64,000 nucleotides of DNA, taken from NCBI RefSeq assembly GCF_003583365.1, contig NZ_QXED01000003.1:682001-746000 (forward strand), in the 5' to 3' direction. Under the pieces are notes generated by a model. That model made no database searches and had not been told where the DNA came from. It saw only the letters and a program-made list of their open reading frames with translations. This stretch comes from Fibrisoma montanum (GTDB lineage Bacteria > Bacteroidota > Bacteroidia > Cytophagales > Spirosomataceae). The position numbers were made by a program, and so were the translations under genes. Positions 1-64,000 of the stretch are shown in pieces. Position 1 is the stretch's first letter. Every line of letters starts with the position of its first letter.

Positions 1-800
1 TTAGTTGTGATAATAATGGCACCACCCGCGGCCCGGCTTCCATATAGAGCCGTAGCACCGGGGCCTTTCAGCACCGTCACCTTTTCAATATCATCTGGGT
101 TCAGATCCGACAGGCTCGACCCATAATCGACCGGGCTATCCTGCGAGAGGTGGGATGTAAAACCGGTTCCCGTGATCCGGCTGCTGACCGGCACACCATC
201 CACTACGATCAGAGCCTGATTGTTTTCCAGGTTCAGCGACGACTCCCCGCGCAATGTAATCCGCGACGACCCCATCGGTCCCGCGCCCGTTCCCTGAATG
301 TTCAGCCCAGCTACCTTACCCGACAGCGAATTGACCCAGTTGCTGGTGCGCGCGTCTTTCACTGCGTTTTCGCTGACCGTCTGGGCCGCGTAACCTAATG
401 ACTTCTCTTCCCGTTTGATACCCAGCGCCGTTACAACCACTTCGTTAAGCATCTGGTCGTTGGGTTTAAGCTGTACGTCAATTTGCGACTTGTTGGCGAG
501 GGGCACTTCGGTCGTTACGAAACCGACGAAACTAAACACCAGTACATCGCCTGGTTTCAGCGTCCTGGCGGGCGTAAGCGCGTAAGCGCCCGTTGCATCC
601 GTTACGGCTCCGTTGAGTGTGCCTTTAATCACGACGTTAACTCCCGGGATGGGCTGGCCCTTGTCGTCAGAAACGACGCCTTTGATCATGGCCGTTTGTC
701 CGAACAGACTACCAGCGCTCAACAGAAGCGCCATAACGAGTGTAGATACTGGCGTACGAACGGCCTTGAGCAGCTGAAGAAGTAAACAGTTGTGTTCCAT
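1..800 (-). CDS. SusC/RagA-type TonB-dependent receptor, N-terminal part (cut by left edge)
   Basis: Outer-membrane receptor that imports oligosaccharides or other large nutrients with TonB energy, normally with a SusD lipoprotein. The frame opens with ATG at 800 and stays open to base 1, giving 266 residues. Residues 1-35 look like a signal peptide (hydrophobic LVMALLLSAGSLFG). Residues about 38-115 are a carboxypeptidase-regulatory-like domain (GQPIPGVNVVIKG). A linker with LNEVVVTALG follows, then the plug, ending in the conserved ALYGSRAAGGAIIITT. The barrel, about three quarters of a usual 1000-residue protein, lies outside the window. It follows an AraC regulator gene and a complete SusC/SusD pair on the same strand, so this is a second receptor of the same locus or the start of the next one. 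Substrate unknown. Confidence 0.93.
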   Translation of the reverse strand, partial: MEHNCLLLQLLKAVRTPVSTLVMALLLSAGSLFGQTAMIKGVVSDDKGQPIPGVNVVIKGTLNGAVTDATGAYALTPARTLKPGDVLVFSFVGFVTTEVPLANKSQIDVQLKPNDQMLNEVVVTALGIKREEKSLGYAAQTVSENAVKDARTSNWVNSLSGKVAGLNIQGTGAGPMGSSRITLRGESSLNLENNQALIVVDGVPVSSRITGTGFTSHLSQDSPVDYGSSLSDLNPDDIEKVTVLKGPGATALYGSRAAGGAIIITT

Positions 801-859
801 TCTGGACGATCATCTGATAGGTTCGACGGCGAATCTACCCAGACGACCGGCGATCAGGC

Positions 860-900
860 GTCCGAGCCGTTCGGCGCGGTTCGGGCCGAACGGCTCGGAC
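860..900. terminator. Perfect 16-bp stem-loop between AraC gene and second susC
   Basis: The arm at 860-875 (GTCCGAGCCGTTCGGC) is the exact reverse complement of 885-900, with a 9-nt loop. It begins 25 nt past the stop of the AraC gene and lies 60 nt before the susC start at 800. No T-run follows on the minus strand, so it may be a leader or mRNA-end structure rather than an intrinsic terminator. The rest of the spacer shows no clear promoter. Confidence 0.55.
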
Positions 901-925
901 ATTACCAATCACAACTAATTAACTT

Positions 926-2092
926 TCAACTACTTATTTGTTTTACCTTATTTTTAAATTGTGCCCGCTTCGCCTTACTTTCGCTTAACACAAGCCGTTG
1001 GTACTCAGTTGGGCTCATACCGGTTACAGCCTTAAAATACGTATTGAACGTCGTCTTTGACTGGAAACCAACCTGACGCATCAACTCGGCCATACGGCGG
1101 CCCCGGGGGTTTTGGTTCAATAACCGAATCATCTCCTGCACACGGTATTCGTTGACGTACACGTAAAAATTTTTTCCGGCCTTTACCGACAATATCTGGG
1201 ACGTATGCTGCCGGGATATAGCGAGCCGTCCGGCCAGGTCATCTAGAGAAAGCTCAGGATTGCGGTAAGGTTTCTCGCGCTCCATGAGGCTTTCTAATGC
1301 CTGCCATTGTTCCTCAATCTGATCCTGAGTCAATCCCGATTTTTTATACATAACCGCCTGCCGGTTTTCCTCAATGGATGGAACAGCGATTTCTTCAGAA
1401 AGCGTTGGTGCAGATTCGGCCTTCTGAGTAAAGAAAAAGCGAAGGCAGACGAACGAAATCAAACCGAAAATCAGGTATGGAATGAGGTGGCCTTCCCATT
1501 CGATCTGGAGCCACTCGGTCAGCAGTTTCGACCCTTTTCCAGTCAGACCAGCCGCAATGAACAATCCGCTGATTCGTTGTAGCAGGCTCTGATCAGCCTG
1601 GGAAGGTATTGGACTACGGCGTAGCATCACCAGCAGATAGCTGTGATACAACAGCAGCGAAATCACACCCAGGTTTCCGTATGGAGTAAAAATCGTCTTG
1701 AATAAGGCTGGGTTTTTCAGGGGCAGCTGCGTCAGCACGCTGAAGATGTAAAGAGCGAAAGCCGCGAAAAACGGAATGAGATGTAGTATATGAACAGGCC
1801 GGGACAATGGTTTACCGAGCAGTTGCCGGTACTGAAAATAGACCAGTGGCCCGTAGGCAAAGGTAGTAAAGCTGTTAAGCCGCCGAAACAGAACGGGGTC
1901 GTGTAAAATACCGAGAAGGTACAATTTAATGCCCAGGTGTAAAATCACCAGCGTCAGCAGGGCTTTGATGTAGCTGTAATCGCGGGACTGCGCGTGTCGG
2001 AGCGGCAACAGGTACAGAACAACGAGGGTTTGTACGAAGGCGAACGTCGTAACGAGAACAAGCATGCCGGGCTTTTTGGTAAAATTACCCAA
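926..2092 (-). CDS. Membrane-anchored AraC-family transcriptional regulator
   Basis: 388 residues. The N-terminal half (about 1-230) is a series of six or seven hydrophobic segments (for example LVLVTTFAFVQTLVVLYLLP and HLIPYLIFGLISFVCLRFFF); the C-terminal part (about 280-370) is an AraC/XylS double helix-turn-helix ending in VGFQSKTTFNTYFKAVTGMSPTEYQ. The domain order implies a DNA-binding domain held at the inner membrane, an arrangement known in Bacteroidota, probably sensing a membrane or periplasmic signal. It lies 45 nt downstream of susD and 125 nt upstream of a second susC, so local control of the uptake genes is a reasonable inference. An alternative start is the Met ten codons downstream (2065), directly before the first membrane segment. 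Confidence 0.88.
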   Translation of the reverse strand: MGNFTKKPGMLVLVTTFAFVQTLVVLYLLPLRHAQSRDYSYIKALLTLVILHLGIKLYLLGILHDPVLFRRLNSFTTFAYGPLVYFQYRQLLGKPLSRPVHILHLIPFFAAFALYIFSVLTQLPLKNPALFKTIFTPYGNLGVISLLLYHSYLLVMLRRSPIPSQADQSLLQRISGLFIAAGLTGKGSKLLTEWLQIEWEGHLIPYLIFGLISFVCLRFFFTQKAESAPTLSEEIAVPSIEENRQAVMYKKSGLTQDQIEEQWQALESLMEREKPYRNPELSLDDLAGRLAISRQHTSQILSVKAGKNFYVYVNEYRVQEMIRLLNQNPRGRRMAELMRQVGFQSKTTFNTYFKAVTGMSPTEYQRLVLSESKAKRAQFKNKVKQISS

Positions 2093-2137
2093 TCAGCCCG
2101 GCATGGATGGTTTAAGAAATTGTTACGTTAACGCGGC

Positions 2138-3670
2138 TCAATACCCCGGATTCTGGTACATACGCTCCGGATTCAGCTTCACCTCATCGAACGGAATTGG
2201 ATAGTAATAATCCTTTGTCCCGAAGTTCGACACCTTGGCCGTTCCATAATCGGCCTGGCTCTTGGTTTGCATGTATGACACTAGTTCGGCCGGGGTGAAG
2301 AACCGCAGCAGATCAAACCAGCGGTGGTTCTCGAACGCCAGCTCCACCCGCCGTTCGTGCAGAATAGCCAGTTTCAGCGTCGGGTACTTACTGCTATAAG
2401 CCGGATTGTTTCTCGCCACCTCATAGGTCGGTAGTTTGGCCCGTTCGCGCACCATGTTCAGATACTGAATGGCCGTAGCTTCTTCACCCAGGTACAGGTG
2501 CGTTTCGGCCAGCATCAGAATTACGTCGGCGTACCGAATCAGAATCCAGTCGTTGCCGCCCCAGCCGTTGGTACCAGCCGCCGGGCTCGTGTCGCGGTAC
2601 TTCGTGATGAAATAATCGCGTACGTTGCTGGCATTGGCGAACCTGATGGAAAAATCCCTGCGCGGATCGCCTTCTTCGTATTCCTTCACCAGATCCGGCT
2701 TGACGTTGCCGCCCGAACCGGTCGAGACGCGCAGCGAGTTGATGGTCTCGCCGGCAGCCTGGTTGTTAGCCGCGATGCTCGATGCAAAGTTTACGTCGCC
2801 CTGCCGGTACACGATCTGGAAAATAATTTCCGGGTTGGTCGATTTCTTCGACACGTCGAATACATCCTGATACGGGATGTCCTTCAGTGCCCCGAATGCT
2901 TTCTTGCTGTAGGCATTCGTCAGGTGGGTTTTCGCCTGATTCAGGTTAGCCGCGCGGTTGGCCTGGTCGAGGGTGGTTGCCATCGTCAGGTACACCTGCC
3001 CCAGCAGCGACAGTCCGGCGACCTTCGACACCCGGCCTTTGCTGGACGCGGGCTGGTGGTCGGGCAGTGGGCTGTTAACGACCTCCGTCAGATCGGCCAC
3101 GATCTGCTCGTAGACTTTCTCTTTTTTCTCGCGGAACGTATTGGCCTGTACCTCATCGGCGGAGTTCAGGGGCCGGGTTACCAGCGGCACATCCCCCCAC
3201 TTGCGGACCAGATGGAAGTAGATCAGCGCCCGGATGAATTTCGCTTCGGCCTGGTACTGCGCCTTCGTCTGGGCGTTGGCAAAGGTTACGTTCTCCATGC
3301 CGGCCAGCACCTGATTGGTGCGGGTGACAATCTGGTACAACGCCAGCCAGTGCGACTTCAGGTACGTATTGCTGGGCAGAATGGAAAAATCGTTGAACTG
3401 GAACGGTTCGCCGGCGTTCGACTGGTTGTCGTTCCGGCCCGTGTTATCCGACCGTTCTTCCGAAAACAGGCCGCTGCCTTCGGCGATTCCGTTGTTGTTG
3501 CGCAGGGATTGGTACACCCCGTTCAACCCCAGCAGCACATCATTTTCGGACTGGTAGTAATCGGCGGCTGACACGGCGTTCGGGTCGGTCTGCACCAGAA
3601 AATCCTCGTTGCAGGCCGCCAGCGGTAAGAGTGCACAGATGCACAATACGCGTAAGAATGTATGATTCAT
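2138..3670 (-). CDS. SusD/RagB-family nutrient-binding outer-membrane lipoprotein
   Basis: 510 residues, usual family length. The signal peptide ends in the lipobox LAAC with Cys20 as lipidation site. SusD proteins cap the SusC barrel on the cell surface and capture the ligand. Recognisable features are the helical TPR-like core (RYADVILMLAETHLYLG) and the conserved C-terminal segment ERRVELAFENHRWFDLLRF, followed by a terminal YPIPFDEVKLNP motif. It lies downstream of the complete susC (stop 3907) on the same strand, across a 236-nt spacer filled with inverted repeats. The ligand cannot be read from the sequence; no glycoside hydrolase lies beside the pair, so this is not a classical polysaccharide locus. 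Confidence 0.95.
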   Translation of the reverse strand: MNHTFLRVLCICALLPLAACNEDFLVQTDPNAVSAADYYQSENDVLLGLNGVYQSLRNNNGIAEGSGLFSEERSDNTGRNDNQSNAGEPFQFNDFSILPSNTYLKSHWLALYQIVTRTNQVLAGMENVTFANAQTKAQYQAEAKFIRALIYFHLVRKWGDVPLVTRPLNSADEVQANTFREKKEKVYEQIVADLTEVVNSPLPDHQPASSKGRVSKVAGLSLLGQVYLTMATTLDQANRAANLNQAKTHLTNAYSKKAFGALKDIPYQDVFDVSKKSTNPEIIFQIVYRQGDVNFASSIAANNQAAGETINSLRVSTGSGGNVKPDLVKEYEEGDPRRDFSIRFANASNVRDYFITKYRDTSPAAGTNGWGGNDWILIRYADVILMLAETHLYLGEEATAIQYLNMVRERAKLPTYEVARNNPAYSSKYPTLKLAILHERRVELAFENHRWFDLLRFFTPAELVSYMQTKSQADYGTAKVSNFGTKDYYYPIPFDEVKLNPERMYQNPGY

Positions 3671-3749
3671 AAATGTAACGTCTTTGTTCTGATTCAGTTA
3701 TTGTGAAATGACTAACTACGGATTGGACCGTGATTATTCGTTGTCCCTC

Positions 3750-3894
3750 GGTCAGACGTACCGTCAAGCCTACTTGTCCGCAGACTCGTGTCTGACGGTA
3801 CGTCTGACCGCAAAGCAGGCACCTCGGATCTGCCGGTCTGACGGTACGTCAGACCTACCGTTCGCAGACTCGGTCTGACGCGGTACGTCTGACC
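3750..3894. repeat. Four-copy palindromic repeat in the susC-susD spacer
   Basis: The 17-bp unit GGTCAGACGTACCGTCA at 3750-3766 recurs as an exact reverse complement at 3793-3809. Two further imperfect palindromes carrying the same words lie at 3835-3855 (GGTCTGAC and GTCAGACC arms) and 3872-3894. On susC-susD mRNA these would form one long or several local hairpins. Likely roles are mRNA stabilisation or partial termination that sets the SusC:SusD ratio, or a REP-like repeat family; function not shown by sequence. Confidence 0.8.
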
Positions 3895-3906
3895 GCAGGC
3901 AGCCTG

Positions 3907-6900
3907 CTAGAAGGTCAGTTTAACCCCTACGTTGTATCCACGAGCCAGCGGATAGACCCCGTAGTCGACACCCGGTGTCAGGTTGCTGCCCGCGCTGGTT
4001 GTACCGCCGGTCGTACCGGTGGCCGCATCGTAGTACGTGTTGTAGTTATAGTCCACCTCCGGATTGTAGCCTTTGTACTTGGTCAGCGTAAAGGCGTTGT
4101 TCACGTTGAGATACACGCGCAGGCCGCTCACCCGCACCTTGCTCAGCAGACTAGCGGGCAGGTTGTAGCCCAGCGTAATGTTCGTGCAGCGCAGGAACGA
4201 GCCATTTTGCAGGTAGAAGGTCGACAGGCGCGTGCTGTTCGACTGCGTACCGCCCCGCGACGCCCGGTAGATTTCGCCGTTGCCCGGCTGCGCTTCCGAC
4301 CGGTAGCGCTCCGTCACGACCGAGTACTGGTTACCCGACGCTTCCATGTTGAACACGTAGTAATCCTGCCCGTCGAGCACCTCGTTGCCATACGTACCGT
4401 TGAAAGTGGCGTTGATATCCAGCGCTTTGTAGCTGGCCGTCGCCGAGAAGCCGTACGAGAACTTCGGGTAGGGTGAACCGATCACGCGCTTGTCGGCATC
4501 GTTGACCACCCCGTCGCCGTTGACATCTTCGAAAATCAGGTCGCCGGGACGTAGCGGGTTGCTGGATGCCGTTGAACGGGGAGGTCCTTTGCGGACGTAA
4601 CCCGGCGCGAAAGTCTGCGTTGCGGAGTTGTAGTTGGCATTGTCCTGCGCAATGGCCTCCATGTCCGATTCACGTACCATACCGACGACCTTGAAGCCGT
4701 AGAACATACCGATGGGCTGCCCTTCCTGCGTAATGTGCGTGATGTACGTCCGCTCAGCACCGATCCCGATGATGGTGTTGGCCCCACCCATGTCGAGGAC
4801 CTTGTTGCGGTTCAGCGAGAAATTGCCGCTTAGATTCAGTCTGAAATCCCCGCTTGAAATAACCCGGCCGTCGACTTGGAATTCAAGCCCCTTGTTCTCA
4901 ATCTTGGAGTTGCGCAGGTTGGTCAGGATGCTCGACGTACCCGAAACGGCCGAGATCGGCTGGTTGAACAGCAGGTCGTATGAATTACTGATGTAGCCGT
5001 TGGCGATCAGTAGCAGGCGGTTGTTGAACAAGCCCAGGTCCACGCCCAGGTTATACTGCGAGGTCGACTCCCAGCCGAGGCCCTGATCTTTGATGGCACC
5101 GGCCGAGACCGCCGTCTGAATGGTACCGGTACCAAATACCGTCCCGCCCGGACTGGCCATCGTTTGCAGGTAATTGTAGTTTCCGATGTTGTAGTTTCCG
5201 GTCAGCCCCCAGCTCGCCCGCAGCTTGAGCGTCGATGCATCGCCCAGCCAGTCCTGATAGAACGGTTCGTTCGATACCGTCCAGCCGGCCGACACCGATG
5301 GGAAGTTACCCCAGCGGTTGAGCGGCCCGAAACGCGACGAACCATCGGTCCGGAAGGCGGCCGTCAGGAAGTACTTTTCGTTGAAGCTGTACGTCGCGCG
5401 GGCCAGATACGACAGCAGCGTTTCGTTGTATTTCCGGGTGCCGTTGTTTAACGCGAAGAAGCTCGGATCGGCGCCTTTAGCCGTGATCTCCTGTACGCGG
5501 TCATTCTGGAATCCCTGCGCCGTTACGCTGATGATATCGCCGGTAGTCTTCTGGGCCGTGTACCCCGCCAGCAGGCTCAGGTTGTGCGGACCAAACTGCC
5601 GGTTGTAGGTAGCCGTAAACTCACCCAGCAGGTTCTGCGTCGCCGTGGTAGCGGCCGTAGCCCGGGCGGCTGCGATGGCGGCCGGTGAATACGGCGGATT
5701 GTTGCCGCTGCTCAGGCTGGTCGGCAGGTAGTATTCGTACTTCTCGTTATAGGCCTGGAAACCGAGGTTCGCCCGGGCAGTCAGTCCCGGAATGATTTCG
5801 TAGCTGGCCGTTCCGTTGATCGTGCTGCGGAGCCCTCTGCGGGTAATGTTGGTCTCCCGGGCGAGCGCCAGCGGGTTTTCGATGGTCTGGTAGCCAAACT
5901 GCGGAGCCTTGGAAGCCGCTTCGTTCTTCAGCAGGTTGCCGTTATCGTCAAACGCCCGGAAAATCGGCATGTAGATCAGCGCCCCCAGAATCGGGCCCTG
6001 GTTGAAACGCCCTTCCTGCACCTCCCGGCTGTTGGTCGACGTTACGAAGATGCTCGTTCCGACTTTCAGCTTCTTGCTGATGTCGCCGTCGATGTTGGCC
6101 CGTACGTTCAGCCGCTCCTGTCTGGTCGGGTCCAGAATGCCCTGCTGGTTCAGGTAACCCGCGCTGATCAGATAACGGGTCGTGGCATTACCACCCGAGA
6201 ACGACAGGTTGTGCCGGTTGACGGGTGCATTCCGGTACAGCACGTCCTGCCAGTCGGTGTTGTACTGCGGAGCGATCATGCGCTGGTTGGCAAAATCATA
6301 AAACTCGGTCGGGATCTGCACCGCACCGGCGTTACCCACATTGGCGACCCGGGTTGCATTCGGGTCGGAGAAGTTGGCGTTGGTAAACGGCCGGCCGGCG
6401 TTCTGCATCAGGTCGCGGTATGTGTTGTTGCGGGCATCAATCAGCAGTTCGACAAACTCGGTTGAATTCAGCAGCTTTACTTTATTAGCCAGCTGGTTAA
6501 TTCCAAACTGGTATTCGTAGTCAATCCGGGCTTTGCCTTCCTTGCCGCGCTTGGTCGTGATGAGCACCACGCCCCCCGACGCCCGCGAGCCGTAGATGGC
6601 CGCCGAAGCCGCATCTTTCAGGATGTCGATGCTTTCGATATCGTTGGGGTTGATAAACACGTCGTTACCGGCCGGAAACCCGTCGATCACGTACAGCGGA
6701 TCAGAACTGGCGTTGATCGAGCCGATACCCCGCACCCGGATTTTGGTAGCGATGTAGGGCGCGCCACTCACCTGCGACACCTGCACCCCGGCCAGCTTGC
6801 CGACCAGTGCCTGGCCCAGCGTCGGGGCGGTTACGTTCAGCTCGCGGGCTTTTACGTTGGCGATAGCCCCCGTTACGTCGCTTTTGCGCAAGGTCTGGTA

Positions 6901-7275
6901 ACCCACCGCCACCACTTCATTCAGTTGCGTGGCGCTTTCGGTCAGCTGCACGGTCAGCGAGGTCTGCGACGATACGGCTACCTCCCTGGTATCAAAGCCG
7001 ATGAACGAAAACACCAGCGTCGCTCCCGAGGCCACCTCAATCGAGAACTGCCCATTGGCATCCGACACGGTTCCGCGCTTGGTTTGCTTTTCCACGATAC
7101 TTACCCCCGCCAGCGGCTGATTGGCCTGATCGGTGACGGTGCCCGTGATGCGTAGCAACTGGCTGTCCGGCGAGTCGGACGCCCGGACCGTCGGCCCGGC
7201 CAACGCACTCATTATCCACACTAAAACCAGCAGATACCGCAGGTACCCGCTTCTACAACTTGAGTAAACGTTCAT
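3907..7275 (-). CDS. SusC/RagA-family TonB-linked outer-membrane receptor
   Basis: 1122 residues from the ATG at 7275; the frame stays open 22 codons further upstream, but 7275 places a normal signal peptide (YLRYLLVLVWIMSALAGP) near the N-terminus. Domain order: signal peptide, carboxypeptidase-regulatory-like domain (about 40-120, GTVTDQANQPLAGVSIVEK), the LNEVVAVGYQT motif, plug (about 130-250, including LYVIDGFPAG, SIEKD-like SIDILKDAASAAIYGSR and GGVVLITTKRG), then a long beta-barrel ending in aromatic-rich NVGVKLTF. It works with the SusD at 2138-3670 to bind and import a nutrient across the outer membrane. The upstream genes 7404-9539 on the same strand may belong to the same transcription unit, with a 128-nt gap. 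Confidence 0.95.
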   Translation of the reverse strand: MNVYSSCRSGYLRYLLVLVWIMSALAGPTVRASDSPDSQLLRITGTVTDQANQPLAGVSIVEKQTKRGTVSDANGQFSIEVASGATLVFSFIGFDTREVAVSSQTSLTVQLTESATQLNEVVAVGYQTLRKSDVTGAIANVKARELNVTAPTLGQALVGKLAGVQVSQVSGAPYIATKIRVRGIGSINASSDPLYVIDGFPAGNDVFINPNDIESIDILKDAASAAIYGSRASGGVVLITTKRGKEGKARIDYEYQFGINQLANKVKLLNSTEFVELLIDARNNTYRDLMQNAGRPFTNANFSDPNATRVANVGNAGAVQIPTEFYDFANQRMIAPQYNTDWQDVLYRNAPVNRHNLSFSGGNATTRYLISAGYLNQQGILDPTRQERLNVRANIDGDISKKLKVGTSIFVTSTNSREVQEGRFNQGPILGALIYMPIFRAFDDNGNLLKNEAASKAPQFGYQTIENPLALARETNITRRGLRSTINGTASYEIIPGLTARANLGFQAYNEKYEYYLPTSLSSGNNPPYSPAAIAAARATAATTATQNLLGEFTATYNRQFGPHNLSLLAGYTAQKTTGDIISVTAQGFQNDRVQEITAKGADPSFFALNNGTRKYNETLLSYLARATYSFNEKYFLTAAFRTDGSSRFGPLNRWGNFPSVSAGWTVSNEPFYQDWLGDASTLKLRASWGLTGNYNIGNYNYLQTMASPGGTVFGTGTIQTAVSAGAIKDQGLGWESTSQYNLGVDLGLFNNRLLLIANGYISNSYDLLFNQPISAVSGTSSILTNLRNSKIENKGLEFQVDGRVISSGDFRLNLSGNFSLNRNKVLDMGGANTIIGIGAERTYITHITQEGQPIGMFYGFKVVGMVRESDMEAIAQDNANYNSATQTFAPGYVRKGPPRSTASSNPLRPGDLIFEDVNGDGVVNDADKRVIGSPYPKFSYGFSATASYKALDINATFNGTYGNEVLDGQDYYVFNMEASGNQYSVVTERYRSEAQPGNGEIYRASRGGTQSNSTRLSTFYLQNGSFLRCTNITLGYNLPASLLSKVRVSGLRVYLNVNNAFTLTKYKGYNPEVDYNYNTYYDAATGTTGGTTSAGSNLTPGVDYGVYPLARGYNVGVKLTF

Positions 7276-7403
7276 AGCACATTTTGAGTTGGTTAGAACT
7301 ATAGAGCAAAAAGGGAATACAGAGAATGACCGGACCAGCACCCGCCAGACAGGCTACGGGTGAGTTGCGGTAGAAGAGCGGCTTTAGGAGGAGGCCGGTT
7401 TAA

Positions 7404-8267
7404 CTACCAGGCCAGTTTCATAAGGTGTGCGTTATTCGTTCGGGACGACGTAACGGCAATGCCGGTTGTCAGGTCGTCGAGGAGCGTGAACCCTTCGAGT
7501 TCGTCGGCCTTGTCCACATCGATGGTGTTGATCACCGCCTGCTGGCCCGATTCAATGGACTTTTTCAGATCCACGAACGTGAACCGCCACCGGCGGCCCT
7601 CGATCTGGTTCTGAATCAGGACGAGTACCCCCTTCGACGGAATCCAGTGCAGGTTCTGCACCCAGGGTGAGCAGGTGAATTTGTTGACCACCACACCCGG
7701 TTCGCTGGTCTTTCTGGCGGTACGTAGTTTCTCAGGGTCGTAGAACCGGACTTCGTTGCGCTTGTCGCCGTAATCGGCCGTTGCAACGTACCATTTGTCG
7801 TTGTAGCGTACGTATTCTGGGCGCGTCCCCTGGATGCAGGCATCGTCTTCGATGGTGTTGAGCAGGTTCCCATCCAGGGTGCCGGTGCGCAGGAGTCCCT
7901 CCCAGTCGACGCTGTAGATGACCGCCCGCCAGACCGTTCCTTCCGGATTTAACCGGATGCTATTTCCAATGAAGGTCGGCCCCGACCCGTTGTAGGCGAT
8001 GCCCGTCGGGTGGTTAATGATATCCTTACCGCCCTCCGTTAGTCTGACTTCCCGCCCGGTGTAGACCAGTTGGCGGTCTTTCACGTCGTAGATACGCATC
8101 ATGCCCACCTCGCGGTCGCCGTAGAGAAACGCCTTTCCCTTCAAGTAGCTGACCCCCTGGCACGCACCCAGCGAATCGATGGTGGTGGAACTGACCAACT
8201 CTACGTTCACGCTGGTCGTCAGAAACGGCAGCGCGCCCAGCAAACCAATCAATACAAGTGTCTTCAT
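7404..8267 (-). CDS. Secreted protein of unknown function, probable beta-propeller
   Basis: 287 residues with an N-terminal signal peptide (MKTLVLIGLLGALPFLTTS). The rest has short beta-rich segments with recurring hydrophobic-Asp patterns (KGKAFLYGDREVGMMRIYDV, WYVATADYGDKRNEVRFYDP, LHWIPSKGVLVLIQNQIEGR), suggesting a propeller-like fold exported to the periplasm or surface. No catalytic motif was recognised and no family is named with confidence. It starts 12 nt downstream of the YdcF-like gene on the same strand, so the two are very likely cotranscribed, and it precedes the SusC/SusD pair; it may help process the nutrient imported there. Confidence 0.7.
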   Translation of the reverse strand: MKTLVLIGLLGALPFLTTSVNVELVSSTTIDSLGACQGVSYLKGKAFLYGDREVGMMRIYDVKDRQLVYTGREVRLTEGGKDIINHPTGIAYNGSGPTFIGNSIRLNPEGTVWRAVIYSVDWEGLLRTGTLDGNLLNTIEDDACIQGTRPEYVRYNDKWYVATADYGDKRNEVRFYDPEKLRTARKTSEPGVVVNKFTCSPWVQNLHWIPSKGVLVLIQNQIEGRRWRFTFVDLKKSIESGQQAVINTIDVDKADELEGFTLLDDLTTGIAVTSSRTNNAHLMKLAW

Positions 8268-8279
8268 AGCGTCTGTTGT

Positions 8280-9539
8280 TTACGGATCAAGCGGTTCGGT
8301 TGGGTTGATGTGCAGCGACTCAAGCGTCGGGTAAAACTCAGATTCGGTATCCGACAGGCGTTTGCCGTTGCGGTACGGGACGTAGCCCAGTTCCTGCAGG
8401 CAGCGTTTTTCGAGGACCCCGTCCGTGATGTAATAACTCTGCGATTTGGTAGTCGACGCCAGGCAGGGCTTGTCGAACGGCATACCGTAGCGGTAAATCA
8501 GCCGGGCGCAGTTGCGCATGTTGGTAGTGGTGTGCCGGGCGTGGGGATCAATGAGGATGGCGTCTTCGGGAATGCCCATGACCGCTATCAGGTAGCGCTT
8601 CATCTCGAAAGCCTCACTGAACCGGGTCTTGTAGGGGTGCACCCGTCCGCCCGACACAACGATAAACGGGGCCTTGCCTTCCCGGTACCGCAGGGCCGCC
8701 ACCCGGCACCGCAGCATCCCCGACGCGCTGAGCGGAACGGCGGGGTCGTCGGGACCGGCACCGGGCACCAGAATGACCGTGTAGGGGTACTTGCTCCAGT
8801 TCATCCTGGCTACCCGTTCGTAGGCCGCCCGGTTTTCGCCGGCCGCCATCGGCTCAAAATCGGCGGCCTGTTCGCGCTCGTTGATTTCGAGAAACCGCAG
8901 CGCACTGGTCAGTGACGGCTCAAAGAACAGCGTCGAGTTGCGGGTTTCATCCCAGACCGCCTGCGTACAGGCGTTGACCAACTGGGCGTAGCGGGCATCC
9001 CTGACGTTGAAGCTGATGGAGTCAATAGCGGGATAGTTTGGTTTCTGCCCCTGGGCGTAGACACCAATAGCAAAATTGATCCCGGCCGCATCCTGCTCCC
9101 AGGCTTTCACCAGCAGTTTGTCGGGCGTCAGGTTGTGGTGGCGGTAATACGTTCCCGACGGAATGAGGTGGTCGGCCACCAGCCGGCCGAGTGCATTGCC
9201 GGGGCTGTAGAGCCGGGCGAGTTGCCTGCCGATGGCGTGCATCTCCTCCGGCGAAACCTTCATCCGCTCGGTATAGCAGGACGCCACATTTTTGCAATCG
9301 GTCAGCGAGGATGCGAGTTGCTGATGTTTTTGGCGGGCGATGCGGGCCAGTACCGAATCCTTCTCGATGAGCGCCCGGGCCTCTTTGCTGGTACGTAGTA
9401 AGGTGAGAAGGTAGTAATTCTTGGACTCAACCCCATTGTCTCCTTGTACTATCCTATATTTTTGACTGGGAGGGAGAGATTGAGCAATGGAAAAATAGGG
9501 AATGCAAAAGAAAAGAAGGAACAAGAGCCGTTGCTTCAT
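8280..9539 (-). CDS. YdcF/SanA-type (DUF218) protein with signal peptide
   Basis: 419 residues from the ATG at 9539; nine more in-frame codons exist upstream, but 9539 gives a clean signal peptide (MKQRLLFLLFFCIPYFSIAQ). The C-terminal part (about 240-400) carries DUF218/YdcF hallmarks: VILVPGAGPDD, a Ser/Arg helix (LSASGMLRCRVAALRYREGK), FIVVSGGRVHP, then ILIDPHARHTTTNMRNCARL. Members such as SanA/ElyC act in envelope integrity; the biochemical activity of most is unknown. The roughly 230-residue N-terminal part is unlike classic YdcF proteins and makes this a long variant. First gene of a minus-strand cluster ending with SusC/SusD. Confidence 0.8.
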   Translation of the reverse strand: MKQRLLFLLFFCIPYFSIAQSLPPSQKYRIVQGDNGVESKNYYLLTLLRTSKEARALIEKDSVLARIARQKHQQLASSLTDCKNVASCYTERMKVSPEEMHAIGRQLARLYSPGNALGRLVADHLIPSGTYYRHHNLTPDKLLVKAWEQDAAGINFAIGVYAQGQKPNYPAIDSISFNVRDARYAQLVNACTQAVWDETRNSTLFFEPSLTSALRFLEINEREQAADFEPMAAGENRAAYERVARMNWSKYPYTVILVPGAGPDDPAVPLSASGMLRCRVAALRYREGKAPFIVVSGGRVHPYKTRFSEAFEMKRYLIAVMGIPEDAILIDPHARHTTTNMRNCARLIYRYGMPFDKPCLASTTKSQSYYITDGVLEKRCLQELGYVPYRNGKRLSDTESEFYPTLESLHINPTEPLDP

Positions 9540-9782
9540 AAGCGCTGAAAAGAAAGCACAAAACAACGGCTTACAGATTACTTGAATGTTACGACAGTGT
9601 TTTGATATTGTTGTCTTTACGCAGAAACTCGTATGAAACTATGTGACAATCAGTGACATACAATAATTTTTCGGTAGTTTTCCGGGTTTATTTTGACTTT
9701 TATTCACAACAAACCCATCGTTTTAGTAAGGTTCTGGCCGTAAAGCGTTGGAAAATCCAAAAATGAACGGTAGCTTTTGTTC

Positions 9783-10400
9783 ATGATCCGATTATTCCTG
9801 TCCCTGCTCATATTACCTGCTTTATGGTACCATGCAATGCCTCCCCTGCCCCTGTTTGATGGCCGCAGTTTCCGGGGCTGGGAGGGCGATACGGCCAACA
9901 CCTGGCGTATTGTCAACGGCGCCCTCGTGGGTGGCTCACTAGCGACGACGGTGCCCCACAACAACTTTCTTTGTACGCGAAAAACCTACGGCGATTTCCA
10001 GCTAACCTTACAGGTCAAACTCGAAGGAACAGGCTTTGTGAATGGTGGCATCCAGTTTCGGAGCAAACGGGCGCAGAACCCGGCCTACGAGATGATCGGC
10101 TACCAGGCCGACATGGGCGATAAATTCTGGGGGTGTCTTTACGACGAATCGCGCCGGGACAAAGTGCTGGCCGGCCCCGACTCAACCGCCCAGCGCAGGA
10201 TCGTAAAGCCGAACGACTGGAACGACTACCGGCTTCGCTGCGAGGGCCGGCACATCCAGATCTGGATCAACGGCCGGCAAACGGTCGATTATACCGAACC
10301 GGACCAGAGCATTCCGCAGTCGGGCCTTATCGGGTTGCAGATTCACGGGGGCGGCAAAGCCCTGGCCTCGTTCCGGAATCTGATGCTAGAGGAGTTGTAA
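9783..10400 (+). CDS. DUF1080 (3-keto-disaccharide hydrolase-like) protein, secreted
   Basis: 205 residues from the ATG at 9783 (an in-frame TTG at 9777 is less likely). A short signal peptide (MIRLFLSLLILPALWYHA) precedes a single DUF1080 concanavalin-like domain: LFDGRSFRGWEG, ADTANTWRIVNGALVGG-like segment, TYGDFQLTLQVKL, GGIQFRSKR, YQADMGDKFWG, and the closing SGLIGLQIHGGGKALASFRN. Some family members hydrolyse 3-keto-glycosides or bind sugars; the exact substrate here is not evident. Transcribed alone, divergent from the YdcF-like gene and converging on the AraC gene at 10601. Confidence 0.88.
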   Translation: MIRLFLSLLILPALWYHAMPPLPLFDGRSFRGWEGDTANTWRIVNGALVGGSLATTVPHNNFLCTRKTYGDFQLTLQVKLEGTGFVNGGIQFRSKRAQNPAYEMIGYQADMGDKFWGCLYDESRRDKVLAGPDSTAQRRIVKPNDWNDYRLRCEGRHIQIWINGRQTVDYTEPDQSIPQSGLIGLQIHGGGKALASFRNLMLEEL

Positions 10401-10600
10401 GGTCTTTTCCGCCCTGACGTATTGCTTTTGCTGCACGACCAAAATTCCTAAACCTTTCCAGGCTAAGGCGTCTAGGGTTCGGGGCCATAAAAAATCGGTG
10501 AGGTGCTAATGCCGGGCCGGCAATTGCCAAAGCGGTTCTGGGCGCAGGGCATGCGTAGTTGACCCTTGTTGTCGGTCAGCGGTCGTCGTTTTTGCCGGAC

Positions 10601-11533
10601 TTACAACGGAAGCACCTGTTTGCGGTACTGCGCGGGCGACATGCCCATTTCCCGGCGAAACAGCTTCATAAAATACGTCAGGTTGTTGAAGCCGCACTCC
10701 AGGCTGATATCGGCCAGGTACCGGTTGGTGGTACGAAGCAGTTTGGAAGCCAGCGCGATCCGCTGCTGGTTGATGTAATCGACGGGCGTCATGCCGAACG
10801 TCTGCTTGAAGGTCCGGTAAAAATTGGGTTCACTCATGCACGCTTCGTCGGCCAGTTCCTTGATCTGGAGGCTCCGGTTCAGGTGCTTGTTGATGTACTG
10901 CGCGACGTGGGCCAGCCGATTTACGTTGCCATAGGATGCGTCGGAACTGAGCAGCAGCGAGCGGGCCTGGGTCTGCATCAGCCGAACCACCAGTTCCTGC
11001 AACACCAGGTTAGCAATCACTTCTTTAGCCCGATTATTCTCCGTAAAAATGTAGATCAGCCGGGAGATGAGCTGATTGATGGGCTCGTCGTTGGTCAGGT
11101 AAAAGTTGTTCTGCCCAAACTGCCAGCCCTGGGTGGTATCGACCAGCGGCACCCGATCGTTCAACATATCGGTCACCTGCCGGACCTTATCCGGAGCGAT
11201 GGCCAGCGCCAGGCACTGCGTCGGGTTCTGGGTCTGCGCTTCGGGGAAGTCGATGCGCATGGTTTCTTCGCCGGGTACGATCACGGATTCGCCGGGCAGG
11301 AAATCAAAGGAAGGCGTATTGGGGAGGTGCATCACCTTTTTGCCGCGGATCATACTGGCCAGTACCGGACTGGTAAATGTCAGTTCAACTTTCTCGGCTA
11401 CGTGCTGCGTTTCGTAAATAGTCAGTTCAGCCGTATCAATTGTGTAAGCAGTCCGGTTTTCTACTTCCTGTTCCAGTCGCCGGGTTTTCAAGTGGCGGGA
11501 AATATCAAAAGTCGGGGTCTGTACACGCTTCAT
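10601..11533 (-). CDS. AraC-family regulator with YqhC-type N-terminal domain
   Basis: 310 residues. Residues about 30-185 match the AraC N-terminal domain family that includes E. coli YqhC (FTSPVLASMIRGKKVMHLP, FDFLPGESVIVPGEETMRIDFP); residues about 208-305 hold the paired helix-turn-helix (IKELADEACMSEPNFYRTFK and ISLECGFNNLTYFMKLFRRE). YqhC relatives often control aldehyde-detoxifying genes, and an aldehyde dehydrogenase/DUF779 pair lies 20 kb away, but a link is only an inference. Isolated gene: the 200-nt stretch downstream holds no gene, and the 444-nt stretch upstream contains only structured repeats. Confidence 0.9.
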   Translation of the reverse strand: MKRVQTPTFDISRHLKTRRLEQEVENRTAYTIDTAELTIYETQHVAEKVELTFTSPVLASMIRGKKVMHLPNTPSFDFLPGESVIVPGEETMRIDFPEAQTQNPTQCLALAIAPDKVRQVTDMLNDRVPLVDTTQGWQFGQNNFYLTNDEPINQLISRLIYIFTENNRAKEVIANLVLQELVVRLMQTQARSLLLSSDASYGNVNRLAHVAQYINKHLNRSLQIKELADEACMSEPNFYRTFKQTFGMTPVDYINQQRIALASKLLRTTNRYLADISLECGFNNLTYFMKLFRREMGMSPAQYRKQVLPL

Positions 11534-11837
11534 GTGAATGGTCAGGTTAATTATTCATGTTGTTGACAAAGAGCACTTAGAGCGCTAAAAATAGCTAGTA
11601 TGGAGCTATAAAAAAATAAAAAACATCATAATCTTTATTGGTTTCATCAAATAGCAAACGATTCTCCTGTCAGCTGATTTTCTGTCCATCCTACTCAATC
11701 TACCCGCTGGATTTATGTATTCGTAGAGGTGTAATCCATAACCATCGCCAGCCAACCACTACCAGTTAGCCCCTGCCTGTAGGGGACTGTCCCTACCGAT
11801 GAGGTGGGTTGCGTTTATGCCGTAGGGAGGAACGGTA

Positions 11838-11942
11838 GTGGTGTCGGGTTCGGGCCTCACTGGTGATGGTCCCAGTTTACGCGACTGGGCGGGCCGGGGT
11901 GACGTTGAGTTTAGAACCCGACACCACCCCGGCCCGCCCAGT
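11838..11942. repeat. Interleaved perfect inverted repeats (A-B-A'-B')
   Basis: In the 444-nt gene-free region 11534-11977. A, 11838-11851 (GTGGTGTCGGGTTC), is the exact reverse complement of A', 11914-11927. B, 11884-11901 (ACTGGGCGGGCCGGGGTG), is the exact reverse complement of B', 11925-11942. The order A-B-A'-B' is that of a pseudoknot, and A' and B' share three bases. Smaller hairpins (CCCCT/AGGGG, CCCTAC/GTAGGG) lie at about 11773-11830. The element ends 36 nt past the fbp stop, so it is the 3' end region of the pckA-fbp message. The remainder, 11534-11770, is AT-richer with nothing recognised. Confidence 0.8.
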
Positions 11943-11977
11943 CATGGCAGACGTAGCCCTGAATCACTCTCCTTGTT

Positions 11978-13000
11978 TTACGTTGACGGCACGATCTTGT
12001 CGGGCACTACGTGGTATGCCATGGCTTCGTCGATCATCTCCAACGACCCGATGTACAGCGGACTCCGCTGGTGCAGGGTCCGCAGGGGTACGTCCAGAAT
12101 CCGCATCCGGCCGTCGGTAGCAGCGCCCCCGGCCTGTTCAATGATGAACGCCAGCGGGTAACATTCATATAGCATCCGCAGCTTGCCGCTGGGCGCTTTG
12201 ACCATCGGGGGGTACAGGTAAATGCCTCCTTTGAACAGATTCCGGTGAAAGTCGGCCACCAGCGACCCAATGTAGCGGGCCGTGTACCGCTGGTTCCGGC
12301 AGGCATTCAGGTAGCTTTGCACCGGTTTCGGGAAGTCGATGAAGTTACCTTCGTTGCACGAGTACATCGTACCGCTGCGGGGCGTTGTGATGCGCGGATG
12401 CGAGAGAAAAAACTCACCCAGCGACTGCTCGTAGGTAAACCCATTTACGCCCGAGCCGGTGGTGTACACCAGCATGGTCGACGTACCGTATAGCACGTAA
12501 CCGGCCGCGATCTGCGTGTTGCCGCCCTGCATGAAGTCTTCCTGGACGGCCAGCGAATGCACCGGACTCACCCGCCGATAAATAGAGAAAATCGTCCCGA
12601 TCGATACGTTCACGTCAATGTTCGACGAGCCGTCGAGCGGATCGAGCGCCACTACGTATTTCCCATGATTGTTGCCGGTGAAGATGATCCCGTCTTCTTC
12701 TTCCGACACGATGGCGGCCACCTCGCCCCCGTTCCGCAGCGCCCGCAGAAACCGCACGTGTGCGCTTACGTCGAGTCGCTGCTGCCGTTCACCGTGGAGG
12801 TTCTCAGTGCCGAACGCCCCGGTAATGTCGGCCAACCCCGCCCGGTTGACCTCACGGTTCACAATTTTGGCGGCCAGCGCAATGTCGCGCAGGAGTTGCG
12901 ACAGTTCGCCGGTAGCTTGCTTGAAATGATCCTGGCTTCGTTTGATAAAGCGGTCGAGCGTCACCCCGACGGGGGTGGCAATGGAATCTTCGGCTAGCAT
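11978..13000 (-). CDS. fbp: Fructose-1,6-bisphosphatase, class I
   Basis: Hydrolyses fructose 1,6-bisphosphate to fructose 6-phosphate, the committed late step of gluconeogenesis, in the cytosol. 340 residues from the ATG at 13000, the normal class I length. The frame is open for 58 codons further upstream, but that would run into pckA and lacks family similarity. Signatures: EEEDGIIF (metal site), [20 protein letters not shown] (substrate/metal loop), [20 protein letters not shown] and the C-terminal [17 protein letters not shown] followed by RSPLYIGS. It starts 8 nt after the pckA stop, so the two genes form one operon, and shares the putative operator upstream of pckA. Confidence 0.97.
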
Positions 13001-13008
13001 AACATGGA

Positions 13009-14640
13009 TTAATAAGCGTGAACGACTTCCCCTGATTGAACGACATGAGTATACGAATACTTGGCTGCATTCGCCTGAAAAGCCTTTAAAAGGTCTTGAG
13101 CCTGAGTCTGATATGCTATGGAATCGGACCACGACAGCTCCGGCTGGAGCAACTCGTCCGGTACGCCGGGGCAATGTACCGGAATCTGCACCCCAAACAC
13201 GTCGTGGGTTACAAACGGTACGTCGGCCAGGTCGCCGTTCAGCACCGCCCGCAGCAACGCCCGGGTGTAGCGAAGGGCAATGCGGCTGCCGACTCCGTAC
13301 GCCCCCCCGACCCAGCCGGTGTTCACCAGCCAGACCGTCGCCCTGCTGCTACGGAGTTTGTCGCCCAGCAACTGCGCGTACCGCTGCGGAGCCAGCGGCA
13401 GAAAAGCGGCCCCAAAACAGGCCGAGAACGTAGCAACCGGCTCAGTCACCCCCATTTCCGTTCCAGCCAGCTTGGCCGTGTAGCCGGACAGGAAGTAAAA
13501 CATGGCCTGTTCGGGGGTCAGTTTCGACAAGGGCGGCAACACCCCGAACGCATCGGCCGACAGAAAGAAAACATTGCGGGGCGGAGCCGCTACCGAGGGC
13601 GTCAGGGCGTTGGCGATGTAGGTCAGTGGGTAAGCCGTGCGGGTGTTTTCAGTCACCGAACAATCGGCATAGTCGACCTCCTGGCAATTGGGCCGGAACC
13701 GGGTGTTTTCGAGAATGGTACCAAACCGGATGGCGCTATAAATCTGCGGTTCCTGCTCGGCGCTCAGATTGATAACTTTGGCGTAGCAGCCGCCTTCAAA
13801 GTTGAACACCTCATCGTCGGACCAGCCGTGTTCGTCGTCGCCGATAAGCCGGCGGTCGGGGTCGGCCGACAGGGTCGTTTTTCCCGTTCCCGACAAGCCA
13901 AAAAACAGGGCTGTATCCGGCTCGCCATCGGGTTGCTGATGGCCCACGTTTGCCGAACAATGCATGGGCAAAACGCCGTGCTCCACGGGCAGGATGAAGT
14001 TGAGCACCGTAAAGATGCCTTTCTTGATTTCGCCCGCGTAGCCGGTTCCGCCAATCAGGATCATCTTCCGGCTGAAATCAACAATGGTGAAGTTTTCCTG
14101 CCGCGTACCGTCCACTTCCGGATCGGCTTTGAACTCCGGGACGCTCAGGACCGTCCAGCTGGGTTCAAAATGGGGCAGTTCCTCGTCCGTCGGGCGAATG
14201 AACAGATTGTAGCAAAACAGGTTCTGCCAGGCTTTTGTCGTCACGACCGCGATCGGCATCCGGTAGGCAGCGGCTGCTCCGGCATAGGCGTAACGGACAA
14301 ACGTTTCCTTGCCTTCCAGAAACCGCAGCATACGGGCGTGCAGCCGGCCAAACGCTTCCGCATCGAACGGACGGTTGATGTCCCCCCAATCTACCTGATG
14401 CTCCGTAGAGGCATCGTGCACGATGAATTTATCCTTGGGTGATCGACCCGTGAACTGACCCGTATCGCACATGAACGCGCCGGTACTGGTCAGTACCCCC
14501 TCCTGCCGGGCCAGGGCTAGTTCGACCAGCCGCGTAGGCTGCAGGTGAAGAAACACGGTTCGGCAGGTCGATACCCCCAGTTGCCGGATGGGCGCAGCGG
14601 GTACGTTGTCGGAGGACCGGATGATGGTTACCTGAAACAT
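13009..14640 (-). CDS. pckA: Phosphoenolpyruvate carboxykinase (ATP)
   Basis: Converts oxaloacetate and ATP to phosphoenolpyruvate, the entry step of gluconeogenesis. 543 residues from ATG 14640; 22 extra in-frame codons upstream overlap the promoter region and are not needed. Motifs: [12 protein letters not shown] near the N-terminus, the P-loop [16 protein letters not shown], the metal-binding [11 protein letters not shown], and [11 protein letters not shown]. Length and P-loop identify the ATP-dependent type. First gene of the pckA-fbp operon, divergent from the XRE/ScfR-like regulator at 14780. A TACATTTG -7 element and a palindromic operator lie immediately upstream. Confidence 0.97.
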
Positions 14641-14675
14641 ATACGAAAAGCTTGTTGATGAAGTGTATAGGGTGG

Positions 14676-14707
14676 CAAATGTATTTTTGCGAATTGAATT
14701 AAACAAG
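14676..14707 (-). promoter_or_regulatory. Candidate pckA-fbp promoter (Bacteroidota type)
   Basis: Read on the minus strand, TACATTTG (14676-14683) matches the Bacteroidota -7 consensus TAnnTTTG, and CTTG (14704-14707) supplies a -33 TTG with a 20-nt spacer. Transcription would start about 29 nt before the ATG at 14640. The -33 element overlaps the central palindrome of the operator. Confidence 0.55.
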
Positions 14708-14740
14708 CGAATATTCGCTAACTTATTTTAAATTCGCTAA
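14689..14740. promoter_or_regulatory. Multi-site operator between pckA and its divergent regulator
   Basis: A perfect 14-bp palindrome AGCGAATATTCGCT (14706-14719) is flanked by half-sites GCGAATT (14689-14695) and AATTCGCTAA (14731-14740). The two GCGAAT words are 18 nt apart and the two ATTCGCTAA words 19 nt apart, so all sites lie on similar helix faces. The sites overlap both divergent candidate promoters, as expected for autoregulation plus control of pckA-fbp. The regulator at 14780 is the obvious candidate binder; this is inferred from position. Confidence 0.65.
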
Positions 14741-14762
14741 TGCTGTATGTTTCGTAGCTTTG
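14733..14762 (+). promoter_or_regulatory. Candidate promoter of the XRE/ScfR-like regulator
   Basis: TAGCTTTG at 14755-14762 matches TAnnTTTG; an 18-nt spacer separates it from TTCG (14733-14736), a one-base variant of the TTTG -33 element. The predicted start is about 10 nt before the ATG at 14780, giving a very short leader. The -33 element lies inside the third operator half-site. Confidence 0.45.
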
Positions 14763-14779
14763 TCATTATTTGACACGAC

Positions 14780-16297
14780 ATGATTTCGGCAACAGAGCGC
14801 GTTCGGGTAATTTTTGGGTTAAAACTGAAGCAGCTACGTCAGGACAAAGGCTTTCAGTTGTACGAATTGGCTGATCGGGCCGGTTTGTCCCCATCGTACC
14901 TGAATGAGATTGAGAAAGGTAAGAAATACCCCAAGTCGGAGAAGATATTTGCTCTGGCCGCTGCCCTCGGCACCGACTACGATACGTTGGTTTCGGTTAA
15001 GCTCAGCAAACAGCTCGAACCCATCGCCGAACTGCTCAACTCCAATATTCTGAGTGAGTTACCATTGAATCTGTTCGGCATTGAACCCGCCGACCTGCTC
15101 GATATCCTGTCGCAGGCCCCGTCGCGGGTCAGCGCCTTCATCAGCACCATTATCGAGATCAGCCGCAACTACGGCATGAACGTCGAGCAGTTTTACTTTT
15201 CGGCGCTGCGGTCGTATCAGGAACTCCACAACAACTATTTCGAAGACATTGAAACCGTAGCGGCCGATTTTATCCGGAACCACGCGGGTAACGAACCCCT
15301 GACGGAACCGCCGTTTGATGAGGGCCGACTCCGGCGGATTCTGGAAGAAGAGTTTTCGTACCGGATCGACGAGTTTTCGGAAGTCGATTACCCCGCCCTG
15401 GCGGGCATTCGCTCGCTGGTGCTGCCGGGCTCCCCGACGGTGCTGCTGATAAACCGGTCTCTGGAGCCCAGCCAGCGGGCTTTTACCTACGGCCGCGAGG
15501 TTGGGTTTCGGGTGATGCAGCTAACCAACCGCCCGCTCATCTCGTCGCAGACCGAAGCCGAGTCGTTCGAGCAGGTCCTGAACAACTACAAAGCGACGTA
15601 TTTCGCCGTAGCGATTCTGGTGCCGCGACCATTGCTGATTACGGGTCTGGCGAGCTTCTTTGCCCGACCGACCTGGGAGCCGCAGGCTTTACTGGACCTG
15701 ATGAACCGCTTTGATGCGACACCCGAGGTGTTCATGCACCGCATCAGCAACGTCATGCCAAGCCACTTCGGCATTGATCAGCTTTTCTTTCTGCGTTTCG
15801 ATAATGCCGTGACGGACAACCGGTTCGTGCTGGCCAAAGAACTTCATCTGGCCAAGCTCCACAACCCCCACGGCACCATCAACGAACACTATTGCCACCG
15901 CTGGGTATCCCTCACGCTGCTACAGGATCTGGCCCGGCAGCAACAGGCCGGTAGCTGGGACGGGCAGCCGCTCTGCGGGGGGCAGATTTCGGAGTATATG
16001 GACACCAGCAACCGCTACCTGATCCTGACGGTGGCGAAACCCTCCCCCCCGCGGGCCGGCCTGAACAGCAGCGTTACGCTCGGGTTCGCCATCGACGACC
16101 GGCTGCGGGCCCTGGTACGCTTCCTCGACGATCCACAGCTGGTCCGCCGGGCCGTGAACGAAACCTGCGAACGCTGCGGTGCGCTCGACTGTCTGGAGCG
16201 GGCTGCCCCGCCTGTTGTCTGGAAAAAGCGCCGGCGCAACGAGCAGATCAAACAGGAGCTCGCTATGCTGCGGGCCGGGCTGCCGGCCAAGGACTAG
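14780..16297 (+). CDS. XRE-family regulator of the short-chain fatty-acyl (ScfR/RamB) type
   Basis: 505 residues. Residues about 9-65 are a Cro/CI helix-turn-helix (LKQLRQDKGFQLYELADRAGLSPSYLNEIEKGKK). The middle (about 170-330) resembles the IrrE/ImmA-like domain but has no HExxH: the expected place reads TYGREVGFRVM, so peptidase activity is not expected. The C-terminus (about 340-490) fits the DUF2083/ScfR domain, with a Cys-rich end CERCGALDCLERAAPP. Known relatives (RamB, PccR, MccR) respond to acyl-CoA and control acetate or propionate metabolism. Its position opposite pckA-fbp with a shared palindromic operator suggests it ties gluconeogenesis to C2/C3 supply. Ligand and sign of control are not shown by sequence. 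Confidence 0.85.
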   Translation: MISATERVRVIFGLKLKQLRQDKGFQLYELADRAGLSPSYLNEIEKGKKYPKSEKIFALAAALGTDYDTLVSVKLSKQLEPIAELLNSNILSELPLNLFGIEPADLLDILSQAPSRVSAFISTIIEISRNYGMNVEQFYFSALRSYQELHNNYFEDIETVAADFIRNHAGNEPLTEPPFDEGRLRRILEEEFSYRIDEFSEVDYPALAGIRSLVLPGSPTVLLINRSLEPSQRAFTYGREVGFRVMQLTNRPLISSQTEAESFEQVLNNYKATYFAVAILVPRPLLITGLASFFARPTWEPQALLDLMNRFDATPEVFMHRISNVMPSHFGIDQLFFLRFDNAVTDNRFVLAKELHLAKLHNPHGTINEHYCHRWVSLTLLQDLARQQQAGSWDGQPLCGGQISEYMDTSNRYLILTVAKPSPPRAGLNSSVTLGFAIDDRLRALVRFLDDPQLVRRAVNETCERCGALDCLERAAPPVVWKKRRRNEQIKQELAMLRAGLPAKD

Positions 16298-16416
16298 AGA
16301 AAAGCCATCAATCTGAACTGTCTCTTCCTACGAAATATGAATTCTGTTCCTATGAACACGGAACAAGATTTTCCCGTAACTTGTAAGCCTAATTCTTCGT
16401 CAGGTGCTAGGCTCGG

Positions 16417-19400
16417 ATGGAATCGCGTTCCCACCTTTTACCTATACTCAGCGTTTGGCTGGCGGTCCAGCTTTCAATCGGCTGCCTGGCCCAGGTGCAA
16501 CCCATTAATTTACCGGCTCCGGAGTTCATCACCGACCGGCAGGGGCTTCCCCAGGCATTTGTTCCGGCCATTGTGCAGGATCGACAGGGATTCATCTGGA
16601 TGGCTACGCGCGACGGGCTGGCCCGCTACGACGGGAGTCGCTTCAAGGTGTTCCAGCCTGACCCGGACGGGCGACCTTCTCTCTCCTCAACGGATGTTGC
16701 TCAACTACAACTGGATCATCACGGGAAGCTCTGGATGACCAACGAACGGGGTGATCTGGACGTATTCGATCCCAGAACCGAACAGTTTATTAATTTGTCC
16801 CAACAGCCGATTTTCAAACGGCTCAAACTAAATCCTGGCCAGTTTAACCGCTTCTGCGTCGATCAACATGATCGCCTGTGGATCACTGCGGACACCGCTG
16901 GGCTCGTTTGCCTGAACCTATCATCCAACCGGATAAAGCAATACCGTCATCAGCCGAACCAGCCTTATTCAATCAGTCATAATTCCATCTTTGGGATTCT
17001 GGAAGCGCCAAATGGAGCGATCTGGATCTTGACTAAGGCAGGGTTAGATTGTCTGGACGAACGATCGCGTACCATCCGCCATTATTTAAAGGAACTGGAT
17101 ACAGCCACTGACTATAAAGGCCTTTGGGTGCGCCCGTCCGGGGATGTGCTGGTAATGACCAGTCAATGGCTGTACGTAGTCCACCCGGCTTCCGGCCAGG
17201 TTCGTCAATACGCCCTTCCCGTGCCTTCGCCGGTTCAATCAGCTGACTTTGCCCATTTCGCTGAGGCTCGGGCGGGTACTCTTTACATTGCCTGGAGTAC
17301 ATACATCTACGCGTTCAACGACAAACAAGGCATCCGTCTGCTCGATTCAAGCCCCAGACAAACTCGAAATACTTACCAGTCGACGTTCATTGATCAGTCG
17401 GAGGTGCTCTGGCTGGGAACGGCAGGAGCAGGCGTACGTAAATACAATCTGCGAACGCTCCCCTTCCAGACGGCTCGTTACCAAACGGAATTCCTGCCCG
17501 ATTTATTTAGCCAGGGTTGGTTAAATCTCCCGGCTCAACGGTTACCGGCTCCATTAGCCGGACTGACCAGCTATAATTTTCGGTATGCCTTCGATGGTCA
17601 GGGACGGTTGTGGTACAATGCCGGCAGTTCGGATTGCTACCGGGTTGATTTTCAGACAGGACAAACCGAGCCGGTTCCATTTCCCATCCGGTTTCGAAGT
17701 GCATTCGTCGGCAAATCGCCCTGTCCAATGGCTACCGATCCGGATGGACGCGTCTGGGCGGTTTATGAGTCAGCCGCTTTCTACTACGACTCGGAGCGGA
17801 CCCGATGGATTCAGTTCCCTTTTCCAATTCCGTGTCCGACCGGATGTTTGCAGCAGATGCTGGTTGTCGATGAGCAGGCCCTGTGGATAGCTACGTCTAT
17901 CGGAGGCTTATTCCGTATCAATCGCACCAATGGCCAGGTACAGGTCTTCTCTAACGTTCGAAATAATCCAGCCACCCTCAGCAGCAATGCATTGCTCTGC
18001 CTGGCTGAGGACCCCGACAGTACTCACCTGCTCTGGATCGGTACGTTCGGGAGCGGGCTCTGTCGCTTCGACAAGCGATCCGGAACCAGCAAACGGTTCT
18101 CCATAGCCGATGGGTTGCCCAACAACGTGATCTATTCGGCCATTCCTGACCACCGCGGTGACCTCTGGATGGGCACGAACAAAGGGATCGCCCGGTTCAA
18201 CCGCCGAACGTTTACCATCCAGACGTATACCCTGGAAGACGGAATTCTGGCGAACGAATTCAATCGATTTCATTTCCTCCATTTCCACGGGCGTGGGCGC
18301 GCAGCCGATCGGATTCTGATGGGTGGGCTGGAAGGCATTACGGCTTTTTACCCCCATCAGATAAAGCGGGATTCGTTTCAGCCCAGGGTCGAAATAACCT
18401 CACTGTACGTCAACAACAAACCGGTTGTGCCGGAACCAGATTCACCGCTGGGCAATTTACCCATTCAGGCCGTTGAGGCATTAACACTCCCGTACGACCA
18501 GAATTTTCTGACGATTGATTTTGCGGCTATGCAATTCAACAAGCCCGCCAAGAATAAATATCGCTACCAACTGGTGGGTCTGGCCCCGGCTTGGGTTGAA
18601 AGTCGTCGGGCGGAAGTAGTATTTACGGGCTTACAACCGGGAACGTATACCCTGCGGCTGAATGCGTCCAACGTATCGGGGCAGTGGAGCCCACACATTC
18701 GAACGCTGACGATTCGTATCCAACCACCCTGGTGGGCTACCTGGTGGGCCTATGCCATCTATGCTCTGCTGATCACAGGACTGGCTTACGGGCTGTTTCG
18801 CAATTACATCAACCGGCTCAACCTGCGCCAGTCGATGCAGTTGAAGGAACACGAGACCGAGCAACTCCGGGACCTGAACGCGATGAAAACCCGCTTCTTT
18901 GCCAACATTACCCACGAGTTCCGGACACCCCTGACGCTCATCCTGGGGCCTACTGAACAACTTATGGACGAAGCCCTGGAGCCCCGGATTCGCCGTCGGT
19001 TGCGTACCATCGAGCAGAACGCGCACCAGCTGCTGCGGCTCATCAATCAATTGCTGGACCTGTCCCGGCTGGAAGCGAGCGTGATGCCGGTTCAGCCCTC
19101 CCGCGGCAATCTGGCCGACTGTATCACCCATTGGCTGGCACCGCTCAGCGAGCAGGCCACCGCGCAGGGCATCACGCTTTCGTTTCGCGCCGAGGTCAGC
19201 GGCTCCTACTGGTTTGATGTCGAGAAATTCGAGCGCATCGTGTACAACCTGACGGCCAATGCCCTGAAGTTTACGCCTGTCGGCACCGTTACGGTCTCGG
19301 TCGTTCCGTTGCCCGAAGGCATTCAGCTTACCGTTGCCGACACCGGTATTGGCATAGCCGCTCAACACCTGCCCCATATCTTCGACCGCTTTTATCAGGT

Positions 19401-20424
19401 GGCATCGGAACCGGCCGGGTCTGCTGCCATCAGCCGTAGTAAACAGGCCCAGGCCCCTCAGCCGCTGGGTGCGGGTATTGGGCTGGCGCTGGTGAATGAA
19501 CTGGTCCAACTGCAGCAGGGCACGATTACGGTCGATAGTGTCCCGGGTCAGGGTACCACCTTCGTCGTGACGCTGCCGTATGCCAAAGCCGACGGAGCGG
19601 AAAACCCAGCGGTAATTCAGCCGATAGAAGCCGACAGCCAGCCGACCGGGTCAGACGCAACTCCGGAAGCGCGTATCCTGCTGGTTGAAGACAACGATGA
19701 ATTGGCTCAATTCATCACCCAAAACCTGCCTGATTTCTATCGCATCGACCGGGCGATAAATGGGCTGGACGGGCTCCGGCTAGCCCTCAAACACGTACCG
19801 GATCTAATCATTTCCGACATCATGATGCCGGGCATGGATGGGCTCACACTCTGTGGACAACTTAAAATCGACCTCCGTACCAGCCACATCCCTGTGATGC
19901 TGTTAACGGCCAAAGTAACGCGGGAAGACCGTCTTGAAGGGCTAACCCAGGGCGCCGACGAGTACCTGACCAAACCCTTCCAGGTGGCGGAACTACGCCT
20001 GAGAGTGCGCAACTTGCTGGAGCAGAGCCGTCGGCAGCGCGACTGGGTTCGTCAGCAGTTAATCGGCGCCGAACCCGTGCGGGAACATCCCCCCGTGGCT
20101 GACCCGTTCCTGACTCGCCTGTATGCCCTGCTGGAAGCCAATCTGAGTAACCCGCGGCTGAGCGTTGACCAGTTGACGGATGAACTGGCCATGAGCCGTA
20201 CCAACCTCCACCGCAAAGTCAAAGCCCTGACGGGTTTCTCGGCGAACGAAGTAGTCCGGCACTACCGGCTTAAAGCCGCCACGACGCTGCTCCGCCAGGG
20301 TCTCAACAGCGCCCAGACGGCCGACCGCGTTGGCTTCGAAAGTCCCTCCTACTTCGCCAAATGCTTCCGTGAGGTCTACGGAGTAACCCCGGCCGAATTT
20401 GTTCGTAAGCAGGGAATCAACTAA
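16417..20424 (+). CDS. Hybrid two-component system sensor/regulator (HTCS)
   Basis: One-protein signalling system, 1335 residues. Order: signal peptide (1-26), periplasmic two-component propeller repeats (about 40-640; LWMTNERGDLDVFDP, LWIGTFGSGLCRFD, DLWMGTNKGIARFN), Y_Y_Y domain (about 690-765), membrane segment (about 770-792), HisKA with His833 in THEFRTP, HATPase (NALKFTP, then DTGIGIA), receiver with phospho-acceptor Asp1134 in ISDIMMPGMDG, and a C-terminal AraC helix-turn-helix (about 1246-1335). HTCS proteins sense glycan fragments in the periplasm and switch on a neighbouring utilisation locus; here no glycan genes adjoin it. A small ABM-like gene follows after 167 nt. Nothing is missing from the catalytic residues. 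Confidence 0.95.
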   Translation: MESRSHLLPILSVWLAVQLSIGCLAQVQPINLPAPEFITDRQGLPQAFVPAIVQDRQGFIWMATRDGLARYDGSRFKVFQPDPDGRPSLSSTDVAQLQLDHHGKLWMTNERGDLDVFDPRTEQFINLSQQPIFKRLKLNPGQFNRFCVDQHDRLWITADTAGLVCLNLSSNRIKQYRHQPNQPYSISHNSIFGILEAPNGAIWILTKAGLDCLDERSRTIRHYLKELDTATDYKGLWVRPSGDVLVMTSQWLYVVHPASGQVRQYALPVPSPVQSADFAHFAEARAGTLYIAWSTYIYAFNDKQGIRLLDSSPRQTRNTYQSTFIDQSEVLWLGTAGAGVRKYNLRTLPFQTARYQTEFLPDLFSQGWLNLPAQRLPAPLAGLTSYNFRYAFDGQGRLWYNAGSSDCYRVDFQTGQTEPVPFPIRFRSAFVGKSPCPMATDPDGRVWAVYESAAFYYDSERTRWIQFPFPIPCPTGCLQQMLVVDEQALWIATSIGGLFRINRTNGQVQVFSNVRNNPATLSSNALLCLAEDPDSTHLLWIGTFGSGLCRFDKRSGTSKRFSIADGLPNNVIYSAIPDHRGDLWMGTNKGIARFNRRTFTIQTYTLEDGILANEFNRFHFLHFHGRGRAADRILMGGLEGITAFYPHQIKRDSFQPRVEITSLYVNNKPVVPEPDSPLGNLPIQAVEALTLPYDQNFLTIDFAAMQFNKPAKNKYRYQLVGLAPAWVESRRAEVVFTGLQPGTYTLRLNASNVSGQWSPHIRTLTIRIQPPWWATWWAYAIYALLITGLAYGLFRNYINRLNLRQSMQLKEHETEQLRDLNAMKTRFFANITHEFRTPLTLILGPTEQLMDEALEPRIRRRLRTIEQNAHQLLRLINQLLDLSRLEASVMPVQPSRGNLADCITHWLAPLSEQATAQGITLSFRAEVSGSYWFDVEKFERIVYNLTANALKFTPVGTVTVSVVPLPEGIQLTVADTGIGIAAQHLPHIFDRFYQVASEPAGSAAISRSKQAQAPQPLGAGIGLALVNELVQLQQGTITVDSVPGQGTTFVVTLPYAKADGAENPAVIQPIEADSQPTGSDATPEARILLVEDNDELAQFITQNLPDFYRIDRAINGLDGLRLALKHVPDLIISDIMMPGMDGLTLCGQLKIDLRTSHIPVMLLTAKVTREDRLEGLTQGADEYLTKPFQVAELRLRVRNLLEQSRRQRDWVRQQLIGAEPVREHPPVADPFLTRLYALLEANLSNPRLSVDQLTDELAMSRTNLHRKVKALTGFSANEVVRHYRLKAATTLLRQGLNSAQTADRVGFESPSYFAKCFREVYGVTPAEFVRKQGIN

Positions 20425-20591
20425 CAACCAGGCGTCAAAATTCCGTTCTGCGGCCAAAAATGGAACATCCGTTGCCGGATTTGGCACATTTGTGTTACCC
20501 CTGAGCCGCCCGTTCTCCCCACTTTTGCCCCGTAGCTGACACGGTCCATTGACCACTGGTTCAGCCACGCAGACCCTGATTGTTGTCTCCT

Positions 20592-20888
20592 ATGTTTGCA
20601 CGTATCATGGAAGGGCAACTGGCCGCTGATGCAGCCGAAGAAGCCATCAACTACGTCCGGCAGTCGCTGGCTCCGGCCCTGCGACGCCAGCCCGGCTTTC
20701 TCAACGGACGCCTGCTGCGCGACCCCGGCACCCAAGCCTGCCTGCTGGTGCTGGTCTGGGAGTCGGAAGCTGACCGGGCGCAAGCCGACGACAATAGTTT
20801 CCTGCAGACGCTGCTGGCTCATCTGAGCCTCTACTTTGTCGACCGACCCATGAGCCAGAGCTATGAACTCCAGGTCCAGATTGTCTGA
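20592..20888 (+). CDS. Small ABM-like (dimeric alpha/beta-barrel) protein
   Basis: 98 residues from ATG 20592 (the in-frame TTG at 20580 is less likely). The pattern MFARIMEGQLAADAAEEAIN, then RRQPGFLNGRLLRDP, then ACLLVLVWESEADRAQA fits the antibiotic biosynthesis monooxygenase-like dimeric alpha/beta barrel. It is a paralogue of the 95-residue protein at 29958-30245: both share the M-x-ARI start, the AEEA helix, LxPALxxxxGF and VWESE. Both also directly follow a large signalling gene. Function unknown; catalytic residues cannot be assigned in this loose family. Confidence 0.75.
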   Translation: MFARIMEGQLAADAAEEAINYVRQSLAPALRRQPGFLNGRLLRDPGTQACLLVLVWESEADRAQADDNSFLQTLLAHLSLYFVDRPMSQSYELQVQIV

Positions 20889-20961
20889 TTCGCTGGTAGC
20901 TAATGCGGCTAATGGCTGGACTGTTTTACGCCTATTTGTTCACTTTTTTCACAAACCTCGT

Positions 20962-23900
20962 ATGAATCCTCCATCTCTACGGCACACGCTGACGCACTAC
21001 GGCACACGAAGTCGCTATCGATGTACTACGCTCGACTCACATGCGGCCTGGCCCGGCCCATCTCAACTAGTCAGGCGGTTTTTAGCCTTGCGAAACGACC
21101 TACTACTCACCGGCTTGTTTTGTTTGCTGTGGGGGGTCGGTCAAGGGCAGACCATCCGCTACGTGAAGCCCTCGGCCAGTGGCACGGGTACCGGCTCCTC
21201 GTGGGCCAACGCCAGTGGTGATTTGCAGGCCATGATCAACGCCAGTCAGGCGGGCGATCAGGTCTGGGTGGCAGCCGGCTTATACAAGCCCACCACGACT
21301 ACGGACCGCAACGTGAGCTTTAGCATCCCCAGTGGGGTAGCCCTCTACGGGGGCTTTTTGGGCACCGAGAGCAGCGTGGGCCAACGCCCGCTGATTAATC
21401 CGGTTAATGGGCAGCCCTCGAGCACGACCCTGTCAGGCAACATCGGCGACGCGGCCACCAACGCTGACAACACCTTCAGTGTGGTGCGCTTGCGCAACGC
21501 CAGCGCCCAGACGCGGCTGGATGGGCTGGTCATCACCGGGGGCAACGCCAACGGAAGTTTTCCCAACGAACGGGGCGGAGGCATTCGCAATGACGGTAGT
21601 GGGAGTGGGGGTAGCAGCAGTCCGGTCTTGAACAACATCAGCTTTGTGGGCAACTTAGCGACTAGAAATGGCGAGGGAGCTGCTGGATCCGGCGGGGCCC
21701 TCTATAACGATGGGAGCAATGGAGGCAGCAGCAATCCGGTCTTGACCAACGTCAGTTTTGTGGACAATTCGGCGAATGGAATCGGCGGGGCCATCTTCAA
21801 CAACAGTCGCGCTGGCAGCAGCCGTCTGGTCTTGACCAACGTCAGCTTCGTGGGCAACTCAGCGACGGCTGGAAATGGCGGGGCCATCTACAACGATGGA
21901 CGACAAGGCAGCAGCAGACCGGTCTTGACTAACGTCAGTTTCGTGGGCAACTCGGCGTCTTCAAACGGCGGGGCTATCTTTAGCGATGGAGGCTCCGGCA
22001 GCAGTTTCCAACTGACCAACGTCAGCTTTCAGGTCAACACCGCCACGCGGGGCGGGGCCCTGTACCTCGATGCGACATCCCTGTCGCTGACCAACGGCAT
22101 TATCTTCAACAATGGTCTCGACTATGCCATCACCAATTTGGGTGGTAGTAGTACGATCACGGCTCGATACTGCCTCTTCGAGTCGGGGGTGAGCGGCTAC
22201 ACCGATGGGGGCAACAACCGCACCACCACCACCAACCCCTTCGTCTCGACCACCTCTACGCAGTTAGCGGCTGGCTCGCTGGCCATTGACGCGGGCAACT
22301 CCTCGGACCCTGGCCTGACCGGCATCACCACCGACCTGGCCGGTAACAACCGCATCGTGGGCTGCCAGGTGGATCTGGGCCCTTATGAGTTCCAGACCAC
22401 CACCAGCCAGCCCCTGGCCATCACCCAGCCGCCCGCCAGCAGCTCCGCGGTAGCCACCGGGGCCAACGTCCGCGTACCGGTGGGCCTCAATGTCACGGCC
22501 ACCAGCCTGCAGTGGGTTAACCAGGCGGGCCTGGTCAGTGGGCAGACCTCGGCCACGCTCACGCTCAATGGAGTCACCACCAGCCAGAGTGGTAGCTATT
22601 CGCTGGTGGCTACCGGCCCCTGCAACAGTGTCACCACGACCGCCTTTAGCTTGAGCGTCAGTCCGCCCTGTAACCCGGTAGTGTACGTTACCCAGGCGGG
22701 GGCGGGCCTTCAGAACGGGACCAGCTGGACCAACGCCCTGTCGGGCACGGCCCTCCAGGGAGCGCTGGCGACGGCCTGTGGCAGTACGACCTTTCTGGTG
22801 GGGGCCGGCCTTTACACGCCCACCACAGGTACCGACCGCAACGTGAGCTTTACCATCCCCAGCGGGGTACAACTCTACGGGGGCTTTGTGGGCACCGAGA
22901 GCAGCGTGGGCCAACGCCCGCTGATTAATCCGGTTAATGGGCAGCCCTCGAGCACGACCCTGTCGGGCAACATCGGCGACGCGGCCACCAACGCTGACAA
23001 CACCTTCAGTGTGGTGCGCTTGCGCAACGCCAGCGCCCAGACGCGCCTGGATGGGTTGGTCATCAGTGGAGGCAACGCCAATGGCAGCTTTCCCAATGAT
23101 GAAGGTGGCGGCATTCTTAATGATGGCAGTGGCGGGGGGAGCAGCAGCAACCCCATGCTGGTCAACCTGAGTTTAGTGGCTAACCGGGCGGAGAATGGGG
23201 GCGGCCTGTACAACGACGGGGGCAATCAAGGGAACAGCAGTCCGGTACTGACCAACGTCAGTTTCGAGGGTAATTCCGCTTTGTCTGGAGGAGGCCTACT
23301 GAACCGAGGAGCGGTGCAAGGCAACAGCAGTCCGGTCTTGACCAACGTCAGCTTCGTGGGTAACTCAGCGAGCGCACTCGGCGGGGCCATCTTTAACGAG
23401 GGGACTCAGGGTTCGAGCAGTCCGGTGCTGACCAACGTCAGCTTTGTGGCCAACTCGGCAGCAGGGAACGGCGGGGCCATCTTTAACAATGGGACTTCGG
23501 GCAGCAGCAGTCCGGTGCTGACCAACGTCAGCTTTCAGGCCAATACCGCCCAGCAAGGCCGGGCCGTGTTCCTAGTGGAGGCCTCCCTGTCGCTGACCAA
23601 CAGCATCATCGTCAACAATGGTCTCGACAATGCCATCAACAGCAATGATAGTGGTCTCATCACGGCCCGCTTCTGCCTCTTCGAGGCTGGCCTGACCGGC
23701 TACACCAGCGATCCCTCCAACCTGACGACCACCACCAACCCCTTCGTCTCGACCACCACCACCCAGCTCAACGCCTGTTCGGAGGCCATCGACGCGGGCG
23801 ATAACGCAGTGGAGGCCGGCTCGACCGATCTGGCAGCCAACCCCCGGCGGGTGCGCACCATCGACATCGGCGCCTATGAGTTCCAGGATGACCCCGCTAC

Positions 23901-25692
23901 GCTGGCCATCACCCAGCAGCCGACCAGCGCCAATGCCGTCTGTGAGGGCCAATCCGTCTCGGTCTCAGTAGTCGTTAGTGGGGCCAGTCCTACCTACCAG
24001 TGGTACAAAGACGGCACCACGCTGGCCAACCAAACGGCCGCCACGCTCAGCCTGCCCAGCGTGACCACGGCCAACGCGGGTAGGTACTCCGTAGTGGTCA
24101 CCGGCACCTGCAACAGTTTGACCTCTACGGCCTTCAGCCTAACGGTGAACCCCTCAGCCAGCGTCAGCATCAGCCCCTCGACCACCGCCATCTGTGCCGG
24201 CCAGACCGCTACGTTTACCGCCAGCGGGGCCGATACGTACCGGTGGAGTACGGGCGAAACCACGGCCGCCATCAGTGTGTCAGCCTCCGGCACCTACGCC
24301 CTGACGGCCACCACCAGCGCCGGGTGCGCAGCGACCGCTGCCGCCGGCCTAACCGTCAACGCCCGGCCCCAGGCCAGCCTGACCAGCAACAGCCCGCTGA
24401 GCTGCACCCAGACCAGCGTCAGCCTCTCGGCCGGACCAGCCGCCCAGGACGGCCAGCCGTTTACCTACGTCTTCTCCGGACCCGGCCTCAGCCAGAGCGG
24501 CACCGCCAACACGGCCTCCGTCAGCCAGCCCGGCACCTACGCCCTGACCGTCACCAGTGCCGCCGGCTGCTCAGCCTCGGCCACTACCACCGTCACCGGC
24601 GCTACGGCCCTCACCCTCACCCAGCCCCCCACCAGCCAGACCGCCTGCGTGGGCACCTCCGTCACCTTTGCCGTCCAGGCCCAGGGACCCCAGGGGCTGA
24701 CCTACGCCTGGTTCAAGAACAGCGCCGACCCCAGCCAGCCCGTGCTGGCTACTACGCCCACCTACGAGGTCAACGTCAACGAAGGTGGCAAAGCCGGCCG
24801 CTACCTTGTCCGCGTCTCGGCTCCGGGCTGCGCCAGCCAGCAGACCGAAGCCCGCCTGAGCGTCAACCAGCGGCCAGTGGCTCCCCCACCCACCTCCACC
24901 CGGCGACAGCTCTGCCCTAGCCCCACGCCCGTTGAGCTGAGCCAGTACGTCAGCCGCACCAACGCCAGCTACCAGCTCCGCTACAGTACCGAGCCAGGTC
25001 AGGCCCTGAACGGCTCCCAGGTGGTGCTCAACCAGCCCGGCAGCTACGCCTACCAGGTCACCCAGCTCGATCCGGCCACCGGCTGTGAGAGTGTGCCTAC
25101 CCGCTTCACCCTGACGGTCAACGCCACCACCCAGCTGGTGAGTCTCCCCCCCGCCCAGAGCGTGTGCTCGGGCAGCGACCTAACGCTGACGGTGCAGGCC
25201 AGTGTCACCAGCCTCAGGTACGAGTGGTTCCGGGGCAGCATCAGCAACCTCAACAAGCTGGCCGACAACCCCAGCCAGCAGACCGGCACGACCACGGCCA
25301 GCCTGAAGCTGATCCGGGTGAGCCAGTCGGAGAGCTACTTTGTGCGCATCAGTGGGGAGTGTGGGGTGATCAGTTCGGAGGCCATCCCGGTAACGGTGCA
25401 GGCCTGTGGAGCGCGGCAGGGCGTAGGCGAAGCCACCAGGGGGTTGCAAGTGGTGGTGCTGGGCAACCCCGTAGCGGGTCAGACGGTGGAGGTAGAGGTA
25501 CGCGGGGCGCAGGCCCAGCCCCTGCGTCTGCAGCTAATAGACCAGCGGGGTCAACTGGTGGATGAACTGGCCCGGCCGGCGGCTCAGGCCGTGGAGTCGG
25601 TGCGGTTGCGGCTGGGTCAGGTGGCCGGTCTGTACCTGCTGCGGGTGGCTACGCCTACCCAACGGCAGACCGTCAAGGTAGTAAAACACTAA
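20962..25692 (+). CDS. Giant secreted beta-helix/Ig-like protein with T9SS sorting domain
   Basis: 1576 residues from ATG 20962; the frame is open 33 codons further upstream, overlapping the previous gene. A hydrophobic export signal (LLLTGLFCLLWGVGQG) sits unusually far in, after about 50 basic residues. Two homologous modules follow, each starting YVxxxGxGxxxGxSWxNA, then WVAAGLYKPT or similar, and containing repeats of about 25 residues built on PVLTNVSFVGNSA-GGAIFN, which fit a right-handed parallel beta-helix. The second half has several Ig-like domains (YQWYKDGTTL, AGRYSVVVTG). The end (NPVAGQTVEVEV...GLYLLRVATPT...VKVVKH) is a type IX secretion sorting domain, so the protein is exported to the cell surface. 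Probable adhesin or surface-binding protein. Confidence 0.85.
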   Translation: MNPPSLRHTLTHYGTRSRYRCTTLDSHAAWPGPSQLVRRFLALRNDLLLTGLFCLLWGVGQGQTIRYVKPSASGTGTGSSWANASGDLQAMINASQAGDQVWVAAGLYKPTTTTDRNVSFSIPSGVALYGGFLGTESSVGQRPLINPVNGQPSSTTLSGNIGDAATNADNTFSVVRLRNASAQTRLDGLVITGGNANGSFPNERGGGIRNDGSGSGGSSSPVLNNISFVGNLATRNGEGAAGSGGALYNDGSNGGSSNPVLTNVSFVDNSANGIGGAIFNNSRAGSSRLVLTNVSFVGNSATAGNGGAIYNDGRQGSSRPVLTNVSFVGNSASSNGGAIFSDGGSGSSFQLTNVSFQVNTATRGGALYLDATSLSLTNGIIFNNGLDYAITNLGGSSTITARYCLFESGVSGYTDGGNNRTTTTNPFVSTTSTQLAAGSLAIDAGNSSDPGLTGITTDLAGNNRIVGCQVDLGPYEFQTTTSQPLAITQPPASSSAVATGANVRVPVGLNVTATSLQWVNQAGLVSGQTSATLTLNGVTTSQSGSYSLVATGPCNSVTTTAFSLSVSPPCNPVVYVTQAGAGLQNGTSWTNALSGTALQGALATACGSTTFLVGAGLYTPTTGTDRNVSFTIPSGVQLYGGFVGTESSVGQRPLINPVNGQPSSTTLSGNIGDAATNADNTFSVVRLRNASAQTRLDGLVISGGNANGSFPNDEGGGILNDGSGGGSSSNPMLVNLSLVANRAENGGGLYNDGGNQGNSSPVLTNVSFEGNSALSGGGLLNRGAVQGNSSPVLTNVSFVGNSASALGGAIFNEGTQGSSSPVLTNVSFVANSAAGNGGAIFNNGTSGSSSPVLTNVSFQANTAQQGRAVFLVEASLSLTNSIIVNNGLDNAINSNDSGLITARFCLFEAGLTGYTSDPSNLTTTTNPFVSTTTTQLNACSEAIDAGDNAVEAGSTDLAANPRRVRTIDIGAYEFQDDPATLAITQQPTSANAVCEGQSVSVSVVVSGASPTYQWYKDGTTLANQTAATLSLPSVTTANAGRYSVVVTGTCNSLTSTAFSLTVNPSASVSISPSTTAICAGQTATFTASGADTYRWSTGETTAAISVSASGTYALTATTSAGCAATAAAGLTVNARPQASLTSNSPLSCTQTSVSLSAGPAAQDGQPFTYVFSGPGLSQSGTANTASVSQPGTYALTVTSAAGCSASATTTVTGATALTLTQPPTSQTACVGTSVTFAVQAQGPQGLTYAWFKNSADPSQPVLATTPTYEVNVNEGGKAGRYLVRVSAPGCASQQTEARLSVNQRPVAPPPTSTRRQLCPSPTPVELSQYVSRTNASYQLRYSTEPGQALNGSQVVLNQPGSYAYQVTQLDPATGCESVPTRFTLTVNATTQLVSLPPAQSVCSGSDLTLTVQASVTSLRYEWFRGSISNLNKLADNPSQQTGTTTASLKLIRVSQSESYFVRISGECGVISSEAIPVTVQACGARQGVGEATRGLQVVVLGNPVAGQTVEVEVRGAQAQPLRLQLIDQRGQLVDELARPAAQAVESVRLRLGQVAGLYLLRVATPTQRQTVKVVKH
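21303..21530 (+). repeat. Near-identical long direct repeat, copy 1
   Basis: This segment matches 22833-23060 at a fixed offset of 1530 nt (510 codons). From 21361 to 21517 I find one mismatch, clearly more conserved than the protein requires, so the copies arose recently or are kept alike by gene conversion. It encodes the start of the first beta-helix module of the giant secreted protein. Confidence 0.9.
21600..22040 (+). repeat. Tandem beta-helix repeats, module 1
   Basis: Five or so degenerate units of about 65-80 nt, each carrying a form of CCGGTCTTGACCAACGTCAG followed by a gap-filling Gly/Ser/Asn stretch and GGCGGGGCCATCT. Unit lengths differ by multiples of three, so the reading frame is kept. 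The encoded rungs read LTNVSFVGNSA...GGAIFN. Confidence 0.8.
22833..23060 (+). repeat. Near-identical long direct repeat, copy 2
   Basis: Second copy of the segment at 21303-21530. Differences cluster at the two ends; the middle is almost invariant. The two copies lie in the same frame, so recombination between them would delete exactly 510 codons and leave an open frame. Confidence 0.9.
23140..23560 (+). repeat. Tandem beta-helix repeats, module 2
   Basis: A second run of the same rung repeat as at 21600-22040, again with conserved CCGGTxxTGACCAACGTCAG cores and variable spacers. The two arrays differ in unit number and spacer sequence. Confidence 0.8.
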
Positions 25693-25698
25693 CAAACA

Positions 25699-25738
25699 AG
25701 CGGAGGTAGGCTACGTGGGTGACGTCTACCTCCGCTTT
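25699..25738 (+). terminator. Intrinsic terminator after the giant secreted protein
   Basis: AGCGGAGGTAG (25699-25709) pairs exactly with CTACCTCCGCT (25726-25736), followed by a short T stretch, 7 nt after the stop codon. A second, bulged hairpin (GCCTCA...TGAGGC, 25785-25813) lies before the next gene. Confidence 0.75.
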
Positions 25739-25856
25739 CCTGACGAAGTTTAAGTCTGCAGTTCGTTACAAGCCATCTACCACTGCCTCAGTAATCAGAT
25801 GCGTGATTGAGGCAAATCTGTACATTTAAGTCTGATCAACCTGGCTTTTCTAGTCC

Positions 25857-26360
25857 ATGAACGTATTTTATCTATTCACCATCAGTTTCAGCCTTAGCTT
25901 CACATTTAGTTCCCTCCACGCGCAAAGTAAGGCCGACACCCTCGCGTTACAGACGATCATCAGCAGTGAAACAGAGGCCTGGAATCAGGGCGATGCGGTA
26001 GCCTACAGCCGGCACTTTGCCCAGGATGGTACGTTTACTAACATTGCGGGTATGTTCATGACCGGGCATCCGACCTTTCTGAAACGGCACGACGACATTT
26101 TCAAAGGCATCTTTTACAAGACCGTGCTGCAACAAACGATTGTGTCAATGCGTTTTATTCATCCGGATGTCGCCACGGTCGAAACGCTGTGTCGGGTAAC
26201 GGGTTTTACGGGTACGGGACCGGCCGTTCCGGCTCAACTCGATGCGAAAGGACGCCTGCATACCCGGCTTCTCCAGGTATTGGTCAGACAGGCCGGTGCG
26301 TGGCAGATTGTCAGCTACCACAACGTCGATGTGAAGCCTGGCGTACCAATACCGGAATAG
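25857..26360 (+). CDS. Secreted SnoaL-like/DUF4440 (SgcJ/EcaC-type) protein
   Basis: 167 residues with a signal peptide (MNVFYLFTISFSLSFTFSSLHAQ). The remainder is one cystatin-like NTF2 fold domain of the SgcJ/EcaC group: ISSETEAWNQGDAVAYSRHFAQDGTF near the N-terminus, then MFMTGHPTFLKRHDDIF and a last strand GAWQIVSYHNVDV. Members bind small hydrophobic ligands or act as hydrolases or isomerases; no activity can be assigned. It ends 17 nt before the histidine kinase gene at 26378, suggesting cotranscription. Confidence 0.82.
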   Translation: MNVFYLFTISFSLSFTFSSLHAQSKADTLALQTIISSETEAWNQGDAVAYSRHFAQDGTFTNIAGMFMTGHPTFLKRHDDIFKGIFYKTVLQQTIVSMRFIHPDVATVETLCRVTGFTGTGPAVPAQLDAKGRLHTRLLQVLVRQAGAWQIVSYHNVDVKPGVPIPE

Positions 26361-26377
26361 GTTACTTACCTTTGGGT

Positions 26378-27643
26378 ATGCAATTGTCAACGTTATCTTC
26401 TGAATTTACTTTTCTGGCCGGTGGCGGTGAAATGGGTCAACTCGTCCGGACCCACAATTGGCAGCAGACACCCCTGGGACCGCCCCAGCAATGGCCTCAG
26501 AGTCTGCGTTCGATGGTTAGCCTGGTGCTGCTGTCGAAGTTTCCCATGATGCTCTTCTGGGGCAAGTCCTATACCCAGCTGTATAATGACGCCTACCGAC
26601 CCAGTCTGGGGCAGCCGGGCAAACATCCGCAGGCCCTGGGGCAAAGTGGTCCCGATTGCTGGCCTGAGATCTGGAATGACTTCGCCCAACCCCTGTTCGA
26701 TCAGATCGCCCGGACTCGCGAAGCCATTCTGAGTGAGGACCAGCTGGTGCCGATTCATCGCAATGGGCGGGTAGAAGATGCTTACTGGACCTACACCTAC
26801 CTCCCCGTTATCGACGAAACGGGACAGGTGGGCGGTATTCTGGCGATTGTGCACGAAACCACTCAGAAAGTGGAAAACGTGCAGGCACTGCAACAAAGCC
26901 GGGCTGAACTGGAGCAGGCTAACGCCAACCTGCAGATGTTTGTGACCGCGGCCAGTCATGACCTGCAGGAGCCTCTGCGCAAGATCAGGGAGTTCGGTTC
27001 CCTGCTCAGGACATCCTACGGCGCAGGGCTCAGCGAGCAGGCCAGCGAACTGCTCACCCGCATGGAAACGGTGGCCGGGCGGATGTCGGCTCTGATTCGC
27101 GACCTGTTAACGTACTCGCGGTTAACAACCCACGGCCAGCCTTTTCGGCATCAGCCATTAAACTCCCTGCTGGAACGGGTCCTGGGGGACCTGGAACCGC
27201 TGGTTCAGGAGAAACAGGCCCTCGTAGAGGTCGGCCCGTTAGGAACTGCGTACGGCGATAGCGCGCAGCTTGAACTGCTGTTTCGTAACCTGATCAGCAA
27301 TGCGCTTAAGTTCACTAAACCGGACGTAACGAGCTGTATCACCATCAGCAGCCGGTTGCTGAACCGGTCGGAACTGCCCACGACCTATCAGCCGCCAGCA
27401 TACGAAACGCAGTTTCAGGTGATTGACGTCAGCGATAACGGCATCGGCTTTGAGCCGGGCCAGGCCGAGCGCATCTTCGACGCGTTTTACCGGCTCCACA
27501 GCCAGCGAAAGTACCCCGGCACGGGCATTGGCTTGTCGCTGGTAAAGCGAGTGGTGGAAAACCACCGGGGCTACATTCAGGCCCACGGCCAAACTGACCA
27601 CGGTGCTACGTTCAGCGTGTACCTGCCCCTTCATGAGGGCTGA
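26378..27643 (+). CDS. PAS-domain sensor histidine kinase (soluble)
   Basis: 421 residues from ATG 26378. The frame is open upstream into the preceding gene, but the family start is MQLSTLSSEFTFLAGGGEMG. Residues about 15-165 form a PAS-like sensor region (TPLGPPQQWPQSLRSMVSLVL, PMMLFWGKSYTQLYNDAYRP, ending ILAIVHETTQKV). A short coiled coil leads into HisKA with His194 in AASHDLQEPLRKI, then HATPase with the N-box RNLISNALKFTKPD, DNGIGFEPG and GTGIGLSLVKRVV. No membrane segment is seen, so it is cytosolic. No response regulator gene adjoins it; it would act on a distant partner. Confidence 0.92.
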   Translation: MQLSTLSSEFTFLAGGGEMGQLVRTHNWQQTPLGPPQQWPQSLRSMVSLVLLSKFPMMLFWGKSYTQLYNDAYRPSLGQPGKHPQALGQSGPDCWPEIWNDFAQPLFDQIARTREAILSEDQLVPIHRNGRVEDAYWTYTYLPVIDETGQVGGILAIVHETTQKVENVQALQQSRAELEQANANLQMFVTAASHDLQEPLRKIREFGSLLRTSYGAGLSEQASELLTRMETVAGRMSALIRDLLTYSRLTTHGQPFRHQPLNSLLERVLGDLEPLVQEKQALVEVGPLGTAYGDSAQLELLFRNLISNALKFTKPDVTSCITISSRLLNRSELPTTYQPPAYETQFQVIDVSDNGIGFEPGQAERIFDAFYRLHSQRKYPGTGIGLSLVKRVVENHRGYIQAHGQTDHGATFSVYLPLHEG

Positions 27644-27871
27644 GCGTAAGCGGCCCGGTCAATACTCACTAAACGAGCCAGCGTTGATAACTAAAGACGT
27701 ATAACGAATTGGTATAAGGCGTAGGCACGCGTAGCTCTCCTGCCTGGTCCACAGAGACCGACGGTCTGGCTTACCAAAGTGAACTTATGCTCATTTCCAG
27801 TCTTTTCCCGGTCGATATTCGTATGTATATCTATAAGTTTACACCTGAGAAAAGTCACCTACTGCCCGATT

Positions 27872-29719
27872 ATGTACCGGTTTGTTGTGTTCTATACCTG
27901 TCTGATCTCGCTTAGTTTCTTTATGGGGTCGCTGCTGGCGATGGCCGGGCCGCGTCCGGCTCAGCCGGGTTCGGGCGATCCGGACGACGCTTTTCTCCAA
28001 CAGATTGAACGGAGCGCCCCCGATCGTCGCATTCGATTGCTGCTGAATCACTTCCATTCGAGTCAGGCGTTTACAAAAAACCAGCCCCATGTTTTTCGGC
28101 TGCTCGACCGGGTCGATAGCCTGGGGCAAGCCCTCGACGACACACAACTAGGCGATTACGCATGGTTTCTGCGGGAGGCCGACGCCCACTTTCGCACCGC
28201 CAGTCACGCCCAGAATGCCGCCCTGATGCTGGCCGTCGGGCAGAAAGCCGAAGCCGCCGACAAACCACAGATTGCTGCTGTATGCCGACACATGGCCGGG
28301 CAGTATTTCTTTTTTAACGAAGACTACGGGAAAGCCTTCGAGCACCTGCTGGCGGCCAATGCCCGCTTTCGGGCCATCGGCTACGGCCACGTTCCTGGTA
28401 TTAGTCACTACCTCTACGAACTGGCCTTTGCCTACTTCCATTTCCAGGAATACAGTAAAGCCGTTACGCTGCTCAGCGACGCTGACCGGTATCCGGCTTT
28501 CAATGCCAATGAAGACATTCAGACTGCTAACACGCTGGGCATGGCCCATACCTGGCTGTTCTCGCTGGGCGATACCAACGCAGCCCGGCGGGCAGAGGGA
28601 AACTATCGGATAGCGCAGCATCGTGCCAGACTGCACCGCGACACCCTTTGGATTGGTATTGCGGCCGGCAACCTCGCCCGGCTATACATCAATCAGCAGC
28701 GATGGGCCGACGCCCTACCCGAATACCGCACCAGTTACCGGATTGGATTAACCTATGGGCAAAATCGGTCGCTGCCCGACAGTCCGGCTTTAGATTTGGC
28801 CGAAGCGCACCTTAACCTGGGGCAGTTGGACAGTACCCGCTACTACATGAAGCAGGCCCTGGTGTTTTTTCGGCGGGGGACTGAAGAAATCGAGCTGTCC
28901 AATGAATACTTCCAGCGCGACTACTGCAATGTAGCCAGAAAGTACTACCGGGCCATCGGCGATTTGCCCACTGCCTATCGCTACCTCGACAGCCTGAATA
29001 CGCTCAACCGAAATTTTAATAAGCGGCAGCGTTCCGAGCAGATTTCGCTGGTAAATCAGAAACTGATGATTCAGAAACACCAGTCGGATATGGATGCCCT
29101 CCAAACCGAGAAACAGGCCCAGCAAAACCGGTTCTGGATCGTAGGGGTGGCCCTGGCCCTGATGGCAGGCCTATTTTTCCGGCTCTATCAGTTGGCCCAG
29201 CTCAAACGGCGGCAGGAAAGGGTCATTAACGCCGAACGCGAACGTGTGCTGCGGTTAGAAAAAAAGTTGGTAGAGGAGCAGCTTCAGCAGGCCAATGCCG
29301 ATCTGAATGGCTTCATGGAGAACCTGCGGGAGAAAAATAAACTCATCGACGCCATCACGGCCGAACTCGCCCAACTCACCCCTGCCGATGGAGCAGACAA
29401 ACCCCTGCTGGAAACCCAGCGCCATCTGCTGCATTCGAGCCTGCTCACGCCCGACGACTGGTACGAGTTCCGTCAGCGGTTTGATCGGGTATATCCCCAC
29501 TTTTTCGAGCAACTTCACCAGCAGTTTGCCGGCATCAGTCCGGCCGAAGAGCGCCTGCTGGCCCTGTCAAAACTGCGGGTCGACACCCGCCAGATGAGCC
29601 GAATGCTGGGCATCTCGCCTGACTCGATCCACAAAACCCGCTACCGGCTGCGGAAAAAGTTGACTCAGAACGACCACTCCTCCTTACTGGATCTGCTCAA
29701 CGAGGCTTCAGGCGCATAA
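27872..29719 (+). CDS. TPR-domain transcriptional regulator with C-terminal helix-turn-helix
   Basis: 615 residues from ATG 27872 (an open frame extends to 27779, but 27872 gives a signal peptide, MYRFVVFYTCLISLSFFMGSLLA). A periplasmic part of tetratricopeptide-like helices (about 30-410) is followed by a membrane segment (about 420-442, FWIVGVALALMAGLFFRLYQL), a coiled coil (about 443-500) and a LuxR-type helix-turn-helix (ISPAEERLLALSKLRVDTRQMSRMLGISPDSIHKTRYRLRKKL). This architecture is common in Bacteroidota as a one-component regulator that reads an envelope signal and binds DNA directly. It sits 238 nt upstream of an ABM-like gene on the same strand, the likeliest local target. Confidence 0.85.
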   Translation: MYRFVVFYTCLISLSFFMGSLLAMAGPRPAQPGSGDPDDAFLQQIERSAPDRRIRLLLNHFHSSQAFTKNQPHVFRLLDRVDSLGQALDDTQLGDYAWFLREADAHFRTASHAQNAALMLAVGQKAEAADKPQIAAVCRHMAGQYFFFNEDYGKAFEHLLAANARFRAIGYGHVPGISHYLYELAFAYFHFQEYSKAVTLLSDADRYPAFNANEDIQTANTLGMAHTWLFSLGDTNAARRAEGNYRIAQHRARLHRDTLWIGIAAGNLARLYINQQRWADALPEYRTSYRIGLTYGQNRSLPDSPALDLAEAHLNLGQLDSTRYYMKQALVFFRRGTEEIELSNEYFQRDYCNVARKYYRAIGDLPTAYRYLDSLNTLNRNFNKRQRSEQISLVNQKLMIQKHQSDMDALQTEKQAQQNRFWIVGVALALMAGLFFRLYQLAQLKRRQERVINAERERVLRLEKKLVEEQLQQANADLNGFMENLREKNKLIDAITAELAQLTPADGADKPLLETQRHLLHSSLLTPDDWYEFRQRFDRVYPHFFEQLHQQFAGISPAEERLLALSKLRVDTRQMSRMLGISPDSIHKTRYRLRKKLTQNDHSSLLDLLNEASGA

Positions 29720-29749
29720 AATAGCCATTCATTATCAGCGTCTTATGAT

Positions 29750-29773
29750 TTTGTCCAGACGTTTGTCCAGACG
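29750..29773 (+). repeat. Tandem 12-bp direct repeat upstream of ABM-like gene
   Basis: TTTGTCCAGACG occurs twice without a gap (29750-29761 and 29762-29773), just after the TPR-regulator stop and followed by CTTTTTT. Two identical 12-mers spaced about one helical turn are typical of a regulator binding site; a related but degraded sequence lies near 30515-30540. Confidence 0.5.
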
Positions 29774-29957
29774 CTTTTTTGGCTGTAGAGAGGGAAGAGG
29801 TTTGTTTTGACACATCAACATAACCTTGAGTCGCATGAACGCTTCTTTACCTAATCCCGGAGCCGCAGTAGCCTTTGTTTTTCCGTAAACTGAATTAGTT
29901 GATCAGGTCGCGTCTTACCCAATAATTCACAGTACTTATTTTTAAAACATTACTACT

Positions 29958-30245
29958 ATGTACGCACGTATTGTTCGCGCTTCGCTGACGGCTGAGACGG
30001 CCGAGGAAGCTGTTACGTATTTTCAGGACACCGTACTGCCTGCCCTCAAGCAACATGCCGGGTTTGCCTTCGGTTATTGCTTCTATGCGCCGGCGGATCA
30101 TCATGCCCTGATGATATCGGTTTGGGAATCGGAGGAAGCCCGTCTTAGTGCGGAAACCAGTGGTTTACTCCGTCAGGCAGTCAGTCACCTGAGCGATTAC
30201 TTCAACGGCAAACCCACCGTGGACTATTATCAGGTGGCGGTTTAG
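29958..30245 (+). CDS. Small ABM-like (dimeric alpha/beta-barrel) protein, paralogue of 20592
   Basis: 95 residues, start MYARIVRASLTAETAEEAV, then VLPALKQHAGFAFGYCFY, MISVWESEEARLSAE and a last strand VDYYQVAV. It matches the protein at 20592-20888 along its full length and has the same antibiotic biosynthesis monooxygenase-like layout. It lies after a TPR-HTH regulator, just as its paralogue lies after an HTCS. Preceded by a 238-nt leader with a tandem 12-mer and followed by a strong hairpin, so it is probably transcribed alone. Function unknown. Confidence 0.75.
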   Translation: MYARIVRASLTAETAEEAVTYFQDTVLPALKQHAGFAFGYCFYAPADHHALMISVWESEEARLSAETSGLLRQAVSHLSDYFNGKPTVDYYQVAV

Positions 30246-30293
30246 ACTGGCTCGTCCGATCTCTTTGCGTTTACGCGTAAATTGCGGTCTGGG

Positions 30294-30322
30294 GCACGAC
30301 TGACCAACCTGGTCAGTCGTGC
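30294..30322 (+). terminator. Perfect 13-bp hairpin downstream of the ABM-like gene
   Basis: GCACGACTGACCA (30294-30306) pairs exactly with 30310-30322 across a 3-nt loop. It begins 49 nt after the stop. Only a weak T stretch follows, but stem length and position favour a transcription end. Confidence 0.6.
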
Positions 30323-31155
30323 TCACTATTTAACCTTGTCGGGCACAGCAGTTGGCCAATGACAGTATTCAAGCCAAAAAAAGTTCGGGCTGAACGGCCC
30401 GCCGAGTTACTCCACAACGCAGGTATCCATTGATGTACCCCCAAAGACTACGGGTCAACTGCGCAAGATGCGAAGCCAGATTGCCTTAATGACTTCTATT
30501 AATCAGTGGGTTACAATTTTATCCAAATGCTTTTTCTGGCTTAGCGGGAGCGTCGGCTTGTTTTAAGGTATTAACAAAAGCCTCATGTACCCATGAAATG
30601 CTTCCAACCTGGAACATACGTACTAAAATTGAGACAGTTGTAATAGACCTTCTGCCAGCCCTCTGGTCAATTTTACACCTGTCAAACCACCGACCTGGCC
30701 CTGACTCATAAGCTCATCCGGTGGCGTGCTCCATTACGGTTTCATCCTAACTTCATCACCCATGTTATTTTCTCTACTTCTTGCCAGCAGCAGGATTACT
30801 ACGACGCGCTTTGGCCTTCCGTTAAGAGCTGGTAATTGATATAGACCATGCCACCAGCCAGTATATAGAACACCTCCTTTAACGTACCGGCTTAATAATT
30901 CACTGCCCGCTAATCTTAGCCTGTTACGTTACGTCAACCATTTGGCTTTACTTTTAATCATATATGAGCTAAACGGACAACTATTAATTTAAAAATAGAA
31001 AAATTCAAGAATTTATCGAAATACGAACATCCGCCATAAACTTTGAAACGTATATATGGTTAATCAGGTGTAAACCATAACGCATCTACTTGTAAATAAG
31101 TAAGAAACGTAAATCGACCTGTCGAATATATTGATTGATCGTACCCACTGTAACC
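30323..31155. other. Gene-free stretch with a decayed copy of an upstream intergenic region
   Basis: No convincing gene in about 830 nt. Bases about 30480-30604 resemble 29722-29848 (shared words ATCAG, ATTTT-TCCA, GCTTTTT-GGCT, GGGA, TTGTTTT, CATGAA-GCTTC, in order), so the region after the TPR regulator seems duplicated on the far side of the ABM-like gene and has since decayed. A frame running from about 30390 to a stop near 30565 (VPPKTTGQLRKMRSQIAL, hydrophobic end) has no start and no recognised family. From 30890 the sequence is AT-rich, as expected for a promoter region of the next gene. Confidence 0.5.
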
Positions 31156-31533
31156 ATGAAACGTACACACTCACTTTCTTCTCAGCAAGATACCGGCCGT
31201 ATCGATCAGACCCTTTCTCAATGGCTGGTTGAAGCGAGTCAGTTTTACCGGGTGTATGGGCTGGCCTTCCAGCGATTTGGCCACCAGATGTCCAGCCGTT
31301 CAGGGTGGACAGGACGGATCCTGCTGCTGAACGATAGAGATCTATCCGTCTCATTAGCCCAGATGCATCAGCAGGTTAAAGCAAGGCTGGCATTAATTGA
31401 CCAGCGTTCGCTCTCTACAACTGGTTTTCCGCCGGCAGACTGGGGTGTTCTGCCCATCCAGACCCGACAATTGAAAGTATTTACCCAGCAGCTGCTGCTT
31501 ATGCTGGCTCGCACGCAACTACCACAGGCATGA
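31156..31533 (+). CDS. Small helical protein of unknown function
   Basis: 125 residues from ATG 31156. No signal peptide, membrane segment or known motif. It appears all-helical and Gln/Leu/Arg-rich (TLSQWLVEASQFYRVYGLAFQRF, LAQMHQQVKARLALIDQ, LKVFTQQLLLMLARTQ), so a coiled-coil or regulatory role is conceivable. It stands alone, with 900 nt of gene-free DNA upstream and 233 nt downstream. Codon use looks like its neighbours, which supports it as real, but no family was recognised. Confidence 0.55.
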   Translation: MKRTHSLSSQQDTGRIDQTLSQWLVEASQFYRVYGLAFQRFGHQMSSRSGWTGRILLLNDRDLSVSLAQMHQQVKARLALIDQRSLSTTGFPPADWGVLPIQTRQLKVFTQQLLLMLARTQLPQA

Positions 31534-31766
31534 ACCCAGCCCGGTAGTTATCCGTCGTTTTCTTAGTTAGTATACTGATCGAGGTCTTCAAGGCGATTCT
31601 ATATCGGCATACAGCCGTCTCTGGTTTTGTCTGCCCCGTCAGTCCGCGGTTTATTGACCAGTGAGTAGTTTGATAGGATTGTGCAATGAGCTGATATAAT
31701 CGCTCAATTAGGGTTTGAACTAAACAAACAATCTTTGTGACAAATCCAATTTAACTATTCTACAAC

Positions 31767-33290
31767 ATGGACGTACTAGAAGCCCCCAGCAAGATTCTGC
31801 CCCGGCCGATGTTCAAGACCCAATACGAAAACTACATTGGTGGTAAGTGGGTCGCTCCCGTAGATGGTGAGTATTTCGCCAATCACTCACCGGTCGACAA
31901 CAGCCTCATCGCTCGTGTGCCCCGCTCAAAAGCGGCTGATATTGAGCTGGCTCTGGATGCCGCCCACAAAGCCTTCGCGTCGTGGTCCAAAACCTCGGCG
32001 ACGGAGCGCAGTAACCTGCTGCTGAAGATTGCCGACGTCATCGACCAGAACCTGGAGTTTCTGGCTCGGGTCGAAACGGTAGAAAACGGTAAAGCCGTTC
32101 GCGAAACGATGGCCGCCGACCTGCCCCTGGTCGTTGACCACTTCCGGTATTTCGCCGGGGTGATCCGCGCCGAAGAGGGTTCCATTGCCGAACTGGACAG
32201 CACCACCGTATCGATGATCATCAAAGAGCCGATCGGCGTGGTGGGCCAGATTATTCCCTGGAATTTCCCGCTGCTGATGGCCACCTGGAAACTGGCTCCG
32301 GCCCTGGCTGCCGGCTGCTGCGTAGTGATGAAGCCCGCCGAGCAGACTCCGACCTCCATTCTGGTTTTGATGGAGCTGCTCGAAGGCCTGATTCCGCCGG
32401 GTGTGGTCAACATCGTCAACGGGTTTGGTCCGGAGGCCGGCAAGCCACTGGCGCAGTCGAAGCGCGTGGCTAAGGTAGCCTTCACGGGCGAAACCACGAC
32501 GGGCCGTCTGATTATGCAGTACGCGTCGGAAAACCTCATTCCGGTTACGATGGAGCTGGGTGGTAAGTCGCCGAACATCTTTATGGAATCGGTCGCCGAC
32601 GCCGACGATGAGTTCTTCGACAAGTGCGTGGAAGGGGCCGTGATGTTTGCCCTGAACCAGGGCGAAGTCTGCACCTGCCCGTCGCGGATGCTGATCCACG
32701 AGAAAGCGTACGATCGTTTCATCGAGCGGGTCATTCAGCGTACGGAAGCCATCAAACTGGGCCACCCACTGGACCCGGATACGATGATGGGGGCGCAGGC
32801 TTCGAACGACCAGTATGAAAAGATTCTGTCGTACATCGACATCGGCAAGAAAGAGGGTGCCGAGGTGCTGACAGGTGGCGGTCCGGCTACGTTGAACGGC
32901 GGTCTGGAGCAGGGCTACTACATCCAGCCGACGATCTTCAAGGGTCACAACAAGATGCGCGTCTTCCAGGAAGAGATCTTCGGCCCGGTCGTTTCGGTAA
33001 CGACCTTCAAAAATGCGGAAGAAGCGCTTGAGATCGCTAACGACACGATGTATGGTCTGGGGGCCGGCTTCTGGTCGCGCGATGCGCACGAGCTGTACCA
33101 GATTCCGCGGGCCATCCAGGCGGGTCGGGTGTGGGTCAACTGCTACCACCAGTATCCGGCCCACGCTCCGTTCGGCGGGTACAAGAAATCGGGTTTTGGC
33201 CGGGAGAACCACCACATGATGCTGAATCACTATCGGCAGACGAAGAACCTGCTGATTTCGTACAGCAAGAGTAAGCTTGGTTTCTTTTAA
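31767..33290 (+). CDS. Aldehyde dehydrogenase, AcoD/ExaC (acetaldehyde) type
   Basis: 507 residues. NAD(P)-dependent oxidation of an aldehyde, probably acetaldehyde or a similar short aldehyde, to the acid. Hallmarks: [26 protein letters not shown] (cofactor loop with the catalytic Asn), [13 protein letters not shown] (general base Glu), and the catalytic cysteine at residue 302 in [11 protein letters not shown], a motif with an extra Cys typical of the AcoD/ExaC subgroup. The next gene encodes a DUF779 protein, the usual partner of this subgroup, which backs the assignment. Separated from it by an inverted-repeat spacer of 85 nt. No regulator adjoins; an AraC/YqhC-like gene lies at 10601. 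Confidence 0.95.
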
Positions 33291-33302
33291 ACAGGCGGAA
33301 GG

Positions 33303-33369
33303 GGGAGAAAAGGAGGAGGGAGAACAGAATTCAATCCCTTTCCTACCTCTCCTTTCCTCCTTTTCTCCC
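33303..33369 (+). repeat. Intra-operon inverted repeat between aldehyde dehydrogenase and DUF779 gene
   Basis: Purine-only GGGAGAAAAGGAGGA (33303-33317) pairs exactly with pyrimidine-only 33355-33369; additional matching around GAATTC at the centre gives a near-continuous hairpin. The right arm ends 6 nt before the ATG at 33376, so in mRNA the ribosome landing site of the DUF779 gene sits at the foot of the stem. Confidence 0.85.
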
Positions 33370-33375
33370 TTCATT

Positions 33376-33759
33376 ATGACTTCCCAAACCATTTCCCGCG
33401 TCGATGTGACGCCCGCTGCGGCTGAGATCATCCACAAACTGCACGACCAGCACGGTCCGCTGATGTTCCACCAGAGCGGAGGCTGCTGCGACGGCTCTTC
33501 GCCGATGTGCTTTCCCAAAGGTGACTTCATCATCGGCTCGTCGGACGTATGGCTGGGTCAGATTGAAGGGTGTGATTTCTGGATGTCGGAAGACCAGTTT
33601 GAGTACTGGAAACATACGCACCTCACCGTCGACGTAACACCCGGACGGGGGGCCAGTTTCTCCCTTGAAATTCCGCTCGGCATTCGCTTCATTATCCGGT
33701 CACGGTTATTTGACTACGAAGAACTCGAGCACCTGACTCCCACGCACATGGGAGAATAA
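33376..33759 (+). CDS. DUF779 family protein (aldehyde dehydrogenase partner)
   Basis: 127 residues from ATG 33376. Family signatures: VTPAAAEIIHKLHDQHGPLMFHQSGGCCDGSSPMCFP with a clustered Cys motif, then DVWLGQIEGCDFWMS and RGASFSLEIPLGIRFIIRSRLF. DUF779 genes follow AcoD/ExaC-type aldehyde dehydrogenases in many bacteria; a role as an accessory or metal-binding protein is suspected, not established. Cotranscription with the upstream dehydrogenase is likely and ends at the strong terminator 7 nt after the stop. Confidence 0.92.
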   Translation: MTSQTISRVDVTPAAAEIIHKLHDQHGPLMFHQSGGCCDGSSPMCFPKGDFIIGSSDVWLGQIEGCDFWMSEDQFEYWKHTHLTVDVTPGRGASFSLEIPLGIRFIIRSRLFDYEELEHLTPTHMGE

Positions 33760-33766
33760 GACAAAG

Positions 33767-33791
33767 GCACGCGAACCGGCGTGCTTTTTTT
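33767..33791 (+). terminator. Intrinsic terminator after DUF779 gene
   Basis: GCACGC (33767-33772) pairs with GCGTGC (33779-33784) across a 6-nt loop and is followed by seven Ts. It closes the aldehyde dehydrogenase operon. Confidence 0.85.
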
Positions 33792-33827
33792 GTACTACCC
33801 TGGTGGGATGAGGCCGTAATTTCTCGT

Positions 33828-34403
33828 ATGTTTCGCCAGGCGGTTCTGGCTGGCTGTGGTATGTGGGCAAACGAATTAATTCTTATTACGCTGCTGTGGC
33901 TGAGTCCCTTCAAACAGGCAGCCCCGACGGGGCAGGTTCTGGAACATGCCGTTACGTTCAGGATAAAGAACGCCGGCCTGACGGTCAATGGCTCTTTCTC
34001 CGATCTGAAAGCCAGCGTTCGGTTTAATCCGGACCACCCGACCGATAGCCAGCTCAGTGCCTCGGTGGGCGTAGCCAGCATCCGCACGGGCCTGTTTCCC
34101 CGCGACAGCCACCTTCAGAGTAAGGCGTATTTCGACGCCGAAACGTACCCGCGCATGCTGATGCAGTCTACGCGCATCCGGCGGGTCAACGAAACCAGTT
34201 TTGTGGGCACCTTCAACCTGACGATCCGGGGCGTTACCCGGCCCATCGACGTACCGTTCACCTACACCCAGGCAGACGGTCGCGGTACGTTCACGGGTCA
34301 GTTTACCATCAACCGGCTCGATTTCGGCGTTGGCAATAAGAGCTGGCTGCTCAGCGAGGAGGTTCGCGTAACCATCCAGCTGATCACCAGTCTTACCACC
34401 TGA
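33828..34403 (+). CDS. YceI-family protein
   Basis: 191 residues. A hydrophobic N-terminal segment (LILITLLWLSPFKQA) probably acts as a signal peptide; an internal Met at codon 12 would shorten it. The rest is a YceI lipocalin-like barrel: FRIKNAGLTVNGSFSDLKASVRF, then LSASVGVASIRTG, HLQSKAYFDAETYPRML, GTFNLTIRGVTRPIDVPFTY and INRLDFGVG. The family binds isoprenoid-type lipids in the periplasm; in Bacteroidota the role is unknown. It converges on the treY-malQ gene with a 13-nt gap. Confidence 0.9.
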   Translation: MFRQAVLAGCGMWANELILITLLWLSPFKQAAPTGQVLEHAVTFRIKNAGLTVNGSFSDLKASVRFNPDHPTDSQLSASVGVASIRTGLFPRDSHLQSKAYFDAETYPRMLMQSTRIRRVNETSFVGTFNLTIRGVTRPIDVPFTYTQADGRGTFTGQFTINRLDFGVGNKSWLLSEEVRVTIQLITSLTT

Positions 34404-34416
34404 CTCCTCTGCTTCC

Positions 34417-37400
34417 TCAGCGATTGTACAACTCGGTCCACTGTCTGAGCTGCTGTTCAGCCGCAGTCGTTAGCTGGCCGGGCGTCAGTCGCCACAGCCA
34501 GTTGTGCTCCGAAGAGCCGGGTGTGTTCAGCCGGGCAGTTTCATCCAGCCCCAACACGTCCTGAATGGGCAGAATGGCCGTCTGAGCGATTGAACCGTAG
34601 GCCAGTCGGGCCAGCACCAGATGACTGGTTTTCTCCGTCACCGACAGGCCCGTGTACTGCTCCAGTTGCTTCCGATACGCTTTGGCGTTTTCCTTGAACC
34701 AGCCCCGCGTGGTGTTGTTATCGTGGGTTCCGGTGTAGGCAATACACGTCGGCGTAGTGAAATTATGCGGAATGTAGAGCGACTCCGGCATGGTATCGCC
34801 AAACGCAAACTGGAGCACCCGCATACCGGGAAAGGCAAACATATCGCGTAATTCATAAACCGGTTCATCGATGTCGCCCAGGTCTTCGGCAATGAAGGGC
34901 AGATCACCGATCTCGTCCAGGAGCACCTGGAAAAACTCGGCGCGGGGGCCACGCTTCCACTGGCCATTACGAGCCGTTTTCTCTCCCGCCGGCACTTCCC
35001 AGAAGTCAGCAAACGCCCGGAAGTGATCCAGCCGAACCACATCGTACAGCTCCAGGTTTTTCCGCACCCGGTTGATCCACCAGTCGTACTGGCGCGCTTT
35101 CAGGACGTCCCAGCGGTAGGTCGGCATCCCCCACAACTGCCCGTCTTCGCTGAAATAATCAGGGGGCACCCCCGCCACGCCGGTCATGTTTCCTTCGTCA
35201 TCCAGGCAGAAAATATCGGGGTTCGACCAGACGTCGACCGAATCGTAACTGACATAAAACGGCAGGTCGCCGAAGATCCGGATGCCGAGGTTATTACAGT
35301 ACGTTTTCAGGTCGCTCCACTGCCGGAAGAACAGGAATTGCAGCCATTTCACTTTGTTCAGGGCTTCGGCGGCTTCGGTTACGACCTGAGCCAGGGCATC
35401 CAGCTGCCGTAATTTATACTCATCCGGCCACGTGAACCAGGGCTGTTTATCGTGGCGCAGTTTCAGCACGACGTAGAGCGCATAATCGTCCAGCCAGGCA
35501 GCCTCCCGTTCGCAGAACTGCCGGAACGGCTGGTGCAGGTGGGCCGCTTTTCCCTGCTGGTAGTGCTGCCAGGCTTTTTCGAACAGTTCATCGCGGATGC
35601 GCTCGGCAGCGGTAAAATCAGCCTGACTCTGAACCGGCAGCTGGTACCGTTTCAAGTCCGCCGGATCGATTAATCCGTCGGCCGCCAGCAGTTCCGGACT
35701 GATCAGCAACGTATTGCCGCCCATGCTGGAGATGGCGCTGTAGGGCGAATGGCCCTGCCGGTCTTCGGTTGGGCTGAGCGGCAGCAACTGCCAGTACGTT
35801 TGTCGGCTGCGGCTCAGAAACTCGGCAAACGCCTTGGCTTCCGGGCCAACATCCCCTACCCCAAACGCCGACGGCAGCGACGTAACGGCCAGCAGAACCC
35901 CCGCATTCCGGTCTTTCGGCTGTCGTTGCAGTTTGAGTACAGCCAGCGGCAACGGTCCAACGATGTCCTGCATGGCAATACCCTGATCAACGGTACCCGT
36001 CGTTTTCAGCCAAAGATGCTCCCAAGCAGCGGGGGCATCATCCGGCAGCAAAATCCGGGTATCTTTCCAGTCGAGCGCCGGAATCTCCGTTTTCTGCCGT
36101 CGGCTCAGGTCTGCCAGGTGGAGGGGCACGACCGTTACGTACCACTGCTGCGCGTGCTTCCGGGCAAACGCCATGACGTAGTCTTTGTACTGACCCGCCA
36201 CCTGAAGCGGGATGTAGTCGCCCTCGGCGAACAGGTCAGCGGCCAGTTTCCGCTCGTTCAGCAGCGTGTGTACGAGCCAGAGTTTGATGCGGGCGTCGAA
36301 GCGGTTATCCCACAAGTCCTGCAAGAGGTCCGCCGGTTTATCCTCGGCACGGGCTTCGAGTTCGTCGAGCCACCGTTCACGCTGGTCGTAACCAACAGCC
36401 CGCCGGTTGTCGGGATCAACCAGGCTGAAATCCCACAATTCGGTGCCCTGATATACGTCGGGTACACCGGGGCAGGTAAACTTGAGCAATACCTGCGACA
36501 GGGAGTTGACGACCCCGAAATCGGCTACTTTCCGGTGAAACGTTTCAAAGGTTTTCCAGAAGGGCCGTTTTTTATCCAGCAGGCCCACGGCAAACGCCTT
36601 GGCCGCGTTTTCGTAGGCTTCGTTAGGTGTTGTCCAGTTGGAATGCCGCTTGGCTTCACGCAGCGCTTTTTCGAGATACTGCTGGATACGATTGGCATAG
36701 TCATCGTCGTCCTGATTCGGCATCCGGTAGGTACCGATCAGGGTCTGGTAGATAAAATACTCGTCGTTGGCATCGGGACCATCCGTCTGCTTCAGGTCAG
36801 CATTCAGCTTCTGCCATTCCGGAATGGACTTGACCCACTCCTCGGCTAGATCCGTCAGCACGTTCAGGCGGGCGCGGGCGTCCTCACCGCGTTTGGTGTC
36901 GTGCGTCGACGTACCGTTGATGGACAATGGCCAGTTTTTCTGACGCTCCTGCATCGTCCGGTGAAACTCGTCGGGCGAGATGCCGAAAACCTCGGGCGAA
37001 TCGCCTACCTCGTTATGCCCGACGAATCGGTTGTAGGTGTACATCAGCGTATCTTCCACGCCCTTGGCCATCAGCGGACCGGTAAACTGCATGCACCGCT
37101 GGTAGAATCGGGCCACCCGGCGGTTATAGTCTTCGTCGCCACCCAGAGGTTTGTTCAGCAGCACCGTTTCGAGCACATCAACGGCCAGGGCCAGGGGCTT
37201 GTCGGTAGCCGGCGGCACAACGGCAATGGGGGTAGTTACGGGTTCGCTTTCCCGGATGCTGGCCAGTATGGCCTGCACGGCCTGCGTTTCTTCTTCGCCC
37301 AGCGGAAAGTCGTTGGCGTAGTAGCGGTAAACCGGGCAGCGAATCAGAAATTCGCCGATGGCGTGCTTCAACACCTCCGGGTTCACGGCCGTTTCGTCGT

Positions 37401-38676
37401 CGACCAGGTTCAGTTCCATGAACAGGTGGTACAGGTTGTCGAGCTCCCCGGCCATGTGTTCGTACAGAATGTAAGCCTTCTTCTCATGAATCTGTTCATG
37501 CACAGCGGCTTCCTCGCCCACCAGTTTGCGGTACAGTTCCGTGAAGGCCGATTCGCTGCGGCTCTGGGTAAAGAGATTGTTGACGAACGCCAGAAAATCG
37601 TACCCCGTATTGCCCTGAATCGGCCACCATTTCGGCAGGTCCTCGCCCGGCTCCAGAATCTTCTCAACGACGATGTAGGCCTCTTCGCCAGCCAAGGCAC
37701 GGAGTTGCCGGAGGTACCCGCTGGGATCGTAGAGGCCGTCGATGTGATCGACCCGTAGTCCCCGAAACACCCCTTCGTCGAGCAGTTGTTTGATGAACTC
37801 GTGGTAGTGTTCAAACACGTACGGATCCTGCATATTCAGGCAGATCAGGCCGTTTACGGTGAAGAACCGGCGGAAGTTAATCTGCTTGTCGGTATCCTGC
37901 CAGTAGGCCAGCCGATACACCTGTTCGTCGGCGATCTGCTTTATTTTTTCGGGGCTGCGGTTGATGATGTCCAGACACGCATTGACGTAGTCGTTGACAA
38001 CCTCGTTCTTCATCAGCGAGGCCAGTTGTAGCCGCAGTTCAACGAACCGCGTTGCGTAGGCATCCTGATCGTCGATCTGGTGAATCTGCTCCAGCTGCAC
38101 CAGCAGTTGCTGAACCGCCTGGTTTTTCTCGCCATCGGCCAGCAGCACCGTGGCATAGGAGCGCAGATGCAGCGGATACACTGAATCAAAATAGCTGAAC
38201 ACGAACCGGTCCTCCTGATACGCGACGGTCAGTTCCCCCTGCTGAATTACCTCATCGAGAGGAGACCCCAGAAACGGCACCATCAGGCGGCCGTGGTAGA
38301 GTTCGCTGTTCCAAGCAATATCGAAAAACTGGGCGTAGTACGAAAGCTGACCTTTTTCCAGCACGTCCATCAGCCACGGATTACCCGGGTCAAAGGCCAT
38401 GTGATTAGGCACAATATCCTGCAGCCAGCCAATGTTTCGTTCGCTGAGCCGGCTGCTGATCTGCCGGAGCTGCTCTTCGGTACCGATTACGGCGTTTATG
38501 TTGTGCGGATTAACGCCGTCGTAGCCGTGCGTACTGTCCGATGGGGCAGCGAATATCGGCGACGCATAGATTGTGCCTACGCCCAGCCGCTGAAGGTAGG
38601 GTAGAATTCGGTCAAAATCGTCGAACGTAAAGTCTTTATGAAACTGAAGACGATACGTAGAAACAGGATTATTCAT
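34417..38676 (-). CDS. treY-malQ: Fusion: maltooligosyltrehalose synthase (TreY) with 4-alpha-glucanotransferase (MalQ)
   Basis: 1419 residues with two complete GH13/GH77 enzymes. The N-terminal part (about 1-900) is TreY, which turns the reducing end of maltodextrin into a trehalose unit: STYRLQFHKDFTFDDFD, GVGTIYASPIF, DIVPNHMAF, GLRVDHIDGLYDPSGY, YIVVEKILEPGEDLP and NGTSTHDTKRGEDARARL. The C-terminal part (about 920-1419) is MalQ: NAGVLLAVTSLPSAFGVGD, SPYSAISSMGGN, VVRLDHFRAFADFWEVP, PFIAEDLGDI and YTGTHDNNT. The frame is unbroken and both active sites look intact. It lies 212 nt downstream of treZ. MalQ would re-lengthen short maltodextrins left by TreY/TreZ, so the fusion makes metabolic sense. 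Confidence 0.95.
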   Translation of the reverse strand: MNNPVSTYRLQFHKDFTFDDFDRILPYLQRLGVGTIYASPIFAAPSDSTHGYDGVNPHNINAVIGTEEQLRQISSRLSERNIGWLQDIVPNHMAFDPGNPWLMDVLEKGQLSYYAQFFDIAWNSELYHGRLMVPFLGSPLDEVIQQGELTVAYQEDRFVFSYFDSVYPLHLRSYATVLLADGEKNQAVQQLLVQLEQIHQIDDQDAYATRFVELRLQLASLMKNEVVNDYVNACLDIINRSPEKIKQIADEQVYRLAYWQDTDKQINFRRFFTVNGLICLNMQDPYVFEHYHEFIKQLLDEGVFRGLRVDHIDGLYDPSGYLRQLRALAGEEAYIVVEKILEPGEDLPKWWPIQGNTGYDFLAFVNNLFTQSRSESAFTELYRKLVGEEAAVHEQIHEKKAYILYEHMAGELDNLYHLFMELNLVDDETAVNPEVLKHAIGEFLIRCPVYRYYANDFPLGEEETQAVQAILASIRESEPVTTPIAVVPPATDKPLALAVDVLETVLLNKPLGGDEDYNRRVARFYQRCMQFTGPLMAKGVEDTLMYTYNRFVGHNEVGDSPEVFGISPDEFHRTMQERQKNWPLSINGTSTHDTKRGEDARARLNVLTDLAEEWVKSIPEWQKLNADLKQTDGPDANDEYFIYQTLIGTYRMPNQDDDDYANRIQQYLEKALREAKRHSNWTTPNEAYENAAKAFAVGLLDKKRPFWKTFETFHRKVADFGVVNSLSQVLLKFTCPGVPDVYQGTELWDFSLVDPDNRRAVGYDQRERWLDELEARAEDKPADLLQDLWDNRFDARIKLWLVHTLLNERKLAADLFAEGDYIPLQVAGQYKDYVMAFARKHAQQWYVTVVPLHLADLSRRQKTEIPALDWKDTRILLPDDAPAAWEHLWLKTTGTVDQGIAMQDIVGPLPLAVLKLQRQPKDRNAGVLLAVTSLPSAFGVGDVGPEAKAFAEFLSRSRQTYWQLLPLSPTEDRQGHSPYSAISSMGGNTLLISPELLAADGLIDPADLKRYQLPVQSQADFTAAERIRDELFEKAWQHYQQGKAAHLHQPFRQFCEREAAWLDDYALYVVLKLRHDKQPWFTWPDEYKLRQLDALAQVVTEAAEALNKVKWLQFLFFRQWSDLKTYCNNLGIRIFGDLPFYVSYDSVDVWSNPDIFCLDDEGNMTGVAGVPPDYFSEDGQLWGMPTYRWDVLKARQYDWWINRVRKNLELYDVVRLDHFRAFADFWEVPAGEKTARNGQWKRGPRAEFFQVLLDEIGDLPFIAEDLGDIDEPVYELRDMFAFPGMRVLQFAFGDTMPESLYIPHNFTTPTCIAYTGTHDNNTTRGWFKENAKAYRKQLEQYTGLSVTEKTSHLVLARLAYGSIAQTAILPIQDVLGLDETARLNTPGSSEHNWLWRLTPGQLTTAAEQQLRQWTELYNR

Positions 38677-38888
38677 GGGGTTGGGGTTTTCTACACCGCT
38701 GATCGGACTTCCGAAGCGACGCCAGGGATGTTAAGTGAACAGTACATGTTACGTCTGACCAGCCCGAAAATCAACTTGTAACGCTGCGATTCTAAGGCTG
38801 TGGTGTGGTGTGAACCCGTGGTGAACAACCGCCTGCGGCCGTTCCGGGAAACTGACGGCACACCACCGAACAGCCGGTCCATCCGGCA

Positions 38889-40727
38889 CTAGCCATAAAC
38901 CACGATCGACTCCGGTTGCAGCGACATGGGCTCGTTGGCGGAAACGGTTTCAGGGGCGGCCGATGGTCCGTTCCACTGCGGGTCCGCCGAATCCAGCAGT
39001 TTTTGCCACGGCCCCGTATGGTTGGGGAGCGTAACGGTCTGCGGTTCCTGCGAAAAATTCATCAGACACACCACATGCTGACCGGCATGCCAGCGGTGCA
39101 GCACCAGGGTTTTCTGCCCTTCGTTCGCCATTACGTCCAGGTCGTTGCGGCTCAGGTGGCGCAGGACCGGGTGCTCTTTGCGCAGGGCAATCAGCGTCTG
39201 ATAAAAGCGAAGCATGGTCTGGTGCGGCTCCTGGTCCAGCAAGTCCCACTGCAGTTTTGATAGCTGAAACGTATCTTCCGACATCGGGTCGGGCGCTTCG
39301 CCTTCGAGGTGGAAATACGCAAATTCGGCTTTTCGCCCTTTGCGCACGGCTTCGGCCAGCTCGGGGTCCGTATGGCTTACGAAATACTGAAACGGGTGCG
39401 GTTCGCTCCACTCCTCCCCCATGAACAGCATCGGCAGAAACGGGCTGACCAGCACCGCGCCGGCCATCAGCTTCTGCATCTCGAAGCTCACGAGCTGGCT
39501 GGTACGTTCGCCGAGCATCCGGTTGCCTACCTGATCGTGGTTCTGCGAAAAAACGACGAACTGCTGCCCCGGATTAGTCTCCGCCCGAATGCCAAACGCC
39601 TTGTTCCGATGGGGCGAATACTGACCGTCGTACACGTAGGCATCCCGGTAGGCCTTGGCCAGGTGACGGATGCCCGTAAAATCGGAGTAATAGCCGCTTT
39701 GTTCGCCGGTTGCCGTTACGCGCAGCGCGTGGTGGAACTCGTCGATCCACTGCGCATCCATGCCGTACCCCTGCTCATGGAGGGGGTTGATGAACCGCGT
39801 ATCGTTCAAATCCAGTTCCACGATCAGGTAATGCTGCCGACCGGTTTGCGCCATCAACTGATCGACGTGCTGTTTGATCTCTCTCAGAATGTGCGTTGGG
39901 CTGAAATCCCTGATGGCGTGCACCGCATCCAGCCGGAGTGCGTCGATGTGAAAATCCCGAAACCACATCAGAACGTTCTCCACGAAATACCGCCGGACGC
40001 CGTCGCAATAGGCATCATCGAAGTTGATGGCTTCGCCCCAGGGCGTATTGTACTTGTTGGTGAAGTACGGCCCGAAATCGCGGAAGTAATTACCCTCCGG
40101 CCCCATGTGGTTGTACACTACGTCGAGAACGACCGCTATTCCCTTCCGGTGGCAGGTATTAACCAGGTGCTTCAAACCCAGCGCTCCGCCGTAGGAGTTC
40201 TGTACCGCAAACGGGTACACGCCGTCGTAGCCCCAGTTGCGCGGGCCGGGAAACTGCGCGACCGGCATGATTTCGATCGCGTTGACGCCCAGGCTTTTCA
40301 GGTAATCAAGCTTTTCTTCGATGGCCGCAAAATTTCCTTCGGGCGTGAACGTACCGGTGTGCAGTTCGTACAGGACGTACTCGCTAAGCGGCAGGTTCGG
40401 CCAGTCTCCGTCGGTCCACGGCACGCTGGAAAGGTCGATCGCCTGCGAGGGGCCGTGTACGCCCATCGGCTGCGCCAGCGATGCCGGATCAGGGCGTTCA
40501 ATTTCGCCGTTCAGGTAGAACTGATACAGATCTCCCGGCTTCAGCTGGTTCGTCGTGAGGGTCCAGTAGCCGTACTCCTGCCTGTCCAGCGGGAGTACGG
40601 TCTGCCCCCCTGTGACGGACAAGGCAATTCCGTTGAGGAGGGGAGCCCAGACTACCACCTGGGCCTCCCCGGCTGACGTAAAATTTACGCCCAGAGTTCG
40701 TTTTGTTACGTCAACTGATGGCATCAT
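38889..40727 (-). CDS. treZ: Malto-oligosyltrehalose trehalohydrolase
   Basis: Releases trehalose from maltooligosyltrehalose made by TreY. 612 residues. An N-terminal carbohydrate-binding/E-set domain (about 5-105) precedes the GH13 barrel: AIEIMPVAQFPGPRNWGYDG, VVLDVVYNHMGPEGNY, the nucleophile region IDALRLDAVHAIRD, acid region YLIVELDLND and FSQNHDQVGNRM. Its start codon overlaps the stop of glgX by 4 nt (ATGA), so the genes are translationally coupled. Start chosen at the overlapping ATG 40727. Confidence 0.95.
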   Translation of the reverse strand: MMPSVDVTKRTLGVNFTSAGEAQVVVWAPLLNGIALSVTGGQTVLPLDRQEYGYWTLTTNQLKPGDLYQFYLNGEIERPDPASLAQPMGVHGPSQAIDLSSVPWTDGDWPNLPLSEYVLYELHTGTFTPEGNFAAIEEKLDYLKSLGVNAIEIMPVAQFPGPRNWGYDGVYPFAVQNSYGGALGLKHLVNTCHRKGIAVVLDVVYNHMGPEGNYFRDFGPYFTNKYNTPWGEAINFDDAYCDGVRRYFVENVLMWFRDFHIDALRLDAVHAIRDFSPTHILREIKQHVDQLMAQTGRQHYLIVELDLNDTRFINPLHEQGYGMDAQWIDEFHHALRVTATGEQSGYYSDFTGIRHLAKAYRDAYVYDGQYSPHRNKAFGIRAETNPGQQFVVFSQNHDQVGNRMLGERTSQLVSFEMQKLMAGAVLVSPFLPMLFMGEEWSEPHPFQYFVSHTDPELAEAVRKGRKAEFAYFHLEGEAPDPMSEDTFQLSKLQWDLLDQEPHQTMLRFYQTLIALRKEHPVLRHLSRNDLDVMANEGQKTLVLHRWHAGQHVVCLMNFSQEPQTVTLPNHTGPWQKLLDSADPQWNGPSAAPETVSANEPMSLQPESIVVYG

Positions 40728-42892
40728 AATCCGCTGTATGGCTGCATAAGTACCACGATCGATCGGCTTTCGACCAGGATGGACTCGCCGGTTTGGTACA
40801 CATCTCCCTCTTCCTCAATCAAGTCCTCGCTGGTATCCAGCACCTTACGCCATTTTTTACCCCATTTCTTCGAGGGCAGCGAGAACGTAAGCGGTTCGTA
40901 ATGGGCGTTGAAGATGACGAAGAAACTATCGTCCAGAATGTGTTCACCTTTCGGGCCGAGCGACCGAATCCCCCGTCCGTTTAGGAACACGGCCAGCGAT
41001 TTGGCAAAGTCGTGGCTCCAGTTTTCTTCGGTCATTTCTTCGCCGTTGGGCTGGAACCAGGCAATATCTTCAACGCCAACCCCTTTGATCGGCTGGCCTT
41101 TGAACCAGCGACGGCGGCAAAATACCGGGTGATCTTTCCGTAGATGAATCAGTTTCCGGGTGAACTCAAGCAGTTTGTCATCCACCTTCGACCAGTCGAG
41201 CCACGAGATTTCATTGTCCTGGCAGTAGGCGTTGTTGTTCCCGTTCTGAGTCCGGCCAAATTCATCGCCCGCCACCAGCATCGGTACGCCCTGCGACAGG
41301 AAAAGGGTGGTCAGAAGATTTCGTTTCTGCCGGTCGCGCAGGCTGCAGATCACCTTGTCGTCGGTTGGCCCTTCGGCACCGCAGTTCCACGAACGATTGT
41401 GACTTTCGCCGTCGTTGTTGTCTTCGCCGTTGGCTTCGTTGTGTTTTTCGTTGTACGACACCAGATCATTGAGCGTAAACCCGTCGTGGGCCGTAATGAA
41501 GTTGATACTGGCGGTTGGTCGGCGGTAGTCTTCTTTATACAGATCCGGGCTGCCCGTAAAGCGTTCGGCAAACTCGCCCAGCATGCTGTCGGCCCCGCGC
41601 CAGTAGTCCCGGACGCAGTCGCGGTATTTACCGTTCCATTCGGCCCAGCCCGGCGGGAATTTACCCACCTGATAGCCGCCTTCGCCGATGTCCCACGGCT
41701 CAGCAATGAGCTTCACCTGCGAGATGACCGGGTCCTGGTGAATAATATCGAAGAAGGCACTCAGGCGATTCACCTCGTGGAGTTCCCGGGCCAGCGTCGA
41801 GGCCAGGTCGAAGCGGAACCCGTCGACGTGCATCTCCAGAATCCAGTACCGCAGACTGTCCATGATCAGGCGCAGTACGTTCGGATACATGGCATTGAGC
41901 GTATTGCCGGTTCCGGTATAGTCCATGTAATGCCGGCCGTTCAGGCGGTAATAGGCCGCATTATCGATTCCCTTGAACGACAGCGTTGGCCCCATGTGGT
42001 TGCCTTCGCCGGTATGGTTGTACACAACGTCCAGAATGACTTCAATACCGGCTTTGTGGAGCGCCTTCACCATGTTCTTAAACTCCACCACCTGCTCGCC
42101 GTGCACCCCACTGCCGGAGTAGCGCACATCCGGCGCGAAGAACCCGATGGTGTTGTACCCCCAGTAATTCGACAACCCTTTCTCCACCAGGTGCCGGTCA
42201 TTGACAAACTGGTGAACGGGCATGAGTTCGACCGCCGTAACACCCAGTTTTTTCAGGTAGTCGATAGCCGCCGGATGGCCGAGTCCCGCATACGTACCCC
42301 GCAGTTTTTTAGGGATGTCGGGGTGCATTTTGGTAAACCCTTTCACGTGGGTTTCGTAAATAACCGACAGGTGGTAAGGAATTCTTGGCGGTTTATCCCC
42401 TTCCCAGTCAAACTCAGGGTCGACAACGACCGATTTGGGAATAAACGGGGCACTGTCCACGTCACTGAAACTCAGATCTTCGTCGGGGTGGCCTACCTCA
42501 TAGCCAAACAGGGCGTCGTCCCATTCGATGGTCCCCGCAATGGCCTTCGCATACGGATCGAGCAGGAGTTTATGGGGATTGAATCGGTGACCGTTTTCGG
42601 GTTCATACGGGCCGTACATCCGATAACCGTAAAGCTGCCCTGGTTTAAGTCCGGGAACGCACACGTGCCACACGTGATGATCCCGCTCCTTCATGCGGAT
42701 TTTAAGGGGTTCAGTATCGCCATCGGCTGTATCAAACAAGCAAAGATCAACGCCAACGGCATTTTCAGCGTAGATAGCAAAATTAACGGAATCACCTTTC
42801 CAGGTGGCACCCAATGGAAAGGGTTCGCCAGGGTATACAGTAGTGTTCATACCCTGTGCAATCACATTGCCCGGTATAATGTTTGAAGTCAT
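40724..42892 (-). CDS. glgX: Glycogen debranching enzyme GlgX
   Basis: Cuts alpha-1,6 branches of phosphorylase-limited glycogen, giving linear maltodextrins for TreY. 722 residues. N-terminal CBM48-type domain (about 18-110; PLGATWKGDSVNFAIYAENA), then the GH13 isoamylase-type barrel: VYETHVKGFTKMHPDIP, VELMPVHQFVNDRHL, VILDVVYNHTGEGNHMGPT, nucleophile Asp in VDGFRFDLASTLARE, acid Glu in KLIAEPWDIGEGGYQVG, and FITAHDGFTLNDLVSYN. First gene of the glgX-treZ-treY/malQ set, divergent from the TauE-like gene across 167 nt. Confidence 0.95.
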   Translation of the reverse strand: MTSNIIPGNVIAQGMNTTVYPGEPFPLGATWKGDSVNFAIYAENAVGVDLCLFDTADGDTEPLKIRMKERDHHVWHVCVPGLKPGQLYGYRMYGPYEPENGHRFNPHKLLLDPYAKAIAGTIEWDDALFGYEVGHPDEDLSFSDVDSAPFIPKSVVVDPEFDWEGDKPPRIPYHLSVIYETHVKGFTKMHPDIPKKLRGTYAGLGHPAAIDYLKKLGVTAVELMPVHQFVNDRHLVEKGLSNYWGYNTIGFFAPDVRYSGSGVHGEQVVEFKNMVKALHKAGIEVILDVVYNHTGEGNHMGPTLSFKGIDNAAYYRLNGRHYMDYTGTGNTLNAMYPNVLRLIMDSLRYWILEMHVDGFRFDLASTLARELHEVNRLSAFFDIIHQDPVISQVKLIAEPWDIGEGGYQVGKFPPGWAEWNGKYRDCVRDYWRGADSMLGEFAERFTGSPDLYKEDYRRPTASINFITAHDGFTLNDLVSYNEKHNEANGEDNNDGESHNRSWNCGAEGPTDDKVICSLRDRQKRNLLTTLFLSQGVPMLVAGDEFGRTQNGNNNAYCQDNEISWLDWSKVDDKLLEFTRKLIHLRKDHPVFCRRRWFKGQPIKGVGVEDIAWFQPNGEEMTEENWSHDFAKSLAVFLNGRGIRSLGPKGEHILDDSFFVIFNAHYEPLTFSLPSKKWGKKWRKVLDTSEDLIEEEGDVYQTGESILVESRSIVVLMQPYSGL

Positions 42893-42946
42893 CCGGCTTT
42901 TTTATCTACACGGGTAAAGGAACCGAACAGCCAATTTTTTGTTAAT

Positions 42947-43017
42947 GCGCAAAAGAATCCGTTTCTTTGCGCCATCAATGCTTCATCGCCAGGGCGCCAC
43001 AAATAAGTGGCGTTTTT
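42947..43017 (+). promoter_or_regulatory. Two-hairpin leader with terminator-like end, upstream of the TauE-like gene
   Basis: Hairpin 1: GCGCAAAAGAA (42947-42957) pairs with TTCTTTGCGC (42963-42972), one bulged A. Hairpin 2: CGCCAC (42995-43000) pairs with GTGGCG (43007-43012) and is followed by TTTTT (43013-43017). The pair lies 43 nt before the ATG at 43060 and looks like an attenuator or a small RNA with its terminator. No known riboswitch was recognised. Confidence 0.5.
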
Positions 43018-43059
43018 CATAAGACGGTTAGTATATTAATTCGATATACTTTATTCACT

Positions 43060-44154
43060 ATGCAGATTCAGCCGGACGATACGTCTCCATCAACGGAAGA
43101 ACTTGTTCCCACATCACGGCTCCCGTTTGATCTGAACGGCCTGCGTATCACGCTTGAAGGCGAGGACGCCACCCGACAGGCTGAGGCTCTACGGACGTAC
43201 TTTCCGCTGGCTCAGGTACACACCACCACTCCGGCCCCTGCCGAACCGGCGCAGTTGGTAGGTAAGCAGTCGGTGCTGCTGCGTCGGCGGACACGGACCG
43301 AAATAGCCATCTACGTATCGGCGGCTCTGGCCCTGATGATCGTTGGGCACCTCGTGTTCGGCTACGTTACCCTCGACCGGCTGACGCTGTTGTACCACTC
43401 CATTCCCGTTTCGGAGGACATTTTTTATTATATTCTCGGCGGTTTCATCGCGCAGATGATCGACGGGGCACTCGGCATGGCGTATGGCGTTACGGCCTCT
43501 ACGTTCCTGCTGACGGCCGGGGTATCGCCGGCGGCCATCAGCGCCAGCGTCCACGCGTCCGAAATTTTTACCAGTGGGGTTTCGGGTTACATGCACCTGC
43601 GGTTCGGCAATGTCAACAAGAAGCTGTTCCGGACCGTGGTGGTACCGGGCGTTATCGGGGCGTTTCTGGGGGCTTATGTGCTCGTTACGCTGGAGCAGTA
43701 CTCCGGCTTCATCAAACCCGCCGTAGCCGTTTATACGTCCATCCTGGGTATCCTGATTATTCGCAAGGCGATGGCCAAGCGCACTGGCCGGAAGCAGCGG
43801 CTCAAGCGGGTCGGCTGGCTGGCGTGGTTTGGCGGCACGATGGACTCGATCGGCGGTGGTGGCTGGGGACCTATTGTCTCGTCGACGCTGATTGCCAGCG
43901 GCCGGCATCCACGCTACACCATCGGCTCGGTCAACTTGGCTGAATTTTTTGTGTCGCTGGCCAGTTCTCTCACGTTCGCCACCCTGATCGGTCTGCAGTT
44001 CTGGCAGGTGGTCGTCGGGCTGGTGCTGGGCGGGATGATTGCCGCGCCCATTGCCGCGCATCTGTCCAAGCGGATCCCCGTAAAAGCCATGATGATTCTG
44101 GTCGGGGTTGTGGTGATTATCGTAAGTTTACGGAATATTTTATCAGTTCTTTGA
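43060..44154 (+). CDS. Sulfite exporter TauE/SafE family permease
   Basis: 364 residues from ATG 43060; the frame is open 31 codons further but those overlap the hairpin leader. A soluble N-terminal part of about 80 residues (LPFDLNGLRITLEGEDATRQAEAL) precedes about eight membrane segments with TauE/SafE motifs: GGFIAQMIDGALGMAYGV, VSPAAISASVHASEIFTSG, and the second repeat GGTMDSIGGGGWGPIVSSTL. The two-repeat, G-rich pattern is diagnostic. These permeases move sulfite, sulfonates or other small anions. The position beside metZ and the cys genes supports a sulfur substrate. The N-terminal extension is unusual for the family. Confidence 0.92.
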   Translation: MQIQPDDTSPSTEELVPTSRLPFDLNGLRITLEGEDATRQAEALRTYFPLAQVHTTTPAPAEPAQLVGKQSVLLRRRTRTEIAIYVSAALALMIVGHLVFGYVTLDRLTLLYHSIPVSEDIFYYILGGFIAQMIDGALGMAYGVTASTFLLTAGVSPAAISASVHASEIFTSGVSGYMHLRFGNVNKKLFRTVVVPGVIGAFLGAYVLVTLEQYSGFIKPAVAVYTSILGILIIRKAMAKRTGRKQRLKRVGWLAWFGGTMDSIGGGGWGPIVSSTLIASGRHPRYTIGSVNLAEFFVSLASSLTFATLIGLQFWQVVVGLVLGGMIAAPIAAHLSKRIPVKAMMILVGVVVIIVSLRNILSVL

Positions 44155-44222
44155 CGTTGGGTATTGGTTATCAGCCCCTGGCTGGTAGACAGTAGACCTA
44201 TTGCCAACGTCCGTTGAATACC

Positions 44223-45431
44223 ATGCGAAAACAAACCAAAGCTATTCGTACGCAGACGGATCAGTCGCAGTACCGCGAACACTCAACGCCGTTGTTTCTG
44301 ACGTCGAGTTTCACATTTGAGAGTGCCGAACAGGGGAAGGCGCTGTTCGACGAAACCGAAGAAGGCAACATTTATTCACGCTTTTCGAACCCGAACGTAA
44401 CGGAGTTCGTCGATAAGGTGTGTATGCTGGAAGGGGCCGACGAAGGCATTGCCACGGCAACGGGCATGGCGGCCGTTTTTGCGAGCATGGCCAGTCTGCT
44501 GAAATCCGGCGACCACATTGTGGCTTGCCGGGCGCTGTTTGGCTCGGCGCACCAGATTATTACCCAGATTTTGAGTAAGTGGGGCATAACGTATACGTAC
44601 GTCGACGCTACGGCCACCGAAGCCGAATGGGAAAAGGCCATCCAACCCAATACCACAAGACCGGCCGCCCGCATGGTGTATCTGGAAACGCCGTCTAACC
44701 CCGGCCTCGAACTGGTCGATCTGGCCATGCTGGTTCGGCTGAAAGAGAAATACGGCTTTATCCTGAACGTCGATAACTGTTTTGCCACCCCGATTCTGCA
44801 AACACCGATTGAGCTGGGGGCTGATTTATCAGTGCATTCAGCCACGAAGTTCATGGATGGGCAGGGGCGCGTACTGGGCGGGATCGTCGTGGGCCGGGCG
44901 GATCTGATTCAGCCGATCCGGTTCTTTGCGCGGCATACAGGGCCGTCGCTGTCGCCCTTCAACGCCTGGATTCTGTCGAAGAGTCTCGAAACGCTCGATC
45001 TGCGGATGGAACGGCATTGCTCAAACGCGCTGAAACTGGCCCAGGCACTTGAGCAGCACCCCGACGTGGCTACCGTAAAATACCCGTTTCTGCCGTCGCA
45101 TCCGCAGTACGAGTTAGCTAAGCGGCAGATGTCGGCGGGTGGTGCCATCGTAACGCTGGAGCTGGACGGTGGGTTTGAGCGGGTCAAAGCGTTCTACGAT
45201 GCGTTGCAGATTCCGACGCTGTCGTCGAATCTCGGCGATTCACGAACGATTGTTACCAACCCCTTCACCACGACCCACGCCAAACTCAAGCCGGATGAGA
45301 AAGCCGCGCTGGGCATTACGGAAGGCCTGATTCGCGTGTCGGTGGGCCTGGAAGCGATTGAGGATTTAATCGACGATTTTACTCAGGCAGCCGAAGTGAG
45401 TGCGGAGGTTACTAAAGAAAAGGTAGCATAA
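44223..45431 (+). CDS. metZ: O-succinylhomoserine sulfhydrylase (MetZ-type)
   Basis: PLP enzyme that joins an activated homoserine with sulfide to make homocysteine, the direct-sulfhydrylation route to methionine. 402 residues from ATG 44223. Signatures: PLFLTSSFTFESAEQG, YSRFSNPNVTEFVDKVCMLEG, VYLETPSNPGLELVD, and the PLP lysine Lys209 in SVHSATKFMDGQGRVLGG, a stretch characteristic of MetZ; closing SLGDSRT-like NLGDSRTIVTNPFTTTH. O-acetyl versus O-succinyl preference cannot be fixed from sequence. It stands 68 nt after the TauE-like gene and takes up the sulfide produced by the cys genes downstream. Confidence 0.93.
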   Translation: MRKQTKAIRTQTDQSQYREHSTPLFLTSSFTFESAEQGKALFDETEEGNIYSRFSNPNVTEFVDKVCMLEGADEGIATATGMAAVFASMASLLKSGDHIVACRALFGSAHQIITQILSKWGITYTYVDATATEAEWEKAIQPNTTRPAARMVYLETPSNPGLELVDLAMLVRLKEKYGFILNVDNCFATPILQTPIELGADLSVHSATKFMDGQGRVLGGIVVGRADLIQPIRFFARHTGPSLSPFNAWILSKSLETLDLRMERHCSNALKLAQALEQHPDVATVKYPFLPSHPQYELAKRQMSAGGAIVTLELDGGFERVKAFYDALQIPTLSSNLGDSRTIVTNPFTTTHAKLKPDEKAALGITEGLIRVSVGLEAIEDLIDDFTQAAEVSAEVTKEKVA

Positions 45432-45502
45432 TTACGTAAGGCTGGTAGAAGGCGCTTCCATGTTGCTTATTTTGGAAACAACTTATTCCTTTAGCTTCTC
45501 TC

Positions 45503-46600
45503 ATGATTAAGATAGCCCTTCTGGTACTACTGGTGGTTCAATTGATAGGCTCCTCTGCCAACGCCCAGGCACCCAAAAAACCGGTTCGCGTCGGCGTGGT
45601 GGGCCTGGTGCATACGCATGTTCACTGGATACTGGGCCGGGCCAAACAGGACGACATCGAAATCGTCGGTATCGCCGAGCCGAACCGCGAGCTGGCCGAG
45701 CGGTTTCTGAAGCAGCATAAGCTGCCGATGAGCCTCCTTTACCCGACCGTTGAGGAGATGTTCGACAAGACAAAGCCGGAAGCAGTGACCGACTTCGGCA
45801 TGATTGTGGACCACCTGAAAACAGTGCAGATCTGCGCGCCACGCGGCATTCATGTGATGGTAGAAAAACCGCTGGCCGTCAGCTTCGACCACGCGAAACA
45901 GATGGAAGCCCTGGCGAAAAAGCACAAAATCCACCTGCTGACCAACTACGAAACGACCTGGTACGGTAGTAACCACAAAGCCTACGACCTGGTAAATGAC
46001 GGGGCCATCGGCGACATCCGGAAGATTGTCGTCCACGACGGTCACCAGGGTCCGAAGGAGATCGGCGTAAATAAAGAATTTCTGGATTGGCTGACCGACC
46101 CGGTCACCAACGGTGCCGGTGCCCTCTTCGATTTCGGCTGCTACGGGGCCGACTTGGCTACGTGGCTGCTGAAGGGCCAGCGCCCCCTGACCGTGACGGC
46201 CGTGACCCAGCAGATCAAACCGGATATTTATCCGAAAGTCGACGATGAAGCCACCATCATCCTGACGTATCCAAAAGCGCAGGCCGTGATTCAGGCATCG
46301 TGGAACTGGCCGTTCAGCCGGAAAGACATGGAGGTGTACGGCCAGCATGGCTACGTCTTTACACTGGACGGCAAACGAATGCGCGTTCGCCTGAAAGACG
46401 ACAAAACAGAGCAGGCTCAGGAAGTAGCTCAGACCGAAGCACCGGCTGTCGACCCGTTTGCGTATCTGGCTGCCGTCGTGCGAAATGAAACCAAAAAAGA
46501 AGACGGATTGTCTTCCCTGCAAACGAACATGATCGTTATGGAGATTCTGGACGCAGCCCGGCAGTCGGCGAAAAGCGGCAAGCCGGTAGCGCTGAAATAA
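45503..46600 (+). CDS. Secreted Gfo/Idh/MocA-family oxidoreductase
   Basis: 365 residues. Begins with a signal peptide (IALLVLLVVQLIGSSANAQ) and continues as a Rossmann NAD(P)-binding domain (VRVGVVGLVHTHVHWILGRA, IVGIAEPNRELAE) with the family EKP motif (HVMVEKPLAVSFDHAKQMEAL) and a C-terminal alpha/beta domain (GAGALFDFGCYGADLATWLL). Such enzymes oxidise or reduce sugars and related polyols; export is seen in many Bacteroidota members. Substrate unknown. It lies between metZ and the toxin-antitoxin pair on the same strand, with 71 nt upstream and 39 nt downstream, so it may be in the same transcription unit. Confidence 0.9.
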   Translation: MIKIALLVLLVVQLIGSSANAQAPKKPVRVGVVGLVHTHVHWILGRAKQDDIEIVGIAEPNRELAERFLKQHKLPMSLLYPTVEEMFDKTKPEAVTDFGMIVDHLKTVQICAPRGIHVMVEKPLAVSFDHAKQMEALAKKHKIHLLTNYETTWYGSNHKAYDLVNDGAIGDIRKIVVHDGHQGPKEIGVNKEFLDWLTDPVTNGAGALFDFGCYGADLATWLLKGQRPLTVTAVTQQIKPDIYPKVDDEATIILTYPKAQAVIQASWNWPFSRKDMEVYGQHGYVFTLDGKRMRVRLKDDKTEQAQEVAQTEAPAVDPFAYLAAVVRNETKKEDGLSSLQTNMIVMEILDAARQSAKSGKPVALK

Positions 46601-46639
46601 CCGGTATCTTCTGATCAAGCTAAACCGCCGAACGACGCC

Positions 46640-46942
46640 ATGAAGACACTAACGCTGAACATACCCGACTCGCTTGACCCGGCGGTTGCGCGCTGGGAAC
46701 TGGCTCGCTCGCTCTACGAAAAAGGCGAACTAACGCTGGAACAGGCGGCTGAAATAGTAGGTTTGACACCCACTTATTTCAAAATAAAGATGCAAAAGTC
46801 CTTTAACCGGGAAGATGAGCGGATTAAGCAAACGGTAGTAGCCACGGCAAAACCGATGAACCGTCAGTATTTTGATCAGTTGGTCGACCAATTAGATATT
46901 AAAGAATCTTGGGAAGACCTGACCAGCCAGATCGGCAAATGA
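46640..46942 (+). CDS. UPF0175-family antitoxin-like protein
   Basis: 100 residues. The N-terminal segment LTLNIPDSLDPAVARWELARSL and the helix-turn-helix-like ELTLEQAAEIVGLTPTYFKI fit UPF0175, a family often found as the first gene of a toxin-antitoxin pair with a PIN-domain toxin. Its stop overlaps the start of the PIN gene by 4 nt (ATGA), the typical arrangement. Likely DNA-binding antitoxin that also represses its own operon; here it opens the run of genes leading into cysH. Confidence 0.82.
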   Translation: MKTLTLNIPDSLDPAVARWELARSLYEKGELTLEQAAEIVGLTPTYFKIKMQKSFNREDERIKQTVVATAKPMNRQYFDQLVDQLDIKESWEDLTSQIGK

Positions 46943-47394
46943 TGCATTTACTGGATACTAACATTGTCCTCGCTTATCTGAAAAAATCAACTTTGTCGGT
47001 TGCTCTCGATAAGCAATATGGCCTTTTGAGCGAACATGCTAAACCATTTATCTCGGCTGTGACAGTTGGCGAACTTTGGTCGCTGTGTTTGCAGAATAAC
47101 TGGGGTCCAAAGCGACGAGAGTTATTGATTGAAATTTTACGGCAATTGACCATTGTAGATATAAACCTTGAGCCGATCATCCAGAACTACGCTGAGATTG
47201 ACGCTTTTAGTCAAAGCAAGTTAATGGGCCGCCCTCTTGGTAGTTCAGCCCGCAACATGGGTAAAAATGACTTATGGATAGCAGCAACTGCTTCTATGTT
47301 AGATGCTGTTCTTATTACAACCGATAAAGATTTCGACCATTTGCACGGGCAATTTGTGGAAGTAATTCGAATTGACCCCGACGTATACCGTTAA
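46939..47394 (+). CDS. PIN-domain (VapC-like) toxin
   Basis: 151 residues from ATG 46939 (a second ATG follows at once). PIN-domain acidic residues are in place: Asp in LLDTNIVLAYL, Glu in ISAVTVGELWSL, Asp in MGKNDLWIAATASML and Asp in LITTDKDFDHL. VapC toxins are Mg-dependent RNases that cut tRNA or rRNA. With the UPF0175 gene it forms a complete type II toxin-antitoxin module. It ends only 6 nt before the cysH start, so cysH is probably transcribed with it. Confidence 0.92.
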   Translation: MMHLLDTNIVLAYLKKSTLSVALDKQYGLLSEHAKPFISAVTVGELWSLCLQNNWGPKRRELLIEILRQLTIVDINLEPIIQNYAEIDAFSQSKLMGRPLGSSARNMGKNDLWIAATASMLDAVLITTDKDFDHLHGQFVEVIRIDPDVYR

Positions 47395-47400
47395 AACCAG

Positions 47401-48114
47401 ATGATAGCTGCACAACCGTACACCCTCGAAGCGCTGACCGAGCAGTTAGCCGGCAAAAACGAAGTGGAAAGCCTTCGGACGCTGGCTGACCTGTTTCCGG
47501 GCGAGGTGATCTTTTCAACCAGCCTTGGCTACGAAGACCAGGTCATTACGGACTTGATCCTCGCCAACGACATCCCGATCAAGATCTTCACCCTCGATAC
47601 GGGCCGGATGTTCTCGGAAACGTATTCGGTCTGGAAAAAAACCAACGACCGCTACGCGACAACAATTGATACGTACTTCCCCGATCAGGCAGCCGTTGAA
47701 AAACTGATGACCGAGAAAGGACCGTACAGCATGTACGATTCCATCGAAAACCGGAAAGAATGCTGCTTCATTCGCAAAGTTCAGCCGTTGAACCGGGCGC
47801 TGGCGGGTAACAAAATCTGGATCACCGGCATCCGGGCCGAACAGTCGCAGAACCGGCAGGGCATGACCCAGCTTGAATGGGACGGTGGCCATAACCTGTT
47901 TAAATTCCACCCACTGATGGACTGGACGTTCGAACAGGTGAAGGAGTACGTGCGCGACAACAACGTACCATACAATCCGCTGCACGACCGGGGTTTTGTG
48001 AGTATCGGCTGCCAGCCTTGCACCCGCGCCATTCAGGAAGGCGAAGACTTCCGCGCCGGTCGCTGGTGGTGGGAAGACAACTCAAAGAAGGAATGCGGAC
48101 TACACGCTAAATAA
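47401..48114 (+). CDS. cysH: Adenylyl-sulfate (APS) reductase
   Basis: Reduces activated sulfate to sulfite using thioredoxin. 237 residues. N-terminal PP-loop fold (VIFSTSLGYEDQVITDLIL, FTLDTGRMFSETY). Cys pairs Cys121-Cys122 (KECCFIRKVQPL) and Cys204/Cys207 (GCQPCTRA) match the four [4Fe-4S] ligands of the APS-using type, and the catalytic Cys is Cys232 in ECGLH. APS rather than PAPS as substrate fits the lack of a cysC (APS kinase) gene or fusion in the window. Start ATG 47401 lies 6 nt after the PIN toxin stop. The cysD gene follows after an inverted-repeat spacer. Confidence 0.95.
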   Translation: MIAAQPYTLEALTEQLAGKNEVESLRTLADLFPGEVIFSTSLGYEDQVITDLILANDIPIKIFTLDTGRMFSETYSVWKKTNDRYATTIDTYFPDQAAVEKLMTEKGPYSMYDSIENRKECCFIRKVQPLNRALAGNKIWITGIRAEQSQNRQGMTQLEWDGGHNLFKFHPLMDWTFEQVKEYVRDNNVPYNPLHDRGFVSIGCQPCTRAIQEGEDFRAGRWWWEDNSKKECGLHAK

Positions 48115-48116
48115 TA

Positions 48117-48181
48117 GAATGATTGACTTGTTGAATGATTGAATTGAGTAGGCATTCAATCACTCAACAAGTCAATCATTC
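48117..48181 (+). repeat. Intra-operon inverted repeat between cysH and cysD
   Basis: The 28-nt arm 48117-48144 (starting GAATGATTGACTTGTTGA) pairs with 48154-48181 with a single mismatch; loop 9 nt. It begins 2 nt after the cysH stop and its right arm ends 16 nt before the cysD ATG at 48198. The arm is made of a low-complexity TTGAATGATT pattern. Confidence 0.9.
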
Positions 48182-48197
48182 AACAACTCTGTTGCAA

Positions 48198-49100
48198 ATG
48201 AAACTTGACTATCTCGATCAGCTCGAATCCGAAGCGATCCACATCATGCGGGAAGTAGCCGGGCAGTTTGAACGGCCAGCCTTACTCTTTTCGGGTGGTA
48301 AAGACTCGATCACGCTGGTGCATCTGGCGCGTAAAGCCTTCCGGCCGGGTAAATTCCCGTTTCCGCTGGTGCACATCGATACGGGACATAATTTCCAGGA
48401 AGCGCTCGACTTCCGTGACCACCTGGCCGAAAGCCTGGGCGAGCGGCTCATCGTTCGCTACGTTGAAGATACCATTCGCGAGAAGAAACTGAAGGAACCT
48501 ACCGGCCGTAATGCTACCCGCAACGGCCTGCAAACGTTTACCCTGCTCGACACCATCGAAGAGTTTGAGTTCGACGCCTGCATCGGAGGGGCCCGCCGGG
48601 ATGAGGAAAAAGCCCGCGCCAAGGAACGGGTGTTCTCCGTTCGGGATGAGTTTGGCTCGTGGGACCCCAAACGCCAGCGCCCCGAACTCTGGAACCTCTA
48701 CAACGGTAAAATTCACAAGGGCGAAAACGTCCGGGTATTCCCGATTTCCAACTGGACCGAACTCGACGTGTGGAACTACATCCGGCGCGAGAACATTGCG
48801 CTGCCCAACATTTACTTCGCCCACGAGCGCGAACTGATCCAGCGCGACGGCAAGCTGATGGCAACCGAAGGCGGTATCATTAAACCTGAAGCAGGCGACC
48901 AGATCGTAACGCGCCGGGTTCGGTTCCGGACCGTCGGCGACATCTCCTGCACAGCCGCCGTTGAGTCGACAGCCGATACGCTCGACTCGGTCATTACAGA
49001 AATTCAGGCCACGCGCATCTCCGAACGGGGCGAAACCCGCATGGACGACCAGATGAGCGAAGCGGCTATGGAAGATCGGAAAAAGGGAGGGTATTTTTAA
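48198..49100 (+). CDS. cysD: Sulfate adenylyltransferase subunit 2
   Basis: Small subunit of ATP sulfurylase, which makes APS from sulfate and ATP. 300 residues from ATG 48198; 21 more in-frame codons upstream fall in the inverted repeat and are not part of the family. PP-loop motif SGGKDS at residues 32-37, then KFPFPLVHIDTGHNFQEALDFRD, CIGGARRDEEKARAKER, and the C-terminal RERELIQR-like HERELIQRDGKLM. It acts as a heterodimer with CysN; the cysN gene follows but is separated by a toxin-antitoxin remnant of about 560 nt. Confidence 0.96.
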   Translation: MKLDYLDQLESEAIHIMREVAGQFERPALLFSGGKDSITLVHLARKAFRPGKFPFPLVHIDTGHNFQEALDFRDHLAESLGERLIVRYVEDTIREKKLKEPTGRNATRNGLQTFTLLDTIEEFEFDACIGGARRDEEKARAKERVFSVRDEFGSWDPKRQRPELWNLYNGKIHKGENVRVFPISNWTELDVWNYIRRENIALPNIYFAHERELIQRDGKLMATEGGIIKPEAGDQIVTRRVRFRTVGDISCTAAVESTADTLDSVITEIQATRISERGETRMDDQMSEAAMEDRKKGGYF

Positions 49101-49111
49101 AGCAACGCGCT

Positions 49112-49351
49112 ATGCAGATTGTCATTGAGGTATCCGACACTAAGGCTTCGTTCGTGCTGGAATTGTTGAAAAGCCTTCCCTTTGTAGATGTGAAGAGCGA
49201 AAACAAACCTCAGGCACCTGCCTCTTCAACTCCCATGGAAAAGAAGCTTTCTCCCAAGACAGCCTCTCTACTGGGAGCTTTTCCAATGCTGGCAACCATT
49301 GACGAGGAGTCAAGCCGCCAACAAGCGGTAAGGAAGAAACATTTAAAATGA
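49112..49351 (+). CDS. Putative antitoxin of a decayed PIN module
   Basis: 79 residues. The N-terminal MQIVIEVSDTKASFVLELLKSLPFV is a strand-helix pattern common in small Bacteroidota antitoxins paired with PIN toxins; the C-terminal half is charged and probably disordered. Its stop overlaps the next start by 4 nt (ATGA), the typical antitoxin-toxin junction. No named family was recognised. Lies 11 nt after cysD. Confidence 0.6.
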   Translation: MQIVIEVSDTKASFVLELLKSLPFVDVKSENKPQAPASSTPMEKKLSPKTASLLGAFPMLATIDEESSRQQAVRKKHLK

Positions 49352-49657
49352 AGCCAGTTGTTCTGATCGACACCAACGTTGTCATTGATCTGCTGGCTAG
49401 CCGGGAGCCTAATTGCTTCTCGGCCGCTGCGGTTTTTGATCTGGCTGAACAGGAGAAAATAAATGCCTACGTAAATGTCCTGACGTTGGTGACAGTCTAT
49501 TACATCCTTCATGCGCATTACAAAGTGGCTCACGACTCGATCATGGAAAAATTTGCCGTGACCAACTGATATCATAACACGTAACACGGATGATTTTAGA
49601 GCAGCCGATGTCAATGTTGCGACACCTATCGACTGGCTCGCTAATTATTCGTTCTAA
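49348..49657 (+). pseudogene. PIN-domain toxin remnant with internal deletion and frameshift
   Basis: The first 73 codons (49348-49569) are the N-terminal half of a PIN domain: VVLIDTNVVIDLLASREP, then FDLAEQEKINAYVNVLTLVTVYYIL. The stop at 49567-49569 is followed, in a different frame, by the tail of the same kind of protein: TDIITRNTDDFRAADV at about 49565-49612, continuing to a TAA at 49655-49657. The roughly 40 residues that normally lie between, with a third acidic active-site residue, are gone. The toxin is therefore inactive, while its antitoxin gene remains. The remnant separates cysD from cysN by only 9 nt on the right. Confidence 0.85.
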
Positions 49658-49666
49658 TTCAATACT

Positions 49667-50947
49667 ATGGATCTCCTACGATTTATAACCGCAGGCTCCG
49701 TCGACGATGGCAAAAGTACGCTCATCGGCCGCCTGCTGTACGATTCAAAATCCATCCTGGCCGACCAGATGGAAGCCATCGAACGGGCCAGTAAAAACCG
49801 CGACAACGGGGAAGGTTCTGGCCGGTCCGCTGGTGCGGCTCCGGTCGATCTGGCGCTGCTGACCGACGGCCTCCGCTCCGAACGCGAACAAGGCATTACC
49901 ATCGACGTGGCGTACCGCTACTTTCAGACGCCCAGACGTAAATTCATCATTGTGGATGCACCGGGTCATATTCAGTACACCCGCAACATGGTGACGGGCG
50001 CGTCGAACTGCCAGCTGGCCATTGTACTGGTCGATGCCCGGCATGGCGTGGTAGAGCAAACCCGTCGGCATTCGCTCATTGCGTCGCTGCTGGGCATTCC
50101 GCATATCGTCGTGGCAGTCAACAAGATGGACCTCGTCGGCTACTCGCAGGATGTGTTCTCCGACATCTGCATCCAGTACAACGAACTGGCGCAGAAGCTG
50201 AACGTGACGAACGTAAGTTATATTCCAATGAGCGCCCTGAACGGCGACAACGTCGTTGATAAATCGGACAATATGCCGTGGTACGAAGGGCAAACGCTGC
50301 TGAATTACCTCGAAACGGTTGAAGTTGACGATGACTTCAATGTCGATCAGGCCCGGTTTCCGGTACAGTACGTGATCCGTCCGCAAACGACCGAACTGCA
50401 CGATTACCGGGGCTACGCCGGTCGGATTACGAGTGGCGTCTTTCGCAAAGGCGATGCCGTCACGATCCTGCCCTCAGGCGAAACGTCGACCATCGATGCC
50501 ATTGAAGTTGCCGAAACGCATTACGACGAAGCGATTTCCCCCATGTCGGTAGTGCTGCACCTGACCGACGACGTAGACGTGAGCCGCGGAGACCTTATTA
50601 TCCGGTCGGATAGTCAGCCGGTGGTAACCCAGACCGCCGAGGCTATGCTGTGCTGGATGGACACCAAAGACTGTAAAGTGGGCAGCAAATACCTGCTGCA
50701 GGTGGGTACGTTCCGGACGCGCTGCTCGATCCGCGAGATTGCGTACCAGGTCAACGTCAATACCTACGAAGAAATCGAAGGCGTAGAAAATCTGAAACTG
50801 AACGATATAGCCAAGGTAGTGCTCCGCACCGCCCAGCCGATCAGCTTCGATCCGTACAACCACAACCGGGCTACGGGCAGCGCTATCCTCATTGATGAAA
50901 CGTCGAACGTAACAGTAGGCGCCGTTATGCTGGTAGCAGAAGCATAA
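49667..50947 (+). CDS. cysN: Sulfate adenylyltransferase subunit 1 (GTPase)
   Basis: Regulatory GTPase subunit of ATP sulfurylase, related to EF-Tu. 426 residues, the length of stand-alone CysN without a fused CysC kinase. G motifs: G1 AGSVDDGKST (9-18), G3 DAPGHIQYTRNM, G4 NKMD; a switch region RSEREQGITIDVAYRYF lies between. C-terminal beta-barrel domains follow. Works with CysD; coupling GTP hydrolysis to APS formation. Absence of CysC agrees with an APS-type CysH. Confidence 0.96.
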   Translation: MDLLRFITAGSVDDGKSTLIGRLLYDSKSILADQMEAIERASKNRDNGEGSGRSAGAAPVDLALLTDGLRSEREQGITIDVAYRYFQTPRRKFIIVDAPGHIQYTRNMVTGASNCQLAIVLVDARHGVVEQTRRHSLIASLLGIPHIVVAVNKMDLVGYSQDVFSDICIQYNELAQKLNVTNVSYIPMSALNGDNVVDKSDNMPWYEGQTLLNYLETVEVDDDFNVDQARFPVQYVIRPQTTELHDYRGYAGRITSGVFRKGDAVTILPSGETSTIDAIEVAETHYDEAISPMSVVLHLTDDVDVSRGDLIIRSDSQPVVTQTAEAMLCWMDTKDCKVGSKYLLQVGTFRTRCSIREIAYQVNVNTYEEIEGVENLKLNDIAKVVLRTAQPISFDPYNHNRATGSAILIDETSNVTVGAVMLVAEA

Positions 50948-51014
50948 ACTGGTTGGCACGCGGTCTGGCTTTGATAACTTTTGATTATCCTTCATAACGA
51001 AAAGTTAGTGAACG

Positions 51015-51082
51015 CCGGAACCATACCATGGCATAATTGCTTTATTATTGTACATTGATTGACAAAGCGCCGGGGTTCCGGC
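51015..51082 (+). promoter_or_regulatory. Structured leader of the sulfite reductase gene
   Basis: In the 183-nt gap after cysN, GCCGGAACC (51015-51023) pairs exactly with GGTTCCGGC (51074-51082), enclosing an AT-rich 50-nt loop, followed by CTTTGTTTCTTTG. It lies 48 nt before the ATG at 51131. It may be a terminator of the upstream genes or a control element of the reductase; no known riboswitch was recognised. Confidence 0.5.
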
Positions 51083-51130
51083 CTTTGTTTCTTTGTATTA
51101 GTTGATTAATTCTATAGACTACATACTATT

Positions 51131-53266
51131 ATGTCTATCCGAATCTCAGAGAATGTCAGTACGGCAGCCCGGCGCGACATCTTGGACCTCGAAAAAAAGA
51201 TCAGCAGCTTCGTTTCCGGCTCCATGACCGACGAACACTTCCGTAAGTTTCGGCTTACCCGGGGGGTGTACGGCCAGCGTCAGCCGGGGGTGCAGATGAT
51301 TCGGATCAAATTGCCCCACGGACGCATTACGGCCGATCAGCTTGTTCGCATTGCTGACGTATCGGACCGCTACGCGACCGGCAATCTCCACGCCACTACC
51401 CGTCAGGATATTCAGCTTCACTTTGTAAAACTGGCTGATTCCCCCCAGCTCTGGGCCGATCTGGAAGATGCCAGCGTTACGCTGAAAGAAGCCTGCGGCA
51501 ATACCGTCCGGAACGTAACGGGTTCGGCCCGCGCGGGTATCGACCCCGAGGAGCCCTTCGACATTACGCCCTACGCCTACACGATCTTCGATTACTTTCT
51601 GCGTAACCCGATCTGTCAGGATATGGGCCGTAAGTTCAAGATTTCTGTGTCGTCGTCGGAGAAGGATTCGGCCTACGGTTATATGCACGATGTAGGTTTG
51701 GTAGCTCGTGTTCAGGACGGCAAACGTGGCTTTAAAGTTATGCTGGGTGGCGGCCTGGGTGCGCAGCCCTTCCCGGCCCAGACGGCTTTTGAGTTTCTGG
51801 AAGAAGACCGCGTTATCCCGTTCATCGAGGGCGTTATCCGCGTGTTCGACCGCTACGGCGAACGGACCAAACGCCATAAGGCCCGGATGAAATACCTGCT
51901 CAACGACCTCGGCCTGGACGAAATGCTCCGCCGGATCGAGGAGGAAACGCCGGCTTTACGGGTTAAGCAGTATCAGGTTCCAGGCTTACCCCTGGAAGTA
52001 CGCGCTGATCGGCCAGAAGCCTCCGGATTCAAACTGGAAACGACCGATACAAAACTCAATACCTGGTTCAAAACCAACGTGTTTGAGCAAAAACAAAAAG
52101 GCTGGTACGCGGTCCAGCTACGGGTCCTGCTCGGCGACATGTCGTCCGACACGGCACGGGCGCTGGCCGGCATTGTGAAAAAGTACGCAGCCGACGACAT
52201 TCGCGTAACGGTAAACCAGGGCTACCTGCTTCGTTATATCCGGCCTGAAGATCTGACGGCCGTTTATAACGAATTAAACGCCCTGGGTCTGGCTGAGCCG
52301 GGCTTCGACACCACCGCCGACATTACTACCTGCCCCGGTACGGATACCTGTAACCTGGCGATTTCGAGCAGTTACGGCATTACGCGGGCGCTGGAAACGA
52401 TGATGCGTGAGGAGTTCCCGGACCTTGTTTTCAACGACGACATCAAGATCAAGATCAGCGGCTGTATGAACGGCTGCGGTCAGCACTCGGTGGCCAACAT
52501 TGGCTACCACGGCTCATCGCTGAAAAACGGCGCGTATGTACTGCCCGCCCTTCAGGTGCTGCTGGGCGGTGGTTTCAATGGCAAAGGCGAAGGCCTGATT
52601 GCCGATAAGGTCATCAAAATCCCGACCAAACGCGGACCGGATTCGCTGCGCGTGTTGCTGCGTGACTTCGAGACCAATGCGTTCGACGGCGAGTATTACA
52701 GCGATTACTACGCCCGGCAGGGGAAGAATTATTTCTACACGCTGCTGAAGCCGCTGGCCGACCTGAAAACCGTGATCGACAGCGACTACGTTGACTGGGA
52801 TCATACCGAGCAGTTTGTTACGGAAGTGGGTGTGGGCGAATGCGCCAGCGTAATCCTCGACCTCGTGGCTACCACCCTGACCGAAGCGCAGGAGAAACTG
52901 GGCTGGGCCAACGAAGCCCTGGCTGAAAGCCGCTGGGCCGACGCCATCTACCACGCGTACAATACGTTCATCACCGGTGCCAAAGCCGCTTTGATGAGCC
53001 GCGACGTGCCGACCAACACCCAGCACGGGATTGTCAGCGACTTTGACAAAACCTTCGTCGGCGAAAACGGCTTCCACGAAGCGGAAGGCGATTTCAAGTC
53101 ACTGGTGTTCAGCATTAATAAGCAGGAACCGTCCGAAGAATTTGCCCGGCAGTTCATCACCCGTGCCACTGGTTTCCTAACCAGCGTACAAGCGTACCGC
53201 GAACATCAGATTGAGATCGAGGGCGCTCCGGAATTGCAGGAACTGACACAGGCACAAGACAGCTAA
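51131..53266 (+). CDS. Siroheme-[4Fe-4S] nitrite/sulfite reductase with C-terminal HEPN-like domain
   Basis: 711 residues. The first 545 or so form the usual two-repeat sulfite/nitrite reductase: RLTRGVYGQRQPGVQMIRIKLP, RYATGNLHATTRQDIQLHFV, then cluster and siroheme ligands Cys401 and Cys407 (CPGTDTCNL) and Cys445 and Cys449 (CMNGCGQH). It most likely reduces sulfite to sulfide with six electrons from ferredoxin. Residues about 570-711 are extra: a helical domain with Arg601-x6-His608 (RWADAIYHAYNTF), the form of a HEPN motif. It sits between cysN and cobA, which makes the siroheme precursor. Sulfite is favoured over nitrite by context. Confidence 0.93.
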   Translation: MSIRISENVSTAARRDILDLEKKISSFVSGSMTDEHFRKFRLTRGVYGQRQPGVQMIRIKLPHGRITADQLVRIADVSDRYATGNLHATTRQDIQLHFVKLADSPQLWADLEDASVTLKEACGNTVRNVTGSARAGIDPEEPFDITPYAYTIFDYFLRNPICQDMGRKFKISVSSSEKDSAYGYMHDVGLVARVQDGKRGFKVMLGGGLGAQPFPAQTAFEFLEEDRVIPFIEGVIRVFDRYGERTKRHKARMKYLLNDLGLDEMLRRIEEETPALRVKQYQVPGLPLEVRADRPEASGFKLETTDTKLNTWFKTNVFEQKQKGWYAVQLRVLLGDMSSDTARALAGIVKKYAADDIRVTVNQGYLLRYIRPEDLTAVYNELNALGLAEPGFDTTADITTCPGTDTCNLAISSSYGITRALETMMREEFPDLVFNDDIKIKISGCMNGCGQHSVANIGYHGSSLKNGAYVLPALQVLLGGGFNGKGEGLIADKVIKIPTKRGPDSLRVLLRDFETNAFDGEYYSDYYARQGKNYFYTLLKPLADLKTVIDSDYVDWDHTEQFVTEVGVGECASVILDLVATTLTEAQEKLGWANEALAESRWADAIYHAYNTFITGAKAALMSRDVPTNTQHGIVSDFDKTFVGENGFHEAEGDFKSLVFSINKQEPSEEFARQFITRATGFLTSVQAYREHQIEIEGAPELQELTQAQDS

Positions 53267-53354
53267 TTCAATGAGCGAAAGAGTGAATGAGTGAATGAGC
53301 GAATACAATTCCAGACATTCACTAATTCGCTCATTCACTCATTCACTAATTGAA
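53267..53354 (+). repeat. Intra-operon inverted repeat between sulfite reductase gene and cobA
   Basis: A 22-nt arm at 53283-53304 (GTGAATGAGTGAATG...) is the exact reverse complement of 53325-53346; a second outer pair TTCAAT (53267-53272) and ATTGAA (53349-53354) extends the structure. It fills the whole spacer, begins right after the stop and ends 3 nt before the cobA ATG at 53358. The arms are made of the word GAATGAGT. Confidence 0.9.
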
Positions 53355-53357
53355 CCA

Positions 53358-54116
53358 ATGAAGTTAACCCTCGTAGGTGCGGGTCCTGGCGATCCGGAAC
53401 TGATAACCCTTAAAGGTATTAAGGCCCTCAAAGCCGCCGACGTCGTCATGTACGATGCGCTGGTGTCTGCTGAGTTGCTGGACTATTGCCGTCCCGAGGC
53501 ACTCAAGGTCTACGTCGGCAAACGCCGGGGTGCGTATTCGTGCATGCAGGAAGATATTAACCCGCTGATCGTGCACTACGCCCAGCAGTACGGCCATGTG
53601 GTGCGCCTGAAAGGTGGCGACTCGTTCGTGTTTGGCCGCGGGTACGAAGAAATGGAGTACGCCCGCCAATACGGTATCGAGACGGAGGTGATTCCTGGTA
53701 TTTCAAGTAGTTACGCCGTTCCGGCCAGCGCGGGCATTCCGTTGACAACGCGCGGGGTTTCCGAAAGCTTCTGGGTCGTAACGGGTACGACAAAAGAAGG
53801 CAAGCTTTCCGGAGATCTTCAGTTAGCGGCTCAATCGTCGGCTACGGTCGTGATTCTGATGGGTATGCATAAACTGGAGCAGATTGCCGCCCTGTTCACT
53901 CAGGTTGGCAAAGCGGAAACGCCGGTCGCCATCGTTCAAAACGGGACACTGCCCGACGAGCGGGTGGTTGTGGGCCGCGTTTCAGACATAGTCGAGAAGG
54001 TAGAGGAGTCCAATGTGGGCAATCCGGCTGTGATTGTGATTGGCGAAGTAGCGGGCCTGCGGAACGTGGATTATTTCCAGTTCGTGAATGCTACCGTCAG
54101 CGAATCGGCCGAATAA
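53358..54116 (+). CDS. cobA: Uroporphyrinogen-III C-methyltransferase
   Basis: Methylates uroporphyrinogen III twice with S-adenosylmethionine to precorrin-2, the first step to siroheme. 252 residues from ATG 53358; an open extension of 21 codons lies in the inverted repeat. Motifs: VGAGPGDPELITLKG at the N-terminus, YDALVSAELL, KRRGAYSCMQEDINPLIV, VVRLKGGDSFVFGRG and EVIPGISSSYAVPA. Single-domain form; the dehydrogenase/ferrochelatase partner is not in the window. Directly serves the siroheme enzyme encoded upstream. Confidence 0.96.
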   Translation: MKLTLVGAGPGDPELITLKGIKALKAADVVMYDALVSAELLDYCRPEALKVYVGKRRGAYSCMQEDINPLIVHYAQQYGHVVRLKGGDSFVFGRGYEEMEYARQYGIETEVIPGISSSYAVPASAGIPLTTRGVSESFWVVTGTTKEGKLSGDLQLAAQSSATVVILMGMHKLEQIAALFTQVGKAETPVAIVQNGTLPDERVVVGRVSDIVEKVEESNVGNPAVIVIGEVAGLRNVDYFQFVNATVSESAE

Positions 54117-54145
54117 GCGAAGTACACAAACAACCTGAATAGATG

Positions 54146-54171
54146 ACGGGCGGCTTCGGCGGCCCGTTTTT
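54146..54171 (+). terminator. Intrinsic terminator at the end of the sulfur operon
   Basis: ACGGGC (54146-54151) pairs with GCCCGT (54162-54167), with an inner GC/GC stem on a TTCG tetraloop, followed by a run of five Ts. About 30 nt after the cobA stop. Confidence 0.9.
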
Positions 54172-54322
54172 GTTTGGCGTCCTGTCTGTAACTCAACCGG
54201 CTTTCATCAGGTGCTGCCTGAATTCCGGAATCAGTAGGATAGTTCGTATATTTCCACCGCTTGAATGAGTCAGTTCACGGCCTAGTTCGTCCGTTTGACT
54301 GCTTTTTTTCTCCGCGGTCTGC

Positions 54323-55486
54323 ATGGATACCTTTACTTTTAATCACGACGGTCAACTGAATGACTTGTCCACAACGCAACCAATCCATTCGTTGGTTCAG
54401 CAGGAAGATACTACCCAGCCCAACCGCACACTCAGCCAGGAAGTTCGGAAGATTCTTCTTCGGGCGGCTGTGTTTACTGGTGTGTTCATGGGAATTATCT
54501 CGCTGCTTTTTTACGAGGTAATCGACGTAGAGCCCGTACCGGGGGCGGCTGTTTTTTCGTTCATGCTGGCATTCGTTTTTACGATTCTGGTGTGGATGTT
54601 TAACATCTACCTCAACACCCGTCAGGGGCTTCCTTCGGTGTACCGCTGGGTCACTCCGGCGTATGATCTGCTTGTTCAGGTGGTGCTGTGTTTACTCTTC
54701 AGCGAAGGACTGCTGGGGCTCTGGACAGCCCTTGATGTCGCCTTGCGAATGGAAAGTGCGGGAACTGGTGATATTGCCGGTGTCCTGCAAGTGCGGGGAC
54801 TAATCATCGTTGCGTTCTCCCTGATCACGACGTGGGGAGTTCGGCAGGCGTTAGCGCAACAAAATGCCATGGGAATGATTTCCAGACTGACCGAAGAGAA
54901 TTTTCAGGCGCGGTATGAAGTACTCAAACAGCAGGTGAATCCGCATTTCCTGTTCAATTCGCTGAATATCCTGAAGGGAATGATCCGCACCCACAATCAG
55001 GATGCGGAGGAATACCTCATTAAACTGGCCGAGGTGTACCGGTATATCCTGCAAAGTTCGGCCAAAGAGCAAGTGACGATGACCGAGGAACTGGCAATTC
55101 TGGATGCCTACTATTACATGCTCAAGAACCGGTTTCGCGACGCGGTGGACCTCACCATCGACCTGTCGGCCGAAACCCGCCGTACGGTACTACCCCCGCT
55201 GACGTTTCAGATGCTGATGGAAAACTGCGTAAAGCACAACGTACTGACCCGCAGCCGAAAACTCCGTGTCAGCGTAACCGAAACCGAAGGCAACCTCTAT
55301 TTCCGGAATAACCTGCAACCGAAACAGTCGCTGCATTCGTCGAACCACGTGGGCCTCCAGAACCTGAGCCGACGGTACGAGTACCTCTGTGGAGAAACCC
55401 TGACCATCGAACAGGATGAAGAGTATTTTACGGTTGTTTTACCCATTATAGCCCCTGACCATGGACGTCCTGATTCTGGAAGATGA
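54323..55486 (+). CDS. LytS-type membrane histidine kinase
   Basis: 387 residues. Four membrane segments in the first 180 residues (ILLRAAVFTGVFMGIISLLFY, FSFMLAFVFTILVWMFNIYL and two more), then the His_kinase domain with His208 in VNPHFLFNSLNILKGMI, and an HATPase part with MLMENCVKHNVLT and NHVGLQNLSRRY. It overlaps the LytTR regulator gene by 26 nt in another frame, so they are coupled and form a two-component system. It lies upstream of the metal-efflux genes, a plausible target. Confidence 0.94.
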   Translation: MDTFTFNHDGQLNDLSTTQPIHSLVQQEDTTQPNRTLSQEVRKILLRAAVFTGVFMGIISLLFYEVIDVEPVPGAAVFSFMLAFVFTILVWMFNIYLNTRQGLPSVYRWVTPAYDLLVQVVLCLLFSEGLLGLWTALDVALRMESAGTGDIAGVLQVRGLIIVAFSLITTWGVRQALAQQNAMGMISRLTEENFQARYEVLKQQVNPHFLFNSLNILKGMIRTHNQDAEEYLIKLAEVYRYILQSSAKEQVTMTEELAILDAYYYMLKNRFRDAVDLTIDLSAETRRTVLPPLTFQMLMENCVKHNVLTRSRKLRVSVTETEGNLYFRNNLQPKQSLHSSNHVGLQNLSRRYEYLCGETLTIEQDEEYFTVVLPIIAPDHGRPDSGR

Positions 55487-56231
55487 GCTCATAACAGCCG
55501 AGGAGCTACAGCATTACATCCGCGATATCATACCGGGGGTTCAGATACTCGCCGTATTCGAAACCGTTGAGGAAGCCGTTGACTACCTGAGCGATCATGC
55601 CAGCCCCGATCTGATTTTTTCGGACATCCAACTGGCGGATGGGTTGAGCTTCGAGGTGTTCGAACAGGTTAACGTACGCTGCCCGGTTATCTTTTGCACA
55701 GCCTTCGACGAGTACGCCATGCAGGCTTTCAACGCCAACGGCATCGATTACGTGCTCAAACCCTTCGACCGTAAGGCTATTGCCGGTAGCCTGGCCAAGT
55801 TTAACGGTCTGCAAACGTATTTCCAGCAACATAACCAGGCCGACCTCAACGAACCGCTCCAACGACTCCTTAGCCAGCTCCGACCTGCTCAGCGCTCTAC
55901 GTTTCTGGTTAGTCAGAAAGGAAAGTACTACCCCGTATCCGTCAACGACATTGCGTTCTTCTACACCGAACACGAGGTCGTCTGGCTCCAGAAAACATCA
56001 GGTGAAAAATACCCCGTTGATTACACCCTCGATGAACTGGAAGCCTTACTCAACCCTACGCAGTTCTACCGGGCCAACCGGCAGTTCATCATCCGCTTTG
56101 AAGCCGTCAGGGAGTTTGAGCCGTACTTCAACCGCAAACTGCTGGTTCGGCTACAGCCTGCTACACCCGAACCGCTGGTCATCAGTAAGGCCAAAGCCCC
56201 GGAATTCATGCGCTGGCTGGAACAACGGTAG
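55461..56231 (+). CDS. LytTR-family response regulator
   Basis: 256 residues. Receiver domain with Asp55 (LIFSDIQLADGLSFEVF), and FDRKAI marking its end near 110; C-terminal LytTR DNA-binding domain (about 145-256; FLVSQKGKYYPVSVNDIAFFYTEH, FYRANRQFIIRFEAV). Cognate partner of the overlapping LytS-like kinase. The TolC gene of the efflux operon starts 159 nt downstream. Confidence 0.95.
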   Translation: MDVLILEDELITAEELQHYIRDIIPGVQILAVFETVEEAVDYLSDHASPDLIFSDIQLADGLSFEVFEQVNVRCPVIFCTAFDEYAMQAFNANGIDYVLKPFDRKAIAGSLAKFNGLQTYFQQHNQADLNEPLQRLLSQLRPAQRSTFLVSQKGKYYPVSVNDIAFFYTEHEVVWLQKTSGEKYPVDYTLDELEALLNPTQFYRANRQFIIRFEAVREFEPYFNRKLLVRLQPATPEPLVISKAKAPEFMRWLEQR

Positions 56232-56390
56232 TCTCTCCTACCCTTTCGTTTCTCTCCGCTGTCAATTGGCCCGTCAGCTTGTCCGGTTGACCCGCCAGAG
56301 TGCCCGTTTCAGTTGAATTATACCCCCACCCACTCGTCAGCCGGCTACTTTTGATTCATCGCTTAGGGAATACCTGTCTTTTACCCAGCC

Positions 56391-57668
56391 ATGAAACAAC
56401 TAGTAACGGGGCTCATGCTTATCCTGACCATCGGGCTGAGCCACGCCCAACCGACCACTGACACACTGCAGATGACGCTTCCTCAGGCCGAGGATCTGTT
56501 TCATCAACATAACCTGTCGCTACTGGCGACCCGACTGGGTATTGATGAATACCGGGCGTATCAGGCACAGGCCAGGCTCTTTGCTAATCCAGCAATCTAC
56601 ATTGAGCAGATGCCTTATAACCAGCAATCGCGCGAGTTCATGCCACTGGCACAAAGCAATTCCGAGCAGGTTATACAGGTGCAGCAACTGATTCTGCTGG
56701 CGGGAAAGCGGAACAAACAGATGGCTTTGGCCGCAACAAACACCCAACTGGCCGCCGATCGGTACGAAGACCTGATACGCACGCTGGTTTATCAACTACG
56801 TAGCACGTTCTACGAACTGCATTCTCTGCGGGAGTCCCTCCAGGTATATGACCAGGAAATCGGCACCCTAAACCAGACAGTAACCCTCTACCAGCAGCAG
56901 TATGACAAAGGCAACGTACCGCTGAAAGACCTGGCCCGGCTGAAAGCGTACCTGTTCAACCTTTCCACCGAACGGCAGCAACGGCTCGCTCAGATTGCCG
57001 ACGATCAATCGAACTTGGCCGTATTACTCAACGAGCCCCCAACGCTGGTTATCCAGCCCGTACTGACTGACACAGACCTGTCGATGGAGCGAAATCCGGC
57101 CCGGTTGACGCTTGACAGTCTTCTGGCCAAAGCCGACCGCAACCGCCCCGACTTACAGGCCTACCGCCACCAGGCTAAAAGCGAGCAGCAAAACCTGGCA
57201 CTACAAAAAGCCCTGGCTGTATCGGACCTCACGCTGCAAGGCACCTACGACCGGAACGCCGGCTATATTCCCAACTACTTTGGCGTAGGTGTTGGTGCAT
57301 CACTGCCATTTTTCAACAAGAATCAGGGCAACATCCAGGCCGCCCGCATCCGGACTAAAAGCAGCCAGCAGGCCACGTCAGCGTACGAACTTCAGATAGA
57401 AGGCGAAGTGCAAAGCTCGCTGCTCAAAGCCCGCCAGGCCGACCAGCTCTACCGTACGTTCGATCAGCATTTTAATGCCGATTTCGGCCGATTGATCGAT
57501 GGCGTAACGCTCAACTACCGTAAGCAAAACATTGATGTCGTGGAGTTTATCGATTTTTTCGACGCTTACAAAAACAACCAGATTCAGTACATCCAATTAC
57601 AAAATGACCGGCTACAACGGCTCGAAGAGCTGAACCTGGCCGTCGGCACCAACGCCTTCAGCAACTAA
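56391..57668 (+). CDS. TolC-family outer-membrane factor (CzcC/CusC-like)
   Basis: 425 residues with a signal peptide (MKQLVTGLMLILTIGLSHAQ). Two outer-membrane-factor repeats of long amphipathic helices (QMTLPQAEDLFHQHNLSLLATR, LAGKRNKQMALAATNTQLAADRYEDL, then LAKADRNRPDLQAYRHQAKSEQQNLALQKA) form the exit duct of a tripartite pump. First of three efflux genes; the adaptor gene follows after 22 nt. GVGVGASLPFFNKNQG is the conserved second-repeat strand. Confidence 0.92.
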   Translation: MKQLVTGLMLILTIGLSHAQPTTDTLQMTLPQAEDLFHQHNLSLLATRLGIDEYRAYQAQARLFANPAIYIEQMPYNQQSREFMPLAQSNSEQVIQVQQLILLAGKRNKQMALAATNTQLAADRYEDLIRTLVYQLRSTFYELHSLRESLQVYDQEIGTLNQTVTLYQQQYDKGNVPLKDLARLKAYLFNLSTERQQRLAQIADDQSNLAVLLNEPPTLVIQPVLTDTDLSMERNPARLTLDSLLAKADRNRPDLQAYRHQAKSEQQNLALQKALAVSDLTLQGTYDRNAGYIPNYFGVGVGASLPFFNKNQGNIQAARIRTKSSQQATSAYELQIEGEVQSSLLKARQADQLYRTFDQHFNADFGRLIDGVTLNYRKQNIDVVEFIDFFDAYKNNQIQYIQLQNDRLQRLEELNLAVGTNAFSN

Positions 57669-57690
57669 CCAAACCGGATTCAACGCGATC

Positions 57691-58803
57691 ATGAGCACAA
57701 TAAAACATACGTGGCGGGCACTGCCCTTCGTCGGGCTGCTGGGCATCCTGCTGGCTGGCGGTTTAGCTGGGTGCCAGTCTGAAGCGTCATCTACCGACAG
57801 TACGTCGGCAGCGAACAAACCCGTTGACCTGCTGGCTTCGGCCAGGTTTGACACCGCCCGGTTGACAACCGTCACAAACGAGCTGAACTTGACGGGTAAA
57901 ATCACCTTCAACCAGGACAAAGTTGTGAAGGTGTTCCCGCTGGTCGGCGGACACATTGAAGCTGTTAAAGCTGAATTGGGCGCGTATGTGCAGGCGGGTC
58001 AGGTGCTGGCCATCATCCGGTCGGGTGAGATGGCCGACGTAGAGCAGCAGGCCATTGCCGCCAAGGGACAACTGGCGGTAGCGCACAAAACCATGCAGGT
58101 AACCGAAGACATGGCGCAGGGTGGGCTGGCCTCGCAGCGCGATTTAGTGGCAGCTCGTGAGCAGCTACAGGCGGCCAAGGGCGAGCTTAATCGTGTCAAC
58201 GAACGCCGAAGCATTCTGGGAAGCAAAGGCTCATCGGTTTACCTGGTCAAAGCACCCGTCAGCGGATTTGTGGTGGAGAAAAGCGCGGCACAAGGCATGG
58301 AACTCCGCTCCGACGACCCGGAAAACCTGTTTACCATCTCCAACCTTGACCACGTCTGGGTAATGGCTAACGTCTATGAATCGGACCTGGCCAACGTCCA
58401 CGAAGGCGATAAGGCGCGTATCTCAACCCTTTCGTACCCCGACAAGGTCTTTTCCGGCCGAATCGATAAAGTGTTCAACGTACTTGACCCCGACAGTAAG
58501 ACCGAGAAAGTCCGGATTACGCTGGCCAACGCTGATAACAGCCTCAAGCCCGAGATGTTCGCTAACGTGACCGTCGAGTACGCCGGGCACGATCAGCGGG
58601 TAGCCATTCCGTCGAATGCAGTCGTATTCGACCAGAGCCGCAACTTCGTAGTGGTTGTCAATGCCCAGCATCATCCGGTCGTACGGGAGATTGACATTTT
58701 CAAGACCGCCGGAACTACAACTTACCTCAACGGCGGCCTCAACCCCGGCGATCGCGTTGTGACGGAAAACCAACTGCTGATCTATAACGCACTGGGAAAT
58801 TAA
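57691..58803 (+). CDS. RND efflux periplasmic adaptor (CzcB/CusB-like) lipoprotein
   Basis: 370 residues. Signal peptide with lipobox LAGC, Cys28 lipidated. Then the membrane-fusion-protein order: beta-barrel/lipoyl half (LTGKITFNQDKVVKVFPLVGGHIEAV), helical hairpin (VEQQAIAAKGQLAVAHKTMQV...LQAAKGELNRVNERR), second lipoyl half (YLVKAPVSGFVVEKSAAQGMEL) and membrane-proximal barrel (GDRVVTENQLLIYN). Links the CzcA-like pump to the TolC-like duct. No His/Met-rich metal-binding tail is seen. Confidence 0.94.
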   Translation: MSTIKHTWRALPFVGLLGILLAGGLAGCQSEASSTDSTSAANKPVDLLASARFDTARLTTVTNELNLTGKITFNQDKVVKVFPLVGGHIEAVKAELGAYVQAGQVLAIIRSGEMADVEQQAIAAKGQLAVAHKTMQVTEDMAQGGLASQRDLVAAREQLQAAKGELNRVNERRSILGSKGSSVYLVKAPVSGFVVEKSAAQGMELRSDDPENLFTISNLDHVWVMANVYESDLANVHEGDKARISTLSYPDKVFSGRIDKVFNVLDPDSKTEKVRITLANADNSLKPEMFANVTVEYAGHDQRVAIPSNAVVFDQSRNFVVVVNAQHHPVVREIDIFKTAGTTTYLNGGLNPGDRVVTENQLLIYNALGN

Positions 58804-58911
58804 AGAGTGAAACAGCGAACCGCCGAGAACGAGAATGTTTAGCAGAGCGGCTATTCACTCCGCTTCGGCGATGGTCCACCATTGCAGTCCAATTTCACTC
58901 ATTCACTCTTT
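58802..58911 (+). repeat. Intra-operon nested inverted repeat between adaptor and RND pump genes
   Basis: AAAGAGTGAA (58802-58811, including the stop codon) pairs with TTCACTCTTT (58902-58911). Inside lie CGCCGA (58821-58826) with TCGGCG (58865-58870) and AGCGG (58846-58850) with CCGCT (58860-58864). The right side repeats TCACTCATTCACTC, the same word as in the sulfite reductase-cobA spacer. It ends 21 nt before the ATG at 58933. Confidence 0.8.
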
Positions 58912-58932
58912 CGCTCTTTGAAAGAAAAGGTC

Positions 58933-61900
58933 ATGAACAAATTCATCAAAAGCATACTCACGTTCTCGCTGAAGAACAAGTTCTTCGTTTTCTTCCTGAC
59001 GGCTCTGACGGTGGTGGCGGGCTACATCAGCTACCAGAACACGCCGATCGAAGCGTTTCCGGACGTAACCAACACGCGTATCACGATCATTACGCAGTGG
59101 CCGGGCCGCTCAGCTGAGGAAGTAGAGAAGTTTGTTACGATTCCGGTCGAGATTGGCCTGAACTCCGTACAGAAGAAGACGGACATTCGCTCCACTACGT
59201 TGTTTGGCCTATCAGTGGTCAACGTCATGTTCGACGACGGTGTCGACGACGCCTTCGCCCGCCAGCAGGTCAATAACCTGCTCGGCAACGTTGACCTGCC
59301 CGAAGGCATCAAGCCCGAAGTGCAGCCCCCTTACGGCCCAACCGGCGAAATCTTCCGCTACACCCTGGATTCGCCAACGCGCACGGTCCGCGAACTGAAA
59401 ACAGTGCAGGACTGGGTGATTGACCGCCAATTGAAAAGCGTACCGGGCGTCGCCGACGTAGTGAGCTTCGGTGGCGAGGCTAAAACTTACGAAATCACCG
59501 TTGATCCGCGTCGGCTCGCCGACTACGACATTACGCCCCTGCAACTGTACCAGGCAGTGGCCAGTTCCAACGTCAACGTTGGGGGCGACGTGATCGAGAA
59601 AAACTCCGAGGCCTACGTGGTACGCGGTATTGGTCTCCTCAAAAACCAGCAGGACATTCAGAATATCGTCATCAAGAACGTGAAGGGAACGCCCATCATG
59701 GTGCGCAACGTAGCGCAGGTGTCGGAGTCGGCCTTACCGCGGCTGGGGCAGGCTGGCCGCGACCAGCAGAACGACGTGGTGGAAGGGGTTGTAGTTATGC
59801 GCAAGGGCGAAAACCCCAGTGAGGTGATCGAGCGCGTAAAGGCGAAGATCGACGAACTGAACACCACCATTTTGCCGTCGGATGTGAAGATTAATACGTT
59901 TTACAACCGCGAAACGCTGATTCACTTCGCTACGCATACGGTCACCCACAACCTGATTGAAGGCATCGTGTTCGTAACGGTGATCGTGTTCCTGTTCATG
60001 GCCGACTGGCGGACGACGATTACCGTATCGATCGTCATCCCGCTGGCCCTGCTGTTCGCGTTTATCTGCCTGCGGCTAAAAGGTATGTCGGCCAACCTGC
60101 TGTCGATGGGGGCCATTGACTTTGGGATTATCGTCGACGGCGCTGTGGTGATGGTCGAAGGTATTTTCGTTACGCTTGACGAACTGGCCCACCGCGAAGG
60201 CATGGCAAAATTCAATCGGCTGGCCAAACTCGGCATCCTGCGTAAAACCGGCACCGAAATGGGTAAAGCCATCTTCTTTTCCAAAGCTATCATCATCACG
60301 TGTCTGATCCCGATTTTTTCGTTCCAGAAGGTTGAAGGCAAGATGTTTTCACCCCTGGCGTGGACACTCGGCTTTGCCCTGCTGGGTGCGCTCCTCTTCA
60401 CGCTGACGCTCGTACCAGTACTGGCCAGTATTCTGATGAAAAAGAACGTCCGTGAAAAGCATAATGTCTTTGTCGAATTCCTGACGAAGCGGACAATGGG
60501 GGCATTCTCGTTCACGTTTGCCCACAAAAAACTGAGCCTGCTTGTAGCTGCGGTAGTAGTGGTAATTGGGCTGGCCGGCTTCAACCTGCTGGGTACCGAA
60601 TTCCTGCCTGAACTGAATGAAGGGTCAATCTACGTGCGGGCGTCTATGCCGATGAGTATTTCGCTGCCCGAGTCAGTACGGCTCACGACGCAGATGCGGC
60701 ATATTTTTGAAGAGTTTCCCGAAGTGAAGGGCGTTATCTCGCAGACCGGCCGACCCAACGACGGCACCGACCCGACGGGCTTCTACAACGTGGAGTTTCT
60801 GGTCGATATTTATCCGAAAGATGAGTGGGCCGAACGCCGGGGCGGGCACGACATCACCAAGCAGGAGTTAATAGCGCAGATGCAGGATAAACTCAAGATC
60901 TTCCCCGGCGTAGATTTCGGGTTCTCGCAGCCGATCATGGACAACGTAGCCGAAGCGGTGTCGGGCGTGAAAGGGTCAATTGCGGTTAAAATTTATGGAA
61001 ACGATTTAACAATTCTGGCAGACAAAGCCAGTCAGGTAGACAAGCAACTGTCCACGGTAGCCGGAATCGAAGACCTCGGCGTTATCAAAAATATTGGTCA
61101 GCCCGAAATGCGCGTCGAATTGGACGAGTACAAGCTGGCGGTGTATGGCGTCAACAAAGCCGATGCACAGGCGGTGATTGAAATGGCGATTGGCGGAAAA
61201 GCGGCCACGCAGATTTACGAAGGTGAGCGCAAATTTGACCTTCGTATCCGGTACGAGCCGCAATTCCGTAAAACGGAAACCGAGATCGCCAACCTGATGG
61301 TACCCACCCAGAACGGAACGCAGATTCCGATAAAGGAAATTGCCCGGGTGTACACCCAGACCGGACCGGTGCTGATTTTCCGGGAAGGAAGTCAGCGGTT
61401 CACCGCGGTTAAGTTTTCGGTACGGGGCCGCGACATGGGCAGCGCCATTGCCGAAGCGCAGAAGAAAGTAAATGAGGCTGTCAAACTACCGTCGGGCTAC
61501 ACCATGAAGTGGGCGGGCGATTTCGAAAACCAGCAACGCGCCACCAAGCGGCTGGGTCAGGTAGTACCCGTGAGCTTGCTGATGATTTTCTTTATTCTGT
61601 TCGTGCTCTTCGGCAACGTTAAAGACGCCGGGCTGGTGCTGTTCAACGTACCATTCGCGATTATCGGCGGCATCGCGGCTCTGCTCATTACGCACGTCAA
61701 CTTCAGCATCTCGGCCGGCATCGGGTTTATCGCGCTCTTCGGAATCTGTATCCAGAATGGAGTTATTCTAATCTCGGTCTTTAAGAAGAATCTGAAAAAC
61801 CGGCTCTCGCTCGATCAGGCGATCATGCAGGGAGTGCTGTCGCGGGTACGGCCGGTGGTTATGACAGCCATGATGGCGGCCATCGGCCTGATTCCGGCGG

Positions 61901-62082
61901 CTGTGTCGACAGGCATTGGGTCGGAAACCTCAAAACCACTGGCCATTGTAGTGATTGGCGGTCTGATTACCGCTACGTTGCTCACACTGTTGATTTTTCC
62001 ACTGATCTTCTACGGCTTCTACAAGGGAAAGGTACAGGAGCAGCCCACCAATTCGCAGGAAGAAGAACTGGTCGAAGCGTAA
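58933..62082 (+). CDS. CzcA/CusA-family heavy-metal RND efflux pump
   Basis: Proton-driven inner-membrane transporter, 1049 residues from ATG 58933 (17 in-frame codons upstream fall in the repeat). Family features: FPDVTNTRITIITQWPGRSAEEVEKFVTIPVE near the N-terminus, the fourth membrane segment MGAIDFGIIVDGAVVMVEG with the proton-relay acidic residues DFG..VDG...E that mark heavy-metal RND pumps, GTEFLPELNEGSIYVRASMP in the porter domain, and NGVILISVFKKNL. Which metal (Co/Zn/Cd, Ni, Cu/Ag) cannot be fixed from sequence. Operon: outer-membrane factor, adaptor, pump; closed by a terminator. Confidence 0.96.
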   Translation: MNKFIKSILTFSLKNKFFVFFLTALTVVAGYISYQNTPIEAFPDVTNTRITIITQWPGRSAEEVEKFVTIPVEIGLNSVQKKTDIRSTTLFGLSVVNVMFDDGVDDAFARQQVNNLLGNVDLPEGIKPEVQPPYGPTGEIFRYTLDSPTRTVRELKTVQDWVIDRQLKSVPGVADVVSFGGEAKTYEITVDPRRLADYDITPLQLYQAVASSNVNVGGDVIEKNSEAYVVRGIGLLKNQQDIQNIVIKNVKGTPIMVRNVAQVSESALPRLGQAGRDQQNDVVEGVVVMRKGENPSEVIERVKAKIDELNTTILPSDVKINTFYNRETLIHFATHTVTHNLIEGIVFVTVIVFLFMADWRTTITVSIVIPLALLFAFICLRLKGMSANLLSMGAIDFGIIVDGAVVMVEGIFVTLDELAHREGMAKFNRLAKLGILRKTGTEMGKAIFFSKAIIITCLIPIFSFQKVEGKMFSPLAWTLGFALLGALLFTLTLVPVLASILMKKNVREKHNVFVEFLTKRTMGAFSFTFAHKKLSLLVAAVVVVIGLAGFNLLGTEFLPELNEGSIYVRASMPMSISLPESVRLTTQMRHIFEEFPEVKGVISQTGRPNDGTDPTGFYNVEFLVDIYPKDEWAERRGGHDITKQELIAQMQDKLKIFPGVDFGFSQPIMDNVAEAVSGVKGSIAVKIYGNDLTILADKASQVDKQLSTVAGIEDLGVIKNIGQPEMRVELDEYKLAVYGVNKADAQAVIEMAIGGKAATQIYEGERKFDLRIRYEPQFRKTETEIANLMVPTQNGTQIPIKEIARVYTQTGPVLIFREGSQRFTAVKFSVRGRDMGSAIAEAQKKVNEAVKLPSGYTMKWAGDFENQQRATKRLGQVVPVSLLMIFFILFVLFGNVKDAGLVLFNVPFAIIGGIAALLITHVNFSISAGIGFIALFGICIQNGVILISVFKKNLKNRLSLDQAIMQGVLSRVRPVVMTAMMAAIGLIPAAVSTGIGSETSKPLAIVVIGGLITATLLTLLIFPLIFYGFYKGKVQEQPTNSQEEELVEA

Positions 62083-62103
62083 CGATCGAGGTCTCTGTTG
62101 CTC

Positions 62104-62140
62104 CCAAACGTGCTCAGCTTTACCGAGCACGTTTGGTTTT
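62104..62140 (+). terminator. Intrinsic terminator of the efflux operon
   Basis: CCAAACGTGCTC (62104-62115) pairs exactly with GAGCACGTTTGG (62125-62136), 9-nt loop, then TTTT. Starts 21 nt after the pump stop. Confidence 0.9.
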
Positions 62141-62220
62141 CTAATCCGTTACACATACGCCCATCCGGACGAGCTAACGCGAAGTGTACACTGTCACCTC
62201 AACGAAATAGCCGTACCGTG

Positions 62221-62272
62221 AGCGTAGGGACACCTACGCTGTATTTCCACTCACATTAGGTTTGTATTTTTG
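62221..62272 (+). promoter_or_regulatory. Hairpin and candidate promoter of the MBL hydrolase gene
   Basis: TATTTTTG (62265-62272) matches TAnnTTTG; TTTC (62244-62247), 17 nt upstream, is a one-base variant of the -33 TTTG. Just before it AGCGTAGG (62221-62228) pairs with CCTACGCT (62233-62240), a possible operator or short hairpin. A second -7-like TAGGTTTG at 62257-62264 overlaps. Confidence 0.4.
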
Positions 62273-62292
62273 CGCAAACGTTCCTTACTAAA

Positions 62293-63030
62293 ATGAACAT
62301 GACCTGGCACTGCCTTGACGTTCCTTTTACCTTCAACGGCATCAACGATACATTGCATCCGGTCATCCTGCGTAACCAGCGCGAAACGCTGGTAATCGAC
62401 TGTGGGTACGCAGGATTTATGCCCCGGTTCGAAACCGCGGCCAATCGGCATGGTCTGTCGCTGGCCGATCTTACAGGCGTCATCATTTCCCACCACGACA
62501 TCGACCACGTCGGTGGCCTGTATGAACTTAAACAGCAGTATCCTTCGCTAAAAGTCTACGCATCGCCCGTTGAAGCCGCTTCCATTACGGGGCAGGTTAA
62601 ATCGGCCCGGCTACTGCAGGCGGAAAACTTGTTTCCTTCTTTACCCGACGATCAAAAACCAGGCGCCCTGGCTTTTCAGCAACGGTTAAGCAGCATTCGG
62701 CCGGTACACGTTGACGCTATGCTATCCTCCGGCGATCAGTCGGCAATCTGGGACGATGTTCAAATCATTGACACCCCAGGTCATACCCCTGGACACATTT
62801 CGGTGTATCTGCCCAGTTCCCGAACCCTGATTGCCTGCGATGCGCTGGTGGTCGAAAACGGTGCGTTCAACCTTGCCAATCCCCACTTTGCAATTGACCT
62901 GAAGCAGGCCGTGGACTCGGTCAGAACATTGCAGTCGTTGACCATTGACCGGGTTATCTGCTATCATGGAGGCCTAATGGAAGGGGCTGTCCAGCAAAAA
63001 CTAGCTGAACTCCTTTCCCGCTATACGTAA
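62293..63030 (+). CDS. MBL-fold metallo-hydrolase
   Basis: 245 residues, no signal peptide, cytosolic. Metal ligands: His-His-Asp-Ile-Asp-His at residues 67-72 within ISHHDIDHVGGLYEL, then IIDTPGHTPGHISVYLP, Asp in LIACDALVV and a last His in VICYHGGLMEG. The order is that of beta-lactamase-fold hydrolases; many thiol-ester, lactone and phosphodiester substrates exist in this family and none can be chosen here. Stands alone, converging on the CvpA-CAP gene. Confidence 0.92.
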   Translation: MNMTWHCLDVPFTFNGINDTLHPVILRNQRETLVIDCGYAGFMPRFETAANRHGLSLADLTGVIISHHDIDHVGGLYELKQQYPSLKVYASPVEAASITGQVKSARLLQAENLFPSLPDDQKPGALAFQQRLSSIRPVHVDAMLSSGDQSAIWDDVQIIDTPGHTPGHISVYLPSSRTLIACDALVVENGAFNLANPHFAIDLKQAVDSVRTLQSLTIDRVICYHGGLMEGAVQQKLAELLSRYT

Positions 63031-63085
63031 GAACACCTGACCTCGATCCTGATCCGCCCGGCTTAGCCAGTGCGGAGAACGGGAA

Positions 63086-64000
63086 TCAGTTCCGGAAGTT
63101 CTGCGTGACCATCAGCCCGTGCATTCCCCCATCGAGGATACCGATGCCGACCCGCCCGAATGCCGGTTGCAGAATGTTGGCCCGGTGGCCGGGTGAGTTC
63201 ATCAGGCCGGTATGCGCAATGTTGACCGTCTGCGCCAGGGCCAGGTTTTCGCCCGCCGACCGAAACCGTACCTGAGCCGCCCGGATGCGGTCGAAGGGAT
63301 CGTTACCATCAGGCGTAACGTGCGAAAAATAGCCATGGGCAAACATATCACGGGAGTGGTTTCGGGCCACTTCGGCCAGTTCGGGATCGGCTTTGAGCGG
63401 TCCCAGCCCCTCTTTTGCCCGTTCCTCATTGATGAGTTCAAGCATCCGGGCTTCCAGGTCGGGCCGGGGCCGGGCATCGGTGACGGTGAATGGCAGCGTA
63501 ATCGACTTGTCCGACGACGGCTCCACCATCATGTTGTTCATCGACCGGCCAATAGCTTCCTCAAACACCGGTGCCAGCTTCTGTTCGAGCCACTCGACGG
63601 GCTGCGACAGGCGACTGGCCAGTATGCTGTTGCGACTGCTGGTGGTTAGCCCCTCGGAAAGCGGCAGCGCCATCAGTAACGCTCCGGCAAACGACGCGTA
63701 GATGACACCCATAATAAACCCGGGAATCATTCCCAAAAACCGATTGGCACCGTGGACATGCGCTTTGATCGGTACATCCCGCAGCAACCGATTGGCAATG
63801 GTCGATATCCCGAATCGGACCAGCATTAACGTAATCAGAAACGAAACGGGCAAATTCCAGACGCCCAAAGCAGGAACGTACTCGCTCAGCAGCGCAGCGA
63901 GGTATTGATACAGGGCGAGCGCGATCAGCAGTCCGGCAATTAAGGATAGTAATTGAATACTTCCCAGAATAAAGCCCCTCTGCCATCCGCTCCAGACCGA
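63086..64000 (-). CDS. CvpA-domain membrane protein fused to CAP/SCP domain (5' end beyond right edge)
   Basis: The frame is open from its stop at 63086 to base 64000, giving 304 residues and probably lacking only a short start. Residues visible first (SVWSGWQRGFILGS, then LIAGLLIALALYQYLAALLSEY) fit the start of a CvpA domain, which continues with three more hydrophobic segments (SFLITLMLVRFGIST, GMIPGFIMGVIYASFAGALL). After a linker come a CAP domain: LELINEERAKEGLGPLKADPELAEVARNHSRDMF, HGYFSHVTPDG, AGENLA and PGHRANILQPAFGRVGIG. CvpA proteins are inner-membrane; the CAP domain would face the periplasm. Its two His and GEN motif look intact. Role unknown, possibly envelope stress. Confidence 0.9.
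   Translation of the reverse strand, partial: SVWSGWQRGFILGSIQLLSLIAGLLIALALYQYLAALLSEYVPALGVWNLPVSFLITLMLVRFGISTIANRLLRDVPIKAHVHGANRFLGMIPGFIMGVIYASFAGALLMALPLSEGLTTSSRNSILASRLSQPVEWLEQKLAPVFEEAIGRSMNNMMVEPSSDKSITLPFTVTDARPRPDLEARMLELINEERAKEGLGPLKADPELAEVARNHSRDMFAHGYFSHVTPDGNDPFDRIRAAQVRFRSAGENLALAQTVNIAHTGLMNSPGHRANILQPAFGRVGIGILDGGMHGLMVTQNFRN

Follow-up and report, generated by a model that had tools for sequence, protein, structure and literature searches.

Introduction

The closest described counterparts of the regulator considered here are MtPrpR and MtRamB (PDB 6CYY, 6CYJ, 6CZ6, 6D2S), whose published binding sites read TTTGC(A/G)AA in the excerpts of PMC6765138 on which we draw. 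In the same excerpts, MtPrpR holds a [4Fe4S] cluster through Cys363 and a C-X2-C-X4-C motif, ligands that are marks of the IsaR clade, and MtRamB is proposed to bind succinyl-CoA. A second counterpart is Paracoccus denitrificans RamB (class 2, ScfR family), for which excerpts of PMC10370305 describe a gene divergent from those of malate synthase and isocitrate lyase, a DNA site of two boxes, CoA-ester binding and a reported [4Fe4S] cluster. Its authors hypothesise repression by a promoter-bound tetramer, and activation by a dimer that carries a CoA ester and remains on the DNA (PMC10370305).

In Corynebacterium glutamicum, pck is part of the acetate stimulon, as given in the consulted portion of PMC4448153. 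The RamB protein of that organism (class 1) is a regulator of acetate metabolism, and the NCBIfam model built on RamB matches our regulator weakly (see below). RamB has also reportedly been found at the pck promoter of C. glutamicum, and control of PEP carboxykinase (PEPCK) by a RamB-type protein may therefore not be wholly new.

Here we analyse positions 14676-14762 of a 64,000-nucleotide stretch of the Fibrisoma montanum genome, referred to as the window. The array itself, its conservation, the promoter geometry, the neighbours in relatives, the predicted fold, the cysteine pattern and the lack of detectable shunt genes can all be read from sequence. Together they make it probable that this segment is the shared operator-promoter of an ScfR/IsaR-type regulator, predicted to bind there, and of pckA-fbp, and that it was inherited from a glyoxylate-shunt cluster. 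We found no description of such a regulator-operator circuit among the open-licence papers listed by our searches, some of them consulted as excerpts, and the term 'Bacteroid' is absent from PMC10370305 and PMC6765138.

Results

Architecture of the divergent promoter region

The window carries pckA, encoding ATP-dependent PEP carboxykinase (13009..14640, minus strand; PF01293), and fbp, encoding class 1 fructose-1,6-bisphosphatase (11978..13000, minus strand; PF00316, PF18913). With 8 nt between the stop of pckA and the start of fbp, the two genes are likely co-transcribed. Divergent from them lies the regulator gene (14780..16297, plus strand), an ScfR/IsaR-type gene for a protein with an XRE helix-turn-helix and an IrrE/M78-like sensor region. 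A first-pass annotation of this DNA had described a 139-nt gap between pckA-fbp and a divergent XRE/ScfR-like regulator, which is borne out by the ATG-to-ATG distance (14641-14779, AT-rich) and by the Pfam domains. Downstream of the regulator gene are a hybrid two-component sensor-regulator (16417-20424; Reg_prop, HisKA, response regulator and AraC-type HTH) and a protein of 1609 aa that carries Ig-like and Chlamydia-PMP-type repeats (20863-25692).

Within the gap, the predicted core operator is a perfect 14-bp palindrome, AGCGAATATTCGCT, at 14706..14719. It is flanked by a left half-site, TTTGCGAA (14686..14693, plus strand), and a right half-site, TTCGCTAA (14733..14740, minus strand). The repeated word is GCGAA at 14689-14693 (left half-site) and 14707-14711, and TTCGC at 14714-14718 and 14733-14737 (right half-site). 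The left flank is 18 nt from its inner half-site and the right flank 19 nt, so every coordinate and spacing reported for the palindrome and its two flanking half-sites was reproduced. For Paracoccus RamB two boxes with an 18-bp spacer are reported (excerpts of PMC10370305); compared by layout, the palindrome with half-sites at 18-19 nt differs from that site.

The annotation had read the GCGAA word as a new DNA specificity, which is overstated: the left half-site is exactly TTTGCGAA, a site of the TTTGC(A/G)AA type published for MtPrpR and MtRamB (excerpts of PMC6765138). It is the sole match of this type in the operator (14686-14693), and the palindrome halves, AAGCGAA/TTAGCGAA, are unlike it. 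The apparent novelty relative to the MtPrpR and MtRamB sites looks to be the arrangement of the half-sites.

Bacteroidota promoters carry a -7 motif TAnnTTTG and a TTTG near -33, as described in the portions of PMC7366714 and PMC2483708 that we used. The predicted -7 box of the pckA-fbp promoter, TACATTTG (14676..14683, minus strand), lies 29 nt from the palindrome centre, and the predicted -7 box of the regulator promoter, TAGCTTTG (14755..14762, plus strand), also matches TAnnTTTG; a third match in the gap is TATTTTTG at 14682 on the plus strand. The palindrome had been said to overlap the -33 of both divergent promoters. On the pckA side this stands for a single base: the -33-like TTG (14706-14704) is 20 nt from the -7 box and shares one position with the palindrome, and the left half-site falls between these two promoter elements. 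On the regulator side, however, the sole -33 candidate is a weak TTCG (14733-14736), which coincides with the right (third) half-site and not with the palindrome.

Conservation of the array across the family

A palindrome produced by chance or base composition, with no function, has one point in its favour: a perfect 14-bp palindrome is not rare in itself, appearing in 104 of the 5000 dinucleotide-shuffled versions of the gap and six times in the 64-kb window. The four-half-site layout, by contrast, was found in 0/5000 such shuffles, even with any 5-mer as the repeated word. In the only other genome of the genus in our set (G001), whose regulator is 84% identical, the -7 boxes, half-sites and extended palindrome agree with the window at 52/53 bases, against 41/86 in the rest of the gap, and the right half-site is kept at 8/8 bases. 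The pattern GCGAA-N13-GCGAANNTTCGC has 43 matches in 33 of 200 family genomes and its reversed control has one. We therefore reject the chance reading, whose probability we regard as negligible.

The 43 matches represent 41 separate places, since the pairs in G045 and G112 are each one palindrome read both ways, and all 43 keep the left half-site spacing of the window. The count is conservative: palindromes flanked by GCGAT or GCGGA, of the Fibrella, Spirosoma and Rudanella types (L046, L049, L053, L068, L145, L147, L202), go unmatched by this pattern. The palindrome has thus not been lost from relatives with the same gene pair, the outcome that the annotation had named beforehand as counting against it.

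We also scored the consensus AGCGAANNTTCGCT upstream of the regulator gene. Loci entered this count if they had at least 150 nt of upstream sequence, and their 132 regions including repeats (the window recurs six further times, as L001, L005, L009, L095, L096 and L170) reduced to 99 distinct contexts. The best match has no mismatch in 34 of these, one in 14, two in 4, three in 5, and four or five in 42. Against a shuffle mean of about 4 mismatches this distribution is bimodal, with a site of 0-1 mismatch within 450 nt of the regulator in 48/99 contexts. Many close homologues, those at Dyadobacter, Runella and Emticicia loci and the paralogue described below, have no such site upstream.

In the 7.79-Mb F. 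montanum genome, AGCGAATATTCGCT has one exact copy, at 14706-14719. The array pattern with up to two mismatches gave 17 matches against 18 for the reversed control, and no further exact array was found, so only the mismatch-free array in the window stands out. Other mismatch-free places of the palindrome form GCGAANNTTCGCT include C11:789494, within a long open frame, and C34:12743. The latter is AGCGAAATTTCGCT (G000:C34:12743-12756; L097 1500-1513); it has no flanking half-sites and stands 4 nt ahead of the probable ATG of ilvD, the gene for dihydroxy-acid dehydratase (PF00920). By a rough reckoning 0.5 mismatch-free palindromes are expected by chance in 7.79 Mb, and the ilvD-side palindrome is possibly a second target in this genome, or chance. 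Its presence means that pckA-fbp may not be the sole target.

Genes adjoining the array in relatives

All 43 arrays were inspected in their loci, and 32 of them adjoin the regulator, malate synthase, isocitrate lyase, pckA or fbp. In many relatives the genes facing the regulator are those of malate synthase and isocitrate lyase (assigned by clustering, with Pfam run on representatives), the same divergent arrangement as for Paracoccus RamB (excerpts of PMC10370305). The aceB-aceA pair is followed by pckA and fbp in an Arcicella MAG (L015), Pseudarcicella (L016) and a Cytophagales MAG (L019); in Flectobacillus (L018) pckA was seen after malate synthase-isocitrate lyase, and in Arcicella aurantiaca (L014) pckA and fbp do not fall within the stretch examined. 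G026 (L198) has a regulator 66% identical to that of the window, a divergent malate synthase-isocitrate lyase-pckA cluster and the identical 14-bp palindrome. pckA-fbp faces the regulator directly in Fibrella (L046), two Spirosoma species (L053, L061), a Spirosoma MAG (L068) and the window. In Rudanella (L049) an inserted gene separates the regulator from pckA and the palindrome stays with pckA; the operator there (L049 4460-4507) is an inverted repeat, perfect over 48 bp, whose four half-sites are spaced 18 nt apart.

In a chosen part of the 200 genomes, which is not a full tally, malate synthase faces the regulator in 12 genomes, with isocitrate lyase present in 12/12 (a nearly circular result); pckA faces it in 9, with full isocitrate lyase in 0/9 (G023 has a weak partial match). 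The proposal of a circuit acting on PEPCK and FBPase holds in so far as pckA-fbp adjoin the array, but the array is not pckA-specific and elsewhere faces malate synthase-isocitrate lyase. Overall, the conservation in sequence supports a predicted tie between the array, an ScfR/IsaR acyl-CoA-type regulator and pckA-fbp.

The other 11 arrays lie away from the expected genes: four near a POT transporter, five before an SCP2 gene and two in a convergent gap. In genus g2 (L175, L204-L207) the array precedes an SCP2-type gene of 93 aa (Pfam was run on three), and the box of this second array is at 29 nt in both loci checked (L175, L204). An acyl/sterol carrier protein may thus belong to the regulon in g2, a membership that would fit acyl-CoA or lipid metabolism. 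Beside the POT-family (PTR2) genes (L158/L212, L162/L213, L164, L165) a TAnnTTTG box stands at 38 nt and points away from the transporter, which casts doubt on the transporter as a target and hence on a peptide signal; the box points towards no recognised gene, or, in L213, towards a gene of the dienelactone-hydrolase family. In genus g22 (L178/L214, L179/L215) the array sits between the 3' ends of rhodanese and pseudouridine synthase genes. One would not expect a promoter at such a place, which possibly holds a small gene or RNA that went unseen.

Family assignment of the regulator

The regulator has an N-terminal XRE-type helix-turn-helix (PF01381, residues 16-69, E 5.1e-14) and an IrrE/M78-like region (PF06114, residues 220-323, E 4.8e-7). 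In an alignment of 30 regulator sequences the zinc motif HExxH occurs in 0/30, and C372 together with C463-X2-C466-X4-C471 is invariant in 30/30. This is the MtPrpR pattern of a C-X2-C-X4-C motif joined by a single cysteine in the GAF domain (C447-C455 and C363 in MtPrpR, C463-C471 and C372 in the regulator; excerpts of PMC6765138), the pairing of C372 with C363 being made by order and spacing rather than from a printed alignment. The four cysteines are putative [4Fe4S] ligands.

An AlphaFold2 model built from the 30-sequence alignment (mean pLDDT 82.8, pTM 0.72) was compared with folds in the PDB, where the six top-ranking matches were all MtPrpR chains (E 3e-12 to 5e-9), with TM scores of 0.65-0.70 by target length and 0.40-0.45 by query length and an rmsd of 5.4-6.0. 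A HMMER sequence search of solved structures returned no MtPrpR match, giving HTH matches and one stray weak match. The likeness to MtPrpR and MtRamB comprises the fold, an IrrE-like region without HExxH and the TTTGC(A/G)AA half-site; unlike them in other respects, the regulator shares 17-20% identity with MtPrpR over the aligned fold, and the MtPrpR targets are prpDC and icl1 (excerpts of PMC6765138). The NCBIfam RamB equivalog model NF038139 scores 34.4 bits over residues 13-285, far below its cut-off of 700, so we place the protein in the ScfR/IsaR family and not with RamB proper. A RamB by function would have aceA/aceB targets in its own genome, and neither gene was found here. Judged from its sequence and modelled fold, the regulator belongs to the ScfR/IsaR acyl-CoA regulators already described and is a putative CoA-thioester/[4Fe4S] binder. 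The earlier label of an acyl-CoA-type regulator was sound as a family assignment: the MtPrpR fold, cysteine pattern, HTH and IrrE-like region all place it in this family.

The same genome encodes a paralogue (G000:C37:62191-63672; L010 10177-11676) that is 50% identical and has a very similar HTH. This paralogue, or an unrelated regulator, could be what binds the operator, leaving the neighbouring gene a bystander, and some arrays do lie far from a regulator gene: in G061 (array C1:3879728, regulator C1:3648344), in G109 and in G093 (array C10:88242, regulator on C2). The array stands before fbp and/or pckA in six g27-type loci (L159-L161, L166, L167, L203) and in G025 (L177), with no regulator match within the stretch examined; in the G025 genome as a whole (66% complete) no regulator was found. 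Against a different binding factor, about a third of the distinct contexts of this regulator type (34/99) have a mismatch-free site no more than 450 nt upstream, whereas upstream of the paralogue there is no operator of the array type, the best score of 4 mismatches being at shuffle level. We consider binding by another factor improbable and prefer the adjoining regulator as the ligand of the array.

The paralogue adjoins a WYL-domain regulator and an acyl-CoA dehydrogenase, and Dyadobacter-type loci have acyl-CoA dehydrogenase neighbours of a similar kind. Upstream of it (L010 9787-10176) are a tRNA-Ser gene and then degenerate repeats of the tRNA 3' end, which may be the trace of an integrating element.

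Promoter phase and the sign of regulation

The distance between array and promoter was counted in 49 distinct arrays (those with 0-1 mismatch, plus L061 with 2). A target-side TAnnTTTG begins at precisely 29 nt from the centre of the palindrome in 21/49, many of which come from closely related species; it starts at 26-28 nt in 6/49 and at 24 nt in 1/49. No target-side box at 24-29 nt was present in the other 21/49, the Pontibacter arrays among them. The regulator-side distance varies between loci. In the fbp/pckA arrays of g27-type genomes the box is at 38 nt (37 in L177), about one helical turn further. A fixed promoter phase fits either polymerase contact or steric blocking, and does not distinguish activation from repression.

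The array could serve a simple repressor that acts on the regulator and pckA by covering both promoters, without activating either and without a CoA ligand; iron sensed through the cluster is one example of the signal in that case. The operator does overlap the pckA promoter core and the weak regulator -33, and iron sensing through the cluster was proposed by the MtPrpR authors (excerpts of PMC6765138). Since the array covers the core of the pckA promoter, repression alone is just as possible as a dual mode. Linkage to C2-assimilation genes and SCP2 in relatives, however, fits a metabolite signal, and it is a CoA-binding protein that gave the best fold matches. As a complete account we rate the ligand-free repressor unlikely, and retain a CoA thioester as the candidate signal.

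Probable loss of the glyoxylate shunt

The F. montanum genome (99.98% complete) has no match to isocitrate lyase (PF00463) or malate synthase (PF01274) at E <= 0.001. Acetyl-CoA could therefore not yield net PEP via a glyoxylate shunt, and with no PF00463 or PF01274 match found we reject gluconeogenesis driven by acetyl-CoA through that route. This makes the C2 half of the signal originally suggested, a C2/C3 acyl-CoA level, unlikely. Methylmalonyl-CoA mutase is present in the genome, and a C3/C4 signal (propionyl-, methylmalonyl- or succinyl-CoA) is for that reason more plausible.

To place these loci in a history, we built a midpoint-rooted FastTree phylogeny of 91 regulators from hand-chosen loci (the window, L006, L014-L093 where matched, L198-L202, L168, L141, L143 and L144). 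Most pckA-only loci fall in one clade, beside and around loci with malate synthase, isocitrate lyase, pckA and fbp; L061 falls outside it. The genus of the window joins first L199 (G023, pckA-fbp; support 0.979) and then L198 (G026, with aceBA and pckA; 0.992). On the assumption that aceBA is lost but never regained, about three losses are needed in that clade, where some nodes are weak (0.888, 0.545). From its sequence relationships, the array looks like an ancestral glyoxylate-shunt switch, a regulator facing aceB-aceA-pckA-fbp, that was left on gluconeogenesis after aceBA was lost.

Discussion

We infer binding, the sign of regulation, the ligand and the cluster in the mechanism that we propose for this region. 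The regulator would occupy the array as dimers or as a tetramer. The palindrome, which lies immediately upstream of the pckA -33 region, would take one dimer, and other subunits would reach the half-site in the -33/-7 spacer and the half-site over the regulator's own -33. By analogy with Paracoccus RamB, the spacer half-site would be a repressing contact and the palindrome an activating one, and a CoA thioester together with the [4Fe4S] cluster would set the state of the regulator. The tetramer/dimer model of Paracoccus RamB suits an operator with several half-sites; that protein differs in targeting the glyoxylate cycle, which was not found in the F. montanum genome, where the target would be pckA-fbp (excerpts of PMC10370305). 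In its fullest form, the proposal is a shunt-derived CoA-thioester/Fe-S switch that would set entry into gluconeogenesis in shunt-less Cytophagales, in which a tetramer on the four half-sites would block pckA-fbp and a dimer carrying a C3/C4 acyl-CoA would activate from the palindrome, at a fixed position beside the -33 region. We offer this version tentatively, as a possibility more than an expectation.

If it is true, independent losses of aceBA each left the same switch on pckA. Apart from this fullest version, the locus looks like a case of a regulator and operator surviving the pathway that they once served, and it supplies central carbon metabolism in Bacteroidota with a regulator, an operator and a regulon that can be tested.
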